Of a DNA stretch of 64,000 nt, positions 1 through 64,000 are shown one piece after another. The position numbers and the translations under genes are program-made. Position 1 is the stretch's first letter; every line of letters starts with the position of its first letter. Source of the stretch: Halorhabdus rudnickae (GTDB lineage Archaea > Halobacteriota > Halobacteria > Halobacteriales > Haloarculaceae); the NCBI RefSeq assembly GCF_900880625.1, contig NZ_CAAHFB010000006.1, positions 310,001 to 374,000 on the forward strand, in the 5' to 3' direction. The notes beneath the pieces are model-generated. The model was not told the DNA's origin. It saw only the letters and a list, made by a program, of their open reading frames with translations, and did not search any database.

Positions 1-2
1 GG

Positions 3-1184
3 TCCTCCATCGACGGATTCGTCCGTATCCAGGAATCGGACATGCGCCTGGATCCCGACCCGTCGACGTTTGCGTTGCTCCCGTGGCGCCAGAGTGAGGA
101 GAGTGCGGCGGCCCGACTGATCTGTGACGTGATCAACACTTCCACTGGCGAGCCCTTCGAGGGCGATCCGCGGGGCATTCTGAAGAACGCCATCGATCGG
201 GCCAACGAGATGGGCTACGAGGTCAACATGGCCCCCGAGCCCGAGTTCTTCCTCTTCGAGGAAGACGACGAGGGGCGCGCGACGACCGAGACTGGCGACC
301 ACGGTGGGTACTTCGACCTCGCGCCGAAGGACCTCGCCAGCGACGTCCGGCGTGACATCATCTTCGGCTTAGAGGACATGGGCTTCGACATCGAGGCCTC
401 ACACCACGAGGTCGCCGAGGGCCAACACGAGATCAACTTCACCTACGACGATGCCCTCTCGACGGCGGATAACGTCGCTACCTTCCGGTCGGTCGTCCGC
501 GCCATCGCGGCCGAACACGACCTTCATGCGACGTTCATGCCAAAACCGATCCCGAAAATCAACGGATCGGGCATGCATACTCACATCTCGCTGTTTACCG
601 ACGACGGCGAGAACGTCTTCCACGACGAGAACGACGAGTTCGACCTCTCGGAGACTGCAAAGCAGTTCCTCGCGGGCATTCTTGACCACGCCCCCGCAAT
701 CACTGCCGTCACAAACCCGACAGTCAACAGCTACAAGCGCCTGGTCCCGGGCTACGAGGCACCCGTCTACATCGCGTGGTCGGACCGCAACCGTTCGGCA
801 CTGATCCGCAAGCCCGCGGCCCGCGTTCCCGCCGCCAGCCGGATCGAGGCTCGCTTCCCGGATCCGTCGTGTAACCCGTATCTCGCCTTCGCGACGCTCA
901 TCCACGCCGGTCTCGACGGGATCGAGAAGGGCCTGGACAGTCCCGACCCAGTCAGAGAGAACATCTACGAATTTGACGAGGCCAAACGCGAGGAGTACGG
1001 CATCGACACGCTGCCGGAGAACCTCGGCGAGGCCGTCGACGCCTTGGAGGAGGACGAAGTCATTCTCGACGCTCTCGGTCCCCACACCGGCGAGAAGTTC
1101 GTCCAGGCCAAACGCCAGGAACACATGGAGTACCTGGTCGACGTCTCGGAGTGGGAGCTCGATCGGTACCTCGAGAAGTACTAA
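3..1184 (+). CDS. glnA: Glutamine synthetase, 5' end outside window
   Basis: Glutamine synthetase (GSI type) makes glutamine from glutamate, ammonia and ATP in the cytoplasm. The reading frame is open from base 3; the first residues read SSIDGF and then ESDM, part of the conserved beta-grasp region, so the true start lies upstream and the ATG at 42 is internal. Visible motifs are NGSGMHTH (ATP/glutamate site), NSYKRL, the arginine-rich stretch ending SALIRKP, and [14 protein letters not shown]. 393 residues are present of a family length of about 450. The C-terminus is complete. No frameshift is seen. Confidence 0.97.
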
Positions 1185-1208
1185 CGCCGCGTGGATCCGG
1201 ATCGCGAC

Positions 1209-2063
1209 TCACTCGTTTTCGACGCCGTGTATTGACCGACGAACAGTCACGACAAGCGCGCCGGCGACGAGCCCGACGAGGGCGACCAGTGTCTCGCTGC
1301 CGCCGGTTCGGACGAACGTGGCGGCGGTCACCACCACGACCGCCGCGGTTGCTAGGCCTGCCTGCATCCATCTTCCCCCATCACGCTGTCGGATTCCCGC
1401 CGCTCCGATAGCTGTACCGAGGGCGACGCCCACGGCCAGCAGACCGTCGCCGGACAATTCGATCACGACGGGGCTGAATGTGCCGATCAAGCCCGCAAGA
1501 CCGAACGCGCCTCGGGGGCGTTCCAGAACCTCGAACACGACCAGGAGGTATGCCAGCCCGACGGCGGTCCCGACAACGACTTCGATCGGTCGGTGGACGC
1601 CGAGTGCGACCCGCGAGGCGGCGATCGCGGCGACTATACCTCCGGCGAGCACAAGTGGCCGGTTACGCTTCTGCTTTCGAAACGCCAACGCGAGGCCGAG
1701 CCAGCCGACCGCCGCCGCCGTGGCGTGGCCACTCGGGAAGGCGTAACCCCCCGGCCCGACGATCCGGGTGTACAGTCCCTCGATGAACTCGGGCATTCCC
1801 GAAGCGCCGGGCAAGTCGGCCGCGCCCGGCGGTCGCTCGAGTGCGAACCCCGTTTTCAGCGTGATCGACAGCGCCATCGCGCCGACGATCGACGCGAACA
1901 GCAGGGCACCGCGGTCGGCGTCGAGTCGGTCGCCGATCACTGGCAACCAATCCCCGAAGAAGTAGACGACGATCCCGAGGCCGACGATCACCAGCGGATC
2001 GCCGAGCAGCGACACCAGCGAGACGCCGAACCAGCCAGCTGCCTCGACGGCTGTCGCGGTCAC
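1209..2063 (-). CDS. PAP2-family membrane phosphatase
   Basis: Predicted PAP2 (phosphatidic acid phosphatase type 2) superfamily membrane enzyme of 284 residues, probably dephosphorylating a lipid phosphate or pyrophosphate at the membrane. The three family motifs are visible in order: KTGFALERP, PSGHA, and SRVALGVHRPIEVVVG. The last normally ends HxxxD and has Glu in place of Asp. There are about six membrane segments. The GTG start overlaps the stop of the upstream BrkB gene (GTGA, 2060-2063), so the two are translationally coupled. The exact substrate cannot be told from the sequence. Confidence 0.88.
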   Translation of the reverse strand: MTATAVEAAGWFGVSLVSLLGDPLVIVGLGIVVYFFGDWLPVIGDRLDADRGALLFASIVGAMALSITLKTGFALERPPGAADLPGASGMPEFIEGLYTRIVGPGGYAFPSGHATAAAVGWLGLALAFRKQKRNRPLVLAGGIVAAIAASRVALGVHRPIEVVVGTAVGLAYLLVVFEVLERPRGAFGLAGLIGTFSPVVIELSGDGLLAVGVALGTAIGAAGIRQRDGGRWMQAGLATAAVVVVTAATFVRTGGSETLVALVGLVAGALVVTVRRSIHGVENE

Positions 2064-3391
2064 GACCGCCAGTCCCGCAAGCGATCGAGCGCTCGTCCCG
2101 GCGCGCCGACGAGTTTGACCGTCACCCCGACGACGACCATGAGTGCGTACAGCCCGAGCGTCGACAGCCAGATCACGAGCATCGCGAGGACGGCCCAGCC
2201 GCCCCCAAGAAAGTAAAACGCCCCGAGCGTCATGACCGTCCCGTAGAGGAGCACGAGGTAGGGACCCCAGCTGTGGGCGTGCCCGCGCCGGACGCGACGG
2301 CGGACGTACCGTCGGAGGTCGCCCTCGACATCCTCGCGGTGGACGGTCCGGTCGTCAATCTCCGCTTCAAGGCGGTCGATCTCCGCGCGTAGCTCCCCGA
2401 TGTCCGCGTCCGTATCATCAGTTCGGCGTTCGCCGTTTCGTGAGTCGGTGACGTCACCCCGTTCGGTAGTCGCCGAGTCCACGCCGGCGTCCGGGGCGTC
2501 CGGTCGTTCGGTCCCATCCCTCTCGTCCGGCCCGTCCCCGGCCGTGCCGTCCGTCCCGGTCATTGTCAGTGGTTGGCTCTCTCTGTGATCGCCCTCAAGT
2601 TGTAGTTGCCGGTCTCGTCCGGCCAGGGTGGCGTTGACGACCGCCCCCAGCAGGAGGATGCTCGCGCCGAAGTACAGCCAGGTGACGAACAGCAACACAC
2701 CCCCGACGACGCCGTAGACGTCGAACTGACCCGCGTTGGCGGCGTAGAATCGAAAGAGAACGCTCAACAGCGTCCAGCCGACGGCCGCGGTGATCGCCCC
2801 GGGCACGGCTTCGCGAAACTCGACGCGAACGTCGGGAAAGACGACGTACAGCGGGAGCAGAACGATCGACAGCGACAGGATAATCACGATCGTTCCCACC
2901 AGGCCAACTAGCACGACGCCCGTCTGGGAGAGGGCAACGGCCCCAGCCACGACTGCGAAGATTGCCACGCCGAGCGCGAAAAGGGCGAGGGCGGCGCTCG
3001 CAATCTGCCCGAGGAACGTCGTCTCGTCGTCGGTACCGTAGACTGTCGCGAACGCGAGTGTGAGGCCGCGGAAGACGCGTAACCCGCTCCAGAGCAGTAC
3101 GCCGACGCCCACGAGGGTCGCCCCGCCTCGGCCGGCCCCGCTCACGAGCGCCTCGCGGAGCAACGCTCGCCCGCTTGGTGAAAGGGCGCCACCGACCGTG
3201 GCGACGACCTGTCCTGCCAGCGCGTCGCCGCCGAGGAGCGATCCGACGGCGATGATCAGCAGAACCAGGGGAAATACCGACACGAACGCGTAGTAGGCCG
3301 TGGCGGCAGCGAGAAAGGAGAGTCGGGAAGACTGCGCCAGACCGACGATCTCGCGCCCGGTCCCCAGAACTGTCCGTGCGGTCGAAGCCAT
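2060..3391 (-). CDS. YihY/BrkB-family membrane protein
   Basis: Membrane protein of the YihY/virulence factor BrkB family, 443 residues from the ATG at 3391; the open frame extends 33 codons further upstream but that part reads like non-coding sequence. The N-terminal 260 residues hold about six membrane segments with the family signature near TAYYAFVSVFPL. A long charged Ser/Thr/Asp-rich linker (about 285-350) leads to a coiled stretch (ELRAEIDRLEAEIDD) and two more C-terminal membrane helices, an extension beyond the usual 300-residue domain. Function in archaea is unknown. It is the first gene of a two-gene operon with the PAP2 protein. Confidence 0.85.
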   Translation of the reverse strand: MASTARTVLGTGREIVGLAQSSRLSFLAAATAYYAFVSVFPLVLLIIAVGSLLGGDALAGQVVATVGGALSPSGRALLREALVSGAGRGGATLVGVGVLLWSGLRVFRGLTLAFATVYGTDDETTFLGQIASAALALFALGVAIFAVVAGAVALSQTGVVLVGLVGTIVIILSLSIVLLPLYVVFPDVRVEFREAVPGAITAAVGWTLLSVLFRFYAANAGQFDVYGVVGGVLLFVTWLYFGASILLLGAVVNATLAGRDRQLQLEGDHRESQPLTMTGTDGTAGDGPDERDGTERPDAPDAGVDSATTERGDVTDSRNGERRTDDTDADIGELRAEIDRLEAEIDDRTVHREDVEGDLRRYVRRRVRRGHAHSWGPYLVLLYGTVMTLGAFYFLGGGWAVLAMLVIWLSTLGLYALMVVVGVTVKLVGAPGRALDRLRDWRS

Positions 3392-3569
3392 GCCCGAGTT
3401 CCGGGTGCCGGCGACAAAACCGCTTGGCCGGTCGTCGCACGGACAGAACTGCTCGACAGGCCGTCGAAGGAGAGCGCCAATCATCACCACTCTTGACGGC
3501 GAGGGACGGTCACGTGTCGATCTCCCGAGGTACCGTCGTCCGTGCCCGGAACGAAAACTGATTAGGTCA

Positions 3570-3588
3570 GCACACCACAGTGGTGTGC
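3570..3588. promoter_or_regulatory. Perfect 19-bp palindrome at a gene start
   Basis: Nine-base arms around a single central A: GCACACCAC-A-GTGGTGTGC. The palindrome ends directly against the ATG at 3589, so a bound protein would cover the transcription or translation start. It could also form a hairpin in RNA. No binding factor can be named from the sequence. Confidence 0.55.
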
Positions 3589-3978
3589 ATGGACCAGCGA
3601 CTGGTCGGCTGGATCCGGCAGATGACCGGTGGGGGGTTCACCGCAGCCGTGCTGTTGATCGCTCTCGGGGTTGTGAGCCAGTCGGCCACGCCCCTCCTCG
3701 CGGTGGGCGTCTTCGCCATCGGTGTGGCGGGGATCGCCACCCGCCAGACGCTCCGTGAGTGGATCGACCACCCCGCGTTCGCGACCTATCTGGCGTCGGT
3801 CCCGCTGGGACCGTTGCTGGCCGGGGTCGTCTTGGTACTGTTCCTCGGAGCATCGCCCGGCGAACTCCAGACGCTTGGCGGCGTCCTCGGACTGCTGGCG
3901 CTCCTCAACCACCTGTTCCGGCCTGTATACGCGTTCGGGAACTACGTCGTCTCGCGACTGGCGAGCGCGTTCGCGTGA
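3589..3978 (+). CDS. Small four-helix membrane protein, unknown
   Basis: 129-residue hydrophobic protein with about four membrane segments (roughly residues 15-33, 37-52, 67-87 and 90-108). I do not recognise a family. The ATG at 3589 is preferred over an in-frame GTG at 3580, because the GTG lies inside the 19-bp palindrome that abuts the ATG. Divergent from the BrkB/PAP2 operon and convergent with trm1. Codon use and GC match the neighbours, so it is probably a real chromosomal gene. Confidence 0.7.
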   Translation: MDQRLVGWIRQMTGGGFTAAVLLIALGVVSQSATPLLAVGVFAIGVAGIATRQTLREWIDHPAFATYLASVPLGPLLAGVVLVLFLGASPGELQTLGGVLGLLALLNHLFRPVYAFGNYVVSRLASAFA

Positions 3979-4042
3979 GTCGTCTTGCCGTGTCGCTTGA
4001 CTTCTTCCCTCCTCTGAAGGGGTGAGCTTCTGTAGCGACGCG

Positions 4043-5158
4043 TCAGGCCGTCGCCTCGCGGATCTCGGGGACATCGGCGTCGGTCTTGAACGTCGTCCCG
4101 CCGTAGTGCGTTCGACTGGCTTCGTAGCCCGCCGCCCGTAGCTCCGCAAGGAAGTCCGCCATTGACGCGGCCGAGCGCTCCCAGCGCTTACACAGACGGT
4201 GTTGATCGTAGTGCGTCGGCTCGTCGAGTTCTGCCGCCAGCGTCTCCAGCAACTCGCAAGCGTTCTCCGCCGTCCCCATATCGTCGTCGACGTGATCCCC
4301 GACTCGATCGAGAAACGCCCTCTCGTGGGTCCGTCCGAGCCACAGGGGGCCGGCCGTCTGGAGGTGTTCGCCACAGTGGGGACAGGCCTCGGGTGGATTG
4401 GCAATCAATCCCACTTCCGTCGAGCGATGGAGACAGTGCTGACAGTGGTGGGCGTACCCGAGTTCCCCGATAGCGTCGTCGGCCACCTGTGCGCCGTAGT
4501 CGAATTCGAGGTACGTCCGGACGTAGTGGTCGGTGGCGTGGGTGAGGATGGGCTCGGCGGCCACGTCGTAGCGAGCGGCAGTCCGGACCAGCGACCCTAG
4601 GAGGATACGGACGCCCATCTCTCCGTGGTACTCGGTGTTGCGCGGGACGGCACTGTACGAGCGCACACCGCTTTGAAAGTGCGCGCCACACAGCGGCGCG
4701 AGGTCGGTCGCTGTCACGGCGAGCAGGCGACTCGCACTCTGGATGGCAGCGTCGGCGAAGGGGATCGGCGTCCCGAAAGGGTCCAGATCCACGACATCGA
4801 ACTGTCTCTCGTGCATGAGGGCGTTTACATCCCGGTGGATCACCTCTCCATCGAGAGCGTTCGCCTCGAGATTGGCCCGACAGCGTTCAACAGCGTCACT
4901 ATCGACGTCACAGAGCGTCGTGTCGAACCCGTTGGCTGCCGCACGCACGCCGCGGATCCCGGTAGCTGCGGTCGCGTCCAGGTAGGTTTCGACCGGGTGC
5001 TCGCCACGGTCGTCGATCCGCTCGCGATACGCCCGGATCGTCGCGATGGTCAGGTCGCGGTTCAGCTCTTGGACGGGATTGAAGAAGACGTCGTCACCGA
5101 TCCCCTCTCCGGACTGTTCGGGGACCTCAACCGTGACCCGGCCCTCACGTTCGCGCAT
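4043..5158 (-). CDS. trm1: tRNA (guanine-26 N2)-dimethyltransferase Trm1
   Basis: Cytoplasmic tRNA methyltransferase that uses S-adenosylmethionine to make N2,N2-dimethylguanosine at G26. The 371-residue protein starts with the family signature [19 protein letters not shown], carries a class I SAM-binding domain ([18 protein letters not shown], then [15 protein letters not shown]) and a C-terminal zinc-binding part (HHCQHC and CPHCGEHL). Length is normal for archaeal Trm1. It is monocistronic, convergent with the small membrane protein gene, and has an AT-rich upstream region at 5250-5285. Confidence 0.96.
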
Positions 5159-5567
5159 ATCTCCGCTGCGATAGCCGCGAGCAAAAGCCCCTCGCTCTCG
5201 GGCTCCCGGACGGAATGACCAGTGAGGGTTGTTGAAAGGTCCTCTCGTCCCCTTTCATATCTTAATACTTTGATTATATAAACGAGTCTGGAAGCGGTCG
5301 TTTCAGACGATCACTTCTTCTATAAAAATATCGGGGACGCAAGTACTGTGCCGTCACGGCATCCGCGACGGCCAATATCCGATCGATAGTACGAAATCAG
5401 CGATGACGGCGTCTGAATTCACTTTTCACCGGTGTCTCACGAGAATTAATGCGCCAGCCGGTTGTGACGATTCGCCGCTGCCACGCCAGTGACGCCCGTA
5501 ACAATCTTCTTTAAATATCATTAGGTACCCCGGTCATTTATAAATAAAAGACGCATATAAATAAACG
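5159..5567. promoter_or_regulatory. AT-rich divergent promoter region with doubled TATA element
   Basis: A 409-base gene-free interval between divergent trm1 and the Tat-exported EEP-fold protein. TATAAATAAA occurs twice as an exact direct repeat at 5539-5548 and 5556-5565, 17 bases apart, just before the ATG at 5568. On the trm1 side there is an AT-rich stretch at 5260-5285. I see no coding signal or RNA gene in the middle of the interval. Confidence 0.6.
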
Positions 5568-6770
5568 ATGTTGCACGATACGACCAGGCGGACGTTCTTG
5601 AAGGGGATTGGCGCGACAGCAGCGACTGCGGGTATCATCGGCACAGCAAGCGCATATGAGGATCGCTCCGCGACGCGCTTTGCGCAGTTCAATATCGAGG
5701 ACCTCCAAACGTCCCAGGTCCAGAAGACCGGAGACGACCAAGCTGGCGCCGCCGCAGAACTCATCCAGGAGATGCGCCCGGACGTCCTGGTAGTCAACGA
5801 GTTGACGAACAACATTCAGGAGGGCAAGCGGACAGGCACGACCAACATCCGGGCGTTCATCGATAACTATCTTCGGGAACCCCAGCGGCCTGATCTGGAG
5901 CCGATCGCGTTCCCGTACACGTTTCAGCCGCCCGTCAACACTGGCGTACTCCCCGAAAAGGACTACGACTTCAACAAGGATGGATCTGCGGGTGAGGCTC
6001 CCGGTGACGCCTATGGCTTCGGGGTCTACCCCGGACAGTACGGGCTGGCTGTTGCGAGCCAGAACCCGATTATGGAGGACGATATCCGGACCTTCCAGAC
6101 GTTCAAGTGGGCGGATATGCCGGGCAACTTGATGCCGATCAACGACGGTTCGATGAACCTCAACAAGAACGGGCGCTACATTAACCCTGACGAGACGGAG
6201 GTGTTCCGTCTCTCCTCGAAGACGCATGCCGACGTCCCGGTTCGGATGGACGGCGAATCCGTTCACATCCTCACTTCACACCCAACGCCGCCTCAGTACG
6301 ACGGACCGAACAACTTCAACGGTCGTTGGAATCACGACGAAGTCCGCTTCTGGGCCGACTACGTGGCCAACGCCGACTACATCTACGATGACGACGGTAC
6401 CGAGGGTGGCCTCTGGGACGACCAGTACGTGCTCATGGGCGACCAGAACGCTGCGATATCGACCGCCCGAATCCTGAAACCGGGACAGACCTTCTTCCGC
6501 GAAAACGACGACTTCTACACCGGTGAACTCCCGAGTAGTCCGGGTGCCGAGAACCTCGGCAAACCACATGCCACCCGAATTCGTGGGCCCAGGCCGGGTC
6601 AGTCCGGTGATGGTGAAACAGTCGTCGCACAGCTAGATCGAGTCCTTCCGTCGCCGTCGCTCTCTTATGAGGACAGTGGTGTCGTGTGGCCCAGACCGGG
6701 CGATGATCGTATTGAGACTGTCCGGGCTGCATCCGACCACCGGATGGTCTGGGCGGAGCTCAACAGCTAA
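5568..6770 (+). CDS. Tat-exported endonuclease/exonuclease/phosphatase-fold protein
   Basis: 400-residue protein exported by the twin-arginine route: TRRTFLKGIG near residue 6, a short hydrophobic stretch and a likely cleavage after GTASA. The mature part belongs to the endonuclease/exonuclease/phosphatase (EEP, DNase I-like) superfamily. The pieces visible in order are RFAQFNIED, RPDVLVVNEL (metal-binding Glu), LTSHP, LMGDQNA (Asp/Asn pair) and a terminal SDHRMVW (catalytic Asp-His). The substrate may be nucleic acid, a phosphoester or a lipid, and cannot be told. The upstream region has duplicated TATA elements. Confidence 0.85.
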   Translation: MLHDTTRRTFLKGIGATAATAGIIGTASAYEDRSATRFAQFNIEDLQTSQVQKTGDDQAGAAAELIQEMRPDVLVVNELTNNIQEGKRTGTTNIRAFIDNYLREPQRPDLEPIAFPYTFQPPVNTGVLPEKDYDFNKDGSAGEAPGDAYGFGVYPGQYGLAVASQNPIMEDDIRTFQTFKWADMPGNLMPINDGSMNLNKNGRYINPDETEVFRLSSKTHADVPVRMDGESVHILTSHPTPPQYDGPNNFNGRWNHDEVRFWADYVANADYIYDDDGTEGGLWDDQYVLMGDQNAAISTARILKPGQTFFRENDDFYTGELPSSPGAENLGKPHATRIRGPRPGQSGDGETVVAQLDRVLPSPSLSYEDSGVVWPRPGDDRIETVRAASDHRMVWAELNS

Positions 6771-7102
6771 CCATCCAAGTCGGCCGCCGTCAGCGAACTG
6801 TTGTCGCTCCTTCGATCCAACCCGGCTGGTGAGGACGGCGACTAACCCGCTGACTCCGGTCGGGTCCACAACCGTCCGCTGAGATACTGATTCCCCCGTC
6901 TTCGCTCCAGCCCCGAGCCGTCGACCGACGACGGCTCGTCTCTCACTATCCTCCCTACTGGCGAGATGAGCGAAGATCATTTATATTGAAATACATATAT
7001 AAGTGTCTGTTGGCCCTATCGAACTATGGCCCCCTGGCCTGTGGGTCGCGTCGGCGGGTTTCGCACAGAACTGTTTAGGCGCCCGCCGTCCAATCCCGGA
7101 CA
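6771..7102. other. Intergenic region with strong hairpin and AT-rich promoter
   Basis: No gene is seen in these 332 bases. A perfect 10-bp inverted repeat with a 5-base loop lies at 6914-6938 (arms CGAGCCGTCG and CGACGGCTCG) and is followed by pyrimidine-rich sequence. An AT-rich stretch at 6978-7003 resembles a haloarchaeal promoter. A weaker TATA-like TTTAGG lies about 27 bases before the GTG of the next gene. The hairpin may end the upstream transcript or be part of a leader. Confidence 0.4.
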
Positions 7103-7450
7103 GTGACGGCAGTCGAAAAGTGGCAGGCGGCCCTGTCCGAGGCTGGTGAACTCACCTCCGACGTAGTCGACCGTATCACAACCGTCCACGGATCCCGCGG
7201 GGTGCGAGCCATCGAAGCCGTCGGCGAGAACCGCGTTAAAGAGTATCAGGACTTCACGGTAGTCGTCGGCCACAGCGATGAGTACGTCATCGAAGGGGAG
7301 GGCTGTACCTGCGAGGACGCCGCCTACAACCTCGATCCCGACGATCCCACGACCCTGTGCTGGCACGTCCTCGCAGTCAAGATCGCTCGCGAGATCGACG
7401 CCGTCGACCACCACGACATGTACTACAGCGAGGTCCGGGACTTTCTGTAG
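7103..7450 (+). CDS. SWIM zinc-finger protein
   Basis: 115-residue small protein with a SWIM-type zinc finger near residues 67-90. The ligands are CxC in GCTCEDAAY and then CxH in LCWHVLAVKIA, spaced as in the family. SWIM domains bind DNA or proteins, and stand-alone haloarchaeal versions have no assigned role. The start is GTG at 7103, and a TTTAGG box about 27 bases upstream suggests a leaderless transcript. It is followed 80 bases later by a receiver-domain protein in the same direction, so a functional link is possible but unproven. Confidence 0.82.
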   Translation: MTAVEKWQAALSEAGELTSDVVDRITTVHGSRGVRAIEAVGENRVKEYQDFTVVVGHSDEYVIEGEGCTCEDAAYNLDPDDPTTLCWHVLAVKIAREIDAVDHHDMYYSEVRDFL

Positions 7451-7530
7451 CGGATCGCGGCTTGCCCCTTCCCAAACGGTAAATCGTGCAGGTATTTTAT
7501 TTCCCTTCGTGTTGAATGTGAACGACACAC

Positions 7531-8820
7531 ATGGAAATGGGTGATGAGATCGTCGTGTTGCACGTCGACGACGAGCCCGCCATCCGGGAGACGGTCGCGA
7601 TACTCCTCGAACGCGAGGATCAGCAGTTGACCGTCGACACCGCAGCGAGTGCTGAGACGGCACTGGAGATACTCGACGATTCAGCAGTCGACTGCATCGT
7701 CAGCGACTACGAGATGCCGGGGATGGACGGGATCGATTTTCTCGAGGCCGTCCGCGAGATGGACCCGGAACTACCGTTTGTCCTCTATACTGGCAGGGGC
7801 TCTGAAGAAATCGCGAGCGAGGCGATCGCCTGCGGTGTGACCGACTACCTCCAGAAGGGTACCGGCTCCAGCCAGTACGCAGTGCTGGCCAACCGGGTGA
7901 CCAATGCGGTCACCACCTATCACAGTCAGGAACACGCACGCATCATGCAGCGTATTCAGCGGGTGCTACGGGCCGTCAATCAGCGACTGGTGCGCGCCGA
8001 GAGTCGTCCGGAGATCGACCGGGGTGTCTGTACAGTGCTCAGCCGCGAGGCGCCCTACCGACTGGTCTGGCTGGGAGAACGCGAGGGCGAGACCGTCCAG
8101 CCGCGGGCGAGTGCCGGAGGGGCCGAGGGGTATCTCGATGCGGTGACGGTCAGAACCGACAGCGACGAGCCGACCGCCCGGGCGCTTCGAGATGGGGAAC
8201 TGACTGCGGTCGAGTCAATCTGCGAGGACGGGACCGGATCGTGGCGTGTCCCGGCCCGCACCCACGGAATCCACGGAATCGCGGCCGCCCCACTGAACTA
8301 CGATGACCTCTGCTACGGGGTGGTGGGCGTCGCCAGCGAGCGTGCGGAATTTCTGGACGAGCGCGAACGCGACTTGCTGATCGAGGTGGCAGAGGATGTC
8401 GCCCACGCGATCCACCGGGCCGAGAGCGAGCGGCGCCTGCGCGAACAGCGGGCGGACCTCCGGGTGTACGAGCGGGCCGTCGAGTCAGCTAGCGACCTGA
8501 TAGCCGCCATCGACACCGACTACACGCTCGTGTTTGCTAACGAGCGCTACCGCGAGTTTCACGGGATCGACGGATGCGACGTGGGAGCGGTATCGCTGCC
8601 GGAGGTCCTGGGTGAGACGTGGGATGCGGAGATGGCTGCTCGCGAGAGACGCGTCTTCGAGGGGGAAATCCTCAGCTACGAGGTGACGCGGGCGGCGCCC
8701 GACGGCGAGATACGGACGTTTTCGGTCCGTGACTACCCGTTGCGGGACGAGGAGGGAACGATCCTGGGCGTCGTCGGTTCGATGCGAGACATCACCGGGC
8801 GGAAATGCCGGGAGCAGTAG
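7531..8820 (+). CDS. Receiver-GAF-PAS signalling protein without kinase domain
   Basis: 429-residue cytoplasmic signalling protein. Residues 8-125 form a response-regulator receiver: VLHVDDEP acidic pocket, phospho-acceptor Asp in CIVSDYEMPGMDG, and Lys in YLQKGTG. A GAF-type sensor domain follows (about 150-300), then a PAS domain (about 310-425, starting AVESASDLIAAIDTDY and ending with the PAC signature MRDITGRK). The protein stops there; the histidine kinase or bat-type HTH that usually follows is absent. It is therefore likely a relay or sensor protein needing a partner. An ATG two codons downstream of the first is an alternative start. Confidence 0.88.
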   Translation: MEMGDEIVVLHVDDEPAIRETVAILLEREDQQLTVDTAASAETALEILDDSAVDCIVSDYEMPGMDGIDFLEAVREMDPELPFVLYTGRGSEEIASEAIACGVTDYLQKGTGSSQYAVLANRVTNAVTTYHSQEHARIMQRIQRVLRAVNQRLVRAESRPEIDRGVCTVLSREAPYRLVWLGEREGETVQPRASAGGAEGYLDAVTVRTDSDEPTARALRDGELTAVESICEDGTGSWRVPARTHGIHGIAAAPLNYDDLCYGVVGVASERAEFLDERERDLLIEVAEDVAHAIHRAESERRLREQRADLRVYERAVESASDLIAAIDTDYTLVFANERYREFHGIDGCDVGAVSLPEVLGETWDAEMAARERRVFEGEILSYEVTRAAPDGEIRTFSVRDYPLRDEEGTILGVVGSMRDITGRKCREQ

Positions 8821-8867
8821 ACGACGGTACCAAAGGAGGCCAGGTGTCTCCTTCATAGTCGCCCGCC

Positions 8868-10079
8868 CTATACCAGCACGTCGACCTCGTACCCACTGCT
8901 ACGGAGTGCATCGAGCAACGACTCGACGTGTTCGGGGCCACGGGTCTCGATGTCCAGATCGACCACGGTATCGTCCATCGCAATGTCCCGCGAGGCGCGG
9001 TCGTGCTCGATCGCGTAGATGTTGCCCCGCTCCCGTGAGATCACCTCGACGAGTTCCTCCAGCGCACCGGGCCGATCCTCGAGGACGGTTCGGATCCGGA
9101 GATACCGCCCCGTCTCGATCAACCCGCGCATGATGACCGTCGTCAGCACGTTGAGGTCAATGTTTCCCCCGCTGAGCACGGGCACGACCGTTTCGCCGTC
9201 CTCGTACTCGAAGGCCCCTTCCAGCAGTGCAGCGACGGGCACCGCGCCAGCCCCTTCGACGAGCGTCTTGGTGCGTTCGAGCAGCGTCGTCACCGCGACG
9301 GCGATCGCCGAGTCCGGGACCGTGACGACTTCGTCGACCCGGTCTCGAATCACGTCAAACGTCTGATCGCCGACTTTCCGCGTTGCGATGCCGTCGGCGA
9401 TCGTCTCGACGCCCTCGCGCTCGACGATCTCGCCGCGTTCGAGCGACTGGGGGAGACTCGCCGCGCCCTCGGCCTGGACGCCGATCACGCGGACGTCTTC
9501 GTTCCACCCCTTCAGCGCCGTGGCGACGCCGCTTATCAGACCGCCGCCGCCGACCGCGACGACCACTGTGTCAACCTCGGGACAGTCCGCGGCGATCTCC
9601 AGGCCGAGCGTTCCCTGGCCGGCCATCACGGCCTCGTCGTCGAACGCCGGGACGTAGGTTCGTCCCTCTTGCTCGGCGATCTCGTGAGCGCGCTCGGCCG
9701 CAACGTCGTAGTCCTCGCCGTGGAGGACGACACGACCGCCGTAGCTCCGGGTCGCCTTGACCTTCGCGACGGGCGCGCGCTCGGGCATGACGATCGTCGA
9801 ATCGACTCCCATGCGACTGGCTGCGAGGGCCACGCCCTGGGCGTGGTTGCCGGCACTGGCCGTCACGACGCCGGCCGCCTGCTGGTCGTCGGTGAGCGTC
9901 GAGATCCGGTTGGTCGCCCCGCGAATCTTGAACGACCCCGTCCGCTGGACGGTCTCGTACTTGAGGTGGACATCCGCGCTAGTCATCGCAGAGAGGGAGT
10001 ACGAGCGCTCCAGGGGCGTATGTCTGGCCGTCTCGGTGACGCGGTCGCGAGCGGCCAGGACATCCTCGCGCGTGAGCAT
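8868..10079 (-). CDS. ilvA: Threonine ammonia-lyase (threonine dehydratase)
   Basis: PLP enzyme converting threonine to 2-oxobutanoate and ammonia, the first step of isoleucine synthesis (or threonine catabolism). 403 residues from the ATG at 10079; the frame stays open upstream but only antisense to the aldo/keto reductase gene. The PLP lysine is in TGSFKIRGA, the substrate loop is SAGNHAQG and the phosphate-binding Gly loop is VGGGGLISG. A C-terminal ACT domain (from about residue 325, TVLEDRPGALEEL) implies allosteric control by an amino acid. Convergent with the receiver-GAF-PAS gene. Confidence 0.94.
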   Translation of the reverse strand: MLTREDVLAARDRVTETARHTPLERSYSLSAMTSADVHLKYETVQRTGSFKIRGATNRISTLTDDQQAAGVVTASAGNHAQGVALAASRMGVDSTIVMPERAPVAKVKATRSYGGRVVLHGEDYDVAAERAHEIAEQEGRTYVPAFDDEAVMAGQGTLGLEIAADCPEVDTVVVAVGGGGLISGVATALKGWNEDVRVIGVQAEGAASLPQSLERGEIVEREGVETIADGIATRKVGDQTFDVIRDRVDEVVTVPDSAIAVAVTTLLERTKTLVEGAGAVPVAALLEGAFEYEDGETVVPVLSGGNIDLNVLTTVIMRGLIETGRYLRIRTVLEDRPGALEELVEVISRERGNIYAIEHDRASRDIAMDDTVVDLDIETRGPEHVESLLDALRSSGYEVDVLV

Positions 10080-10190
10080 GTCGGCAGTTGCGACCGGACG
10101 GTGGTAACTTTGCGGGACGACGGCGAACCCTGCCACTGCCGGAACCGACCCCCCACACCTTTGAGACAGGCGCCCCTCCCTATTGTACGT

Positions 10191-11054
10191 ATGACGAGCG
10201 ACCTGACGAACGAAAGCAGTACCTTCGATATCGGCGGCGAGAAGACCGTCCACCGACTCGGGTTCGGCGCAATGCGGCTTACCGGCGAGGACATCATCGG
10301 CCCGCCCGCCGACGAAGACGCGGCCACAGACGTGATCCGCCGCGCGGTCGAGCTCGGTGTGGACTTCATCGACACTGCTGACTCCTACGGGCCGGGCGTC
10401 AGCGAGCGATTGCTCGGCAAAGCTCTCACCGAGGACGACGATGTCCTCGTCGCCTCGAAGGCCGGCCTGCTGCGCCACCGCGACGGCGAGTGGACGCCAC
10501 ACGGCGATCCCGAGTACCTCCACAACCAGGTGCTGGCCAGCCTCGATCGACTGCGGACCGATCAGATCGACCTTTATCAGTTCCACCGTCCGGACCCCGA
10601 TACTGACTTCGAGGAGTCGGTCCAGGCGTTCGCCGAGATGAAAGACGCCGGCCAGATCGAACTCCTCGGCCTCTCGAATGTCACCGTCGAGCAACTCGAA
10701 ACGGCGATGGACATCGTCGACATTGCGACGGTCCAGAACCGCTACAACGTCGGCAACCGCGACGATGAGGCAGTTCTGGAAGCTTGCGAAGCACACCATG
10801 TCGGCTTCATCCCCTGGGGGCCGATGTACACCGTCGACGACGAGGGCGTGGCGGGCGTGCTCGACGACGTCGCCGCGAATCACGACGCGACCCGGCGACA
10901 GATCGCACTGGCGTGGCTGCTGGATCACTCCGACGTGACGCTGCCGATCCCTGGCACGTCGAGCGTCGAGCACCTCGAATCGAACGTCGCCGCCACGCAG
11001 ATCGAGTTGACCGACGAGGATCGGGCTGCGCTGGACGCGATCGATCCCCAGTAG
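10191..11054 (+). CDS. Aldo/keto reductase
   Basis: NADPH-dependent aldo/keto reductase of 287 residues with the family TIM-barrel and complete catalytic tetrad: Asp and Tyr in DTADSYG, Lys in VASKAG and His in QFHRP. The C-terminal cofactor segment is LPIPGTSSVEHLESN. The substrate is not predictable. The ATG at 10191 follows a short AT-rich TATTGT stretch, and the protein begins TSDLTNESS, typical of haloarchaea. Divergent from ilvA with a gap of about 110 bases. Confidence 0.93.
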   Translation: MTSDLTNESSTFDIGGEKTVHRLGFGAMRLTGEDIIGPPADEDAATDVIRRAVELGVDFIDTADSYGPGVSERLLGKALTEDDDVLVASKAGLLRHRDGEWTPHGDPEYLHNQVLASLDRLRTDQIDLYQFHRPDPDTDFEESVQAFAEMKDAGQIELLGLSNVTVEQLETAMDIVDIATVQNRYNVGNRDDEAVLEACEAHHVGFIPWGPMYTVDDEGVAGVLDDVAANHDATRRQIALAWLLDHSDVTLPIPGTSSVEHLESNVAATQIELTDEDRAALDAIDPQ

Positions 11055-11076
11055 CCGGACGGCGACGGGCGCCGGC

Positions 11077-11574
11077 CTAGTTGACTAAACTGGCGTATTC
11101 GAGTCCGCTGGCGTCGTTGATCCTGATCTGGCTCTCGAGATAGCCCGGATACAGCGTCACGTTCTCGTCGATCGACTTGCCGTCCATCGTCGCCTGTATT
11201 CGGTAGGTAGTGTCCGGTCCCCGGAGTGTCGTGATCGTCCGCTCTGCTTCGGCGTTGACCGTGACCGTCTCGTTGAAGAGGACGGCCGATTCGTTCGTGA
11301 TCGAAACGTGGAGTGTGTGACGCTTGTCGTCGATACTGCTGATGACGACCGGGACGTCGTCTCCATCCGGAACCGTCGTGGGATCGCTCGTCGTCGTAGG
11401 CGTCGGCGATGGGGTCTCGGTCGGGGTCGTCGCCGTCGGGCTTGCCGCAGTCGCCGTCGGTGTCGCGGTTTCAGTAACGGTCGGCGTCCGTGTTTCGGCG
11501 GGTGCAGGGGTCGCCGTACAGCCCGCCACCGCGACGATGGCGACGACCAGGAGGATGGGGATCGGACGGCTCAT
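11077..11574 (-). CDS. Secreted lipoprotein with Thr/Pro-rich stalk
   Basis: 165-residue predicted lipoprotein. The N-terminal hydrophobic segment ends in a lipobox (VAVAGC), followed by about 45 residues rich in Thr, Pro and Ser that act as a cell-wall spacer, and then a compact beta-rich domain (about 70-165) containing several Asn-x-Thr/Ser sequons. Such domains are common on haloarchaeal surfaces, and I do not recognise a specific family. It converges with the aldo/keto reductase gene. Confidence 0.72.
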   Translation of the reverse strand: MSRPIPILLVVAIVAVAGCTATPAPAETRTPTVTETATPTATAASPTATTPTETPSPTPTTTSDPTTVPDGDDVPVVISSIDDKRHTLHVSITNESAVLFNETVTVNAEAERTITTLRGPDTTYRIQATMDGKSIDENVTLYPGYLESQIRINDASGLEYASLVN

Positions 11575-11845
11575 ATGGCGAGCACTGCTCGTCGAGATGG
11601 CATACGTTTTGGGCTGACAGGACGGTTTTCACACCGGCATCGAGACCGACCCGAAACCTACGGGGTAGATGACGACCACTATCACCGAAGCGCCGATCAC
11701 GAACTCCCTGGCGACCGATTCAGAGGAGGTGCGTCTTCGACCGGATGCCGTCCGTGGACGTGCATGCGACAGGCCTGGGAGGACCCTCTTCGTCGCGGTG
11801 GTTCGGCACGCTCTCTCGCCGAGTCTGGCACCGCCCGGCGACCCA
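11575..11845. other. Gene-poor interval
   Basis: 271 bases between the lipoprotein start and the citrate synthase stop. On the minus strand a frame continues past the citrate synthase end and codes for a short hydrophobic tail (VIGASVIVVVIYPVGFG) at about 11629-11700, but no credible start codon precedes it. It may be the remnant of a small membrane protein gene or chance. Confidence 0.25.
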
Positions 11846-12985
11846 TCAACGCCGGTCGATCCGGACGAACTCCCGATCGTCGGGACCGACGTAGCGAGCA
11901 CGGGGACGGATGAGGCGGTTGTCGTCCTGGTATTCGAGCACGTGGGCGACCCAGCCGCCGACGCGACTCATCGCGAAGATGGGCGTATAGAGGTCGATCG
12001 GGATCCCCATCTGGTAGTACATCGACGCCGAATAGAAGTCGACGTTCGGGGCGATGCCAGTCTCCTTTTTCATGAACTCCTCGATGGCGCGGCTGTAGGA
12101 GTACCACTTGAACTCGTCGGCAGCCTTGCCAAGCGCCTTGGACTTCGCGCCGAGGATCTTCGCGCGTGGGTCCTTGACGTTGTAGACGCGGTGGCCGAAC
12201 CCGGGAATGCGCTCACCGGACTCGAGGGCGTCTCGAGCCCACTCGACGGCGGTGAGATCGCTCTCGTCGATCTCCAGCAAGGTGCGCATTACGTTCTGGT
12301 TCGCGCCGCCGTGGAGATCCCCTTTCAGCGCGCCGATGGCGCTGGTGACCGAACTGTGCAGATCAGACAGCGTCGAAGCCGTGACCATTGCCGCGAACGT
12401 CGAGGCGTTGATACCGTGGTCGGCGTGAACGACTAGGGCCATGTCGAAGACGTCCGCGAGGGTCTCTTCGGGAACCTCGCCGTTGAGCATGTACAGGAAG
12501 TTCTCGGCGTGGGCGAGGTCGGAGCGCGGCTCGATCGGTTCCTCGCCGTCCCGGATGCGCTTGTAGGCAGCGACGATCGTCGGCATCTTCGCCGTCACTC
12601 GCCGCCCTTTCCGCCGGACTATCTCGCCGTCGCCGGCCTCTCCCGTCGAATCGTCTGGGTCGTAGGCCGACAGCATCGAGACGGCAGTCCGGAGTGCGGC
12701 CATCGGGTTCTCTTCGGCCGCGGCCAGTTCCCGGACGGTCGAGAGTACCGCGTCGGTGAGTTCGCGTTCGCTTGCCATCCGCTCGCTGAAGGTCTCGAGT
12801 TCCGCCGTCGTCGGGAGGTGCCCCTCCCAGAGGAGATACAGCACTTCCTCGAAACTGGCGTTCCTGGCGAGGTCCTCGATCGCGTACCCCCGGTAGACGA
12901 GCCGCCCCGCGTCGCCGTCGATGTCGCTCAACGACGACTCGCCGACGAGTACACCTTCCAGTCCCTTCTGGAGCTGCTCAGACAT
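11846..12985 (-). CDS. gltA: Citrate synthase
   Basis: Condenses acetyl-CoA and oxaloacetate to citrate, the entry step of the TCA cycle, in the cytoplasm. 379 residues, the normal length of the short archaeal/Gram-positive type. Family signatures are LEGVLVGESSLSDIDG at the N-terminus, VHADHGINASTFAA (catalytic His), GALKGDLHGGANQ and RIPGFGHRVYNVKDPRA with the catalytic His. The C-terminus is RPRARYVGP. A TATA box at 13011-13020 lies about 30 bases before the ATG, fitting a leaderless mRNA. Confidence 0.97.
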   Translation of the reverse strand: MSEQLQKGLEGVLVGESSLSDIDGDAGRLVYRGYAIEDLARNASFEEVLYLLWEGHLPTTAELETFSERMASERELTDAVLSTVRELAAAEENPMAALRTAVSMLSAYDPDDSTGEAGDGEIVRRKGRRVTAKMPTIVAAYKRIRDGEEPIEPRSDLAHAENFLYMLNGEVPEETLADVFDMALVVHADHGINASTFAAMVTASTLSDLHSSVTSAIGALKGDLHGGANQNVMRTLLEIDESDLTAVEWARDALESGERIPGFGHRVYNVKDPRAKILGAKSKALGKAADEFKWYSYSRAIEEFMKKETGIAPNVDFYSASMYYQMGIPIDLYTPIFAMSRVGGWVAHVLEYQDDNRLIRPRARYVGPDDREFVRIDRR

Positions 12986-13010
12986 ACCGTAAACTCCAGT
13001 CCGTCGGGGA

Positions 13011-13020
13011 AAAATATTAT
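13011..13020 (-). promoter_or_regulatory. TATA box of citrate synthase
   Basis: AAAATATTAT on the plus strand, read as ATAATATTTT toward gltA, centred about 30 bases ahead of the start codon at 12985. The spacing fits an archaeal TBP site driving a leaderless transcript. Confidence 0.6.
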
Positions 13021-13184
13021 CGTTCCCGGCGTCTCTGCCGCGGTCGTTCTCTTCAAGCGGTCTTCGTTAGCCGTTTTAGGCCGATAGACGGCCACGGTTG
13101 ACCATCCGTCCAGTCCGGGTCGTCTCACAGTCATGGCATAAACGACCCGTGTCAACTGCCGGGCAACGCTTTTGACCCGCGGCG

Positions 13185-14414
13185 ATGAAGCCGGAACCGA
13201 TGGTCGCAGGCGAGGACGTCAGCTACGAGCCGGTCAGCGTCAAAGACGTGCTGGCCGAGATGAAAGACACCGCCGAGTTGTTGATCGACTTGTCGTACTC
13301 GGCGGTGCTGTTGAGCAGCGACGAGATCGCAGAGGAGGTCCTCGTTCTGGAGGAACGCATGGACGTTCTCCATCTCCAGGCCCGTATGAGCCTGCTGATG
13401 GCCGCCCGCAATCCGGAGGACGCCGAGGCGCTGGCGCCGGTCCTGGGGATGGTCGGGGCGGCGGAGAAGATCTCCGACGCGGCAGGCGACATCGCCAAGG
13501 TCGTCCTCGAGGACATCGGCCTTCCATCCGCGATGCGAGCGACGCTCCCGGAGGCCATCGAGACCCTCGTCAGGACCACCGTCGGGCCGGACTCGGCGTA
13601 CGCCGGGGAGACGCTCGGCGACCTCAACCTCGAGACCGCGACGGGAGTTCGAATCATTGCGATCCGGCGGGCTGGCGAGTGGCTTCTCAACCCGACGGCC
13701 GGGACGACGCTACGGACGGACGACGTGCTCCTGGCACGTGGTCCAGAGGACGGTATCGCGGCGGTCTTCGCGGCGACGACGGGCAAGGAGTACGAGCCAC
13801 CGTCGCCGCCCGAAAGCGGTATCGAGGACCTAGAGCGCGCGGTCGATTCGATCGTCCTGATGAAGAATATGAGCGAACTCGCTGTCGATCTCGCCTACGG
13901 CGCCGTACTGTTCGACAGCGAGGCCGTCGCCGAGGAGGTCCTGGAACTGGAGGCCGAAGTCGACGCGCTGCAGTCGCGTTTCGAGGCCTGGACGCTCCGG
14001 GCGGCCGGGCGGGTCGAGGAGCCGGTGCAGTTGCGCGGGCTGGTCCACCTGGCGCGCTCGACGGAGGTTATCTCCGACGCTGCTCTCGAGATCAGCGAAG
14101 GCGTCCTCCGCGGGCTCGGCACTCACCCTGTGGTCGCGGCCGCGGTCGAGGAAAGCGACGAGGTGATCGTCCGTGAGCGCGTCGCTGCGGGGAGTCCCCT
14201 CGCCGGATCGACGCTGGGCGATCTCGAGGTGAAGACCGAGACGGGGATGCGCGTCATCGCAGTCCGGCGACCGAGCGATCAGCCGACCGGCAAGCATCGG
14301 ACGGACTGGGAACTTTCGCCCGGTCCCGAGACCGGGATCGAGGCCGGCGACGTACTGATCGCCAAGGGAACTCGTAGCGGGGCCGAACGACTGGCCGCGA
14401 TGGCTGGTGAGTGA
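13185..14414 (+). CDS. Duplicated PhoU-like/TrkA-C domain protein
   Basis: 409-residue cytoplasmic protein made of two copies of the same module. Each copy is a PhoU-like helical domain (KDVLAEMKDTAELLIDLSYS near 20; VLMKNMSELAVDLAYGAVL near 225) followed by a TrkA-C/RCK_C ligand-binding domain (TVGPDSAYAGETLGDL; VAAGSPLAGSTLGDL). TrkA-C domains bind small ligands such as nucleotides and gate potassium transporters. No channel or Trk gene is adjacent, so the partner is unknown. Start at 13185; the ATG at 13200 is an alternative. Confidence 0.85.
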   Translation: MKPEPMVAGEDVSYEPVSVKDVLAEMKDTAELLIDLSYSAVLLSSDEIAEEVLVLEERMDVLHLQARMSLLMAARNPEDAEALAPVLGMVGAAEKISDAAGDIAKVVLEDIGLPSAMRATLPEAIETLVRTTVGPDSAYAGETLGDLNLETATGVRIIAIRRAGEWLLNPTAGTTLRTDDVLLARGPEDGIAAVFAATTGKEYEPPSPPESGIEDLERAVDSIVLMKNMSELAVDLAYGAVLFDSEAVAEEVLELEAEVDALQSRFEAWTLRAAGRVEEPVQLRGLVHLARSTEVISDAALEISEGVLRGLGTHPVVAAAVEESDEVIVRERVAAGSPLAGSTLGDLEVKTETGMRVIAVRRPSDQPTGKHRTDWELSPGPETGIEAGDVLIAKGTRSGAERLAAMAGE

Positions 14415-14448
14415 CGTCGCCCCGACTTCTCACGGGCCGTCCGTTGAA

Positions 14449-14715
14449 TTACGACTCGGCTGGTTGCTCCTCGCGGGCGAGTTTGTACGCCTCGGCCCCG
14501 ACCAGAATCGTCGCCACGACGGCCGACGTGGTCAGCGCGAGGACGACTGTCAGCGAGAGGTACAGTACCTGCGTCCCGAGCGGGCCGCTCCCCGCGACGA
14601 ACAGCAGGTACGTTGCCACGGCGACGACGATCCCGACCGCGATCCCCCGACGGAGATGCCCCCGGACATCGAGGGCGTCGAGCAACCGGGCTTTACCGTC
14701 TGATTGTCCGGACAC
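14449..14715 (-). CDS. Small membrane protein, unknown
   Basis: 88-residue protein with two or three hydrophobic segments after a charged N-terminus (SGQSDGKARLLDALDVRGHLRRG). A GTG at 14715 is favoured over a TTG nine codons upstream. Similar short proteins are widespread in haloarchaea without a known role. Convergent with the PhoU/TrkA-C gene and divergent from the AstE-like gene. Confidence 0.55.
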   Translation of the reverse strand: MSGQSDGKARLLDALDVRGHLRRGIAVGIVVAVATYLLFVAGSGPLGTQVLYLSLTVVLALTTSAVVATILVGAEAYKLAREEQPAES

Positions 14716-14815
14716 GGCATTCAGTTGATGGGCCCGGGTCAAGAACGTCCCGGCCTTCCGGCAACGCTCGGAGACATCGAACCGCTCAAGGTGATGGCCC
14801 TATCCACCATCCACA

Positions 14816-15772
14816 ATGACGAGTCTGGGCACGGCCAGTGCCGATCCCGGCGAGATCGACACCGGACGGCTACAGGTCGGCGAGACGCGCGACGGGAGCC
14901 CGGTCGGCCTGCCGGTCGCGGTCGTCAACGGGCGCGACGACGGTGACACACTTTATCTCCAGGCGGCCAGCGACGGCGACGAACTCAACGGCGTTGGCGT
15001 CCTCAACCGCCTCGTCCCCGAACTCGATCCCCAGCAGCTCCGAGGGACGATCCTGCTCGTCGGGATCGTCAACTACCACGGGTTCCAGGTGGCCGAACAC
15101 CGCAACCCGCTGGACGATACGAAGCTCAACCGGGCTTTTCCGGGCGAGGAAACCGGGACGACCAGCGAACGCATCGCCGCGGCGACCTTCGAGGCGGCCA
15201 CCCGGGCGGACCTCATTTTGGATCTCCACCAAGGGTCGACCAGTCGGATGATCGACGAGACGCGCGTCCGATGTGGGTCGCGCCACCGCCTGCACGACGA
15301 CTGCCTCGAACTCGCGAAGGCCTTCGGCTGCGGGTACGTCCTCGACCAGAAAGGACCAGACGGCCAGCTGGCGCGGGCGGCCCCCGACGAGGGCATCCCG
15401 ACGATCGACCCCGAACTCGGCGGGGCAGTTGGCTGGGACGAATCCTCGATTCAGGCCGGACTCGACGGCGTATGGAACGTACTCAAACACTACGACTTCC
15501 TCGCCGAGCAGGCGACGATGGCTGCCCAGACACGGGCGGGCGGGTTCGACCAGTACGGCGCGCCGGCTGGCGGGCTGATCAGGTTCGAACCCGACCTCGG
15601 CGACCGCGTCGAATCGGGCGAGACGCTGTTTACCGTCACCGACGTGTTCGGCTCGGTCAAAGAGCGGGTCAGTGCCGACTCTTCGGGAATCTTTTGGCGA
15701 ACGCGTCGACTCCCGCAGGTGGGGACCGGCGAGTACGTCTGCTCTGTCGGAACCGACGTGGATTCGTACTGA
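14816..15772 (+). CDS. Succinylglutamate desuccinylase/aspartoacylase family protein
   Basis: 318-residue member of the AstE/AspA zinc carboxypeptidase-like family, expected to hydrolyse an N-acyl amino acid or similar amide. The second metal-binding region is intact (LILDLHQGST). The first, usually HGxE, reads SDGDELNG, so the His ligand is replaced by Asp. Other family marks are LNRAFPG and the Arg/Asn-containing substrate pocket. The C-terminal beta barrel (about 235-318) reads VESGETLFTVTDVFG. Substrate unknown. The ATG at 14816 follows an A-rich context. Confidence 0.85.
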   Translation: MTSLGTASADPGEIDTGRLQVGETRDGSPVGLPVAVVNGRDDGDTLYLQAASDGDELNGVGVLNRLVPELDPQQLRGTILLVGIVNYHGFQVAEHRNPLDDTKLNRAFPGEETGTTSERIAAATFEAATRADLILDLHQGSTSRMIDETRVRCGSRHRLHDDCLELAKAFGCGYVLDQKGPDGQLARAAPDEGIPTIDPELGGAVGWDESSIQAGLDGVWNVLKHYDFLAEQATMAAQTRAGGFDQYGAPAGGLIRFEPDLGDRVESGETLFTVTDVFGSVKERVSADSSGIFWRTRRLPQVGTGEYVCSVGTDVDSY

Positions 15773-15860
15773 GAGCGCCACCGCCAACGAACGACCGCGT
15801 TTTGTCACTTTGAAATGAAAAATATCTCTGCGAGCCTACACCGAGAGACAGTTGGCTGAG

Positions 15861-17648
15861 TTACTCTTCTTCGTTTACTGTTGGCGAACCCGCTCCAGTC
15901 GGGAAGTAGAACTCGTGTTTCGATTCAGTTTCGAAACTATCGAGAACGTCCTTGAGCGGTCCGGCATACCGGGTCAAGTCCTGTGCCCGCTGTGATACTT
16001 CCGAGAGTTCAGCTGTCTGCTCCTCTGCAGCACCAGCGACGTTTTCGGATTCGGCCATGGTCACTTCGACTGCCTCAGCGAGTTCCTCGACCGTTTCAGT
16101 CACGTCTCTGAGCTGGTCGAGCGACGTCTGAACGTCGACATCGGTCTCCCGTGCGATCGGTTCGAGCTGATCGACGATATTCTCGATTGTCGTCGAGAGA
16201 TCGTCGAGTCGTTCACGCTGCTTGTAGGCATCGTCGGAGATACGTTGGATCGATTCTGCGACCTGCTCTGAGGCACCTCGAAGACTTTCAGCCGAGCTTT
16301 CGACACTTTCACCGGCCTGCTCGACTTCCTTGGCGAAGTGCCTGAGCTGGCCGGTCGTGTTCTCCAGTTCCTCGATCATCTCGTTGAAGTCGGTGGCGAT
16401 CCGGTCCATCGCGTCGTTCTCGCCGTCGGTTTCCATCCGTTGAGTGAGATCGCCGCTTGCACACTCGCCCATGATCTGGCTGTATTCCTCGGCTTTATCC
16501 TGGAGGTACTCGTTCATCTCCATCGCTTCTGCCCGGGAAACCTCCGCCTGCTTGCGAGCTTGCTCGGCCTCGGTTATCTGTTCGCGCAACGAGTTACGCA
16601 TACTGTCAAATCCATCGTATAGGCGACCGATCTCGTCGATGCGGTCTGTCTCCAGCTCGACCTCGAGATCACCAGCTTCCATCTTTGCTGCCCGATCGCG
16701 TAGTGTTGTCAGTGGTGCGACAGTCTGACGGCCGAGCACGACTGCGACGATACCCAGCGCTCCAAGGCTCAGCAACACCATTAAGATGACGTTGTGTCCA
16801 ACGTTGGTCGCCACCCCGTAGGCTTCCTCAGCGGGAACTCTAGAGACAGCGACCCAAGGGGTATTGCTGACTGGAACGTACGCCTGGACGGTCCCGCCGT
16901 TGCTTGTCCGGGTCACTCGTCCACCGAGTGCGGCTTCGAGTGCATCGCCACCGCTGTCGATCGATGTGTTGGCCGATTGGAAAACGTCGTTCCCCTCTGC
17001 GTCGAGGATGACTGTCGACTGTGAGGTGTTCTCTTGTTGTAACTGTTCGATACGGTACTCCAGTGTCCCGATGACCACGACGACACGGTCGGGCCGATCC
17101 GGGACCGGGCTGGCAAAGGCCATGACTTGGTCGTCCAGCGTCGGTGACTCGTAGGCCTGCGGGGATGTCCACACTTCCTCGTCAAGATCGAACCCACTCC
17201 GGAACTCTTTGTCGGCCCAGGGTTCTTCGAGACTCTCCAGTGTCGTGTCTCGATAGACCGGGTTCGTACTCGTGACAATCTTCCCAGTAGCGGCATCGAT
17301 GTAGTGTATCGCCCGGACGTTGACGCCCATCCGGGCCTGTTCTTCGACGAGGTGGCCTTGGACCTCCTGTGTATTGCCTTCCCGTAGGACAGGAGACGCA
17401 GACGCTGTGCGGGTCTGGACAGTCAGAGACTCGACCCAGGAGCTGATTTGCTCGGCCTGCATTTCCGCAGTCGTTTCAAGCTGCGCATTGGCGTCTGCCC
17501 GAACCGTCCCGTTGATTTCTACGTAACTGACTGCTCCCACCGCAGCAATCACGAGGACAACCGACAGGATGGCGAGGACGAACTTTGCGAGGTACCGGCG
17601 TCTGATGAACCCCGGAACGAGCATCGATGGGATCGAAGACAGATTCAT
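15861..17648 (-). CDS. BasT/CosT-like transducer lacking the signalling tip
   Basis: 595-residue membrane sensor. An N-terminal membrane helix (about 20-42) is followed by an extracellular dCache-type sensor (about 45-285), a second helix (about 290-312), a HAMP domain (GRQTVAPLTTLRDRAAKMEA onward), a second HAMP-like stretch (about 395-445) and a coiled coil to about 575. Canonical transducers carry the CheA/CheW-binding hairpin with QTNLLALNAAIEAARAGE and ADEVRxLAE; neither is present, and the coiled coil is only about 150 residues. The ATG overlaps the stop of the binding-lipoprotein gene (ATGA). The pairing resembles Halobacterium BasB-BasT and CosB-CosT. Confidence 0.85.
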   Translation of the reverse strand: MNLSSIPSMLVPGFIRRRYLAKFVLAILSVVLVIAAVGAVSYVEINGTVRADANAQLETTAEMQAEQISSWVESLTVQTRTASASPVLREGNTQEVQGHLVEEQARMGVNVRAIHYIDAATGKIVTSTNPVYRDTTLESLEEPWADKEFRSGFDLDEEVWTSPQAYESPTLDDQVMAFASPVPDRPDRVVVVIGTLEYRIEQLQQENTSQSTVILDAEGNDVFQSANTSIDSGGDALEAALGGRVTRTSNGGTVQAYVPVSNTPWVAVSRVPAEEAYGVATNVGHNVILMVLLSLGALGIVAVVLGRQTVAPLTTLRDRAAKMEAGDLEVELETDRIDEIGRLYDGFDSMRNSLREQITEAEQARKQAEVSRAEAMEMNEYLQDKAEEYSQIMGECASGDLTQRMETDGENDAMDRIATDFNEMIEELENTTGQLRHFAKEVEQAGESVESSAESLRGASEQVAESIQRISDDAYKQRERLDDLSTTIENIVDQLEPIARETDVDVQTSLDQLRDVTETVEELAEAVEVTMAESENVAGAAEEQTAELSEVSQRAQDLTRYAGPLKDVLDSFETESKHEFYFPTGAGSPTVNEEE

Positions 17649-18904
17649 GGTTTGATTCGATCGAGTTCCGTAATTCCACTATCAGCACTGTTGTCGTACG
17701 CCCAATACTCGAAGGTCGTATCCGTCGGGTCGCCGTTTTCGTCGAACCGCGTTTCGTTAGACGCTCCCCGATATTCGATGGATTGGCCCCGTGCTGCACG
17801 GCGGAGGCCGTCGGCAAGTGTATCGGGCGTAATCTCAGTTCCACCCGAACTCGTGACACGTCGAATAGCATGCTGGATCGATTTGGCGTCGTTTTTCCCG
17901 GCATATGCGTTTGCGAGCAACAACACTGCCGTCCCATCGTAGGCATACGACTCGAAGACACCCGGCTCGTTGCCGGTCGCCTCCATGTAGAGATTGGCGA
18001 AAGTCTCGCTTCCCGGACCGTCGACGAGGGGTGCAAGCCCACGGACCCCATCGAGTGAGCGTTCGACTCGGTCGTGCATCTCGCCGGTCCGTAGGCTGTC
18101 AGTACAGAGAATATCTGCGTCGGTTCGAGACAGCACATCGGACAACAGTGACTCGCCCATCTCCGGATACGCAACGAGGACGAGCGCGTCGGGATCACCC
18201 TCCGTGGCCTGTTCGATCGCCTCAATGTAGGAATTTGACGTATTTTCGATGGGGACCTGGTCGGTTATCGTGCTGCCGTAATCTCGGCGAAAGGATTGGC
18301 TAAACGCCTGACTTAGCTGCCATCCGTAATCGTTATTCACGTAGAGAGTACCCGCAGTGTCGTAATCGAGTCTCCTGGCCACGGTGTCGGCCAGAAGGCT
18401 CCCCTGAATCCTATCGGAGATAGCGGTCCGGAAGACGTACCCGAGGTCGTTGAGCGTTGTGAGCGTCGGTGTGGTCGCTCCCGGAGAACAGCAGACGGTT
18501 TTGTATGGAATCAACACCTGCTGGGTCGCTTGCAAGACGATATCCGAATCGAGCGGACCAGTAACCATCGGGTACCCCTCTTCGACCAGCGATTTGGCTT
18601 TCCGGGCGGCCGTAGTCGGATCACTCTCCGTATCGACAGATCGCTGCTTGAATGTGAGAGCAACTTCGTCTCGAACTTGATCGATCGGTAGCACGGCGGC
18701 CTCCCGAACGGATTCCCCGATTGCACTTCGAGGACCACTCAGCGGAAGCATCGTCCCGATTTTGATTGTCCGATCGATTCCGTCGCGTCCGTCACTCCCA
18801 CCCGAGCTGAACCCAGGAATGGAACCGGCGCAACCGCTCAAAGCGGCTACCCCGCCACCACAGATTCCCGAGAGGAGCTGTCTACGGGTCGGTCTAGCGC
18901 CCAT
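17645..18904 (-). CDS. Tat lipoprotein, branched-chain amino-acid-type binding protein
   Basis: 419-residue periplasmic-binding-type receptor of the Leu/Ile/Val-binding family (type I fold). The signal peptide carries TRRQLLSG and a lipobox (ALSGC), so it is probably a Tat-exported lipoprotein. The mature domain starts IKIGTMLPLSGPRSAIG and includes CCSPGATTP, the ligand-contact region of this family, and the late SYAYDGTAVLLLANAY segment. No permease or ATPase genes are adjacent; the only operon partner is the transducer, so a sensing role is more likely than transport. Leaderless promoter: TATA-like GGTATATGAG about 25 bases upstream. Confidence 0.88.
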   Translation of the reverse strand: MGARPTRRQLLSGICGGGVAALSGCAGSIPGFSSGGSDGRDGIDRTIKIGTMLPLSGPRSAIGESVREAAVLPIDQVRDEVALTFKQRSVDTESDPTTAARKAKSLVEEGYPMVTGPLDSDIVLQATQQVLIPYKTVCCSPGATTPTLTTLNDLGYVFRTAISDRIQGSLLADTVARRLDYDTAGTLYVNNDYGWQLSQAFSQSFRRDYGSTITDQVPIENTSNSYIEAIEQATEGDPDALVLVAYPEMGESLLSDVLSRTDADILCTDSLRTGEMHDRVERSLDGVRGLAPLVDGPGSETFANLYMEATGNEPGVFESYAYDGTAVLLLANAYAGKNDAKSIQHAIRRVTSSGGTEITPDTLADGLRRAARGQSIEYRGASNETRFDENGDPTDTTFEYWAYDNSADSGITELDRIKP

Positions 18905-18924
18905 ATGTTCTGCTGCCTTACACC

Positions 18925-18976
18925 GGTATATGAGTGTGTCGATGTAGTTTAACTTTCAAATAATTATTAACTTTCA
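18925..18976 (-). promoter_or_regulatory. Promoter with two exact 10-bp direct repeats
   Basis: TATA-like element at 18925-18934, about 25 bases from the start at 18904. Further upstream TTAACTTTCA occurs twice (18949-18958 and 18967-18976) with 18-base spacing. Positions ahead of the TATA box suit an activator. The rest of the 384-base gap to 19288 shows no gene. Confidence 0.5.
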
Positions 18977-19288
18977 CATGTCCCCGGAACTTGAGGCCGC
19001 CAAGCGCCGTCAGTTCACATCACAGCGGGGCCGCGAGGACTCTCTGTACGTCGTGATTGCCCACAGATCCGATCGCCAGCTACGGGTTTCACACCGGGTA
19101 TCCTCGCCGCGATCCTCACGTTCGTCACGGGGCGTGCGATCGGCTGATCGAGCTTGCCGGACTGTATTGTCGCTTTAGTGTCAGAACATCGGGGCGAAAG
19201 GTGTCATCGAGTACTCATTGCTCGTTTCGGCCACGACATGTCCTTCCGGGAAGCCAACCGTATTGTTCGTTGCAGCCATATCAGTCCT
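18977..19288. other. Intergenic region without clear gene
   Basis: 312 bases between the binding-lipoprotein promoter and the DoxX gene. Short open frames exist, but none has haloarchaeal codon bias, a domain or a good start. I see nothing else in it. Confidence 0.35.
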
Positions 19289-20392
19289 ATGCGAACACCT
19301 TCAAAACGCCCGTTTGGGACCTTCCTGCTGGCTGCTCTCGCTTCGGTGATTTTCACTGGGTCGGCAAGCGCTCACGTCAAGTACGTCACTGACGAGGAAA
19401 GCACCGGTAGCGTGGCCGAGCTTTTCACTGCTGTGTTCACTGACCCGGCGAGTGTCGCGCTGCTGGGTGCCGGTGCAATCGGTGTGCTCGTACTTGCAGT
19501 GGGCTATCTCCGGTTTGCGGGCTCGATCCCGGACTTCGCTGTCGCCAGCCGAACGTTGCAGTCCTATCGGCCGTACCTGCCCTGGATGTTGCGACTGACG
19601 GTGGGGCTTCCGCTGGTGGGTGCCGGTTTCGCCGGCTACCTGTTCACGCCGAGTCTCCCGGTCGAGGCACGGCTCCTGCAGGTCGGCATCGGCTTTCTGT
19701 TACTGTTCGGGCTGGCGACGCGAGTGGTTGCGACGGTCGGGCTGGTCGTCTATCTCGGTCTCCTGGCCACTGACAGCACACTCTTGCTGGCCAGTGAGTA
19801 CGTCGCTGGCTTCCTGGGCATCATGATCGTCGGGGCTGGCCAGCCGAGTGCGGACATGCTCCTCCGGCGCCTGGTGGTCACCCAGGGCACACTCGCCAGT
19901 CGCGCACGCAGCCTGGCGACGCCGGCCGAACTGTTCTCGAAGGCGGGCATCGACCGATTGCCGGTCGCACCCCTCCTCCGGCTGTTCGTCGGAGTGAACT
20001 TCCTGTATCTCGGCGTCACCCAGAAGTGGCTCAACCCGGCAGGCGGGCTGGCTGTCGTCGAGAAGTACAACCTCACGGCAGTGGTCCCAGTGGCGCCGGA
20101 ACTGTGGGTGTTCGGTGCCGGCCTGGTCGAAGCCGGCGTCGGCGTTGCATTCCTGCTTGGGCTGTTCACCCGTGGGAGTGCTGCGGTTGGCTTTCTTATG
20201 TTGACGACGACGCTGTTCGGGCTGCCCGACGATCCGGTACTCGCTCACATCACGCTGTTCGGGCTCCTCTCGGCACTGCTGGTGATCGGGGCCGGTCGGT
20301 ATTCACTCGACGCGTCACTGCTACCGGCTCTCCGCCGTCGGCTCGATCCGGAGTTCGAGCCCGCCGCAGGCCACGAAACCCCGGCCGACTGA
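19289..20392 (+). CDS. DoxX-family membrane protein with signal peptide
   Basis: 367-residue membrane protein of the DoxX-like family. The ATG at 19289 (MRTPSKRPFG) gives a clean signal peptide ending SASA; an open frame 45 codons upstream does not look coding. About eight membrane segments follow, arranged as two similar four-helix DoxX-like units: one begins near YRPYLPWMLRLTVGLPLVGAG, the other near PLLRLFVGVNFLYLGVTQKW. DoxX homologues include quinol-oxidase accessory subunits, but the role here is unknown. Confidence 0.78.
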   Translation: MRTPSKRPFGTFLLAALASVIFTGSASAHVKYVTDEESTGSVAELFTAVFTDPASVALLGAGAIGVLVLAVGYLRFAGSIPDFAVASRTLQSYRPYLPWMLRLTVGLPLVGAGFAGYLFTPSLPVEARLLQVGIGFLLLFGLATRVVATVGLVVYLGLLATDSTLLLASEYVAGFLGIMIVGAGQPSADMLLRRLVVTQGTLASRARSLATPAELFSKAGIDRLPVAPLLRLFVGVNFLYLGVTQKWLNPAGGLAVVEKYNLTAVVPVAPELWVFGAGLVEAGVGVAFLLGLFTRGSAAVGFLMLTTTLFGLPDDPVLAHITLFGLLSALLVIGAGRYSLDASLLPALRRRLDPEFEPAAGHETPAD

Positions 20393-20436
20393 CTCACGAG
20401 CGATAGATCCGTGAGTCTGGCCGCCGAACCAGGGAT

Positions 20437-21507
20437 ATGGAACGCGTCTGTGCTGACTGCGGACGGACGTACCCGGTCGACGGTCCATGGCGGTGTGACT
20501 GTGGCCACCCGCTTGACTTGCGAGACCGTCCCACACTGCCCGCAGAACCGCCCGCTCTCGACCGCGAGAACGGCCTCTGGGCCTGTGGGGACTTCCTGCC
20601 CGTCGAGCCGCGGGTCACACTTGGCGAGGGGTGGACGCCGCTGATCGAGGGGGCAGTCGACGGCCTCCAGTACAAACTCGAACACCTGTTTCCGACGGGG
20701 AGTTTCAAGGACCGCGGGGCGGCGGTCGTCGTCTCTCACGCCCTCGAACGCGGCGCTGATCGAGTCCTCGAAGATTCCTCGGGAAATGCCGGACTGGCGA
20801 TCGCAACCTACGCCGCCAGGGCCGGTATCGACGCCGAGATATTCGTCCCTGACGATGCCAAGCCGGGCAAGCTCCGGGCGATCGAGCGGACTGGAGCGGA
20901 TCTGCGGCGAATCGAGGGCACGCGTGAGGATGTGACCGAAGCGTGTATCGACGCGGTCGAAGACAGTGAGGGGTACTACGCCAGTCACGCCTGGGAACCC
21001 CTGTTTCTGTCGGGCACGGCGACGTTCGCCTTGGAGGTCGCTGCACAGCGTGGCTGGCAGGCACCCGACGCCGTGGTGACGCCGCTGGGCCACGGGACGC
21101 TATTTCTGGGTGCCTACCGCGGGTTCGAGCGTCTCCACCGGGCGGGCTGGATCGACGACGTGCCGCGGTTGTGCGGCGTGCAGGCCAGCGGCGTCGCGCC
21201 GATCGCCGCCGCTCGCGGGAACGACCGGGACGCCCTACGAAACGACGTTGCCGATGGCATTCAGATCGCCGATCCAGTACGGCAAACGGGGATTCTGGAA
21301 GCCACTGACGCGACCGACGGCGACGCGGTGGCCGTCACGGCGGCGGAAACCGAGCGCGCTCACGATCGATTGCTCGGCGAGGGGCTGGATCTCGATCCGA
21401 CGAGCGCGACGGCACTCGCGGGACTCGACCGGTTGGTCGAGGGTGGCGTGATCGGCGACGACGCCGACGTGGTCGTTCCCCTGACTGGTCGGAACCGGTC
21501 GGCGTGA
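20437..21507 (+). CDS. Threonine-synthase-like PLP enzyme with N-terminal zinc ribbon
   Basis: 356-residue fold-type II PLP enzyme closest in layout to archaeal threonine synthase, which makes threonine from O-phosphohomoserine. The N-terminus has a zinc ribbon (CADCGRTY, then CDCGHPL). The PLP lysine is in TGSFKDRGA, followed by EDSSGNAGLA and a Gly-rich PLP-phosphate loop reading TPLGHGTLFLG, which is altered from the usual GxGG. The N-terminal DxGNTPL-like part reads GEGWTPLIEG. It could be a paralogue with another substrate. Followed by srp54 on the same strand after about 90 bases. Confidence 0.82.
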   Translation: MERVCADCGRTYPVDGPWRCDCGHPLDLRDRPTLPAEPPALDRENGLWACGDFLPVEPRVTLGEGWTPLIEGAVDGLQYKLEHLFPTGSFKDRGAAVVVSHALERGADRVLEDSSGNAGLAIATYAARAGIDAEIFVPDDAKPGKLRAIERTGADLRRIEGTREDVTEACIDAVEDSEGYYASHAWEPLFLSGTATFALEVAAQRGWQAPDAVVTPLGHGTLFLGAYRGFERLHRAGWIDDVPRLCGVQASGVAPIAAARGNDRDALRNDVADGIQIADPVRQTGILEATDATDGDAVAVTAAETERAHDRLLGEGLDLDPTSATALAGLDRLVEGGVIGDDADVVVPLTGRNRSA

Positions 21508-21597
21508 GACGGGATGAAAGCTGTGTGAGATGGCGAATCGTTCGAGTCAGCCCCCGACGGAAAGCCTTTACCGCCGCCACAGCGTAGCCGCGGTCAA

Positions 21598-22989
21598 ATG
21601 GTACTCGACGATCTGGGATCCTCCCTGCGGGGGGCCCTCGACGGCCTCCGGGGGAAATCCCGCATCAGCGAGGAAGACGTCCAGGCGGTCGTCAAGGAGA
21701 TCCAGCGCTCGCTGCTCCAGGCCGACGCCGACGTCGACCTCGTGATGGAACTGTCGGACAACATCGAGTCCCGGGCCGTAGAGGAGGAACCGCCCTCGGG
21801 AACCTCCGCCCGGGACTGGGTGCTACGCATCGTCTACGAGGAACTGGTCGAACTCGTCGGCGATTCGACTGAGATCCCGCTCGAACCCCAGACGATCGTG
21901 CTGGCGGGGCTGCAGGGGGCCGGGAAGACCACCACTGCGGCGAAGATCGCCTGGTGGTTTTCGAAGAAGGGTCTACGCCCGGCAGTCATTCAGACCGACA
22001 CCTGGCGACCCGGTGCCTACGAGCAGGCCGAGCAGATGGCCGAACGCGCCGAAGTCGACTTCTACGGCGACCCGGACAGCGACGACGCGGTCCAGATCGC
22101 CCGTGATGGCCTGGAAGCCACCGAAGACGCCGACGTCAGGATCGTCGACACTGCCGGTCGCCACGCCCTCGAAGACGATCTCATCGACGAACTGGAGGAG
22201 ATCGAGTCGGTCGTCGACCCGGATCGGAATCTGCTGGTACTGGACGCGGCGATCGGCCAAGAAGCCAAAGAACAGGCCCGGCGTTTCGAGGGCGCCGTCG
22301 GGATCAATGGCGTCGTGATCACCAAACTCGACGGGACGGCCAAAGGTGGCGGCGCACTGGTGGCCGTCAACGAGACCGACTCGACCATCGCGTTCCTCGG
22401 GACGGGCGAGACCGTCAAGGACGTCGAACGCTTCGAGCCATCGGGCTTTATCTCCCGGTTGCTCGGCATGGGCGACCTCCAGCAACTCACCGAACGCGTC
22501 GAACGCGCGATGGAGGAGACCCAGGAGGAAGACGACTGGGAACCAGAGGACCTGATGAAGGGGGAGTTCACCCTCAAAGACATGCGCAAGCAGATGGAGG
22601 CGATGAACAAGATGGGTCCTCTCGATCAGGTGATGGACATGATCCCCGGGCTGGGCGGCGGCATGATGGATCAGTTGCCCGACGACGCCATGGACGTCAC
22701 CGAGGAACGAATGCGGGACTTCGAGGTCATCATGGACTCGATGACCGAGAACGAACTCGAGAACCCCCGACAGATCGGTCGCAGCCGGACCGAACGCATC
22801 GCCCGTGGCTCGGGCAAGCCCAAAGACCGGATCCGGGAACTCCTCGAGCAACACAAGATGATGGAACGGACCCTCAAACAGTTCCAGGGGATGGGCGACG
22901 CCGACATGGAGCGGATGATGAAACAGATGGACCAGGGTGACATGGGTGGCGGCGGCATGGGCGGTATGGGCGGCAACCCCTTCGGGTGA
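21598..22989 (+). CDS. srp54: Signal recognition particle GTPase SRP54
   Basis: Binds signal sequences of nascent membrane and secreted proteins together with 7S RNA, and delivers ribosomes to the FtsY receptor. 463 residues with N domain (1-90), G domain ([47 protein letters not shown]) and a Met-rich M domain (from about 300) ending in a Gly/Met tail. Length and motif order are normal for archaeal SRP54. No signs of transfer. Confidence 0.98.
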
Positions 22990-23261
22990 CCAGCGCGCCT
23001 CGTTTCGGTGCTGCGATCTCCACACCGCAGAGAACCCGACGCTTCCAGTAACGGGCATCGAACTCATAGACGGCATCGTCAAGAGTGGTGGTTCGTGCCG
23101 GTCCGTGTCGCCATCTCGGCTCCGGATTTGCAGGCGGATTCTCGGACCAGTCTCTCTACCAGCGACCCGGCGAGTCCCGGACCGTCACCCTCGATTCCTT
23201 CGAAGACCGCCGTGGCGGCCTGATCAAAACTCACCTGTCGAGCTTCGCCTCGTGGTGGGAC

Positions 23262-24470
23262 TCACTGAACCCGTTCCGCAGGTCGGTCGTCGAACGATCG
23301 GATCGCTTCGAAACAGGCACCGATCGGGTGGTATCCGGGCTCGACCGCGGGACTCTCGTCCGTTTCGCAGGGATCGTTCTCCCGGGTTAGCTTGGTGTAG
23401 AAGTTGCCGCCTGGCGCCGTCAGGTGTTGTTGTGCGTACGCCCAGAGACGGTCGTACCACTCGAGATAGGTGTCGTCGTCAGTTCGTTCGTACAGCGCGG
23501 CGGCGGCCCCGATCGCCTCGGCGACGGGCCACCCGTACTTGTCCTCGACGATCGGCTCGCCGTCGGGATCGAAAGTGTAGACGAACCCGCCGTACTCGTC
23601 GTCCCAGCCGTGTTCGACGGCGATCTCGAACAACTCTGTGGCCCGGTCGAGCGCCCAGTCAGTGTCGGCGTACCGATCGAGGACCGCCAGTAACTTTGCC
23701 CACTCGATGTGATGGCCCGGCTGATACCCCCACGGTCGGAAGGTGTCCTCGGGCTGGTCGCGGTTGTACGCCATGTCGTGGTCCCACTCCTCGGTGTAGT
23801 GTTCCCACAGCAGGCCGTCGTGTTCGGCCGCCAGCTCCACCGTCAGGGCGTGGGCGATCTCGCGGGCGCGATCCAGAAAGCGATCCTCGTCGGTGGCCTC
23901 GTAGGCGGCCAGCATCGCCTCGCAGGTGTGCATGTTCGCGTTCTGGCCGCGGTACGTCTCGGCCGTCTCGAAACCGGGATCGAACTCACTCCGACACAGC
24001 CCGTAGTCGGCTTCCCAATAGTGATCCATCAACAGGTCGTAGACGGTTTCGAGGGAGTCTGTAGCTCCCGGAATACCCGCTTCGACGGCGCGAGCGTACG
24101 CCAGCAGGACGAAGGCGTGGCCGTAACACACCCGCTTGCTGTCGAGCGGTTCCGTCCCTTCGAGCAGCCAGTCGTAGCCGCCCGTCTCCGGGTCGTGGTG
24201 GCCCGCCTGCAGGAAGTCCACCCCCCGAGCCGCGGCCGCCCGGCTCCACTCGGGACCGTCGACCAGATCGCCGACGCAGAAGTTCACGACGTACCGGCTA
24301 CTCGCGACGAGGTGTTTCGCGTCCGCGTCGTAGATCTCGCCCGTCTGTTCGTCCAGATTAGCGATGTAGCCGCCCGTCCGCTCGTCGAGGCCACGTGGGT
24401 AGTAGAACTCGAGGACTGACGTCAGTCGGTCCTGCAGCCAGTCCCGATCATCGAACGACTCGTGAGTCAT
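23262..24470 (-). CDS. AGE-family (N-acylglucosamine 2-epimerase-like) sugar isomerase
   Basis: 402-residue (alpha/alpha)6-barrel protein of the AGE family, which interconverts sugars at C2 (N-acylglucosamine, mannose/fructose or cellobiose types). Characteristic pieces are RYVVNFCVG, the Arg-Gln-Asn-Ala-Asn-Met-His motif (GQNANMHTCEA), PWGYQPGHHIEWAKLL with catalytic His residues, and a C-terminal His in PGYHPIGACFEA. The phosphate-free sugar substrate cannot be assigned. Convergent with srp54 and divergent from the helicase gene. Confidence 0.87.
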   Translation of the reverse strand: MTHESFDDRDWLQDRLTSVLEFYYPRGLDERTGGYIANLDEQTGEIYDADAKHLVASSRYVVNFCVGDLVDGPEWSRAAAARGVDFLQAGHHDPETGGYDWLLEGTEPLDSKRVCYGHAFVLLAYARAVEAGIPGATDSLETVYDLLMDHYWEADYGLCRSEFDPGFETAETYRGQNANMHTCEAMLAAYEATDEDRFLDRAREIAHALTVELAAEHDGLLWEHYTEEWDHDMAYNRDQPEDTFRPWGYQPGHHIEWAKLLAVLDRYADTDWALDRATELFEIAVEHGWDDEYGGFVYTFDPDGEPIVEDKYGWPVAEAIGAAAALYERTDDDTYLEWYDRLWAYAQQHLTAPGGNFYTKLTRENDPCETDESPAVEPGYHPIGACFEAIRSFDDRPAERVQ

Positions 24471-24647
24471 ACTCTAGCATTGTAGTGCCCCGAAAAGTAG
24501 GTTTTGATCACCAAACAGCGAGAGGGTCCCGTCCCCCAGGCCGGGGATGAGTCGCGTAATGAGTGTCGCGGTGAGCGATACGGGCTGTCTTCAAGGAGGA
24601 GCGTGGCCGAGCACAATCGTTAGGACCACGCACCCACAAGCGATCGC

Positions 24648-26963
24648 GTGGACGACGTTCTCGCCTGGCTCCGGGATCGGCCCTATTACGAGGGTCAGAT
24701 CGTCGAACAGCGACGGTTGCCCGGTCGTGAAGCGCTCTACGGCGACCTCGACGTGCCCGATCGCCTCGCGGACACCTTAGAGAGCCAGGGTGTCGAGCGC
24801 TTCTACTGCCATCAATCCGAGGCGATCGAGGCCGTCCGTGACGGCGAGAACGTCGTGCTCGCGACCCCGACCGCCAGCGGGAAGAGCCTCGCCTACACCG
24901 TCCCGGCCTTCGAGCGGGCGATGGATCACGTTGGGACGACGCTGTATATCGCCCCGCAGGTCGCTCTCATCAACGATCAGGCCGAGACGCTCTCGGATCT
25001 CGCCCACGGCCTGGGCTTTGGGTCGCGAGTGACTGTCGATCGCTACACCGGTCGGTTGTCCCAGTCAGAGAAAGAGACCGTCCGTGAGCGCCAGCCGACG
25101 GTCCTGCTGACGACGCCGGACATGCTCCACTACGGAATCATGCCCCACGCCCACCGACTCTGGGAGTGGTTCTTCCAGCGTTTGGAGACGATCGTCATCG
25201 ACGAGGTCCACGCCTACCGCGGCGTCTTCGGCAGCCACGTCTCGCTCGTTCTTCGCCGGCTCAATCGACTCGCCGAGCGATTTGACGCCGACCCGCAGTA
25301 CGTCTGCTGTTCGGCGACGATCGGCAATCCGGTCGAACACGCCGCGACAGTGACCAACCAGCCGGAATCGTCGTTTCGCCGTCTCAGCGAGGACGACAGC
25401 GCGACCGGCCCCCGACAGTGGGTGGTCTGGAACCCACCGGAGAAACGTGGTGGGGGCGGGCAGGGACGCCGACGCTCACATCACGTCGAGACCCAGCGGC
25501 TGTTCGTCGATCTGGTGCAACGCGGATTACAAACGGTCGTCTTCACCGATTCCCGGCAGGTAGCTGAACGCTACGCGACCGAGAGTAGTCAGAAGCTCCG
25601 TGAACGCGGCGAGGGCACACTCGCGACGCAGATCGGCGCCTACCAGGCCGCACTGACGAGCGATCGACGACGGGAACTGGAAGCGGGCCTGCACGATGGG
25701 TCGATCCGGGGGGTCTGGAGCACGAACGCCCTCGAACTCGGGGTGGATGTCGGGGGCCTCGACGCCGTCGTCCTCGATGGATACCCGGGTACGCGCATGG
25801 AGACCTTCCAGCGAGCGGGCCGGGCGGGTCGGGGCGAAGACCCCGCGTTGGTCGCGCTGGTGACCGGCGAGGACCAACTCGACCAGTACGTTGCCCGCCA
25901 CCCGGAAGCGCTGTTCGACCGCGACCCCGAGCAGGCCCTGACGAACCCCGGCAACGATCAGATCCTCCCGGATCACGTCCGGTCAGCCGCCCGGGAGAAC
26001 TGGCTGTCACCGGGCGACGACCGCCACTTCGGTGGACCCTTCCCGGACGTCGTGAGCGATCTCGAAGCCCGGGGCGATCTCGAACGCCGGACGACCAACG
26101 CCGGGACGCGATGGCTCTACGACGGCGGGGGCAGTCCCCAGCACGAGACCAGCCTCCGGAGCGCTGACGACCGCGAGATCCGGCTACGCGAGCGCGGTTC
26201 GAACGACGTGATTGCGTCCCTCCCCTTCGGCGACGCGTTGCGTGATGCCCACCCGGGGGCGATCTATCACCACCAGGGAACGAAATACGAGGTCGTGGAC
26301 CTCGATCTGGCCCACGACGTGGCGACGCTCGACCGTACCTACGCCGACCAGTACACCCGCGTCCGCCACGAGAAGACGATCACCGTCGAGGAAGATCTAC
26401 GGGAAAAGCCCTTCGACGGTCGGGCGGACGTACCGGTCCGATTTGCGGACGTGACGATGCGCAAGCAGATCACGGGCTTCGAGCGCCACGATGCCCGCTC
26501 GGGCGAGGCGATCAGTCGGGAGTCACTCGACGTCCCCGAGACGAGCCTGCGGACCCGGGCACTGTACTATGCACTCGATCCCGACCTGGAGACCCAGCTC
26601 CGCGAAGCCGGGGATTTCCCCGGCGGGATCCACGCCGCCGAGCACGCCATGATCGCCACGATGCCTCTCTCGTTTCTGTGTGACCGACGCGACATCGGCG
26701 GGCTCTCGACACCTCATCATCCCCACACCGACCGGAGTACGATCTTCATCTACGACGGCTATCCCGGTGGGGTCGGGATCGCGAAGGCCGGCTACGAGTC
26801 CATCGACGACCTGGCGGCGACGACCCACGAACTGGTTGCCGACTGTGACTGCGACGGCGGCTGTCCGGCCTGCGTCCAGTCACCGCACTGTGGGAACGCC
26901 AACGATCCGCTGGAGAAGGGTCTCTCGATCCAGTTGCTCGAAGCGTTGCTCGTGGGCGAGTGA
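24648..26963 (+). CDS. MrfA/Hrq1-type DEAH helicase with C-terminal Cys cluster
   Basis: 771-residue superfamily 2 helicase. RecA1 carries Q-like FYCHQSEAIEA, Walker A ATPTASGKSLAY, and IVIDEVHAYRG; RecA2 carries STNALELGVDVGGLD and QRAGRAGR. The C-terminal DUF1998-like region ends in a four-cysteine cluster (CDCDGGCPACVQSPHCGN), as in bacterial MrfA and eukaryotic Hrq1, which act in repair of DNA crosslinks and bulky adducts. The start is GTG at 24648 within 180 bases of divergent AGE. A tiny Cys-rich gene follows after 49 bases. Confidence 0.9.
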   Translation: MDDVLAWLRDRPYYEGQIVEQRRLPGREALYGDLDVPDRLADTLESQGVERFYCHQSEAIEAVRDGENVVLATPTASGKSLAYTVPAFERAMDHVGTTLYIAPQVALINDQAETLSDLAHGLGFGSRVTVDRYTGRLSQSEKETVRERQPTVLLTTPDMLHYGIMPHAHRLWEWFFQRLETIVIDEVHAYRGVFGSHVSLVLRRLNRLAERFDADPQYVCCSATIGNPVEHAATVTNQPESSFRRLSEDDSATGPRQWVVWNPPEKRGGGGQGRRRSHHVETQRLFVDLVQRGLQTVVFTDSRQVAERYATESSQKLRERGEGTLATQIGAYQAALTSDRRRELEAGLHDGSIRGVWSTNALELGVDVGGLDAVVLDGYPGTRMETFQRAGRAGRGEDPALVALVTGEDQLDQYVARHPEALFDRDPEQALTNPGNDQILPDHVRSAARENWLSPGDDRHFGGPFPDVVSDLEARGDLERRTTNAGTRWLYDGGGSPQHETSLRSADDREIRLRERGSNDVIASLPFGDALRDAHPGAIYHHQGTKYEVVDLDLAHDVATLDRTYADQYTRVRHEKTITVEEDLREKPFDGRADVPVRFADVTMRKQITGFERHDARSGEAISRESLDVPETSLRTRALYYALDPDLETQLREAGDFPGGIHAAEHAMIATMPLSFLCDRRDIGGLSTPHHPHTDRSTIFIYDGYPGGVGIAKAGYESIDDLAATTHELVADCDCDGGCPACVQSPHCGNANDPLEKGLSIQLLEALLVGE

Positions 26964-27012
26964 TGGTTCTTTCAAGCGTGGTTCCAAGTGTCTGGGTCAC
27001 ATACCGCACTGT

Positions 27013-27177
27013 ATGTCCATCGGGAATAGCTCGAAGAATCTCGAATGTCGCTGCACGCGGTGTCAGTACAACAACAACGGCAGTTGCGGCTATCAGGGCC
27101 GCGTCCTGATCGACCAGAACGGCGAATGTGCGGTCATGGAGGAGGGTTTCGGCGGCGATCGCGGGCCGTTCGGGTGA
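27013..27177 (+). CDS. 54-residue Cys-rich small protein
   Basis: Short protein beginning MSIGNSSKNLECRCTRCQY with five Cys (CRCTRC, SCGYQ, GECAV), typical of small zinc-binding haloarchaeal proteins related in style to DUF1540. It lies 49 bases after the Hrq1-like helicase in the same direction, so co-transcription is likely. The same frame is open upstream through antisense-like sequence, but the ATG at 27013 is the natural start. Function unknown. Confidence 0.7.
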   Translation: MSIGNSSKNLECRCTRCQYNNNGSCGYQGRVLIDQNGECAVMEEGFGGDRGPFG

Positions 27178-27454
27178 GCATTCCACTCGGGGCACCAGCC
27201 CCAGAGCCTATCGTGTGATCTACGGAGCGGGACTCTCAGCGTGGAGATAATTCGGAAGTGCGAGGACAACGCGTGGCCTTCAACGCGGGAAGGGCCTCAG
27301 CAGTATCGACCGCCGCTGGTGACCGAACGAGTCCATCACGGCGAACTCGACCGCTGAGGCTAATCCGCCCCGTTCCGTCGCTGACGATACACGTCCACTG
27401 ACATCTCCAGCTCTCGCCGTGGTGGTAGCATTCACAACTGAGATCGATTCCAAT
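27178..27454. other. Non-coding interval upstream of the riboflavin operon
   Basis: 277 bases without a convincing gene. GCCTCAGC at 27294-27301 and GCTGAGGC at 27353-27360 are perfect complements about 50 bases apart and could close a structured RNA of about 67 nt. None of the FMN riboswitch consensus blocks can be found here. Confidence 0.3.
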
Positions 27455-27480
27455 TATTTTATACCTTTGTGCGACGAAGG
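27455..27480 (+). promoter_or_regulatory. ribE promoter: TATA element plus adjoining imperfect palindrome
   Basis: TATA-like TATTTTATA at 27455-27463 is followed at once by CCTTTGTGCGACGAAGG (27464-27480), a 17-bp imperfect palindrome with 7-base arms (one mismatch each side) around GCG. This position between TATA and transcript start is where archaeal repressors bind. The RbkR regulator encoded at 36.5 kb is the obvious candidate, by inference only. Confidence 0.5.
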
Positions 27481-27519
27481 ATCGTCCGAATGGAGCGAAG
27501 AGACGGAAACCAACCGGTG

Positions 27520-27546
27520 CCGACGGTCGACTGTTCGACCGGTCGG
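27520..27546 (+). promoter_or_regulatory. Leader hairpin upstream of ribE
   Basis: CCGACGGTCGA and TCGACC-G-GTCGG can pair as an 11-bp stem with one bulged G and a CTGT loop. It sits in the presumed 5' leader, 50 bases ahead of the ribE start, which itself has a good ribosome site (GGGAGG at 27583-27588, 8 bases from the ATG). Confidence 0.4.
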
Positions 27547-27596
27547 GGAGACGGGCGGCCCGACCTGGCGGGTTCTCGGACAGGGAGGGCAGACAG

Positions 27597-28250
27597 ATGT
27601 TTACGGGAATAGTCCAAGACGTCGGGACAGTCAAGGCGGTCGATCGGCGGGCGAACGCGCTCGTGTTGACGATCCACAGCGACGAGTTGACGGGCCTCGA
27701 ACCGGGCGACAGCGTGGCGGTCGGCGGCCCCTGTCTGACGGTCGTCGAGACCGACCGGACGGCAGAGACGTTCACCGTCGAGGTCACCCCCGAGACCTAT
27801 CGGCGGACGACGCTGCGGGAACTCGGGCCGGACAGTCCGGTCAACCTGGAGTCCGCTCTGCAGTTGAACGGAGACCTTGGCGGGCATCTCGTGACCGGCC
27901 ACGTCGACGGGACGGGCGTCGTCACGGACCGCAGGCGCGAGGAGAAAGCACGGATCTACTCGATCCGTCCGCCCGAGGAACTCCTCCCGTATCTGGCGCC
28001 GAAAGGGTCGATCGCCGTCGATGGTGTGAGCCTGACGGTCGTCGATGTCGACCGGACCTTCAGCGTCTCGATCACCGACTTCACCGAGGATGAGACGACG
28101 CTCCGGCAGACAGGGGTCGGCGACGAGGTCAACCTCGAAGTGGACGTGATCGCCAGGTACGTCGAGCGGTTGGCGAGCAGTGGTGTCGGAACCGACGACG
28201 AGGGTATTGACATGATGGCGAAGCTAGGGGCCATGGAGGGATCGCGATGA
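27597..28250 (+). CDS. ribE: Riboflavin synthase, bacterial alpha-chain type
   Basis: Dismutates two 6,7-dimethyl-8-ribityllumazines to riboflavin and a pyrimidinedione. The 217-residue protein opens with the invariant MFTGIV and has two lumazine-binding repeats (GGPCLTVVETD and NLESAL; VDGVSLTVVDVD and NLEVDV) linked by GGHLVTGHVDGTG. This is the trimeric bacterial/eukaryotic type, not the unrelated archaeal RibC. First gene of an operon; its TGA overlaps the ribBA ATG (ATGA at 28247-28250). A Shine-Dalgarno sequence supports the start. Confidence 0.95.
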   Translation: MFTGIVQDVGTVKAVDRRANALVLTIHSDELTGLEPGDSVAVGGPCLTVVETDRTAETFTVEVTPETYRRTTLRELGPDSPVNLESALQLNGDLGGHLVTGHVDGTGVVTDRRREEKARIYSIRPPEELLPYLAPKGSIAVDGVSLTVVDVDRTFSVSITDFTEDETTLRQTGVGDEVNLEVDVIARYVERLASSGVGTDDEGIDMMAKLGAMEGSR

Positions 28251-29485
28251 GTATCGTCGAGTCCGACCGCGATCGCTCGCGGTTCGACGACGTCGAAGAC
28301 GCTATCGCGGCCCTCGAGGCCGGCGAAATGGTCTTGCTCGTCGACGAAGAGGGCCGAGAGAACGAGGGTGACCTCTGTGTCCCGGCCGAGGCAGTCACGG
28401 CCGAACAGCTCAACTTCATGCTCACGGAGGGCCGCGGGCTGGTGTGTGCGCCCATGGCCCCCGAACTGACCGACACGCTCGGTCTCGAACAGATGGTCCC
28501 GCCTGCCGAGAACACCGAGGAAATGAGCACGCGCTTTACTGTCTCGGTCGATGCCGTCTCGACCGGCACGGGCATCTCCGCGTACGACCGCGCGGAGACG
28601 ATCCGGAAACTGGCAGCTCCCGACGCGGCGCCAACGGACTTCGAGAAACCCGGCCACGTCTTCCCACTGGAGGCCAGGCCTGACGGCGTCCTCGATCGGG
28701 AGGGCCACACGGAGGCCGCAGTCGACCTGGCGCGGATCGCCGGCTATCGGCCTGCGGGTGCCATCTGTGAGATCGTCGACGACGACGGCACGATGGCCCG
28801 AGAAGATCGCCTGCTGGAATTCGCCGACGAACACGACATGCCGATCGTGACCGTCGCCGACGTGCTGGAATACCGCTACCTGACCGAGACGCTCGTCTCC
28901 CGTGAGGTCGATACCCGTCTCCCGACGGAGTTCGGCGAGTTCGACCTCTATGGATACGACTACATGGGCGAGACCCACGTCGCCCTGGTCAACCTCGACG
29001 ACGTGGATCTCGAAACGGACCGCCCCCTCGTGCGCATTCACTCGAAGTGTCTGACCGGCGATGCCTTGCACTCGCTGAAGTGTGACTGTGGCTTCCAACT
29101 GGAAGAAACCATGGCCCGAATCAGCGAGGACGGCGGCGTCTTGCTGTACCTCGATCAGGAGGGACGCGGGATCGGTCTGCTGAACAAACTGAAAGCCTAC
29201 CAGCTTCAAGAGGAGGGCTACGACACCGTCGAGGCCAACCGCGAACTCGGATTCGAACCCGACGAGCGACGCTTCGACGCTGCCGCCCAGATGCTTCGGG
29301 ACATCGGCCTCGACCGCGTCCGGCTGTTGACGAACAACCCCCGGAAGGTCGATGCCCTGCAACGGTTCGATTTCGACGTCGAGACCGACTCCCTGGAGAT
29401 CGAACCCAACCCGGAGAACGAATCGTACCTCGAAACGAAAGCCGAGAAACTCGGCCACCAACTCGACGTGTTCAACACCGACTAA
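28247..29485 (+). CDS. ribBA: Bifunctional DHBP synthase / GTP cyclohydrolase II
   Basis: Fused enzyme of 412 residues feeding both branches of riboflavin synthesis. Residues 1-215 are 3,4-dihydroxy-2-butanone-4-phosphate synthase ([11 protein letters not shown] metal site, [27 protein letters not shown]). Residues 216-412 are GTP cyclohydrolase II with zinc Cys residues in [18 protein letters not shown] and the catalytic [12 protein letters not shown]. Such fusion is bacterial; most archaea use the unrelated ArfA plus separate RibB. That points to an acquired gene, although GC and acidity match the neighbours. Coupled to ribE by a 4-base overlap. Confidence 0.95.
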
Positions 29486-29504
29486 CGCGACGGAGACTCC
29501 ACTA

Positions 29505-29981
29505 ATGACAGACTACGACGTGACGGAACTGGAAGGCGAACTGGACGCGAGCGGCCGCGAATTCGGTATCGTGGTCAGCCGCTTCAACGACCTCATCACC
29601 GGCAAACTGCTGGATGGCGCCCTGGATACGCTGACGCGCCACGGCGCCAGCGAAGACGACATCGACGTGGCCCGCGTGCCCGGCTCTTGGGAGATCCCCC
29701 TGACGGCACAACGCATGGCCGAGAGTGGCGACTACGATGCTGTGATCGCCCTGGGCGCGGTCATCCGCGGGGAGACTCCCCACTTCGAGTACGTCTCCAA
29801 CGAGGCAACGAAGGGCGTCGCCAAGGCAACCCTCGACACTGACGTGCCCATCGCCTTTGGCGTCCTCACCACCGACACGACCGAGCAGGCCGTCGATCGA
29901 GCGGGCGTCAAGCAGGGCAACAAAGGCAGTGAGGCTGCCGAGAGTGCGATCGAAATGGCCGACCTGCTCACTGAATTCTGA
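29505..29981 (+). CDS. ribH: 6,7-dimethyl-8-ribityllumazine synthase
   Basis: Condenses ribitylaminouracil with dihydroxybutanone phosphate to the lumazine used by RibE. 158 residues; motifs are [46 protein letters not shown] (with the catalytic His) and [15 protein letters not shown]. The true ATG is at 29505, 19 bases after the ribBA stop with a weak GGAG upstream; the open frame extending back inside ribBA is not coding. Third gene of the operon. RibD-type deaminase/reductase genes are missing from the cluster. Confidence 0.95.
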
Positions 29982-30021
29982 GGCCGCGATCGTTTTCCCG
30001 GACGGTGCTGTAGTTCCCCCG

Positions 30022-30843
30022 ATGACAGTCGTCCTCGCCGGCATCGGTGCCGACCAGTCCAACGTTGGGCGGAACCTTCCGCTGTACGACGACGGGACCT
30101 TCGAGTACATTCCCATCCCCGAGAAGACCGCCGAGACGGACGAACCAGAGACGTTCGGGTCCTGGGGCCTCCGGGCCGGCGGTGTCGCCGCTGACGTGCT
30201 GTCGAAGATCAGGTCCGCACCGGGCCGCGAGGACTCTTGGATCACCGATTCCGAGCGGATCGCCGGCTGGCCGCTTCACCGTGATCCCAACTTCGAGGCG
30301 CTAACCTACGGCGAACACCGCGGCAGCGTCGATCGCCGAAAGCGTTACGTCCCGTTACTGGAGGCGCTGGAGCCGGGCGACATCGTCGGGTTCTACGCCG
30401 GACTGGCGCCGCCCGATGGCGGCGATCCCCATCGGTATCTGATCGGCTACCTCACGGTCGAGTCAGTCCTCACCACGGAAGGACTCTCTCGGGACGAACA
30501 GCGACGGCTGCTCGCCGAACACGCCGACAACGCCCACGCCAGGCGGGCCACGGACGGCGAACTCTACTACGACTGGATCGGCGCCGACGGCAAGTACGTC
30601 GTCATCGTCGACGGACGTGAACCGGGCGGGTTGTTCGAACGTGACCCGATCCGGCTGAGCGAGAAGTACGTCAAACCCGACAACGAGCGCGCCGGCTACT
30701 ACCTCCACGAGCGGATCGCCCACGAGTGGAATCTGACCGCCCCCAACGCCGATCCCGTTGCACTGACGCGCAAGCCAGCGATGCGGTTCGATCTCGCTCC
30801 CGAAACGTTCCTCGACCGCGTCGGTATCCCTGGCGAGCGGTGA
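30022..30843 (+). CDS. Nmad3-like (nucleotide-modification-associated) protein
   Basis: 273-residue protein that resembles the nucleotide modification associated domain 3 family: start TVVLAGIGADQSNVGRNLPL, then FEYIPIPE, PNFEALTYGEHRG, and EPGDIVGFYAGLAPPDGG followed by YLIGYLTVESV. This family was proposed from gene-neighbourhood work to act with modified nucleotides in DNA or RNA; its biochemistry is unknown. It starts 40 bases after ribH on the same strand, so it may share the riboflavin transcript. Recognition is by motif memory only. Confidence 0.6.
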   Translation: MTVVLAGIGADQSNVGRNLPLYDDGTFEYIPIPEKTAETDEPETFGSWGLRAGGVAADVLSKIRSAPGREDSWITDSERIAGWPLHRDPNFEALTYGEHRGSVDRRKRYVPLLEALEPGDIVGFYAGLAPPDGGDPHRYLIGYLTVESVLTTEGLSRDEQRRLLAEHADNAHARRATDGELYYDWIGADGKYVVIVDGREPGGLFERDPIRLSEKYVKPDNERAGYYLHERIAHEWNLTAPNADPVALTRKPAMRFDLAPETFLDRVGIPGER

Positions 30844-30889
30844 GGTGTCTCTTCTACAACTATTTGTTTGCAGACGATGGACTTAAGAG

Positions 30890-30903
30890 TTAGACCCATC
30901 TAA
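30890..30903. promoter_or_regulatory. Candidate DtxR-type operator
   Basis: TTAGACCCATCTAA is a perfect inverted repeat with 5-base arms and a 4-base spacer, 11 bases upstream of the DtxR-family start at 30915. Self-regulation by the metal-dependent repressor would explain it. A weak AT-rich TATTTGTTT element lies at 30861-30869. Confidence 0.5.
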
Positions 30904-30914
30904 ACCCGGGTAAC

Positions 30915-31613
30915 ATGGACACCGCCGTCATGGAAGACTACCTCAAGGTTATCTACGAACTTGAGCGCGAACGGATGCCCCCGGTGGGGACGTCGGCGAT
31001 CGCCGACGCACTCGGGGTGACTGCCCCGACGGCCACACGGATGCTGGAGAAGTTGGCCGAGGAAGACTTACTCGAACGCGAGAAGTACAGCGGCGTCGAG
31101 TTGACCGAGCACGGTCGGGCGATCGCCCTGGAGACGATCCGCCACCACCGATTGTTGGAGGCCTATCTCGTCGAACATCTCGACTACGAGTGGGAAGAAG
31201 TCCACGACGAGGCCGAACGGCTCGAACACCACATCAGCGAGGACTTCGAGGAACGGATTGCACGGGCACTCGATCACCCGCCGGTCGATCCCCACGGCGA
31301 ACCGATCCCGAGTGCTGACCTGGAGGCACCCGTCGAGGAGGATGTCGAACCCCTCTCGACCCACGAAGCGGGCGAGGCAGTCGTAGTCGCCAGCGTCCGT
31401 GAGCGCGATACAGAGACCCTCCAGTATCTCGAGGCGGAGGGGATCGTTCCCGGCCGGGAGCTGACGATCACCGAGATCACGCCTGTCGGGACCTACGTGC
31501 TGGAGTGTGAGTGCGATACCCGACAGTTACCGGAGACGACGGCCGATTGCATCTACGTGCGCTCGGCTGCGGCCCGCAGCGACGCCGGTACCGAGGAGGT
31601 GCCCGGACTGTGA
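30915..31613 (+). CDS. DtxR/MntR-family metal-dependent regulator
   Basis: 232-residue cytoplasmic repressor of the DtxR family. It has an N-terminal winged helix (VMEDYLKVIYELERE, ALGVTAPTATRMLEKL, YSGVELTEHGRAIA), a dimerisation/metal-binding region with HHRLLEAYLVEHLDYEW and EHHISEDFEERIARAL, then a C-terminal FeoA/SH3-like domain (about 150-225). It is translationally coupled by a GTGA overlap to a GDT1-family transporter, which fits control of manganese (or iron/calcium) homeostasis. A 14-bp palindrome just upstream is a candidate autoregulatory site. Confidence 0.92.
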   Translation: MDTAVMEDYLKVIYELERERMPPVGTSAIADALGVTAPTATRMLEKLAEEDLLEREKYSGVELTEHGRAIALETIRHHRLLEAYLVEHLDYEWEEVHDEAERLEHHISEDFEERIARALDHPPVDPHGEPIPSADLEAPVEEDVEPLSTHEAGEAVVVASVRERDTETLQYLEAEGIVPGRELTITEITPVGTYVLECECDTRQLPETTADCIYVRSAAARSDAGTEEVPGL

Positions 31614-32305
31614 GTGAATACCTGGAGATCCTCGTTGTCGCTTTTGCCTTTCAGCTCGCCGTGCTGCCCGGCGAGAAGGTCCAGTTCATCATCGCCGGGC
31701 TCTCGACGCGCTATCATCCCCTGGTGGTGGTCTCGGCGGCTGGAAGCGCCTTCGCGGGCTGGACGGTCCTCGAGATCATCTTCGGTGAGGCGATCAAGAA
31801 CGCGCTCCCGGGACTGTACCTCGATGCGTTCACTGCCGGCCTGTTCCTGCTGTTTGCCGTCCTGATGGTCCGGTCGGCCCCAAAACCCAACGCGGAGACG
31901 GCGACGACCGACGGCGGCGTTGCTGCGATGAGTGACCTTGACGTGTCGATCTTCGGGTACCGAATCCCCGCTCTCCTGGGCGGATGGGTGCCGATATTCG
32001 CTATGATGGCTGCCGGCGAGTTCGGCGACAAGACCCAGCTGGTGACGATCGGCCTGGCGGCCGACTACGGCGCCACGTCGGCGATCTGGTTCGGCGAGAT
32101 GCTGGCGATCATCCCCGTGAGCCTGCTCAACGCCTACTTCTTCCATCGATTCGCTCATCTCGTGAACCTCCGGAAAGCCCACTTCGCCGGTGCGGCGATC
32201 TTCACCTTCTTCGCCGCCGATACGGTCCTTGCGATCACGGCTGGTGTCTCAGTTTGGGAGACGGTCGTCGAGGGTGTCTCGAGTGTCCTTCTCGCACTCG
32301 TCTGA
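31610..32305 (+). CDS. TMEM165/GDT1-family cation transporter
   Basis: 231-residue membrane protein with about six segments in two halves. The second half has the family motif ExGDKTQ (AAGEFGDKTQLVTIGLAA). The first has a degenerate copy, LPGEKVQFIIAGLS, missing the usual Glu-x-Gly-Asp. GDT1/MneA proteins move Mn2+ or Ca2+. The start is GTG at 31610 overlapping the DtxR stop, with a strong ribosome site GGAGGT (31595-31600). The frame is open further upstream, but that region is the DtxR gene. Confidence 0.85.
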   Translation: MSEYLEILVVAFAFQLAVLPGEKVQFIIAGLSTRYHPLVVVSAAGSAFAGWTVLEIIFGEAIKNALPGLYLDAFTAGLFLLFAVLMVRSAPKPNAETATTDGGVAAMSDLDVSIFGYRIPALLGGWVPIFAMMAAGEFGDKTQLVTIGLAADYGATSAIWFGEMLAIIPVSLLNAYFFHRFAHLVNLRKAHFAGAAIFTFFAADTVLAITAGVSVWETVVEGVSSVLLALV

Positions 32306-32423
32306 GCGGTTGCGTTCCAACTCACTGAACATCCTCCGAAAGGTTATTCGCGGGCTCGACGTAGTGTTCTCTAGCTACCACGTCGCATCCGCCCGAGCGG
32401 ATCGACAATGAGAGATCGAGCCC

Positions 32424-32897
32424 ATGACCAATCGTCAATCGAATTGCGCGGAGGTTTCGCTCAAAGAACAGCCAGTCACCCGTACCGGTGGCAAGTACCT
32501 CTGTGGACTCTTGCGGTGTTCGTTGGCCGGGTGTGATCGTGTCGCAACGGGCGATTTGGCGACCCGTCTGGAAGTGAGTCGCGCCAGCGTAACCGAGATG
32601 GTCGAAAAGTTCGGCGCGGAGGGACTCGTCGATCACGAACGCTACAAGGGTGCGGCGCTGACTGACGACGGAGAAACACTGGCACGGCACCTCCAGTGGC
32701 GCCGCTGTGTCACCGAACGCTTCTTCGAGGGCGAACTCGACGTGACCCTCGACGCCGAAACTGCCTATCGGATCGGCTTTGAACTGCCCGAGGCTGGCAC
32801 CGATCGTCTGGCGTCCATTGTCGACCATCCGTGTGGCCGATTGTGTCAGGCGACTTCCGTCTCTGATTGCCCTCGACTGACTATCTCTTCGTCGTGA
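32424..32897 (+). CDS. Second DtxR-like regulator, short form
   Basis: 157-residue protein with a DtxR-type winged helix (VATGDLATRLEVSRASVTEMVEKF, YKGAALTDDGETLA) and part of the metal-binding/dimerisation domain (CVTERFFEGELDV, DHPCGRLCQ). It lacks the SH3-like C-terminal domain of the first regulator 0.8 kb upstream. Cys residues replace some usual His ligands (HPCGRLC), similar to other haloarchaeal iron regulators. It may heterodimerise with or counteract its neighbour; that is inference. Confidence 0.78.
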   Translation: MTNRQSNCAEVSLKEQPVTRTGGKYLCGLLRCSLAGCDRVATGDLATRLEVSRASVTEMVEKFGAEGLVDHERYKGAALTDDGETLARHLQWRRCVTERFFEGELDVTLDAETAYRIGFELPEAGTDRLASIVDHPCGRLCQATSVSDCPRLTISSS

Positions 32898-33128
32898 TCG
32901 GAGTGGGCGCGGGAATCCCGGGAGGCGAGCTGTTCGTTCTGTTCTTTCAACTTGTCCTCCGAGGCAGCCTGAAATGACTCGATAAAACGTATTAGGGCTT
33001 TTTGAGCCGTTATAAAACGTCCCAGACGTCCGTCAGACACGAGTAAAACAGGTCGAAACGAAGCGAAGGCTCTGGAGGTTATATGGTCCGTCCGATGTAT
33101 GGATTAGCTGTAACAGACGGTGTCCCCA

Positions 33129-33383
33129 ATGTCAAGCTCGACGCCCTCAATCGCCGAAACTGGACCGCCCGCTGACGCACAGTCCGCTCAGTCGACTCGC
33201 TCCCGGCGCCCGCTGCTGGAACCGATCAGGGGCGTCGCTTTCTGGACCGCGATCGCGCTGCCGTTCGTCCAGTTGCCCCTGATCGTCTCCGGACTGGGAG
33301 AGCCGACGACCGCGATCGCTTTCCTCGCCCTCCTGGCGGTCAACGTCTTCGCGCTGTACGTCGGTCACGCCTACCATCGCTGA
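33129..33383 (+). CDS. Small two-helix membrane protein
   Basis: 84-residue protein with a polar Ser/Thr-rich N-terminus and two hydrophobic segments (GVAFWTAIALPFVQLPLIV and TTAIAFLALLAVNVFALYVG). Family not recognised. ATG at 33129; TATA-like GTTATATGG lies at 33077-33085. Its last 13 bases overlap the end of the convergent EamA transporter gene. Confidence 0.6.
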   Translation: MSSSTPSIAETGPPADAQSAQSTRSRRPLLEPIRGVAFWTAIALPFVQLPLIVSGLGEPTTAIAFLALLAVNVFALYVGHAYHR

Positions 33384-34288
33384 CGGAAATGACGATCCAG
33401 CGCCGCCCTGATGCCGTCGCGTTTGATCGCCACGAACCCGAGGACAATGAGCAGAAAGCCGGCCCCTGTCGCTGGTGCTAGCGGCTCTCCCAGAAGCAAG
33501 AACCCGGTGAGTGCGGCAAACAGCGGTGCGACATAAGAGACGAGATTGATTTCGACGGGGCCGAGTCGATCCAACAGATCGAAGTACAACAGAAAGCCGA
33601 TGGCGCTCGCGACGAGCGAGAGGTACCCGAGTGCGACGAGCGCCCGCGGGGTCCAGTCGATCGCACCCGCTGATTCACCGACGGCGTGGCTGAGTCCGTG
33701 CAGCAGGATCGCACCGCCAACCATCGACCACCCCTCCATAGCCTCGATCGAGAGGTCGGCGTCGAGTCGACGGGTAAGCACGCTGCCGACGGCAAAAGAC
33801 AGCGCCGCACCGACGATCAGGACCGGACCGAGTATGTCCTTCGCCAGTAAGTTCGCGGGGGCAGGTCGAGCTACGACGATCACGCCGAGAAACCCCAGTG
33901 AGAGACCCGTGAGACCGACAACTGAGAGCCGTTCTTCGGGGAGGGCCACGCGGGCCACACCCGTCGTCAACACCGGCGAGAGGCTGACCAGGACCGCGGC
34001 GACGGCACTCGTGGTCGATCGTTCGCCGACGAACAGCAGCGCGTGGTAGCCGGCGATCAGCAGCGTCGCCCCGACAGCGATCGCCGCCAGATCCCGTCGA
34101 TCACGCGGTAACGGATCGGTCACGAGTGCTGCGTATCCCAGCACGAGCACGCCCGCGACATCGTAGCGGATCGCTGCGAACAGCACGGGTGGGAACGCTG
34201 CCAGTCCGGCCTTGATCGCGACGAACGCACTCCCCCAGATCGCCGCCAGACTTACGAACAGCAGGGCGTTGCGGTAGCGCACGTCCAC
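33371..34288 (-). CDS. EamA/DMT-family transporter
   Basis: 305-residue inner-membrane transporter with ten predicted helices made of two EamA repeats (LLFVSLAAIWGSAFVAIKAG; DILGPVLIVGAALSFAVGSV). Drug/metabolite transporter superfamily members export amino acids, metabolites or drugs; the substrate is unknown. The protein ends in a short basic tail (RAALDRHFRQRW). Overlaps the convergent 84-residue gene by 13 bases. Confidence 0.88.
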   Translation of the reverse strand: MDVRYRNALLFVSLAAIWGSAFVAIKAGLAAFPPVLFAAIRYDVAGVLVLGYAALVTDPLPRDRRDLAAIAVGATLLIAGYHALLFVGERSTTSAVAAVLVSLSPVLTTGVARVALPEERLSVVGLTGLSLGFLGVIVVARPAPANLLAKDILGPVLIVGAALSFAVGSVLTRRLDADLSIEAMEGWSMVGGAILLHGLSHAVGESAGAIDWTPRALVALGYLSLVASAIGFLLYFDLLDRLGPVEINLVSYVAPLFAALTGFLLLGEPLAPATGAGFLLIVLGFVAIKRDGIRAALDRHFRQRW

Positions 34289-34382
34289 GGTTGGTGGCGT
34301 CGATATCTACGACTTTCCGTTTCAGTCGATGTGGGTGGACCAACAGGAAGGCTGATTACGATCCCGCGACAGATTGCCGTCA

Positions 34383-34997
34383 ATGGCTTCGACGTGGAAG
34401 CGCGACTTCGCGAGTGGTCTGATCGTGCTGGCGCCCCTGTTGGTCACGGTCTCCGTCCTCCTGTGGTTGTACAACCGTCTGAAGGCCGTGCCGATCGCGA
34501 TCGAACCGGAACCGTTGCGCGTCGCGGTGACCATTGTCGTCTTCGTGTTGCTGGTGTTCGCCGTCGGCTATCTGATGCGAACGGCACTGGGTGGGCTGCT
34601 CGAGGACGCGATCGACGACCTGATGAACCAGTTGCCCGGGCTGCGAGTCGTTTATAACGCCTCGAAGATGGCGGCCGAGACCGCATTGACCGGGACCGAC
34701 GACCTGCAGGCTCCCGTGAAACTCGAAACCTGGAACGGGATGCGTATGACTGCGTTTCTGACCGGGAAGTCGACAGACGACGGCCGGGATGTTCTCTTCC
34801 TTCCGACGGCGCCGAACATCACGACCGGGTTCGTCATCGAGGCCAAACCGGAGCGGTATACCAAGACCGACGAGCGCGTCGAGGAGGCACTGACGCGCAT
34901 CCTCAGCGCCGGGTTCGGCGAGAGCGAGGAGAGCGTCATGCACATCGATGTCGAAGATGTCGCCGGCGAGACGGCAAACGGCGAGGAAACGAACTGA
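34383..34997 (+). CDS. DUF502-family membrane protein
   Basis: 204-residue protein with two N-terminal membrane helices (FASGLIVLAPLLVTVSVLLW; VAVTIVVFVLLVFAVGYLM) and a soluble domain carrying the family marks QLPGLRVVYNASKMA and LFLPTAPNITTGFVI. DUF502 proteins are broadly distributed with unknown function. The ATG at 34383 is preferred to a TTG three codons upstream. Directly followed by a 38-bp tandem repeat. Confidence 0.85.
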   Translation: MASTWKRDFASGLIVLAPLLVTVSVLLWLYNRLKAVPIAIEPEPLRVAVTIVVFVLLVFAVGYLMRTALGGLLEDAIDDLMNQLPGLRVVYNASKMAAETALTGTDDLQAPVKLETWNGMRMTAFLTGKSTDDGRDVLFLPTAPNITTGFVIEAKPERYTKTDERVEEALTRILSAGFGESEESVMHIDVEDVAGETANGEETN

Positions 34998-35022
34998 GTC
35001 ACAGCGACTGCCGGTGTGGACC

Positions 35023-35141
35023 GATCCAATTGCGCACACAGCGACTATCGGTCGTGGGTCGATCCAATTGCGCACACAGCGACTATCGGTCGTGGGTCGA
35101 TCCAATTGCGCACACAGCGACTATCGGTCGTGGGTCGATCC
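35023..35141. repeat. Three exact 38-bp tandem repeats plus partial copy
   Basis: Identical units start at 35023, 35061 and 35099, each opening GATCCAATTGCGCACACAGC; a fourth begins at 35137 and breaks off after five bases. A diverged half unit precedes the array at about 35000-35022. It fills the gap between the ends of the convergent DUF502 and ilvE genes, so it would be at the 3' end of both mRNAs. Each unit contains CGACTATCGGTCG, a small inverted repeat. Confidence 0.95.
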
Positions 35142-35146
35142 CTGTC

Positions 35147-36070
35147 TCACACGTACGTGAACCACGCCTCTCGGTCGCCCGACTCCACGACGTCGAAGAA
35201 CGTTTCCTGAATCTCGTCGGTGACTGGCCCCTTCGTGCCGGGACCGACCTCGACGTCGTCGACGCTCTTGATCGGCGTCACCTCCGCTGCCGTCCCCGAG
35301 AAGAACAGTTCGTCTGCCGTGTAGAGTTCCCCACGCGAGATCGTCGCCTCGTCGTGAACCGTATAGCCCAGTTCCTCCGCGAGATCGATCACGGTGCGGC
35401 GGGTGATACCGTCGAGGTTCGACTCCGCGAGGCCTGGTGTGTAAATCTCGTCATCACGCACGAGAAAGAGGTTCTCGCCGGGACCCTCGGCCACTTGGCC
35501 GTCCTTGTTGAGGAGGATCGCCTCGGTGTAGCCGTTGCTGTCAGCTTCCTGGCTTGCCAGGACGCTGTTGACGTACGTGCCGGTGGTCTTGGCGTTGGTC
35601 GGGATCTGGCTGGAGGCGTACTTCCGCCAGGAGGAGATCGCCACGTCGACACCATCCACCAAGGCCTCTTCGCCGAGGTAGGCCCCCCACGGCCAGACCG
35701 CGATCGACACCTTGACTGGTGCGTCGCCGGGATCCAGTCCAAGCATGTCGTAGCCGTAGAAGGCAATCGGACGGATGTAACACGAGGGCAGGTCCTCCCG
35801 GTCGATCAGTTCGATCGTCGCCTCGGTGAGTTCTTCGCGGTCGAAGGGGATCTCCATCTCGTAGGGTTTGGCTGACTGATAGAACCGGTCGAGGTGTTCC
35901 TCCCACCGAAAGATCGCCGGGCCGTTTTCGGTGTCGTAACACCGAACGCCCTCGAAGACGCCCGTCCCATAGTGCAGGCCGTGCGTGAGGACGTGCACCT
36001 GGGCGTCGTCCCAGTCGACGAATTCGCCGTCCATCCAGATCGTCCCGACGTCCATGTCGTCGAAACTCAT
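35147..36070 (-). CDS. ilvE: Branched-chain amino-acid aminotransferase
   Basis: PLP class IV aminotransferase for the last step of valine, leucine and isoleucine synthesis. 307 residues; motifs are THGLHYGTGVFEGVRCY, YIRPIAFYGY, the PLP lysine in TNAKTTGTYVNS, EGPGENLFLVRD and the substrate-specificity loop FFSGTAAEVTPI. Normal length. The ATG at 36070 is preceded by purine-poor DNA without Shine-Dalgarno. Ends six bases after the tandem repeat array. Confidence 0.96.
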   Translation of the reverse strand: MSFDDMDVGTIWMDGEFVDWDDAQVHVLTHGLHYGTGVFEGVRCYDTENGPAIFRWEEHLDRFYQSAKPYEMEIPFDREELTEATIELIDREDLPSCYIRPIAFYGYDMLGLDPGDAPVKVSIAVWPWGAYLGEEALVDGVDVAISSWRKYASSQIPTNAKTTGTYVNSVLASQEADSNGYTEAILLNKDGQVAEGPGENLFLVRDDEIYTPGLAESNLDGITRRTVIDLAEELGYTVHDEATISRGELYTADELFFSGTAAEVTPIKSVDDVEVGPGTKGPVTDEIQETFFDVVESGDREAWFTYV

Positions 36071-36507
36071 ACTACCCCGAAAGGGAGCCTCCGTTAAGAG
36101 TGTTCACGGTTCGAGTAGCACGGGACTTCCGTTCGACTGTGGCTACAGCGTATCATCGGACCGTCAATACTGATTTGCGACGCAATGAGGGGTACGAAAC
36201 ATAATATAATATTCATATTTAGCGGTTTCACCGGATGGGTGATTCTCGGAAATCTCACTATTGCAATCGTGGCAGATCTCTCATTCTGGTTCCTTTATGC
36301 TCCAGAACAGCGAGATGAGCGCTTTCGACCTCGTGTAGACGTCTTCATTTGTCGTTTGAGCAGCCGAGTACCGGTTCCACGTTTCTGGCGGCACATTGCA
36401 ATACCATCTTATAAAACAATTTGTTGGAGCGAGCCGGTGGTGTACTGGACCGAGAACTGTGAAACGTTGTCGTACAGAATGGGAATCCAAAACGTTGGTT
36501 CAAGCCA
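36071..36507. other. Low-GC intergenic region, no recognised gene
   Basis: 437 bases, clearly richer in AT from about 36180. An open frame on the plus strand (36185-36520, 111 codons, hydrophobic start IIFIFSGFTGWVILGNLTI) and another on the minus strand (36281-36490) have unusual codon use and match nothing I know. The plus frame runs into rbkR antisense. This could be the remnant of an inserted element. Confidence 0.35.
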
Positions 36508-37209
36508 TCACCGCTCGTGAACGTGGACCGTCACGGCATTGCCGTCCGCAACGCCGAGTTCCGTCCTGAGTTGATCGGGGGCGATGATCTCCAGTTCGGC
36601 GTCGTCGTAATGGGTCCGCTCGGGCGAGACGACGTGGGCACCTTCGTAGGTCGCGGTATCGCTTTCGAGGGTGATTGGGTAGCAGTACGCCGGGCCGTAG
36701 GTCCGGTCGCCGTCTTCCCAGCCCTCGATCTCGACCGGATCGAGTGCGTTCATCCGCGCCCGGGCGCGGGCACTCCGGTCGTCCAGATCGAGGTTGAAGG
36801 TCCCGGGGAAGGGTTCATACCCAAGTTTTTCGACGAACTGGCTGTGATAGCCCGACAACGAGACGTAGTGGCGACCCTCGCCCATGCCGCTCTCGACCGA
36901 CCCCGACAGCGTGACGCCGATCCCGTGCTCGAAAATCCGCTGGTACTCGGCGTACTCCTCTTGGAGGAGGCGTTCGCCGTCGTCGGTGATCCGGACCCAC
37001 TGGCCGTCGCTGACGATCTCCCGGGCGACCAGGTCGGTGTCCTCCAGACGCTGGAGGCGACGCGAGGCGGTCTGGGTGGAAGCGTCGAGTTTCGACGCGA
37101 GGCCGGAACCCGTGATCTTGGCGTCGCCGTCGACCGCGCCAGCCAGCGCCAGGAGTTTCAGCGTCGCCAGTTCGGCGTACCCGATGTCCTCGCCCGGGAG
37201 TTCGACCAT
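36508..37209 (-). CDS. rbkR: RbkR: riboflavin regulator and CTP-dependent riboflavin kinase
   Basis: 233-residue bifunctional archaeal protein. Residues 1-95 are a winged helix ([36 protein letters not shown]). Residues 100-233 are the CTP-dependent riboflavin kinase domain ([30 protein letters not shown], and the end segment TVHVHE), which makes FMN. The family is known to control riboflavin genes in archaea, and the ribE-ribBA-ribH operon lies 9 kb away. The start at 37209 ([10 protein letters not shown]) is favoured over 36 upstream codons; TATA-like CTTATCAG lies about 30 bases upstream. Confidence 0.93.
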
Positions 37210-37478
37210 CGAGAGGTGATTGGCCGGGCCGACTGATAAGCACACCGGGACCAGGCGATTGGGGCCCCGACGAGTATTCGTATCGAGATTTGTAAAAGAA
37301 TTTATTGGTTCGCTCACGCGTCTGCCGGGGTACAGCTAAAACCCCCTACGAGATATGGGGCGCACACCTTTTAGGATTTTCATAAGGAATGTTATCTCCG
37401 AGTGTTCAGTTAAGATACCCATATCTTATCTTCTTTCTCAGAGTAGAACAGTAGATCAATCAGTACATCCTTTGTTAA

Positions 37479-37919
37479 TCATTGTTCCCATCGAACTCGA
37501 AGATGAAACTCATTGTTTATCTTTTTGATCTCAATGTAGCTTTCTCGATCTCCCACTGCACGTGGAAGCTGAACTGATGTAGAATCTGTCCAATTTTCAG
37601 TCGTAATAGTAAACGTGTAATTCCCTGGTTGATCGATAGTCGTCACTTTCCACATTTCTCCTGAGCGAACAGAATTTGAGATATTCCTTATAACTTTATT
37701 ATTCCTCTCAATCCGGTATGAGGCGTTCCATGTCTTGTTTGTGGGATTGAAAACTCGGACATTTGCATTCGCATCTCCATCAAATCGCTGTTCAAGGGGA
37801 CTATTTGTCGATACATCTGTCTCCTGGGGATTCATACTCTGTGTCGTTGTCGTCTCGGGAATTCCACTACACCCGGCTAAGACAAGACACAAACTAATAA
37901 GGAGGACTTTGCGTCGCAC
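37479..37919 (-). CDS. Low-GC predicted lipoprotein, unknown
   Basis: 146-residue protein with a signal peptide and lipobox (CLVLAGC), a Thr/Ser-rich spacer and a beta-sandwich-like domain (NVRVFNPTNKTWNASYRI, GNYTFTITTENW) with several N-glycosylation sequons. GC is far below the chromosome average and codon use is unlike neighbours, suggesting recent transfer. No family recognised. Confidence 0.62.
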   Translation of the reverse strand: MRRKVLLISLCLVLAGCSGIPETTTTQSMNPQETDVSTNSPLEQRFDGDANANVRVFNPTNKTWNASYRIERNNKVIRNISNSVRSGEMWKVTTIDQPGNYTFTITTENWTDSTSVQLPRAVGDRESYIEIKKINNEFHLRVRWEQ

Positions 37920-38276
37920 ACTGTGAAGGATTTGTATCCTCAGACAAGTACTCTTTGCTCAAATCACACAATTAAAAACGTTTTTTAAATTATGGATTAT
38001 TAAAACCATAATATAATTTTATAAATACAACGTTAGGCCTATTTGTATATTATTTTAGGAATAGATTGTATTAGATATATAACATACATTATTCATTTAG
38101 ATATGTCAGGACTACCATCAGAGGAATACCCGGCTCAAATGCTCAAGATGACTGCTCTCGTTGACACGGCAAATCAGGTGGCTAGCTTTCACTGTGTGGC
38201 CAAGTTATGGAATAAGGTTTGGCTGGACGAAACCCAGTCTCAACAACTAAATGCGCCCGTCCCTCACACCGGGCTA
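37920..38276. other. Very AT-rich interval upstream of aroC
   Basis: 357 bases, in places above 75 percent AT. TTATGG (37990-37995) and CCATAA (38006-38011) form an inverted repeat. The aroC reading frame is open back to 38043 with a possible 58-residue protein start at 38103 (MSGLPSEEYPAQML), but this part shows low-GC codon use and no similarity to chorismate synthase, so it is not taken as aroC coding sequence. Confidence 0.45.
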
Positions 38277-39476
38277 ATGAACGGCAACAGCTTCGGCCGC
38301 CTGTTTCAGGTGACGACTTTCGGGGAGAGTCACGGCGAGGCGATGGGATGTACCGTCTCGGGCGTGCCCGCTGGCGTCGAGTTGAGTGAAGGCGAAATCC
38401 AGCACGACCTCGACCGGCGCAAGCCCGGCCAGTCGATGATCACCACCTCGCGGGACGAGCCGGATGCCGTCTCGATCAAGTCCGGCCTGCAGGACGGCTA
38501 CACGACGGGCACACCGATCGGGATGGTCATCCAGAACAAGGATTCGCGCTCGGGCAAGTACGAACCGTTCGTCACGGCACCCCGTCCCAGTCACGGCGAT
38601 TTCACCTACTCGGCCAAATTCGGCACGCGCAACTGGGGCGGCGGCGGGCGCTCCTCGGCGCGGGAAACCGTCAGCTGGGTGGCTGCGGGTGCCATCGCCA
38701 AGCAGGTCTTAGCACAGAGCGAGTACGATGTCCAGATCAAGGCCCACGTCAACCAGATTGGCGATGTGAAGGCGCCCGAAGTCACTTTCGAGGAGATGCT
38801 CGAACACACCGAAGAGAACGACGTCCGGTGTGCCCACCCTGAGACCGCCGAGGAGATGCGCGAGGTCGCCGAGCAGTACCAGCAAGAGGGTGACTCCATC
38901 GGTGGCTCGGTCTACTTCGAGTGCAGAGGGATTCCGCGAGGGTTGGGTGCGCCCCGGTTTGACTCCGTTCCCTCGCGACTGGGCCAGCTCATCTACTCGA
39001 TTCCGGCTGTCAACGACTTCGAGTACGGCGTCGGCCGGGACGCCCGGACGATGCGCGGGACGGAGTACAACGAGGACTGGGAATTTGATTCTGAGGGAGA
39101 TCTCACCCCAGTCGGCAACGACCATGGCGGCATCCAGGGTGGGATCACCACCGGCGATCCCATCTACGGCGAGGTTACCTGGCATCCGCCGGTGTCCATT
39201 CCCGCCGAACAGGAGACCGTCGACTGGGAAACGGGCGAACGCAAGGAGATCCAAGTCGTCGGTCGCCACGACCCGGTTCTTCCGCCGCGTGCGGTCCCTG
39301 TCGTCGAGTCGCTGCTGTACTGTACCGTGCTTGACTTCATGCTACTCGGTGGGCGGCTCAATCCCGACCGGCTGGACGACCGGCCCGGCGAGTACGACAC
39401 CGACTACCACCCATCGAGTCCGGTCAACGACCCCGACGACGCCGCGACGCAGGCCGAGACAATCGACGACGAGTAA
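38277..39476 (+). CDS. aroC: Chorismate synthase
   Basis: Final shikimate-pathway enzyme, FMN-dependent, turning EPSP into chorismate. 399 residues from the ATG at 38277 (MNGNSFGRLFQVTTFGESHG). Signatures are GESHGEAMGCTVSG, LDRRKPGQS, GRSSARETVSWVAAGAIA, GNDHGGIQGGITTG and RHDPVLPPRAVPVVE. An in-frame extension of 78 codons upstream lies in foreign-looking AT-rich DNA and is excluded. The C-terminal 40 residues are acidic and low in complexity. Confidence 0.96.
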   Translation: MNGNSFGRLFQVTTFGESHGEAMGCTVSGVPAGVELSEGEIQHDLDRRKPGQSMITTSRDEPDAVSIKSGLQDGYTTGTPIGMVIQNKDSRSGKYEPFVTAPRPSHGDFTYSAKFGTRNWGGGGRSSARETVSWVAAGAIAKQVLAQSEYDVQIKAHVNQIGDVKAPEVTFEEMLEHTEENDVRCAHPETAEEMREVAEQYQQEGDSIGGSVYFECRGIPRGLGAPRFDSVPSRLGQLIYSIPAVNDFEYGVGRDARTMRGTEYNEDWEFDSEGDLTPVGNDHGGIQGGITTGDPIYGEVTWHPPVSIPAEQETVDWETGERKEIQVVGRHDPVLPPRAVPVVESLLYCTVLDFMLLGGRLNPDRLDDRPGEYDTDYHPSSPVNDPDDAATQAETIDDE

Positions 39477-39762
39477 CGCGGGGAACGCAGGACATCTGAT
39501 TGTCGGGTGAAGGGTGAGCGGTCGACGAGATGCGGAGTCAGTATCTCAAGCGAGAGAACAATTGAGGCGACTGGTCATTGAGTCTCGGTGACTGAGAGAC
39601 GAGCAGCTACGGCCCAGTACGTCGACACCATCTCGTCATTGCAGACTGAAGAGCGCTACAACCACGTCATAATCCGCGTGCAAGACTGAGGAGTTGCGTT
39701 CAGCAGGATACTGTCGTCTGTTCCACGCCGAGATGAACGAACTACCCGCTCGTTCGGTCTGC
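39477..39762. other. Intergenic region, no gene recognised
   Basis: 286 bases of moderate GC. Short overlapping frames on the minus strand run into the next gene but have no family signature or proper start. Nothing else is visible. Confidence 0.3.
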
Positions 39763-40011
39763 CTACTGAGTGACAAAATAATAGAGTGGAACGAATCCCG
39801 GGACGATGAACGGATACACGATGGCTCCACCGATCGTTGACTCTGTTCTGGCTATGCCGATGATTCCCAGTATCGTGACTATGAAGTATCCAATAGCTGC
39901 TGTGAGCACGCCGTTTGCCACCCCGAACATCCAGAAAACCACGCCCAAAACAATAAAACCGAGCTGCCCCCACGCCCCGAACCTGGATAACGTAGTCGGC
40001 TCTATGTCCAT
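39763..40011 (-). CDS. Small membrane protein, unknown
   Basis: 82-residue protein with three hydrophobic segments (WGQLGFIVLGVVFWMFGVA; AAIGYFIVTILGIIGIA; GAIVYPFIVPGFVPLYYFV) after a short polar N-terminus. Lower GC than neighbours. No family recognised; the coding probability rests on hydrophobic pattern and intact frame. Confidence 0.5.
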   Translation of the reverse strand: MDIEPTTLSRFGAWGQLGFIVLGVVFWMFGVANGVLTAAIGYFIVTILGIIGIARTESTIGGAIVYPFIVPGFVPLYYFVTQ

Positions 40012-40146
40012 GCGGAGTGATTACTCGCTGTAAGTGATTACTCTGCTGAATATATCCGTTTAACTGACTGCTAAAACACCTCTATCGGGAGGCTGGAACG
40101 CTGACTACGGGAGTTATATTCAAAAGACAAGAACGATCGCAGCTGA

Positions 40147-40356
40147 TCACTCACCCGACGCGTCTCCGCCCAGCAGCGACCCATCAATCGACCGCCAGCG
40201 GCGGATCGAACAGACAAGCGCGTCCAGGCCGACGAACGCGACGCCGACGATCGCGAGCAGTTCAAGTGTGGGGTACTGTGTGAAGACCCCGGTGAATTGT
40301 TGGACGGCGATGAACGCAGCCAGATAGACCACACGGCCGATGCGTCGACGTGGCAT
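40147..40356 (-). CDS. Small membrane protein, unknown
   Basis: 69-residue protein with basic start (MPRRRIGRVVYLAAFIAV), two hydrophobic segments and an acidic end. No family recognised. It lies between AT-rich intervals and may be a remnant. Confidence 0.45.
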   Translation of the reverse strand: MPRRRIGRVVYLAAFIAVQQFTGVFTQYPTLELLAIVGVAFVGLDALVCSIRRWRSIDGSLLGGDASGE

Positions 40357-40648
40357 ACGTCACGTTAGTTTCCTCATCCGTATCAGGGCACGGGCTGCGG
40401 CGGTACGTGTCGCAGTGTTCCATCGTGAACGACAGTTCGCTGCGGTTGAGCCGTCACAATCTTTTCGCCCTCAAACAGCCCCACCGCTATCAGGGCGCCG
40501 GAGTGAGTTATTTAGTGACAGACTGTGATAGCCGTTCAATGGCACATTCTGACACCCTCCAATCGAGTTCGCACGCCCATGCCGTCGTTTTCTACCCAGG
40601 CCATCAGTGGAGGCGAGTCGCTCGAAACCAGACCGGGCGAGGTGTCGC
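40357..40648. promoter_or_regulatory. Region upstream of BCCT transporter
   Basis: 292 bases without a convincing gene. An AT-rich GAGTTATTTAG stretch near 40503-40513 could be the transporter promoter, implying a leader of about 115 bases. The transporter frame is open back to 40607 by 14 codons. Confidence 0.3.
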
Positions 40649-42379
40649 GTGAGCGATTCGGCCGAAGAGCCGACAGCAGGGAGCGAGCCGACGACCCGGG
40701 AGCGACTATTTCACGCCGACCTTGAGAAGGAGCCCGGCGACGACAACGTCCGTCGATGGGGCATCGACGTTCATCCGGTCGTGTTCCCCTTCTCTTTGGC
40801 ATTCATCGCGGTCTTCGTCGCCCTCACGATCGGGTTCGGCGACGATGCAGCCACTGCCTACAAGACCGTCTTCGACGCTGTCACCGCGAACTTCGGTTGG
40901 TTTTACGTGCTGTCGGTCAACGTCTTCATCACCACGCTGGTCGCCTTCGGGCTGAGCAAGTACGGAGAGATCAGACTCGGTGGCCCCGACGCCGAACCCG
41001 AGTTCTCCACGTTCGCCTGGCTGGCAATGCTGTTCAGTGCCGGCATGGGGATCGGGCTCCTGTTTTTCGGCGTCGCCGAACCAATGTACCACTTCCTTTC
41101 GGGCGGGGGGTCGTTTTTCGACGTTCCACCGGGCTCACCAGCTGCGGCCCAGTCGGCGACCGCGCTGTCGATGTTTCACTGGGGGTTACACCCATGGGCG
41201 ATTTACGGCGTGGTCGGACTCGGACTGGCCTTCTTTGCGTTCAATCGTGGGCTCCCGCTTTCGATTCGGTCGGTATTTTACCCGCTGCTGGGTGAGCGTA
41301 TTTACGGGTGGCCGGGCCACGTCGTCGACCTTGCGGCAGTCCTCGCGACAGTGTTCGGGCTGGCGACGACTGTTGGACTCGGCGCGCTGCAGATCCATGC
41401 GGGAGCGAACTTTCTAGCCACGAACTACTTCGGGGCCACGATTCCCACCGCGACGTGGGTCACAATCGCGATCATTGCCGCGATTATCGGGGCGACCTCC
41501 CTCTCCGTCCTGGCTGGTCTCGAAGGCGGTATCAAACGGCTGTCCACGGTGAACGTGATACTAATGAGTGTGCTGTTAGCGTTCATGTTCGTCGCCGGGC
41601 CGACCGTATACCTGCTCGACGTGCTCAACAGCGGGGTCGGTGCCTATCTGGGGAATTTCCTCGAATTGAGCTTCTACGCCGAGGCCTTCGCCGGGGCCGA
41701 TGCCGGCTGGCAACACGAATGGACGATATTCTACTGGGGCTTTTGGATCGCCTGGGCTCCGTTCGTGGGGATGTTCATCGCGCGGATTTCGAAGGGCCGG
41801 ACGATCCGGCAGTTCGTCGCCGGTGTGTTACTCGTCCCGACGCTGTTCTCGCTCGTCTGGATGGCGGCGTTCAACGGGTCCGCACTCTTCGTCGAGCTGA
41901 ACGTCCACAGTGGCGCGATCCTCGATCCGCTCCAGGAACACGGACGAGCCGTCGCATTGTTCGAGTTGCTATCGTATTATCCACTCACCCTCGCGGCGAG
42001 TATCCTGGTCACTGCGAATCTGATTACCTTTATCGTCACATCCGCCGATTCGGGGGCACTGGTGACGAGCTATCTGGCCGCCGGAGGGAAGCAAGATACT
42101 GTCACGCGACAGCGGGTATTATGGCCGGTCCTGATCGGCGGAACGTCTGCGGCGTTACTCGTGGGAAATGGACTAGACGCGCTCCAGACGGCAGTAATTG
42201 CGGCCGGGCTTCCGTTTGGGGCGATCATGGTGGTGATGGTCTATACGATCTATCTCGGCCTGCGTCGCGAAGTTGAGATCCACCAATCAACAGCCTACCA
42301 AGACGCGAGAAGGGACCGATCAGACGCGCGATCCGCTGGCCACGATCCGTCTCTGAACGACGGTCATGATGACGAATGA
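40649..42379 (+). CDS. BCCT-family transporter (glycine betaine/choline type)
   Basis: 576-residue secondary transporter, probably taking up glycine betaine, choline or carnitine as compatible solute with Na+ or H+. Twelve helices begin after an acidic N-terminus. Family signature: WTIFYWGFWIAWAPFVGMFI and then ARISKGRTIRQF; the aromatic box lies in the WGLHPWAIYG region. The GTG at 40649 (SDSAEEPTAG) is chosen as start since the N-terminus then looks haloarchaeal. Convergent with the sensor kinase gene. Useful in a salt-adapted cell. Confidence 0.93.
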   Translation: MSDSAEEPTAGSEPTTRERLFHADLEKEPGDDNVRRWGIDVHPVVFPFSLAFIAVFVALTIGFGDDAATAYKTVFDAVTANFGWFYVLSVNVFITTLVAFGLSKYGEIRLGGPDAEPEFSTFAWLAMLFSAGMGIGLLFFGVAEPMYHFLSGGGSFFDVPPGSPAAAQSATALSMFHWGLHPWAIYGVVGLGLAFFAFNRGLPLSIRSVFYPLLGERIYGWPGHVVDLAAVLATVFGLATTVGLGALQIHAGANFLATNYFGATIPTATWVTIAIIAAIIGATSLSVLAGLEGGIKRLSTVNVILMSVLLAFMFVAGPTVYLLDVLNSGVGAYLGNFLELSFYAEAFAGADAGWQHEWTIFYWGFWIAWAPFVGMFIARISKGRTIRQFVAGVLLVPTLFSLVWMAAFNGSALFVELNVHSGAILDPLQEHGRAVALFELLSYYPLTLAASILVTANLITFIVTSADSGALVTSYLAAGGKQDTVTRQRVLWPVLIGGTSAALLVGNGLDALQTAVIAAGLPFGAIMVVMVYTIYLGLRREVEIHQSTAYQDARRDRSDARSAGHDPSLNDGHDDE

Positions 42380-42427
42380 GAATGTCAGTGTGCGTGGCTT
42401 GTGAGCGCTTGCTGGGCTTGCATCGAG

Positions 42428-44665
42428 TCAGCGAACGGTCGGTAACTCTACGACGAATACGGCGCCGTCGGGGTCGTTGTCCTCGACTCGGACCGAGCCA
42501 CCGTAGCTATCGACCAACGTTTCGACCAGATACAACCCGATCCCGGTCCCCGAACTCTCCAGACCGGTCTCACCCTTGCCGAAGATGGCGTCTCGCTGTT
42601 CGGCCGGGATTCCGGGACCGTTGTCCGCAATGCGAACGACGACTCTCTCCTCCCGAGTCGTCGCCGAGATGGTGACTTCTGGGACGGCTTTGTCATTGTG
42701 CTGGACTGCGTTCTTCAAGAGGTTCCGGAAGACAGATGAGAGCATACTGCTGGCCCGGACAGGTTTGGCTGGCATGCTCGACTCGACGGTGAACACAGCG
42801 TGGGGATACGCCGCGCGGACCGCTTTGAGTTCGTCCGTGAGAACGCTATCCAAGTCGATGTTCTCAATGTCATCTTCCGCCGAGAGCATCACGTCGGCCA
42901 TCTCTCGGGCCGTCCGCGTGAGTTCGACCGCATGTTCGGCGTTTTCCAGTACCGTCTCGATGTGGTCCTGAATCGATTCGTCGTCGGATTCCTCGGCGAT
43001 CAGTTCGGCGTAGGACGTGACTAACTGCAGATCGTTCCGAATGTCGTGACGCAACACTCGATTGAGTACGTCGAGGTTGTCGCGCTGGGCTTCGATCCGC
43101 TGTTCGTAGTCCTTGCGTTCGGTGATGTCCCGGACCAGTGCATGGAGTGCGGGCTCGCCTTCGTACTCGAACCAGCTGAGTTTCACCTCGGCGGGGAACT
43201 CCGTACCGTCGGCCCGCTGATGCGTCCACTCGAAGAACGCTTCCCCGTCTTCGAAGGCCGTTTCGATGTGTTCCAGCGCCGACTCGCGCGACCCTGTTCC
43301 ATCGGGCTGTGTCGGTGGAGCTAACTCCCAGGGCGCTCGTTCGAGGAACGCCTCGACCGACTCGATGCCGAACAATTCGAGGGTGCGTTCGTTGCAGTCG
43401 ATGTAGCCGTCTCGATCGAAGACCGTGAGCGCGTCGCGGGTGTCCTCGAAGAGGTTGCGGTACTTCCGTTCGCGCGCCGCGAGTTCACGTTCACGCTGTT
43501 TGCGTTCCGTGATATCGACGAGATAGCCGAGTCGGTAGCTGTCCTGGCCATCGATTTGTAGTCGCTTGCTATGCTCCAGCACCCATCGAATGTCTCCGTT
43601 TGCGGTCGTAATCCGGTAGGGACTGGGACTGATACGGTCGTTCTCTCTGGATCGCTGCCCGGCGACTTCCTCGCGGAGTCGGTCACGGTCGGCTTCGTGA
43701 ACGAGATCGGCGAACTGAACGTTGCCCGACTGGAGTTTCGCGGGCGTGTATCCGAACACGTCCTCGACGTTCTCCGAGACGTACTCGATCGGCCATCCCT
43801 CGATGTCGGTCCACTTGAAGACGACGGCAGGGCCCTGTGTGAACATCTCCCGCTCCTCTCTGAGCGTCAACTCGGCCCGCTTTCTGTCGTCGATGTCCTG
43901 ATGGATACCGACGGCCCGCAAGGGCGTCCCGTCGTCGGCCCGCTGGACTACCTTGCCCATCGTTCGCACCCACTTCCAGTCGCCCGACTTCGTTCGCAGG
44001 CGGTACTCACACTGGTAGTACGGAGTCCGTTCTGTGACGTGCTCGGCCAGTGCCTCATCGTGTCGTTGCTTCCCGTCCGGGTGGACGAGTTCCGCCCAGT
44101 CAGAAAGGCGATCCCCCATTTCCGACCGGGTGTACCCGAGCATGTCCGTGAGTAACTCGTCACGGGAGACCTCGTCAGTCTCCATATCCCAGTCCCAGAT
44201 CCCGAGATTGGCACCCTCCAGTGCCATTGTCATACGCTCTTTCGTGGTAGTCAGTTCCGCTTCCCGTTCGTTGCGCTCCGAGACCGGTCGACTGGTGACA
44301 AGGGACCCTTCGATCACGTCGTCCTGTAGATGACGCTGTATCCTCGATTCGAGCCAACACCAGGACGCGTCGGCCCGCCGAACCCGGGCTTGGACGATCG
44401 CGGGGTCGCCCGGTTCACCAGACTGCCCCTCGAACATCGCGGAAACGTCGCTTCGATCGTCAGGATGGACGTAGTCCTCAGCGCGATCTCCCGTCAGGTC
44501 TTCGGGACTGTATCCGAGTATCTGCTTGACTGCAGAGCTAACGTACGTCACCGTCCCGTCTGTGTCCAGGACCGTCGTTATATCGGGTGAGTTCGCCAGG
44601 AGTCGGCGATGCCAGTCGTGGTCCCCACCGTGATTGTGTTCTTCCGGACCTCCGATATCTGACAT
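42428..44665 (-). CDS. Four-PAS sensor histidine kinase
   Basis: 745-residue soluble histidine kinase. Four PAS/PAC units are visible (starting near RLLANSPDITTVLD, ALEGANLGIWDWDMETD, QGPAVVFKWTDIEG and LFEDTRDALTVFDRDG; PAC ends such as VDITERKQRERE and VRDITERKDYEQ). The kinase core has the H-box VLRHDIRNDLQLV, N-box FRNLLKNAVQHN, DNGPGIP and GTGIGLYLV. No membrane helices, so it senses internal cues such as redox, light or energy. The ATG at 44665 (MSDIGGPEEHNH) is preferred over 22 upstream codons. No cognate regulator is adjacent. Confidence 0.93.
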   Translation of the reverse strand: MSDIGGPEEHNHGGDHDWHRRLLANSPDITTVLDTDGTVTYVSSAVKQILGYSPEDLTGDRAEDYVHPDDRSDVSAMFEGQSGEPGDPAIVQARVRRADASWCWLESRIQRHLQDDVIEGSLVTSRPVSERNEREAELTTTKERMTMALEGANLGIWDWDMETDEVSRDELLTDMLGYTRSEMGDRLSDWAELVHPDGKQRHDEALAEHVTERTPYYQCEYRLRTKSGDWKWVRTMGKVVQRADDGTPLRAVGIHQDIDDRKRAELTLREEREMFTQGPAVVFKWTDIEGWPIEYVSENVEDVFGYTPAKLQSGNVQFADLVHEADRDRLREEVAGQRSRENDRISPSPYRITTANGDIRWVLEHSKRLQIDGQDSYRLGYLVDITERKQRERELAARERKYRNLFEDTRDALTVFDRDGYIDCNERTLELFGIESVEAFLERAPWELAPPTQPDGTGSRESALEHIETAFEDGEAFFEWTHQRADGTEFPAEVKLSWFEYEGEPALHALVRDITERKDYEQRIEAQRDNLDVLNRVLRHDIRNDLQLVTSYAELIAEESDDESIQDHIETVLENAEHAVELTRTAREMADVMLSAEDDIENIDLDSVLTDELKAVRAAYPHAVFTVESSMPAKPVRASSMLSSVFRNLLKNAVQHNDKAVPEVTISATTREERVVVRIADNGPGIPAEQRDAIFGKGETGLESSGTGIGLYLVETLVDSYGGSVRVEDNDPDGAVFVVELPTVR

Positions 44666-44867
44666 CCGTGGGTACGACGTGGCGCGTCCGGAACTTAAAA
44701 TAGTTGTCCCCACAGGAGGGAAACGACGCATTGTGCCTCGGAACTGACGTCCGTGCCGCCGTGAGTCACGTTCTCGGCGGGACGACTTGTCCCCTCATGT
44801 GAACGCTACTCGGGAATCCGTCGCCGGGACCACGCGCGTTTTGAGTGGCCCGCCCTACCCCTCGACT

Positions 44868-45500
44868 ATGAGCGCAGACGGACCGGATCCACGGAACCCC
44901 TACGATATGGACGAGGCGTGCCGGAATTGCCCGGCGCTCGTCGAGACACGCGAGCAGGTCGTCCACGGCTACGGTGACGTCGCGGCGGACGTGGTCGTCC
45001 TCGGCACGGAACCGACGGCGGGCGCTGACCGCACGGGCGTCCCCTTCACGGGCGACGAGACCGGCGAAGCTATCCAGGAACTGCTCGGCGGACTGGGATT
45101 CAGCGAGTCCGCGCCCGAAAGTGCCGAGCCCGCCCTCGAAAACGTCTACCTGACCTACGTCACCCGGTGTCGTCATCCGGATCGCGAGGCGACCGACGAA
45201 GAGCGGCGCAGCTGCGAGGGTTACCGGACCGCTGAGCTACGGATGATCAACCCCGAGTTGATCGTCGCCGTCGGCCAGGGGGCGCTGGACGCGCTGGCCT
45301 TCGAGTACACGACCCGAAGCGTCGAGGACCTCGACGTGACCGCCGAACACGCGACGACGATCCGGGGTCGCGGATTCGAGATTCTGCCCACCCTCCCGCC
45401 GAACGTAGCGACCGACGACCAGTGGCGGGCCTTCCGCGAACACTTCGCGAGCGAACTCGACCGGGATTACCGACAGACGAAAGGCCAGCGTCGGAAATAA
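44868..45500 (+). CDS. Uracil-DNA-glycosylase superfamily protein with altered motifs
   Basis: 210-residue protein of the family 4/5-type UDG superfamily. Four Cys typical of the iron-sulfur cluster are present (CRNCPAL near residue 18; TRCRHPD and RSCEGYR near 100-115). Motif 1 reads GTEPTAGADRTGVPFTGDE instead of GEAPGxxED. The C-terminal His-Pro motif is replaced by ILPTLPPNV. It may lack classic uracil excision or act on another lesion. ATG at 44868; haloarchaea often carry such paralogues. Confidence 0.8.
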   Translation: MSADGPDPRNPYDMDEACRNCPALVETREQVVHGYGDVAADVVVLGTEPTAGADRTGVPFTGDETGEAIQELLGGLGFSESAPESAEPALENVYLTYVTRCRHPDREATDEERRSCEGYRTAELRMINPELIVAVGQGALDALAFEYTTRSVEDLDVTAEHATTIRGRGFEILPTLPPNVATDDQWRAFREHFASELDRDYRQTKGQRRK

Positions 45501-45516
45501 CGTATAGCAGTCCGTA

Positions 45517-45945
45517 TCAATCCAAGTCCCACTCGTCGGGTGACGTCGCCACTTCGCCGGCCTCGACGCGGATGGCCGAGAGGTGCCGGACGATGTCGGT
45601 CAGCGTGATGATCCCGACGAGTTCCAGCCCGTCCATGACGGGGACTTTCTTCACGTCGTTGTCTCCCATCTTCGTGGCGACCGACTGGATCGTCGTCGAC
45701 GGTTGGGTCGTCACGACGGGGTGATGGGCGAGTTTACTGACGGGGATCTCGGCGAACGGCCGCTCGGTGGTATAGCCCGCCCGGAGCGCGTCGGACTCGG
45801 TGACGATTCCGACCGGGTTGCCCTCGTCGCTGAGCACGACCACCGAGCCGACGCCGTATTCGAGCAACTGGCCGACGGCCTCCCGTAGCGAGGCGGCGCT
45901 CCCGACCGTCACGACGTCGGTCGACATCAGATCCTCGACGAGCAT
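45517..45945 (-). CDS. CBS-domain pair protein
   Basis: 142-residue stand-alone Bateman module: two CBS domains (MLVEDLMSTDVVTVGSAASL; VSKLAHHPVVTTQPSTTIQS) each ending in the GIVTxxD/GIITxTD signature. These bind adenosine ligands and report energy or redox state. The ATG at 45945 is chosen; the open extension of 41 codons overlaps the start region of the divergent gene. Partner unknown. Confidence 0.85.
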   Translation of the reverse strand: MLVEDLMSTDVVTVGSAASLREAVGQLLEYGVGSVVVLSDEGNPVGIVTESDALRAGYTTERPFAEIPVSKLAHHPVVTTQPSTTIQSVATKMGDNDVKKVPVMDGLELVGIITLTDIVRHLSAIRVEAGEVATSPDEWDLD

Positions 45946-46066
45946 TTGTCTGTCCGAAGTACGCGACCTGAACGTATAACGGTACCAGGTGACACAGTAC
46001 TGTAAACTATCGTTTGCCGTCGTCACGAACAGCGCGTTCAAGAGTCCGCCACTCCGAGGGCGGGAC

Positions 46067-46792
46067 ATGGCTACAGTCGTGATTCGGGCCGACCGGCCAG
46101 TCGAGGGAGCCCCACTCGCCGACCTCGCGGCGGCGACGCCACTGACCGAGGACGAAGCGGCGACACTCTACCGGCGAGCACTGGGTGACGTCGTCGAGAT
46201 CGCCGAGACCAGCGGTGCCGCGGTGCTGGTCACGCATCCCGAGGATGCCCAGCAGCAAGTCAGGGACGCGGTCGAGCCGGCACTGGATGACCCCGACGCG
46301 GTGCGTTTCGAACGCCAGGTGGGGTCGACGCCCGCGGCCAGGCTGGGAAACACAGTGACTCACCTACTTGAAGAGGAGGGCGAGTCATCGGTCGGCGTCC
46401 TGGAACCGACGGCGGTGCTAGTCGACCGGAGTACGATCGACCAGGCGGCGATGACCCTCCGGCGACACGACGTGGTCGTCGGTCCCGCGACGGCCGGCGG
46501 GATCTACTATGCCGGGTTCACCGACACGATCGACTTCACGGACGGCTATCGACCCCCGATGGTCGAGACGATTGTCGAGGGGGCCGTCGAGGCCGGATTG
46601 TCGGCTGACGTCCTGGCCCCCATGCCGACGCTCGCGACCCCGGCGGACCTCCGCTCGACGCTGCCGATTCTCCGGGCGCGCCGGGCGGCCGGGCTGGCGG
46701 TTCCGGAACGCACGAGTGACTATCTGGACGAACTCGGGCTCCGGACCGTCGAAACGGAAGAAGAGGGTGGGATGGAGATCGTTCGCGAGTGA
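46067..46792 (+). CDS. DUF2064 (glycosyltransferase-A-like) protein
   Basis: 241-residue protein of the DUF2064/TIGR04282 group, which has a nucleotidyl/glycosyltransferase-A fold. Visible pieces are HDVVVGPATAGGIYYAGF (usual DVVxGPAxDGGYY), a central Asp-poor cofactor loop, and PMPTLATPADLRSTL at the end. The usual Asp in the DGG motif is Ala (TAGG), so catalysis is doubtful. ATG at 46067. Convergent with cdc48. Confidence 0.7.
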   Translation: MATVVIRADRPVEGAPLADLAAATPLTEDEAATLYRRALGDVVEIAETSGAAVLVTHPEDAQQQVRDAVEPALDDPDAVRFERQVGSTPAARLGNTVTHLLEEEGESSVGVLEPTAVLVDRSTIDQAAMTLRRHDVVVGPATAGGIYYAGFTDTIDFTDGYRPPMVETIVEGAVEAGLSADVLAPMPTLATPADLRSTLPILRARRAAGLAVPERTSDYLDELGLRTVETEEEGGMEIVRE

Positions 46793-46799
46793 GTCTGGA

Positions 46800-49064
46800 C
46801 TACTGGAAGGTCTTGCCGACCTCGGGTTCGTCGAGTTCACCCTCGCGTTTGTCGAAGCGCTGTTCGATCTCCTCGTACTGTTCGCGGGTCTCCTCGTCGA
46901 CGCTCGGGCCGACCTCCTCGAAGGCGGCCTCGAAGTGACTCTCGTCGATGAGGACGTTCCCGACGCTATCGTCGACCTCCTCGGGATCGACGCTGTTGAT
47001 GAACTCTCGCGTGGCAGCCATCGCAGCCTCGCGGGCGACGGCCTCCAGATCGGCACCGACGTAGCCGTCCGTGCGCCGCGCGAGGTCGTCCAGATCCACG
47101 GACTCGGCCAGTGGTTTGTCACGGGTGTGAACCTCGAGGATCTTCCGACGGGCCTCCTCGTCGGGGACGGGCACGTGGATGTGGCGGTCGAGCCGTCCCG
47201 GACGCAGGAGCGCGGCGTCGATGAGGTCCGGCCGGTTGGTCGTGGCGATCACGACGACATCCTCTAAGTCCTCGAGTCCGTCGAGTTCCGTCAGCAACTG
47301 GGAGACGACGCGCTCGCCGACGCCCGAGTCGCCCATGTTTGCCCCCCGTTCCCCGGCGATGGAGTCGATCTCGTCGAAGAACACCACGGTCGGGGCGTTC
47401 TCACGGGCCTTGCTGAACACTTCGCGGACGCCCTTCTCGGACTCACCGACGTACTTGTTTAGCAGTTCGGGCCCCTTCACGGAGATGAAGTTGCTCTGGG
47501 CCTCGTTAGCGACGGCCTTCGCCAGCAGCGTCTTGCCGGTCCCCGGCGGCCCGTAAAGCAGGACGCCCTTGGCGGACTCCATGTCCATCTGCTCGAAGAC
47601 CTGCGGGTACTCCAGGGGCCACTGGATGGTTTCCCGGAGGCGCTCGTTGGTGTCTTCGAGTCCGCCGACGTCCTCCCAGCTGACGTCGGGCACCTCGACG
47701 AAGACCTCCCGGAGCGCGGAGGGCTCGATGCCCCGCAACGCGCTCGCGAAGTCGTCCTCGGTGATCTCTAAGGATTCGAGGATTTCGGCCGGGATCTCGT
47801 CTTTCTCGAGGTCGATGTCCGGACGGATGCGTCGCAGCGCACTCATCGCGCTCTCCTTTGCGAGCTGTTCGATGTCCGCGCCGACGAACCCGTGGGTGCG
47901 CTCGGCGTACTCGTCGATGTCGATCTCCTCGTTCAGGGGCATCCCGCGGGTGTGGACCTGCAGGATCTCCTTGCGACCACGCTTGTCCGGGACGCCGATC
48001 TCGATCTCGCGGTCGAAGCGACCGCCCCGACGCAGGGCGGGATCGAGCGCATCCAGCCGGTTGGTCGCGCCGATGACGATCACGTCGCCCCGTTCTTCGA
48101 GGCCGTCCATCAGGCTAAGCAGTTGGGCGACGACGCGGCGTTCGACGTCGCCGCTGGTGTCGTCACGCTTGGGTGCGATGGAGTCTATCTCGTCGATAAA
48201 GACGATAGCAGGGGCGTTCTCTTCGGCCTCGTCGAACATGTCCCGCAGTTGCTCTTCGCTCTCGCCGTAGTACTTCGACATGATCTCCGGCCCCGAGATC
48301 GTCGTGAAGAACGCGTCGATCTCGTTGGCGACGGCCTTGGCCATCAGCGTCTTGCCGGTCCCTGGCGGACCGTGCAGGAGGACGCCTTTCGGCGGCTCGA
48401 TGCCCAGCTGTTTGAACAGCTCGGGGTGGCGCATCGGCAACTCGATCATCTCCCGGACCTGCTCTAACTCCTCCTCGAGGCCACCGATGTCCTCGTAGGT
48501 CACGTCCGGCGTCTCCCGACCCTCCGTCTCGGTCTCGCCGACGATCTGCTCGGCGGGCATCTGGCTCACCTCGATCTCGGTCTGGTCCGTGACGACGACC
48601 GTACCCGAGGGGTCGGTCTCGGCGACTTTCAGCGGAATGCGCTGGCCCCGCATCGAGGACAGCGGTCCCAGCCCGAAGTTTACCGGGACGGTCTGGCCCT
48701 GCGTGATGGCCTGGCCGCTCAGGTTCTTCTTGAGCATCGGCCCCACGTCGCCCTGTACCCGGAGGTTCTGGGGGAGGGCAACCGTCACCGACCGAGCGGG
48801 GTTGACATCTGCGGGTTCGACCGAGACATGGTCATCGATACCAACGTTGGCCTCCTGGCGGAGTTGCCCGTCAATCCGGACGATTCCGTCACCCGTGTCC
48901 TCGGGATAGCCCGGCCAGACGCGGGCAACGGCCCGGCCCTCGCGTCCCTCCAGAACCACGTAGTCACCGTTCTCGACGCCCAACTCGTCCATCGCCGCGC
49001 GATCGACCGCGGCCAGACTGCGACCGGCTTGGGCCTGCTTGAGTGGTTTGACAGTGAGTTTCAT
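46800..49064 (-). CDS. cdc48: Cdc48/VCP-type AAA+ ATPase
   Basis: 754-residue archaeal p97 homologue that unfolds proteins for the proteasome. The N-terminal double-psi barrel (1-180: [20 protein letters not shown]) is followed by two AAA domains: Walker [14 protein letters not shown] and [13 protein letters not shown], Walker [10 protein letters not shown] and VVFFDEIDS, and arginine fingers in RRGGRFDRE and LRPGRLDRH. Length and order normal. Its ATG overlaps the stop of the upstream Hsp20-like gene, so the two are co-translated. Confidence 0.98.
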
Positions 49065-49288
49065 CCTTTCACCTCGATGGTAAGAACGCCGTTGTTGATA
49101 AACGCTGTCACGGTCTCCCCGTCGGGAACCGAAATATCGTACTGATCGTCGTCGGTGACAACGATCGCGGTGTCGCCGACCACGTCGACAGTCCCATCGA
49201 CGCCGAGGTCGGCCGCGAAGGTCGTCGCGTCCTCGTAGTCGAACCGGCGGATCGCCGCATCGCCGACCGTCTGCTCGGTGAGCTCCAT
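49061..49288 (-). CDS. Hsp20-like/DUF7127 small protein coupled to Cdc48
   Basis: 75-residue protein with an alpha-crystallin-like strand pattern ([26 protein letters not shown] resembles the end of Hsp20 domains; quoted here as [14 protein letters not shown]). Co-occurrence directly before cdc48 with an ATGA overlap suggests a client-delivery or regulatory role for the unfoldase. No catalytic motif. A strong TATA element lies about 25 bases upstream. Confidence 0.8.
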
Positions 49289-49310
49289 GCTTACCCAGAG
49301 TTAGTTCTAG

Positions 49311-49327
49311 TAGTATATAAATATACC
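49311..49327 (-). promoter_or_regulatory. TATA box of the Hsp20-like/cdc48 operon
   Basis: TAGTATATAAATATACC on the plus strand. It is read toward 49288 as a strong archaeal TATA element about 25-35 bases ahead of the ATG, fitting a leaderless transcript. Confidence 0.65.
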
Positions 49328-49409
49328 GCTGATTTCCCCCACACGGGGTGCCGTAATCGAAAACAGATAGAAAAGCGGTTCACACCGATCCGTGTCCAAT
49401 GGGGAACGG

Positions 49410-50222
49410 TCAGGCAGCGTCGAGATCGAGGTCCGCTTCGACGTGGGAGTGTTCCCCAGCCGGGAACGAACCCTCCTCGACGGCGTCGACGTAGCCCGCG
49501 AGCGCGTCGCGGTACTCCCCACGAACGTCGCCGAAGGCCTCGGCGAACGGCGGCGGGGACTCGCTGAGCCCGACGGCGTCGTCGACGACCAGAACCTGTC
49601 CGTCGGTATCGGAACCAGCGCCGATCCCGATCGTCGGGATCGATAGCTCTTCGGTGACGACGCGGGCGAGGTTGGCGGGGACGTGTTCCAGGACGAGCGA
49701 GAAGGCACCGGCGTCCTCGTGGGCACGGGCAAGTTCGCGGATTTCCTCGGCCGCCTCCTGGCTCGTACCTTGGCGAGTGTATCCCAGGCGGTTGACGTGC
49801 TGTGGCGTCAGTCCGAGGTGGGCTACGACGGGAATCCCCAGATCGGTGAGGCGCTCGGTCAGTTCGACCGTGTGGGGACCGGATTCGATCTTGACGGCGT
49901 TCGCGCCGGCCTCCTTGAGCATGCGTCCACAGTGTTCGATCGACTGGCTCTGATCGACGCCGACGCTGAGGAAGGGCATATCGGCGACGACGAGCGCGTC
50001 GTCGGTCCCGCGGACGACCGCAGCGGTGTGACTTTCCATCTCCTCGACAGTGACTGGTAACGTAGTATCGTGTCCCAGGGCCGTGTTGCCCACGCTGTCC
50101 CCGACCAGGAGCACGTCCACGCCCGCGGCTTCGGCCAGTCCTGCGGTCGTGGCGTCGTAGGCCGTCAGCATCGTGATCGGCTCCTCGCCGGCTTTCTCCC
50201 GAACGTCCCTGACGGTTGGCAT
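49410..50222 (-). CDS. panB: 3-methyl-2-oxobutanoate hydroxymethyltransferase
   Basis: First committed enzyme of pantoate synthesis, using methylene-folate or methylene-pterin as one-carbon donor. 270 residues; metal site VGDS, DMPF pair, EHVPANLA, GIGAGSDTDGQVLV. The ATG at 50222 (MPTVRDVREKAGEEP) is the family start; the open 30-codon extension is not coding. Archaea usually lack bacterial PanC, so haloarchaeal PanB feeds the pantoate kinase route. Divergent from trmB-like gene. Confidence 0.94.
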   Translation of the reverse strand: MPTVRDVREKAGEEPITMLTAYDATTAGLAEAAGVDVLLVGDSVGNTALGHDTTLPVTVEEMESHTAAVVRGTDDALVVADMPFLSVGVDQSQSIEHCGRMLKEAGANAVKIESGPHTVELTERLTDLGIPVVAHLGLTPQHVNRLGYTRQGTSQEAAEEIRELARAHEDAGAFSLVLEHVPANLARVVTEELSIPTIGIGAGSDTDGQVLVVDDAVGLSESPPPFAEAFGDVRGEYRDALAGYVDAVEEGSFPAGEHSHVEADLDLDAA

Positions 50223-50356
50223 GTCTCGAAATCCTCGCGGGTCGGTCTTACGCCTTCGGGTTCCCACCGCCCTCGAAACCCGCCCGGTCAACGTCACTCC
50301 GCCGTCCGGCACGTAACTGGTAGTCCCAATGGTTAACGGGCGGGCGATAGTACATC

Positions 50357-51415
50357 GTGGGGATGATCGACGGCTCCGAACTGGTAGACGGGCTCGAGTA
50401 CCTCGGCTTCTCCCGGACGGAAGCGCGGACCTACCTCGCCGTCGTCAGGCACGAGCGGGCGGCGGTCGACGCCCTCGCGTCCGCGGTCGAGGTCCCGGAG
50501 AGCCGCATCCGACGAGTGTGCGATCGACTCGAAGCGAAGGGGCTGGTGGCCGTAGACGAGCAGACGGCCGAGACGACAGTGCAAACGCGGTTCGCCGTCG
50601 ACGTTCCCGACGAACGCGCCGCCGCGCTGGCGGCGGCCCTCTCGACGGTGAACAGGGAATACGGACAGGGGACGGCGTTCGAGACGATCGACGTCCTCGA
50701 ATCCGGCGAGGCGGTGGTCGAACGCACCGTCGACCTGCTGGCGCGGGCAGACGAAGAGATCGTGATCGCCACATCCGTCGCCTCCCTCCCCGAACTGATC
50801 GCACCCCTCGAACGGGCGCTCGATCGTGGCGTCCTCGTGTTGCTGGCGGTCGGAGACGGTGAGAACGGGGCCGGATACGCGGGGGGCGGCTCGATCGTCA
50901 ACACGGTGGCATACCCGCTCCCGACGGTCGTGACCGTCGACAAGCGGCGGGGGGTGGTCTCGCCGACGTCGATCCCCGGGGCGGAACACGCCGACGTCAA
51001 CCCCATCGCGTTCGACAACTTCACCGTCGCGAGCAAGGTCCTCGCCTTCGTCCTCGGGACGCTGTGGCGGACGTCGACCGAACGGGCGATCCGCCGTCCT
51101 TGCTCGCTCCCACACACGTACGGCCCCCGCTTCTGGAAAGCAGTGCTGGACGCGACGCTGTATTTGCGCGACGACCGGCCAATCAGGGCGCAAGCCGCGG
51201 TCGGCTCCGGACGAGCGCACGACGAGCCCGAGACCGTCACGGGTCGCGTCGTGGGCACCCGCCAGCACCTCGTCGAACCAGTGACGGGCGCATTCCCCCT
51301 GGAGAACGGACTCACACTCGAAACGGACGCGGGGACCGTCAGTCTCGGCGGGTCTCCCGGCGCGTTCAAGGAGACCTACGAGGCCAGGAGTGTGACGCTG
51401 CTCGAAGGCTCGTGA
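50357..51415 (+). CDS. TrmB-family transcriptional regulator
   Basis: 352-residue regulator: winged helix at 8-75 (YLGFSRTEARTYLAVVRHERA, VPESRIRRVCDRLEAKGLV), a phospholipase-D-like effector domain (about 100-250; ATSVASLPELIAPLERALDRG) and a C-terminal beta-rich sugar-binding-type part ending ARSVTLLEGS. TrmB proteins sense sugars or other metabolites. The start is GTG at 50357, or ATG at 50363. Its stop overlaps the GTG of the next gene (GTGA). Confidence 0.88.
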   Translation: MGMIDGSELVDGLEYLGFSRTEARTYLAVVRHERAAVDALASAVEVPESRIRRVCDRLEAKGLVAVDEQTAETTVQTRFAVDVPDERAAALAAALSTVNREYGQGTAFETIDVLESGEAVVERTVDLLARADEEIVIATSVASLPELIAPLERALDRGVLVLLAVGDGENGAGYAGGGSIVNTVAYPLPTVVTVDKRRGVVSPTSIPGAEHADVNPIAFDNFTVASKVLAFVLGTLWRTSTERAIRRPCSLPHTYGPRFWKAVLDATLYLRDDRPIRAQAAVGSGRAHDEPETVTGRVVGTRQHLVEPVTGAFPLENGLTLETDAGTVSLGGSPGAFKETYEARSVTLLEGS

Positions 51416-51684
51416 CCGACAGACGCAAGGACTGGCCGACCCCACGAAGGCGTGTGCCGGATCGTATTGGGAGTACCGACCCCGAGGGCGTCGATCACGG
51501 ATGGGTCCTGCAGATCACCTTCGTCCTGACGATCGTCGGCGGCGCGCCCGTCGTCGCACTGGTCTCGCTCGGTGCGACGCTGCCGACCTGGAGCGACAAG
51601 GCGCTGTTCGCCGTCCGGGCCGGGGCCGTCGTCTGGTTTCTGACGGCGGTCGGCGTCTACCTGTATGCACGCCAGCAACAGTAG
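51412..51684 (+). CDS. Small membrane protein coupled to TrmB (DUF5822-like)
   Basis: 90-residue protein with a conserved-looking soluble start (TDRRKDWPTPRRRVPD, TDPEGVDHGWVLQ) and two helices (ITFVLTIVGGAPVVALVSL; LFAVRAGAVVWFLTAVGVYLY). It resembles a haloarchaeal DUF5822 group, with limited certainty. The GTG start at 51412 overlaps the regulator stop. Likely co-expressed with it. Confidence 0.65.
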   Translation: MTDRRKDWPTPRRRVPDRIGSTDPEGVDHGWVLQITFVLTIVGGAPVVALVSLGATLPTWSDKALFAVRAGAVVWFLTAVGVYLYARQQQ

Positions 51685-51819
51685 GATGAAGTGAGACGGA
51701 TTCAGCGGGGCGGTGGAGGAATGCCGCCGCGGAGTCAGCCCAAACGGCTGAACATGCCCGCTTCCAACAACAGCTTCGAACAAGTACGGCCTTCAAATCC
51801 AATAGGTGTAGGAGTCGTA

Positions 51820-53223
51820 TCATTCCGAATCGTCATCAGCAAGCGCAACGACGCTGCCTTGTTGGCCACCGACGTAGAGGCCATTGTTTGTCATCGCTAG
51901 ATATCGGGGAGCGACCGGGAGATCGGTACGCCATTGAATATCCCCTCCTGTACGTGAAAGGGCGATAATTTCTCCTTCTCCCGTCGCTGCGTAAGGGCTA
52001 TTCCCATAACCCACGAGTAGACTGTCACCAGTCACAGCAGGTTGGGAAAGTCGAAATTCCCGACCAGCGCCAACCGACACGTCTCGCTGTGCGAGTGACT
52101 TACGGAAGACCCATTCGAGCTTACCAGTCGCCGCCCGTAAGGCGAATACGACCAACCGCTCTGACTTCGCATGGCACTCACAGATAAACACTCGCTTGTT
52201 ATCCGTTGCTAGTGATGAGTACGCAGATGCCCCCTCTCCCGCATGCCCAGGGAACTGCCACATCCCGCCATCTTCGGTCACACCAACCGCCAGCGTCTTT
52301 TCGGGCCTCGTTGCCCAGGTAGTCGCGTTCGTGAGAACGGCTTCGCTCCCGCTCGTGACGACCGGGCTCGAAGGGTTGGACAGTGGCAGGCGAATCCGAT
52401 TGATCTCAGGGTTGCCATCCGCTAGTTCGATTGTAAACACCGATTGGACGCCACCACCATAGCTAGCCCATATTCGTCGATCAGTCACAGCCAAGCCAAA
52501 GGGATATCCAAGAGTCATTTCATCGGTTTGTCTGCCGAGATATATCCGCCACTGCTCGGCCCCATCTTCGGGAGCGAGCCCATGCACCCCATAGCTACTC
52601 TGAACATACACGGTCTCCGGTGTCGCAAACGGGAGGGGCAAAAACGGCGAATCAGGTGCAGACAGGAATTTGCTCGGAACTTCATCGGCAACTCGTTCAT
52701 AGAGGTTCCATCGCCAGTGAACCTTGCCGTCGGCTTCATTGATGGCGATAACATCGGTACTTCCATCAGTCAGATAGATGATATCTTCGACGAGGCCCCC
52801 GAATTGTGGCGTTGCGAGGCCAGATGGATACTGGATGCGCCGATGCCACCGTCGTGTGCCATCAACGGCATCGTATGCACGTAGCTGGATTTCATGGTCA
52901 AACCGAACAGCGCTAATCACCTGATTCGGAGTCGCAGCAATGAGTTCGCCCGATATTTGTGAACCGGGGTTATCAGGGGTTACATGGTCCTGCCACGTTA
53001 CGATCGGTAGCGTCTGTAGTCTGTGGGGGCTCCGTGCAGTGTTCTTTACATCTGCGTATGGGAAACTCCATGCATCGGCCGATGGCGACCACGTCGTGCC
53101 AAGTGAATCGGGTGGCTGTACGTTCGGCCCACCCCTAGAATTGAACAAACTGCAACCAGCGATACTGGTTATACCGGTGAGGCCAATCATTCGGAGTGCG
53201 TCGCGACGAGACGGAGAGAGCAT
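51820..53223 (-). CDS. Tat lipoprotein with PQQ-type beta-propeller
   Basis: 467-residue surface protein. The N-terminus has a twin-arginine motif (PSRRDALRMIGLTG) and lipobox (SIAGC). The mature protein is a repeated WD/PQQ-like propeller (AYDAVDGTRRWHRRI, INEADGKVHWRWNL, LAPEDGAEQWRIYL, LRAATGKLEWVF, LSRTGGDIQWRTDL). ATG at 53223; a GTG six codons upstream is an alternative. GC is about ten points below neighbours, suggesting an accessory gene. Such propellers scaffold or bind ligands; no quinoprotein catalytic residues are evident. Confidence 0.82.
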   Translation of the reverse strand: MLSPSRRDALRMIGLTGITSIAGCSLFNSRGGPNVQPPDSLGTTWSPSADAWSFPYADVKNTARSPHRLQTLPIVTWQDHVTPDNPGSQISGELIAATPNQVISAVRFDHEIQLRAYDAVDGTRRWHRRIQYPSGLATPQFGGLVEDIIYLTDGSTDVIAINEADGKVHWRWNLYERVADEVPSKFLSAPDSPFLPLPFATPETVYVQSSYGVHGLAPEDGAEQWRIYLGRQTDEMTLGYPFGLAVTDRRIWASYGGGVQSVFTIELADGNPEINRIRLPLSNPSSPVVTSGSEAVLTNATTWATRPEKTLAVGVTEDGGMWQFPGHAGEGASAYSSLATDNKRVFICECHAKSERLVVFALRAATGKLEWVFRKSLAQRDVSVGAGREFRLSQPAVTGDSLLVGYGNSPYAATGEGEIIALSRTGGDIQWRTDLPVAPRYLAMTNNGLYVGGQQGSVVALADDDSE

Positions 53224-53634
53224 CAATGTATCGCTTGACACTAACTATTGAAGAATCTGATGCTGCGTTTTATCCAGTGGATTAATCTGTAAAAGTCGGT
53301 AGTTCCCATCGTTCTCGATTGCTGATTTGATTTCTGGAGGTAAACAAGCGCGACCAGTGGAACCAATTCGATGACTCGCGCAAAGACGGCGTTTTCACGC
53401 TACGAGTGCCGTCATCCGGCAAAGAGCCACGTCTATCGCTCAGCACGAAATGGTTGCTGGACGCGGGTAGACAGGAAGCCATCCCTTAGGAATACACTCG
53501 GTTGCCTACTGCATCGATATACAAGACCAGTTGAGTGGCACCTACGAGAGGCTACCGAAATCAGTCCGGGGCTAAAATGTACAAAATATAAACAGTAACC
53601 TTTATTACTATTATAGGAAAAATAAGCATATGTG
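53224..53634. other. Low-GC intergenic region and promoter
   Basis: 411 bases without a recognised gene. Just before the Tat protein at 53635 lies an AT-rich promoter-like stretch (TTATTACTATTATAGG, 53602-53617). Short frames elsewhere lack codon bias. Confidence 0.4.
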
Positions 53635-54700
53635 ATGAAGGGAAGACGCTCATTCCTGAAAGGCATAGGAGCAGTCAGTATTGGACTATCGACGCCAGTA
53701 GTCGGCGCCACTCGGGCGACGGTCAACGTTTTTGATGCCTTGGAGAAATATACCTCGAACGAAATTGTCGACAAGAAAAAGGGGTCCGATAATTGTAGGG
53801 GCATCCGCGCTACTAGTGAACAAGTCTTCCAAGGGTCGGACCTGAGGATTCTAAATGTATTCAAGGAGTCAACGTATGGTTGGCAGGCTCACGTCGGGCT
53901 TAATTCTGCCGCAGGATACGTCAGAAAAAGAGGGGACAAATGGGTGGGAAAAGATTCCCTCAACTATACCACATTTAAAGCAGTCAATTCTACCAGTAAA
54001 TTCGATTCTCCTGATCCTACGGAAGGATTCCGTGGATTCGAGCAACACGCTGGCTCTGATGGTGACCCCAAATTGCCCGCCTGGGTCGAACCAGCATTCG
54101 ACATTGCAGGCTCTTCTGCAGTGAGTCTAGCCACGAGTAATCCGTGGACTGGAGTCGCTGCAGGTGCCTTGTTGGGCCTGAATAACTTGGCAGATTCCCT
54201 CCAGAAGGACGATGGGAAACACAGCATCGACAACGGTGTTAAGGTAACTCACACACAAAGATGACTTTTGGGGGTATCTTCCCAATGAGGCACAAACGTC
54301 CAAGATGGCGCACTATCAGCGATTTGCTTTGAGGACCGGTGATTCGCCGACGGCGGGTCACATTTCAATCGAAGGCACGTTCACCAACAAAGTCAATCAC
54401 CTGGTTCCCGGGACCAAGGTCGGATTCGATGTCTCCCTCTGGCAAGAAGAAGGCGACGGGGGAGAAGTCACCACCGACAACAAGGACGCAGAAGGTACTC
54501 GAAGTGTTCACCCCGGAGATATAACGAAAGAAGAAAAGGAAAAGTACGGTGTCGTGTCGGTCTCTGACGGAGAAGTTCAGGATTCGGATGTGAGAACCAC
54601 TGAGAGCCTGAACAAACAGGTACAGAAGATATCTGAATCGGTAGATGGGGAGGTCACCAAAGTCGCTCTCAACCCTCCGACTGTCATCAACGTGCACTGA
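53635..54700 (+). pseudogene. Tat-exported protein broken by a +1 frameshift
   Basis: The first part (53635-54264) codes for about 209 residues: a Tat signal (GRRSFLKGIGAVSIGL) and a globular region ending in a stop just after VKVTHTQR. Shifting one base in the ACACACAAAG tract (about 54249-54260) continues the same protein as THKDDFWGYLPNEAQTSKM and onward to 54700, giving about 355 residues in all. The second piece therefore is not an independent gene, although it has an internal ATG at 54305. GC is low. No domain recognised. Sequencing error or programmed frameshift are alternatives. Confidence 0.75.
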
Positions 54701-54760
54701 CCAGATACCAGCTTCGGAAGATAGATGGCTTGTTGAATGCAAGACAGCGCCAAGATGGAG

Positions 54761-55595
54761 TCAATTAGGTACAGCCTTCTTAAGCGAGCGGGGGCTTTCT
54801 GGTTCTATTAAACCCGGATCGCACTCACTCGCCACGTCGCAAACGTCCCAAACGCTCTCGGACACCCGATCGGCGGACTGTTTCGAGAGCGAGAAGACGT
54901 TCCTCTCGGTCACGGTCTTGAGGTCGTCGATCAGCCCGGTACGATCGTCCGAATCGCTCGCGTCCACGGTGAGGACGCGGTCGATCGTCCCGGCGAGCCC
55001 CCGCCGCGTCCTGCGTGGCCTCAGTCGGGCTGTCTTCGGCGACGTTCGCCCGCCCCCTCGGTGGCGAGAACCCCGACGCTGGCGGCCGGGTCCACGCGGT
55101 CGATCACTCGACGGGCGATTTCGATGCCGTCTGGGAGCGACGTCCGGTTGCTTGTCGGGAGGTTTTTGAGGTGGCGCGCCGCCAGCGAGACACTGTTGAT
55201 CGGCACGAGCAACACCTCGGCATTCTGGCTGGCGAAGGCGACGAATAGGACTACGTCTCGCTCCTGGTAGGCCTCCCGCATGAGCTCCATGACGGTCCCC
55301 TTGGCCGCCCGAATCGCCGGACGCAGCGACGCAGTGGCGTCGAAGACGAAGACTACGAGCGCGGTCGCTTCCCCCGCGCGAACGGACTGTCGGAGGGCCT
55401 CGTGACTCGACGGTGGTTCGGCCATCCTTGGCGGCTTCCCGGACCGAGGCCGCTGCGTCGACCGAATTACCGGCATCGGCCGGTTCGGTCCGGACCCGGG
55501 GCCCACGGTTGTCCGGACTGGTCTCGGCAACGGCGCGATCCCGTTCGCCAGAGGTCGTCTCGGCTGACGCCTCCTTCTCAAATACGTCGAGTACA
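54761..55595 (-). pseudogene. Decayed magnesium-chelatase-type VWA gene
   Basis: Remnant of a ChlD/BchD-like cobalto/magnesium-chelatase subunit with a C-terminal von Willebrand A domain. Pieces in three frames give the family order: GERDRAVAETSPDNRGPRV then DAAASVREAA; EALRQSVRAGEATALVVF with a degenerate metal motif (FDATASLRP); AARHLKNLPTSNRTSLPDGI; and, after a G-run shift near 55055, GRANVAEDSPTEATQDA to a stop at 54761. Two frameshifts (near 55400 and 55055) and loss of the N-terminal ATPase half show inactivity. Its 5' side abuts a TnpB remnant. Confidence 0.85.
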
Positions 55596-55902
55596 AGGCC
55601 CCAGAACGGGGTGTCGCAGTTGAACAGGTGGACCAGACCACACCAGTCCGCGGTGTTCGCACACCGACTGTGGCTTCACACATGAAGACAACCGTACCGG
55701 CGAGAAGTTCTAGTGTCTGAAGTGTGGGTACGAAATCAACGCCGACTACAACGGCGTGAACAACGTCGGTCTACGGTATATGGCGAAGCGACAGCATAGA
55801 CTGCGTTCCTCGCCCACGTCGGGGAACGGAGACGTACTAGTAGATGTCCGTGAATGTGGAATGTTGAACGGCGACGGCTATCGGCCAACCGCCGAGGGTT
55901 GA
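55596..55902 (+). pseudogene. TnpB (IS200/IS605, IS1341-type) C-terminal remnant
   Basis: Only the last about 95 codons of a TnpB RNA-guided nuclease remain. VEQVDQT in one frame is followed, after a shift, by TSPRCSHTDCGFTHEDNRTGEKF, an in-frame TAG at 55711-55713, then CLKCGYEINADYNGVNNVGLRYM, the zinc ribbon and RuvC-III end, and SGMLN-like GMLNGDGYRP before the stop at 55900. Stops and shifts make it non-functional. The insertion probably truncated the adjacent chelatase gene. Confidence 0.85.
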
Positions 55903-55995
55903 TTGCCGGAAGTCCACATCAAAACCACCGAAAGGCGAAGCCTTTCGAGGCCTCGATAGAGCGTCGCTCTCTCGGTAGTCTCTCCCCAAGGACCG
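55903..55995 (+). ncRNA. Possible relic of TnpB right end / guide-RNA scaffold
   Basis: Immediately after the TnpB remnant are two perfect hairpins: CGAAAGGC-GAA-GCCTTTCG (55929-55947) and AGAGC-GTC-GCTCT (55958-55970), plus the palindrome CGAGGCCTCG (55946-55955). In functional elements the 3' end of tnpB and the right end form the guide RNA scaffold. Whether any RNA is still made is unknown. Confidence 0.4.
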
Positions 55996-56011
55996 AGCCG
56001 AGTAGCGGAAA

Positions 56012-56548
56012 TCACTCGCCGAGTCGCTCCTCGACGTACTGAAACGCCGTCCCGGCCCGTTCGGCAGTGATTTCGTCGGTCTCGGAGTCGCCGACGAACA
56101 GCGTCTCGGCCGGATCGACGCCGAGCCGACTCACCACGGCCAACAGCGGCTCAGGTTGGGGCTTGTGGGGCGCCAAGGAATCCCGGCCGACGACCGCTTC
56201 AACTGCCTCGACCAGCCCGTGCCGTTCGAGGGCCATGCGGACCGCCGTCTCGGCGTTCAGCGAACAGACACCAACCGGGACGGACAGGGGGAGTTCGTCG
56301 GCCAGCGGGAGTCGTTCGGAGGTGTGAGCGCCCACTCGCTCGTGAGTCGCGACGAGTTCTTCAGCGACCTCACCCACGCCGGCGGCATCAGCACGCTTCA
56401 ACAGGTTCCACAGCGTCGCCCCATCCGTCGCGACCCCGTGGTTCTCGAGGCGGTCGGCGACCTCGCGGGTCACCAGCGCCCAGTCGACATCGAGTTCGAC
56501 GAGCGTCCCGTCGAGGTCGTACACCACCGCCTCGTAGGACTCGACCAT
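56012..56548 (-). CDS. HAD-superfamily phosphatase, phosphoglycolate-phosphatase-like
   Basis: 178-residue HAD hydrolase: motif I VVYDLDGTLVELD, motif II region VCSLNAET, motif III Lys in APHKPQPEP and motif IV FVGDSETDEITAERAG. The small cap (about 20-80) is like phosphoglycolate phosphatase or a nucleotidase. The ATG at 56548 (MVESYEAVVYDLDG) is chosen; 48 upstream open codons look non-coding. Substrate unknown. Confidence 0.88.
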   Translation of the reverse strand: MVESYEAVVYDLDGTLVELDVDWALVTREVADRLENHGVATDGATLWNLLKRADAAGVGEVAEELVATHERVGAHTSERLPLADELPLSVPVGVCSLNAETAVRMALERHGLVEAVEAVVGRDSLAPHKPQPEPLLAVVSRLGVDPAETLFVGDSETDEITAERAGTAFQYVEERLGE

Positions 56549-56711
56549 GTGAAGACGTTTCCGCCCCCACAGCAAAGGCGCTTCGCACGCGGGTCGACGG
56601 GATCGAGACACGGACGGAACGAGGTCGGCCACCGCGACAACGGCGCCGGTCTCGAAGCGGTCGGCGGCGTCGAAACACCGATAAAACGTCATCGGCCGCC
56701 GCGATCACCGA

Positions 56712-57320
56712 TCACTGGCCGAAGCGACGTTGGCGCTGCTGGTAGTCCCGGATCGCCCGCAGGTACTCGCGCTTGCGGACATCCCGCCAGTTGACGTCGG
56801 TGAAGTACAGTTCCGAGTACACCGACTGCCAGATCATGAAGTCCGAGAGCCGCTCGGCACCAGTCTTGATCACGAGATCGGGATCGGCCGGGAAGACGAG
56901 TCGACACTCGATCTCGGCCTCGTCGATGTCGTCCGGATCGAGTTCGCCGGCGTCGACCTCGCGTGCCAGCGCCTCGACGGCAGCGGCGAACTCGTGTTTG
57001 CCGCCGAGGCCGATCGAGACAGCGATCGGTGCCTCGACAGTCTGGTCGTCACCGGGACCACGGACGGCAACCGGCCGCGGCGCGTCGACGGATTCGAGTT
57101 CACGCCGCAGCGTCGGGACGGCATCCTCGTCGAGGACGCTGACGTACACAGTGAGTTTCTCGGCGCCGTATTCGAAAGCCCACTCGAAAACGGCTTCCAG
57201 CGTGTCGTAGGCACCCTGTTCGAGCAGGTCGCGTTCCGTGAGGACGATCGCGACTCGGTCGGGGGTGGCGGCGTCGCTGTAGCGGATCCGGGCGGCAAGG
57301 TAGCGGTCGTAGATGCCCAC
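56712..57320 (-). CDS. Cis-prenyltransferase-like protein lacking catalytic motif
   Basis: 202-residue member of the UppS family. The C-terminal half is well kept (VIKTGAERLSDFMIWQSVYS, ELYFTDVNW, RAIRDYQQRQRRFG), as is LTVYVSVLDE. The N-terminal catalytic DGNxR motif is replaced by IVLTERDLLEQ, and the usual RTSG Arg is Lys (KTGAE). Activity as chain-elongating synthase is therefore doubtful; a regulatory subunit role like eukaryotic NgBR is possible. The GTG at 57320 (GIYDRYLAARIR) is the start. Divergent from a DUF92 gene, 90 bases apart. Confidence 0.8.
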   Translation of the reverse strand: MGIYDRYLAARIRYSDAATPDRVAIVLTERDLLEQGAYDTLEAVFEWAFEYGAEKLTVYVSVLDEDAVPTLRRELESVDAPRPVAVRGPGDDQTVEAPIAVSIGLGGKHEFAAAVEALAREVDAGELDPDDIDEAEIECRLVFPADPDLVIKTGAERLSDFMIWQSVYSELYFTDVNWRDVRKREYLRAIRDYQQRQRRFGQ

Positions 57321-57409
57321 GGAGAGCGCTTGTGACCGGGCCGATAAGAAGGCCACGGGACGGGCGTGGGTCGGAACTGGTAAGTACCTCTCGGGGAAAA
57401 CCGCCGACA

Positions 57410-58750
57410 GTGACCACCGCAGTCCGACGCTCGGGGGCGTTCGCGGCCGTCGCGGCCGGGACGGCCATCATGCCCGTCGCAGATAGCCTGGCCGATCGGG
57501 CCATCGCCACGATCGCGGCGACTGCCCCGTTCCTGTTGGTGGCGGCGGCCGCGCTTTGGGTCGTCGACTCGGGCATCCTCTTCGAACTGTTCGCCAGGCC
57601 CGGGGATCGCCGGGACGGACGCCTGTACGGACTCGCCGGCTTCGCACTCGCGATCGCCGCCCTCGGGCTACTGGCCTTCCAGTTCGACATGCCAGTCGTC
57701 GTTCCCGTGGCCGCCGCGCTCGTCCTGGGCGTGGGGAACCTCGCCACCCACGTCGCACGGAACCTCGGCGCCGATCCGTTCGGTGCGACGGCGGGATTCG
57801 TCACCGGCGGTGCCGTCGCTGGCGTCGCTGGGTTGCTGGCGAGTAGTGCCATCGTCGGGTCGGGCCTTCACCTTCCAGAGACGGTCTTTCTCGCCGTCAG
57901 CGCGGCTCTACTGGGCGCCCTCCTCCGATCGGTGCTATTCGAGCGGGACGATCCGCTGGTTCTCATCTCGATCGGCCTGCTGCTGTGGCTGTTCTCGGAT
58001 CTCGCGATCTCGGTGACGACGTTCGGCATCACGGTCGCGCTGGCGATCACGGCCGCGCTCGGGTACGTCTCCTATGCACTGGAGACTGCCTCGCTCCCAG
58101 GCATGCTGACAGGCGTGTTGCTCAGCCTGCTGACGATCGTCGTGGGGGACTACGGCTGGTTCGCCATGCTGATAACCTTCTTCGGCGGCGGCGGGTTGGC
58201 GAGCAAATTTAGATACGACGAGAAGGTCCAACGCGGCATCGCCCAGGAGAACGAGGGGGCTCGTGGCAGCGGCAACGTTCTCGCCAACTCGCTGGTCGCG
58301 CTGGTGGCCGTCCTCGCAGCCGCGGCCAGCCCGCAACTGACGGGGCTGCCCCCCCGAGTGTTTCTGTTCGTTTTCGCCGGATCGGTCGCGGCGGCGATGA
58401 GCGACACTCTCTCCAGTGAGTTCGGCGGCCTCTACGACGCCCCGCGGCTGATCACCTCCTTCGAACGGGTCGAACCCGGGACCGACGGCGCGATCACCTG
58501 GCAGGGTGAACTCGCCGGAATCTCGGGGGCGGCGATCATCGCAATCATCGCCGCCGTCGCCTTCGAGACGATCGGGCCGGCGGGCGCGGTGGCGATCGTC
58601 TGCAGCGGCATTCTCGGCATGACGGCCGACAGCCTGCTCGGGGCGACGCTGGAGGGGCGCTGGCTGAGCAACCAGGGCGTGAACTTCCTGGCGACCCTCG
58701 TCGCCGGTTTGGTCGGCGGACTGTTCGTCCTCGCGGGGCTCGTGGCGTGA
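57410..58750 (+). CDS. DUF92/TMEM19-family membrane protein
   Basis: 446-residue membrane protein with an N-terminal half of about six helices and a C-terminal DUF92 domain (from about 225; YALETASLPGMLTGVLLSLL, GDYGWFAMLITFFGGGGLASKF, ASMSDTLSSE-like AAMSDTLSSEFGG, SNQGVNFLAT). The plant member VTE6 is a phytyl-phosphate kinase, so a prenyl-phosphate role in the archaeal membrane is plausible. The GTG at 57410 is the start. Stop overlaps the next gene (GTGA). Confidence 0.87.
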   Translation: MTTAVRRSGAFAAVAAGTAIMPVADSLADRAIATIAATAPFLLVAAAALWVVDSGILFELFARPGDRRDGRLYGLAGFALAIAALGLLAFQFDMPVVVPVAAALVLGVGNLATHVARNLGADPFGATAGFVTGGAVAGVAGLLASSAIVGSGLHLPETVFLAVSAALLGALLRSVLFERDDPLVLISIGLLLWLFSDLAISVTTFGITVALAITAALGYVSYALETASLPGMLTGVLLSLLTIVVGDYGWFAMLITFFGGGGLASKFRYDEKVQRGIAQENEGARGSGNVLANSLVALVAVLAAAASPQLTGLPPRVFLFVFAGSVAAAMSDTLSSEFGGLYDAPRLITSFERVEPGTDGAITWQGELAGISGAAIIAIIAAVAFETIGPAGAVAIVCSGILGMTADSLLGATLEGRWLSNQGVNFLATLVAGLVGGLFVLAGLVA

Positions 58751-59202
58751 CACCCGAGGTCACGATCGACGTCGCCACACCCGAGGACCGGCCTCGATTA
58801 CGTGCGATCCAGCGGGCAGTCCTCGCCGAACCCTCGCCAGACCTCCTGGCTGTTGCCGTCGATGGGGCCGGGCTGGCCCTGGTCGCGCGGGTCGATCAGC
58901 CGGCGCAAACGGACGACCCGGTCGGCTATGCGCTGGCGCTGACGGCAGACGAGATTACCTATATTCCCGAACTGGCCGTGACACCGGCCTGGCAACGGCA
59001 GGGGATCGGAACAGTGCTCATCGAGAGGACCGCCGAGCGGGCGACAGCGGACGGAGTGACGGAAATCCGACTTACAGTACGGGCCGACGACGATGCCGCC
59101 CGGGCGTTCTATCGGGACTGTGGCTTCGAGGTACTCGAAGAACTACCCGACCATTACGAGACCGGGTCGGGGGCCGGGCTGTTGCTCCGGCGACGACTGT
59201 AG
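58747..59202 (+). CDS. GNAT N-acetyltransferase
   Basis: 151-residue acetyl-CoA-dependent transferase. The acetyl-CoA pyrophosphate loop is ELAVTPAWQRQGIGTVLIE, followed by ARAFYRDCGFEVLEELPDHY, as in RimI-like enzymes. Substrate (protein N-terminus or small molecule) unknown. GTG start overlapping the DUF92 stop indicates co-translation. Convergent with dnaG. Confidence 0.88.
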   Translation: MTPEVTIDVATPEDRPRLRAIQRAVLAEPSPDLLAVAVDGAGLALVARVDQPAQTDDPVGYALALTADEITYIPELAVTPAWQRQGIGTVLIERTAERATADGVTEIRLTVRADDDAARAFYRDCGFEVLEELPDHYETGSGAGLLLRRRL

Positions 59203-59226
59203 GCCGGAACCCGTCCGCAGCCGCCC

Positions 59227-60774
59227 TCACGCTTCGCTGACGACCGAAACCCGGACGCTCGCCGGCTGTTTGACGAACTCGCCGGCCGACGTGGCGACGA
59301 TACGGGAGACGCCGCGCTGGGCGGCGACGTCCAGCAATCGCTGGGTGACCTCGCCGTCGAGGACTACCGTTGCCGGGACCGGATCGGCACCCCGGACGGC
59401 CTCGAACGCCTCTCCGGCGGGGGACTCGGCGAGCGTCGCCAGGGAGTCATCGAGCAACCGGACGGCCTCGACGCTGTCTCCGATCACTGCCTGAACGTGA
59501 TCGTCGAGCGTCTCGCCGGCCTGATCAACCGCCGTAGATTCGGTTTCGTTTTGGGCCGTCGTGGCTGTCTCACCGTCCGTCGCCACCGTCGCTCTCTCGT
59601 CAGCCTGGGGCGTTGCCGCTCCCTCGTCGGCCGCAGCCGTCGTCGCTACCGCGTCGTCCGCCGTCGCCGAGACTGCCCCGTCGGTTTCCCCCGTCGTCGC
59701 TGACTCGTCCTCGCTCTCCGACGCCGAGGTCGGTTCGGCCGCCTCGACAGCCGATCCGTTCCCGGACGAGGTGACGACTGCTCCGTCGCCGGCAGTGTCC
59801 GTCTCGGATCCGTCACCAGTCGTCTTTCTCTCCGCCGAGACGTCGTCAGACGGAGATTGTGCTGTGTCGGTCCCGTCTGACGGTGTCTGATCGTCAGTCT
59901 CGCTGTCGCTCGAATCCGAGGAGTCGAGGCTCGTTCGGTCGGTCGCGTCGGAGTCAGCCGTGACCGTCCCGTCCTCGAGAACGGCCTCGTAGGGCACCTT
60001 CTCCCGGAGCGAGCCAGTCACCTCCGATCGGGAGAGATCCTCGACGGAACGCCCCTCCGGTGCGAAGGCGACGTAGTCGACGCTGGCGACCTGGGCGAGT
60101 TCGCGCAGGATGAGGTCGCCCCCGCGATCGCCGTCCAAGAACGCGGTGACCGTTCGATCGTGCGTGAGGTCGGCGATCGCATCGGGGACATCCGTCCCTT
60201 CGACGGCGACGGCGTTCTTGATCCCATACTCCAGCATCGTCAGGACGTCCGCCCGACCCTCGACGACGATGATCGCGTCGCTGTCGGTCACACGCGGCCC
60301 AGCGGGCAACCCCTCGTAGTCGGTGATGCGATCGACACGCACCCGGCGACGGACCTCCTCGACGAGTTCGTCACTGGAGACGGCCTCCTCGTCGAAGGCT
60401 GCCAGCAGTTGCTCGGCGCGGTCGACGATCTCCCGGCGCTTTGCGGTCCGAACGTCCTCGAGTTCGGTCACTTCGACGTCGGCCCGGCACGGGCCGACCC
60501 GGTCGATCGCCTCCAGAGAGGCCGCGAGGATCGCCGTTTCGACGCGGTCGAGCCCGCTAGCGATGGTCACATCGCCCCGGGAACGACCCGCCTCGGTCTG
60601 GACTTCGACGTCGATACGCCCGACTTTCGAGGATTCTTGAAGGGTCCGGAGGTCGAGGTCTTCGCCGAGCAGCCCTTCGGTCTGGCCGAAGATCGCGCCG
60701 ACGACGTCACTTCGCTCGACCACCCCGTTTGCCTCGAAACGTGCGTGAATGAGATATTTCGCTGAATCCTGCAT
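59227..60774 (-). CDS. dnaG: Archaeal DnaG-type primase
   Basis: 515-residue archaeal DnaG, a Toprim-domain primase-like protein also associated with the exosome. The N-terminus (MQDSAKYLIHARFEANGVVE) and Toprim core (AIIVVEGRADVLTML, TAFLDGDRGGDLIL) are typical. A long acidic Ser/Thr/Asp/Ala-rich linker (about 285-400) separates a C-terminal conserved domain (HVQAVIGDSVEAVRLLDD). This linker is longer than in many relatives. The ATG at 60774 is supported by the conserved start. Confidence 0.95.
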   Translation of the reverse strand: MQDSAKYLIHARFEANGVVERSDVVGAIFGQTEGLLGEDLDLRTLQESSKVGRIDVEVQTEAGRSRGDVTIASGLDRVETAILAASLEAIDRVGPCRADVEVTELEDVRTAKRREIVDRAEQLLAAFDEEAVSSDELVEEVRRRVRVDRITDYEGLPAGPRVTDSDAIIVVEGRADVLTMLEYGIKNAVAVEGTDVPDAIADLTHDRTVTAFLDGDRGGDLILRELAQVASVDYVAFAPEGRSVEDLSRSEVTGSLREKVPYEAVLEDGTVTADSDATDRTSLDSSDSSDSETDDQTPSDGTDTAQSPSDDVSAERKTTGDGSETDTAGDGAVVTSSGNGSAVEAAEPTSASESEDESATTGETDGAVSATADDAVATTAAADEGAATPQADERATVATDGETATTAQNETESTAVDQAGETLDDHVQAVIGDSVEAVRLLDDSLATLAESPAGEAFEAVRGADPVPATVVLDGEVTQRLLDVAAQRGVSRIVATSAGEFVKQPASVRVSVVSEA

Positions 60775-60970
60775 TGATGATCTGCCCCGTCATGGGACGT
60801 GATGATGATGCCATGGCCGAATGCATGGACAGCGATCCCTATGTCACGGGCCAGCAAATACCTGTCGGGACAGAGACAGGCCCGCCGAGCGGACGGGAAC
60901 GGCGGACGAGTCCCCCGACGTTTTGAACATATTTTCTTTTCGAACCGGCAGATTGGTGGAGAGTGATAAC

Positions 60971-61002
60971 TATTATACCCGAACGTAGACAAACTACGTT
61001 CG
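60971..61002. promoter_or_regulatory. TATA box and perfect operator-like palindrome
   Basis: TATTATA (60971-60977) is followed by CGAACGTAG-ACAAA-CTACGTTCG (60980-61002), a perfect 9-bp inverted repeat with a 5-base spacer. It ends one base before the ATG at 61004. A protein here would block the start of a leaderless transcript. Confidence 0.7.
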
Positions 61003-61003
61003 T

Positions 61004-61225
61004 ATGACGGCAACTCGCGAAGAGTTGTTCTGGGTGTGCGTCGGGCTCGGCCTGTGTGCCCTGGCGATCCCCTGGTTCCTGTGGGGCAACGACGCCGTGG
61101 TCGCTGGCCTCCCGCTGTGGTTGTGGTGGCATATCGGCTGGATGGGGCTGACGGCGATCGTCTTCTATGCCTTCACCAGATACGCCTGGGGCATCGGCGT
61201 CGAAGGAGGGGTTCGCGATGGCTAA
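61004..61225 (+). CDS. DUF3311 small subunit of a sodium-solute symporter
   Basis: 73-residue protein with two helices (FWVCVGLGLCALAIPWFLW; WWHIGWMGLTAIVFYAFTRYAWG), the DUF3311 pattern that regularly precedes SSF symporters. Overlaps the symporter start by 8 bases. Probably an accessory subunit. Leaderless start next to the palindrome. Confidence 0.85.
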   Translation: MTATREELFWVCVGLGLCALAIPWFLWGNDAVVAGLPLWLWWHIGWMGLTAIVFYAFTRYAWGIGVEGGVRDG

Positions 61226-62687
61226 CGTCGCCCTGCAGATGGCAATCGTCGTCGGCTACTTGCTGCTCGCCCTGGCGGTCGGCCTGTTCGCCTACCGCCT
61301 CACCGATCGCTCAGCCGAGGACTACTACCTGGCGAGTCGGACGATCGGAACGGTTGTCCTTCTGTTTACGACCTTCGCGACGTTGCTATCGGCCTTTACT
61401 TTCTTCGGCGGCCCCAACCTGGCGTTTGCGGCCGGTCCGGAGTGGATCCTCGTGATGGGGCTGATGGACGGCGTCATCTTCGGGATCCTGTGGTACGTCA
61501 TGGGCTACAAGCAGTGGCTGATCGGCCGGAAACACGACTACGTCACAGTGGGGGAGATGCTGGGCGATCGCTTCGGTTCACGGGCGCTCCGGGGCCTGGT
61601 CGCCGCGATCAGCCTCTTCTGGCTGCTGGAGTACGTCATGCTCCAGCAGGTCGGGGCCGGCCGGGCGCTGGAATCGCTCACGGAAGGGGCGATCCCCTAC
61701 TGGGCGGGGGCAGCGTTGATCACTGCGTTCATGATCGGATACGTCGTCTTGGCGGGGATGCGCGGCGTCGCCTGGACGGACACGCTCCAGGGCCTGTTTA
61801 TGCTTGTTCTCGTGTGGCTCGCGCTGGCATGGATCGTCGTCACGACCGGCGGCTCGGGCGAATTGACGAGCGCGATGGGCAAGGTCAACCCCGAGTTCCT
61901 CTCGCTGGGTGGCGGGCTGTACTCCCCCCAATACATGCTTTCGATGGCGATCGCGATCGGGTTCGGCGTCGCGATGTTCCCACAGATCAACCAGCGCTTC
62001 TTCGTCGCCCGGAGCAAGCGCGTCCTCAAGCGCTCGCTCGCCCTGTGGCCACTGTTGGTCATCCTGCTGTTCGTCCCCGCGTTCATTCTTGGCGCGTGGG
62101 CAACGGGACTCGGGGTTACGCCCAACGCCAGGGGCAACATCCTCCCGCCGTTGCTGAACGCCTTCACGCCGACGTGGTTCGCGGCATTGGTCGTTGCAGG
62201 CGCGATGGCCGCGATGATGTCCTCCAGTGATTCGATGCTTTTGTCTGGGTCGTCGTACCTGACCCGGGACCTCTATCGGCCCTTCCTCGACCCCGATGCC
62301 AGCGACCGCCGGGAGGATCTCGTCGCCAGGCTGGCGGTCGTCGCCTTCGCCCTGATCGCGCTGGCGATGAGTCTCGGGACGGATCTGACGCTCATCCAGA
62401 TCGGCGCGACGGCATTCAAAGGCTATGCCCAGTTGACTCTGCCCGTACTCGTCGCGCTGTACTGGCGCGGGACGACCCGGGCCGGCATGCTCGCCGGCGT
62501 CGGCGTCAGTCAGGCGTTCTACCTGTTGGCGACGTTCACTGATGTCGTGCCCGCGACCTACTGGGGCTGGCAAGCGGGTCTCGTCGGAATGGGAATCGGG
62601 CTCGCATTGACAGTCGGTGTCTCGCTGGTAACGACGGCCGGTGCTGAGGCTGACGCGACACTCTATGAGGGACTTCGCGCGGACTGA
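61218..62687 (+). CDS. Sodium:solute symporter (SSF/PanF-like)
   Basis: 489-residue SSF transporter with 12-13 helices. Signatures are SAEDYYLASRTIGTVVLLFT, MRGVAWTDTLQGLFMLV and MAAMMSSSDSMLLSGSSYLTRDLY (sodium-site Ser pair). Substrates of this group include pantothenate, organic acids and amino acids. The ATG at 61218 is fixed by a strong ribosome site AAGGAGGG (61203-61210) inside the DUF3311 gene. Confidence 0.93.
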   Translation: MANVALQMAIVVGYLLLALAVGLFAYRLTDRSAEDYYLASRTIGTVVLLFTTFATLLSAFTFFGGPNLAFAAGPEWILVMGLMDGVIFGILWYVMGYKQWLIGRKHDYVTVGEMLGDRFGSRALRGLVAAISLFWLLEYVMLQQVGAGRALESLTEGAIPYWAGAALITAFMIGYVVLAGMRGVAWTDTLQGLFMLVLVWLALAWIVVTTGGSGELTSAMGKVNPEFLSLGGGLYSPQYMLSMAIAIGFGVAMFPQINQRFFVARSKRVLKRSLALWPLLVILLFVPAFILGAWATGLGVTPNARGNILPPLLNAFTPTWFAALVVAGAMAAMMSSSDSMLLSGSSYLTRDLYRPFLDPDASDRREDLVARLAVVAFALIALAMSLGTDLTLIQIGATAFKGYAQLTLPVLVALYWRGTTRAGMLAGVGVSQAFYLLATFTDVVPATYWGWQAGLVGMGIGLALTVGVSLVTTAGAEADATLYEGLRAD

Positions 62688-62692
62688 ACACG

Positions 62693-62698
62693 TTTAAA
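62693..62698 (+). promoter_or_regulatory. TATA element of the DUF6293 gene
   Basis: TTTAAA within the palindrome GTTTAAAC, about 25 bases before the ATG at 62722. Suits a leaderless transcript. Confidence 0.5.
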
Positions 62699-62721
62699 CC
62701 ACTACCTGAGAATTCACCACC

Positions 62722-63645
62722 ATGCAAACACACATCGTCCCGGTCGGGTTCGACTACGACCGACTCATCGCGCCGCTGGTCCGGGAACAACGCACCGTCG
62801 ACCGCGCCATCCTGCTGGAAGGCGCCATCGGCAACGAGGCCAACGCCGAATACTCCCGGCTGCTAACCAGCCAGTTGGAAAAAGACTTCCAGAACCTGCT
62901 TGGCTCGAACACCGAGCGCATCCTCGTCGAGGACGTCTATGACTACGACGCCGCCTTCGAGCAGGGCTTCTCACTGATCAGTGCCGAACTCGACCGAGAT
63001 CCGGACGCCGATGTCTGGCTCAACATCTCCGCGATGCCCCGGACAGTGAGCTTCGCGTTCGCGACGGCCGCCCACTCCATCGCCGTCGAACGCGAGGGCG
63101 ACCGCGAGCGGATCCACACCTACTACACCGCTCCCGAGAAGTATCTCGAGACGGAACTCGCCGAAGAGCTGCGCGAACAGATCGACCTGCTGGAAGGGCT
63201 TGCCGGCGACATCGACTCCGAAAAGATCGACGAACGCCTGACGAGCGCCCAAGAACTCATCAAAGAGTTCGACGAGCGCGGAACGACCATCGGCGCCAAG
63301 GAGATCGACGGCAGCTACATGGTCGAGATCCCCGTCGCCTCCTTCTCGAATGTCAAACCTTTCGAGGAGCTCATCCTCTTCACGCTGGGCGAACACGGCG
63401 AGTTCGAGTCGGTCTCCGAGTTGGCACAGACACTTGCGAAAGACCTCGGCGAGGAATATACCGACAGCTTCCGCTCGAAAGTCCTCTACAACGTCGATCG
63501 CCTCGGTCCCGGTGGAAAGGGCTACATCGAACAGGAAGAGCACGGCAAGTCCTACCGGACGCGCCTCTCCCGGATCGGCGAACTCTGGGTTCGTGCTCAC
63601 TCCGGCGAGCGGCCCGATGTCGCCGTCTCGGGTGCGGGAACCTAG
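62722..63645 (+). CDS. DUF6293/HFX_2341-type regulator with Rossmann-like domain
   Basis: 307-residue protein. The N-terminal 130 residues have a CARF-like Rossmann pattern (THIVPVGFDYDRLIAPL at strand 1; DVWLNISAMPRTVSFAFATA as the strand-4 loop). After a helical linker comes a winged helix (about 215-300: FEELILFTLGEHGEFESVSELAQ, GYIEQEEHGKSYRTRLS). It belongs to a haloarchaeal family annotated as transcriptional regulators. Ligand and targets unknown; no CRISPR genes are nearby. Confidence 0.75.
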   Translation: MQTHIVPVGFDYDRLIAPLVREQRTVDRAILLEGAIGNEANAEYSRLLTSQLEKDFQNLLGSNTERILVEDVYDYDAAFEQGFSLISAELDRDPDADVWLNISAMPRTVSFAFATAAHSIAVEREGDRERIHTYYTAPEKYLETELAEELREQIDLLEGLAGDIDSEKIDERLTSAQELIKEFDERGTTIGAKEIDGSYMVEIPVASFSNVKPFEELILFTLGEHGEFESVSELAQTLAKDLGEEYTDSFRSKVLYNVDRLGPGGKGYIEQEEHGKSYRTRLSRIGELWVRAHSGERPDVAVSGAGT

Positions 63646-63673
63646 CCGAGACTTGGGTCTCCGGACAGCCCGT

Positions 63674-64000
63674 TCAGGCGTGTAGAACCTCGGCCAGGTC
63701 GCCGTTCTCTTCGTGTTCCTGTAAAATGTCGCTCCCGCCGACGAACTCCTCGTCGACGTAGGTCTGTGGAATCGTCTCCCAGCCGCTTTGCTCCGCCAGG
63801 GCGTCGCGATAGGCGGGCAACGCATCGAGGACGTTTACCGTCACAAAGTCGTCGCGATGGTCACGTATCAACCCGACCGCACGTTGGGAGAACCCACACT
63901 GCGGACGGTGTGGCGTGCCCTTCATGAACAGCACGACCTCGTTCTCGGCGATGGCTCGATCGACCCGGTCGGCGACGGATGCGGACCCGGATGTGGCGTC
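63674..64000 (-). CDS. Monothiol CGFS glutaredoxin, 5' end outside window
   Basis: At least 108 residues of a Grx4/GrxD-type glutaredoxin that binds and transfers iron-sulfur clusters. The frame runs to the window edge (ADRVDRAIAENEVVLFMKGTP), so the start lies beyond 64000. The motif PQCGFSQRAVGL has a CGFS site, with later IPQTYVDEEFVGGSDIL. Convergent with the DUF6293 gene. Confidence 0.93.
   Translation of the reverse strand, partial: DATSGSASVADRVDRAIAENEVVLFMKGTPHRPQCGFSQRAVGLIRDHRDDFVTVNVLDALPAYRDALAEQSGWETIPQTYVDEEFVGGSDILQEHEENGDLAEVLHA

Follow-up and report, generated by a model that had tools for sequence, protein, structure and literature searches.

The window analysed here, a stretch of 64,000 nucleotides from Halorhabdus rudnickae, raises the question of how a riboflavin operon of bacterial type is controlled in an archaeon, and which DNA element and which regulator serve it.

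A bacterial-type riboflavin operon in Halorhabdus

The operon lies on the + strand and consists of ribE (27597..28250), encoding a bacterial-type riboflavin synthase (TIGR00187 and NF006767, both above cut-off), ribBA (28247..29485), encoding a fused DHBP synthase and GTP cyclohydrolase II (PF00926 and PF00925), and ribH (29505..29981), encoding lumazine synthase (TIGR00114). A sequence-only reading had taken these genes to be acquired targets of bacterial type, and the distribution of GTP cyclohydrolase II bears this out. Of 391 Halobacteria genomes, 7 contain the enzyme, and every one of these is a Halorhabdus (1 of 86 genera); the search was positive in 10/10 bacterial controls and in 0/4 archaeal controls. 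RibBA is the sole DHBP synthase in each Halorhabdus genome, the archaeal ribB being gone, and each genome carries one copy of lumazine synthase and one of riboflavin synthase. The gene for GTP cyclohydrolase III, arfA, is absent in four of the seven Halorhabdus genomes, a relic in two (this genome, at G000:C4:142304-142486, and G001) and intact in one (G006), so that it is absent or a relic in six of the seven; a neighbouring gene is common to the three genomes that retain a trace or an intact copy of it. Because GTP cyclohydrolase II is limited to the genus within class Halobacteria, the sole DHBP synthase resides in RibBA and GTP cyclohydrolase III is mostly gone, these gene contents indicate that the archaeal first steps of the pathway are replaced in Halorhabdus by the bacterial-type operon.

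The three genes are not equally informative on this point. The RibE protein is 78-86% identical to those of the six Halorhabdus congeners, and a bacterial-type RibE, about 45% identical, is found in other haloarchaea too, so that, judged by presence and absence, only RibBA clearly stands out as a newcomer. The nearest RibBA outside Halorhabdus, according to a pattern-limited search, was 46% identical and belonged to Armatimonadota.

A conserved block upstream of ribE

When the upstream regions were aligned on the TATA box, 28 of the 34 columns of a block at 27430-27463 (+ strand; ATTCACAACTGAGATCGATTCCAATTATTTTATA here) were invariant in all seven Halorhabdus species, and in the 40 columns 5′ of the block the identity went down to approximately 3.2/7, which corresponds to background. 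The block takes in the candidate operator, the BRE region and the TATA box with which it ends; the TATA element itself, TTTTATA at 27457..27463 (+ strand), is kept in 7/7. The genes upstream of ribE vary among the species, and only here and in G001 is ribE preceded by a helicase gene and a 54-aa gene. The product of the latter gene (27013-27174) is cysteine-rich, 100% identical between the two genomes, and gave no Pfam or NCBIfam match.

Within the block we found a 20-bp palindrome at 27436..27455 (no strand assigned), the candidate RbkR operator, with the genus consensus AATTGGGATCGATTCCAATT and the sequence AACTGAGATCGATTCCAATT here. Its arm pairs numbered 6-9 of 10 across the species. In a whole-genome search allowing up to two mismatches, AATTGGGATCGATTCCAATT was found before ribE in 7/7 Halorhabdus genomes, and the only other matches in the seven genomes were one stray in G005 and one in G004.

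Such a block might be an unusually strong constitutive core promoter, an extended BRE plus TATA, that works without a dedicated regulator, and the strong TATA box, always 26 nt from a GAATG that is conserved in all seven species, would suit this. However, conserved sequence continues for 27 bp on the 5′ side of the TATA element, beyond the length of a BRE; CGAAA, the BRE consensus of haloarchaea (PMC4983044), is absent from the block; and a core promoter leaves unexplained both the palindrome and the order of the half-sites described below. We regard this reading as unlikely.

RbkR and the half-site array of haloarchaeal rbkR promoters

The regulator gene rbkR had been said to be encoded 9 kb from the operon, and an ORF was indeed found at about that distance on the minus strand (36508..37209, with the likely start at 37209; ORF 36508-37317). 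Domain and structure matches identify the product as a wHTH fused to a CTP-dependent riboflavin kinase: the kinase domain (DUF120) matched PF01982 with E = 6e-40, and in the comparison with 3cta/5trd (E = 9e-33) both the wHTH and the kinase were aligned. The NCBIfam equivalog NF010762 scored 218 bits, below its cut-off of 279 bits. The recognition helix is 96% conserved within Halorhabdus and 88% conserved to other haloarchaea. RbkR is a regulator of archaeal riboflavin genes, as cited in PMC8305020.

An EM motif search on the rbkR promoters of 35 haloarchaea other than Halorhabdus gave a 40-bp motif, gTCaCAATTCTGtGAtGCaTaCCACATTCGgTATGCTTAT. The motif consists of four half-sites, TnnCA-N4-TGnnA-N4-TnnCA-N4-TGnnA, with a spacing of 9 bp, and ends 3 bp before the TATA. 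In nearly all the loci checked outside Halorhabdus, rbkR is directly followed by ribB. When 59 relatives were searched with the array pattern, it was found at rbkR in most non-Halorhabdus genomes and before arfA in two genomes of another haloarchaeal family (G042 and G057), in which the pattern, even with one mismatch allowed, gave no match at rbkR. The presence of the array before a second riboflavin gene argues that it is the site of the riboflavin regulator, and from the published role of RbkR together with the position of the motif at RbkR's own promoter we infer that RbkR binds it. The search provides a working RbkR motif for haloarchaea, with a regular half-site grammar.

No Halorhabdus genome gave a match to the pattern of four half-sites plus TATA, either at ribE or at rbkR. 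The best PWM scores in the Halorhabdus rbkR promoters were -5.3 to 3.7 bits, equal to background; judged by these scores, the array is lost from the rbkR promoters of this genus. Since RbkR keeps its DNA-binding helix and its own site is lost, a target is expected elsewhere.

Partial match of the ribE block to the array

The candidate site just upstream of the TATA of the riboflavin gene ribE resembles half-sites 1-3 of the array. With the PWM from the 35 rbkR promoters, two full half-sites, TGAGA-TCGA-TTCCA at 27439..27452 (+ strand), corresponded to half-sites 2 and 3 of the array, and both (TGrGA and TTCCA) are complete in 7/7 Halorhabdus. Half-site 1 is partial, as the sequence at 27430-27434 (ATTCA) lacks its T, and the place of half-site 4 is taken by the TATA element, which begins 5 bp downstream of 27452. 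The centre of the spacer is mostly CG at the ribE site, against GC in the array.

Using a PWM of three half-sites, 27430-27452 ranked first among 127,956 positions in the window, with 12.8 bits against 10.0 bits for the next. The ribE sites scored 10.2-13.7 bits across Halorhabdus, compared with a minimum of 13.2 and a median of 23.9 bits for the rbkR-promoter sites in the leave-one-out analysis, nearly all of which lie above the ribE sites; the two arfA sites scored 10.6 and 19.7 bits. The chance of a score at the ribE level within 150 bp was 0.001-0.005 per genome, a p-value that is weakened by the six sub-arrays tried. Moreover, some 20-120 sites with such a score would be expected in each genome, so that the regulator cannot be identified from the match by itself. 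The array match at ribE is supportive of an RbkR site, short of decisive.

Scored as a single dimer, the strongest RbkR-like site of the window is TCACGATACTGGGA at 39865-39878 on the minus strand; it lies inside an 82-aa ORF and is probably due to chance.

Palindromes are also bound by DtxR proteins, and a DtxR/MntR-family protein is the best rival regulator; as operator of such a protein, the palindrome would tie flavin synthesis to metal supply. The gene concerned (30915-31613) is nearer to the operon than rbkR and linked to it in all seven species, lying downstream of ribH with an Nmad3-domain gene between them in most. Yet this type of motif occurs in the window only before ribE and not before the DtxR-family gene itself, and the half-sites and their spacing agree with the array of the rbkR and arfA promoters, which speaks against the DtxR reading. 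The boxes recognized by DtxR are of the TTAGG type, unlike the ribE palindrome. An operator of this or another regulator is, in our estimate, quite improbable.

The palindrome downstream of the TATA box

The RbkR operator had been placed by the sequence-only reading at a palindrome directly following the TATA element. The sequence is found there: the 17-mer CCTTTGTGCGACGAAGG at 27464-27480 (+ strand), with 6 of 8 arm pairs, adjoins the 3′ end of TTATTTTATA (27454-27463) and lies 117 bp 5′ of the ribE ATG at 27597. Odd-centre 17-mers as good as CCTTTGTGCGACGAAGG or better numbered 491 in the window, compared with 428 expected from first-order Markov sequences, and the ribE upstream region alone contains two of them. 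The 17 aligned positions in the six Halorhabdus congeners showed 1, 3, 3, 3, 3 and 3 arm pairs. Because the count is near the Markov expectation and the arm pairs are not shared by the congeners, this palindrome is a chance feature and unconserved. Binding of RbkR at this sequence, which by its place between the TATA and the start site would suit a repressor, is hardly credible for an element that is near chance, kept in no congener and poorly scored by every version of the array PWM.

The conserved element of the upstream region is the block 27430-27463, and not 27464-27480; a conserved motif at another upstream position is what the sequence-only reading had itself named as evidence against its proposal. 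The proposal that RbkR controls ribE gains support for the site moved into this block, where three half-sites match, though weakly (10-14 bits, the leave-one-out median being 24), and it falls for the element originally flagged. The right regulator, RbkR, had probably been named at the wrong element.

The ribE leader

A possible leaderless upstream ORF of 40 codons (27490..27612, + strand) is kept in position and frame in 7/7 species. Its ATG lies exactly 26 nt past the end of the TATA element, and it shares 16 nt with the start of ribE, in the same frame relation in all seven. No constraint on the peptide was seen in the seven species, as substitutions are distributed over all codon positions; this lack of codon-position bias suggests that the ORF perhaps serves translational coupling and not the production of a peptide. 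Neither an FMN riboswitch nor another Rfam family was found in the ribE leader, where the sole match was a chance lncRNA (E = 0.39). A structured leader RNA was considered and set aside: the alifold z of -3.7 was due in the main to a stem that lies within the ribE start region and shows hardly any covariation.

Proposed control of ribE-ribBA-ribH

We favour, with moderate confidence, the palindrome at 27436-27455 as the control element of ribE-ribBA-ribH, most likely as an operator of RbkR. The palindrome lies just upstream of the TATA and overlaps the BRE region. RbkR would sit as a dimer on the paired half-sites TGrGA-N4-TTCCA (27439-27452) and gate the recruitment of TBP/TFB at the adjacent TATA. 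Both the binding of RbkR at the ribE site and its mode of action are what we infer here. CTP reportedly helps the binding of RbkR and FMN is said to relieve it, which would favour activation when FMN is scarce; repression would be just as compatible with the BRE overlap and the strong TATA.

In most haloarchaea, RbkR would exert its control through four half-sites at the promoter of its own rbkR-ribB operon. In Halorhabdus, the array is lost at the rbkR promoter, and the acquired operon would carry a shortened form of it; control seems to have moved with the pathway to ribE-ribBA-ribH. On the fuller history our judgement is evenly divided: a bacterial operon may have displaced the lineage's native GTP cyclohydrolase III and DHBP synthase, the array at the regulator's promoter being lost and a shortened one built on the newcomer, with the same FMN-making kinase-regulator now governing a foreign pathway.

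Our literature searches returned no account of riboflavin control in Halorhabdus; the published RbkR regulon, which is said to cover many archaeal genomes, may already list the ribE site. The genus provides a natural experiment in regulatory rewiring, with a foreign operon in seven related species, arfA relics in two of them and an intact arfA in one, and in the sister genera the operator is arranged in the other way. If RbkR binds the ribE site, it becomes possible to study how a transferred operon comes under the control of a regulator.

Comparison with known systems

With the archaeal RbkR regulon (Rodionova et al. 2017, doi 10.1093/nar/gkw1331; here through PMC8305020), the present case shares an RbkR orthologue with a wHTH and a CTP-dependent riboflavin kinase, a riboflavin biosynthesis operon as the target and a palindromic element upstream of the TATA. 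It differs in that the Halorhabdus target is the bacterial-type ribE-ribBA-ribH, confined to one genus, that the candidate operator is shortened and altered at its centre, and that the array is lost at the rbkR promoter.

The haloarchaeal rbkR-ribB operon (HVO_0326-HVO_0327 type) resembles the ribE promoter in having TnnCA/TGnnA half-sites with 4-bp spacers next to the TATA. Whereas the rbkR-ribB operon has four half-sites that end 3 bp before the TATA, ribE has two full half-sites and a partial one, with the TATA in place of the fourth. Bacterial rib operons under an FMN riboswitch likewise combine RibE, RibBA and RibH in one operon; in contrast to these, the Halorhabdus leader is without an Rfam FMN riboswitch, and control would be exerted by a DNA-binding protein.
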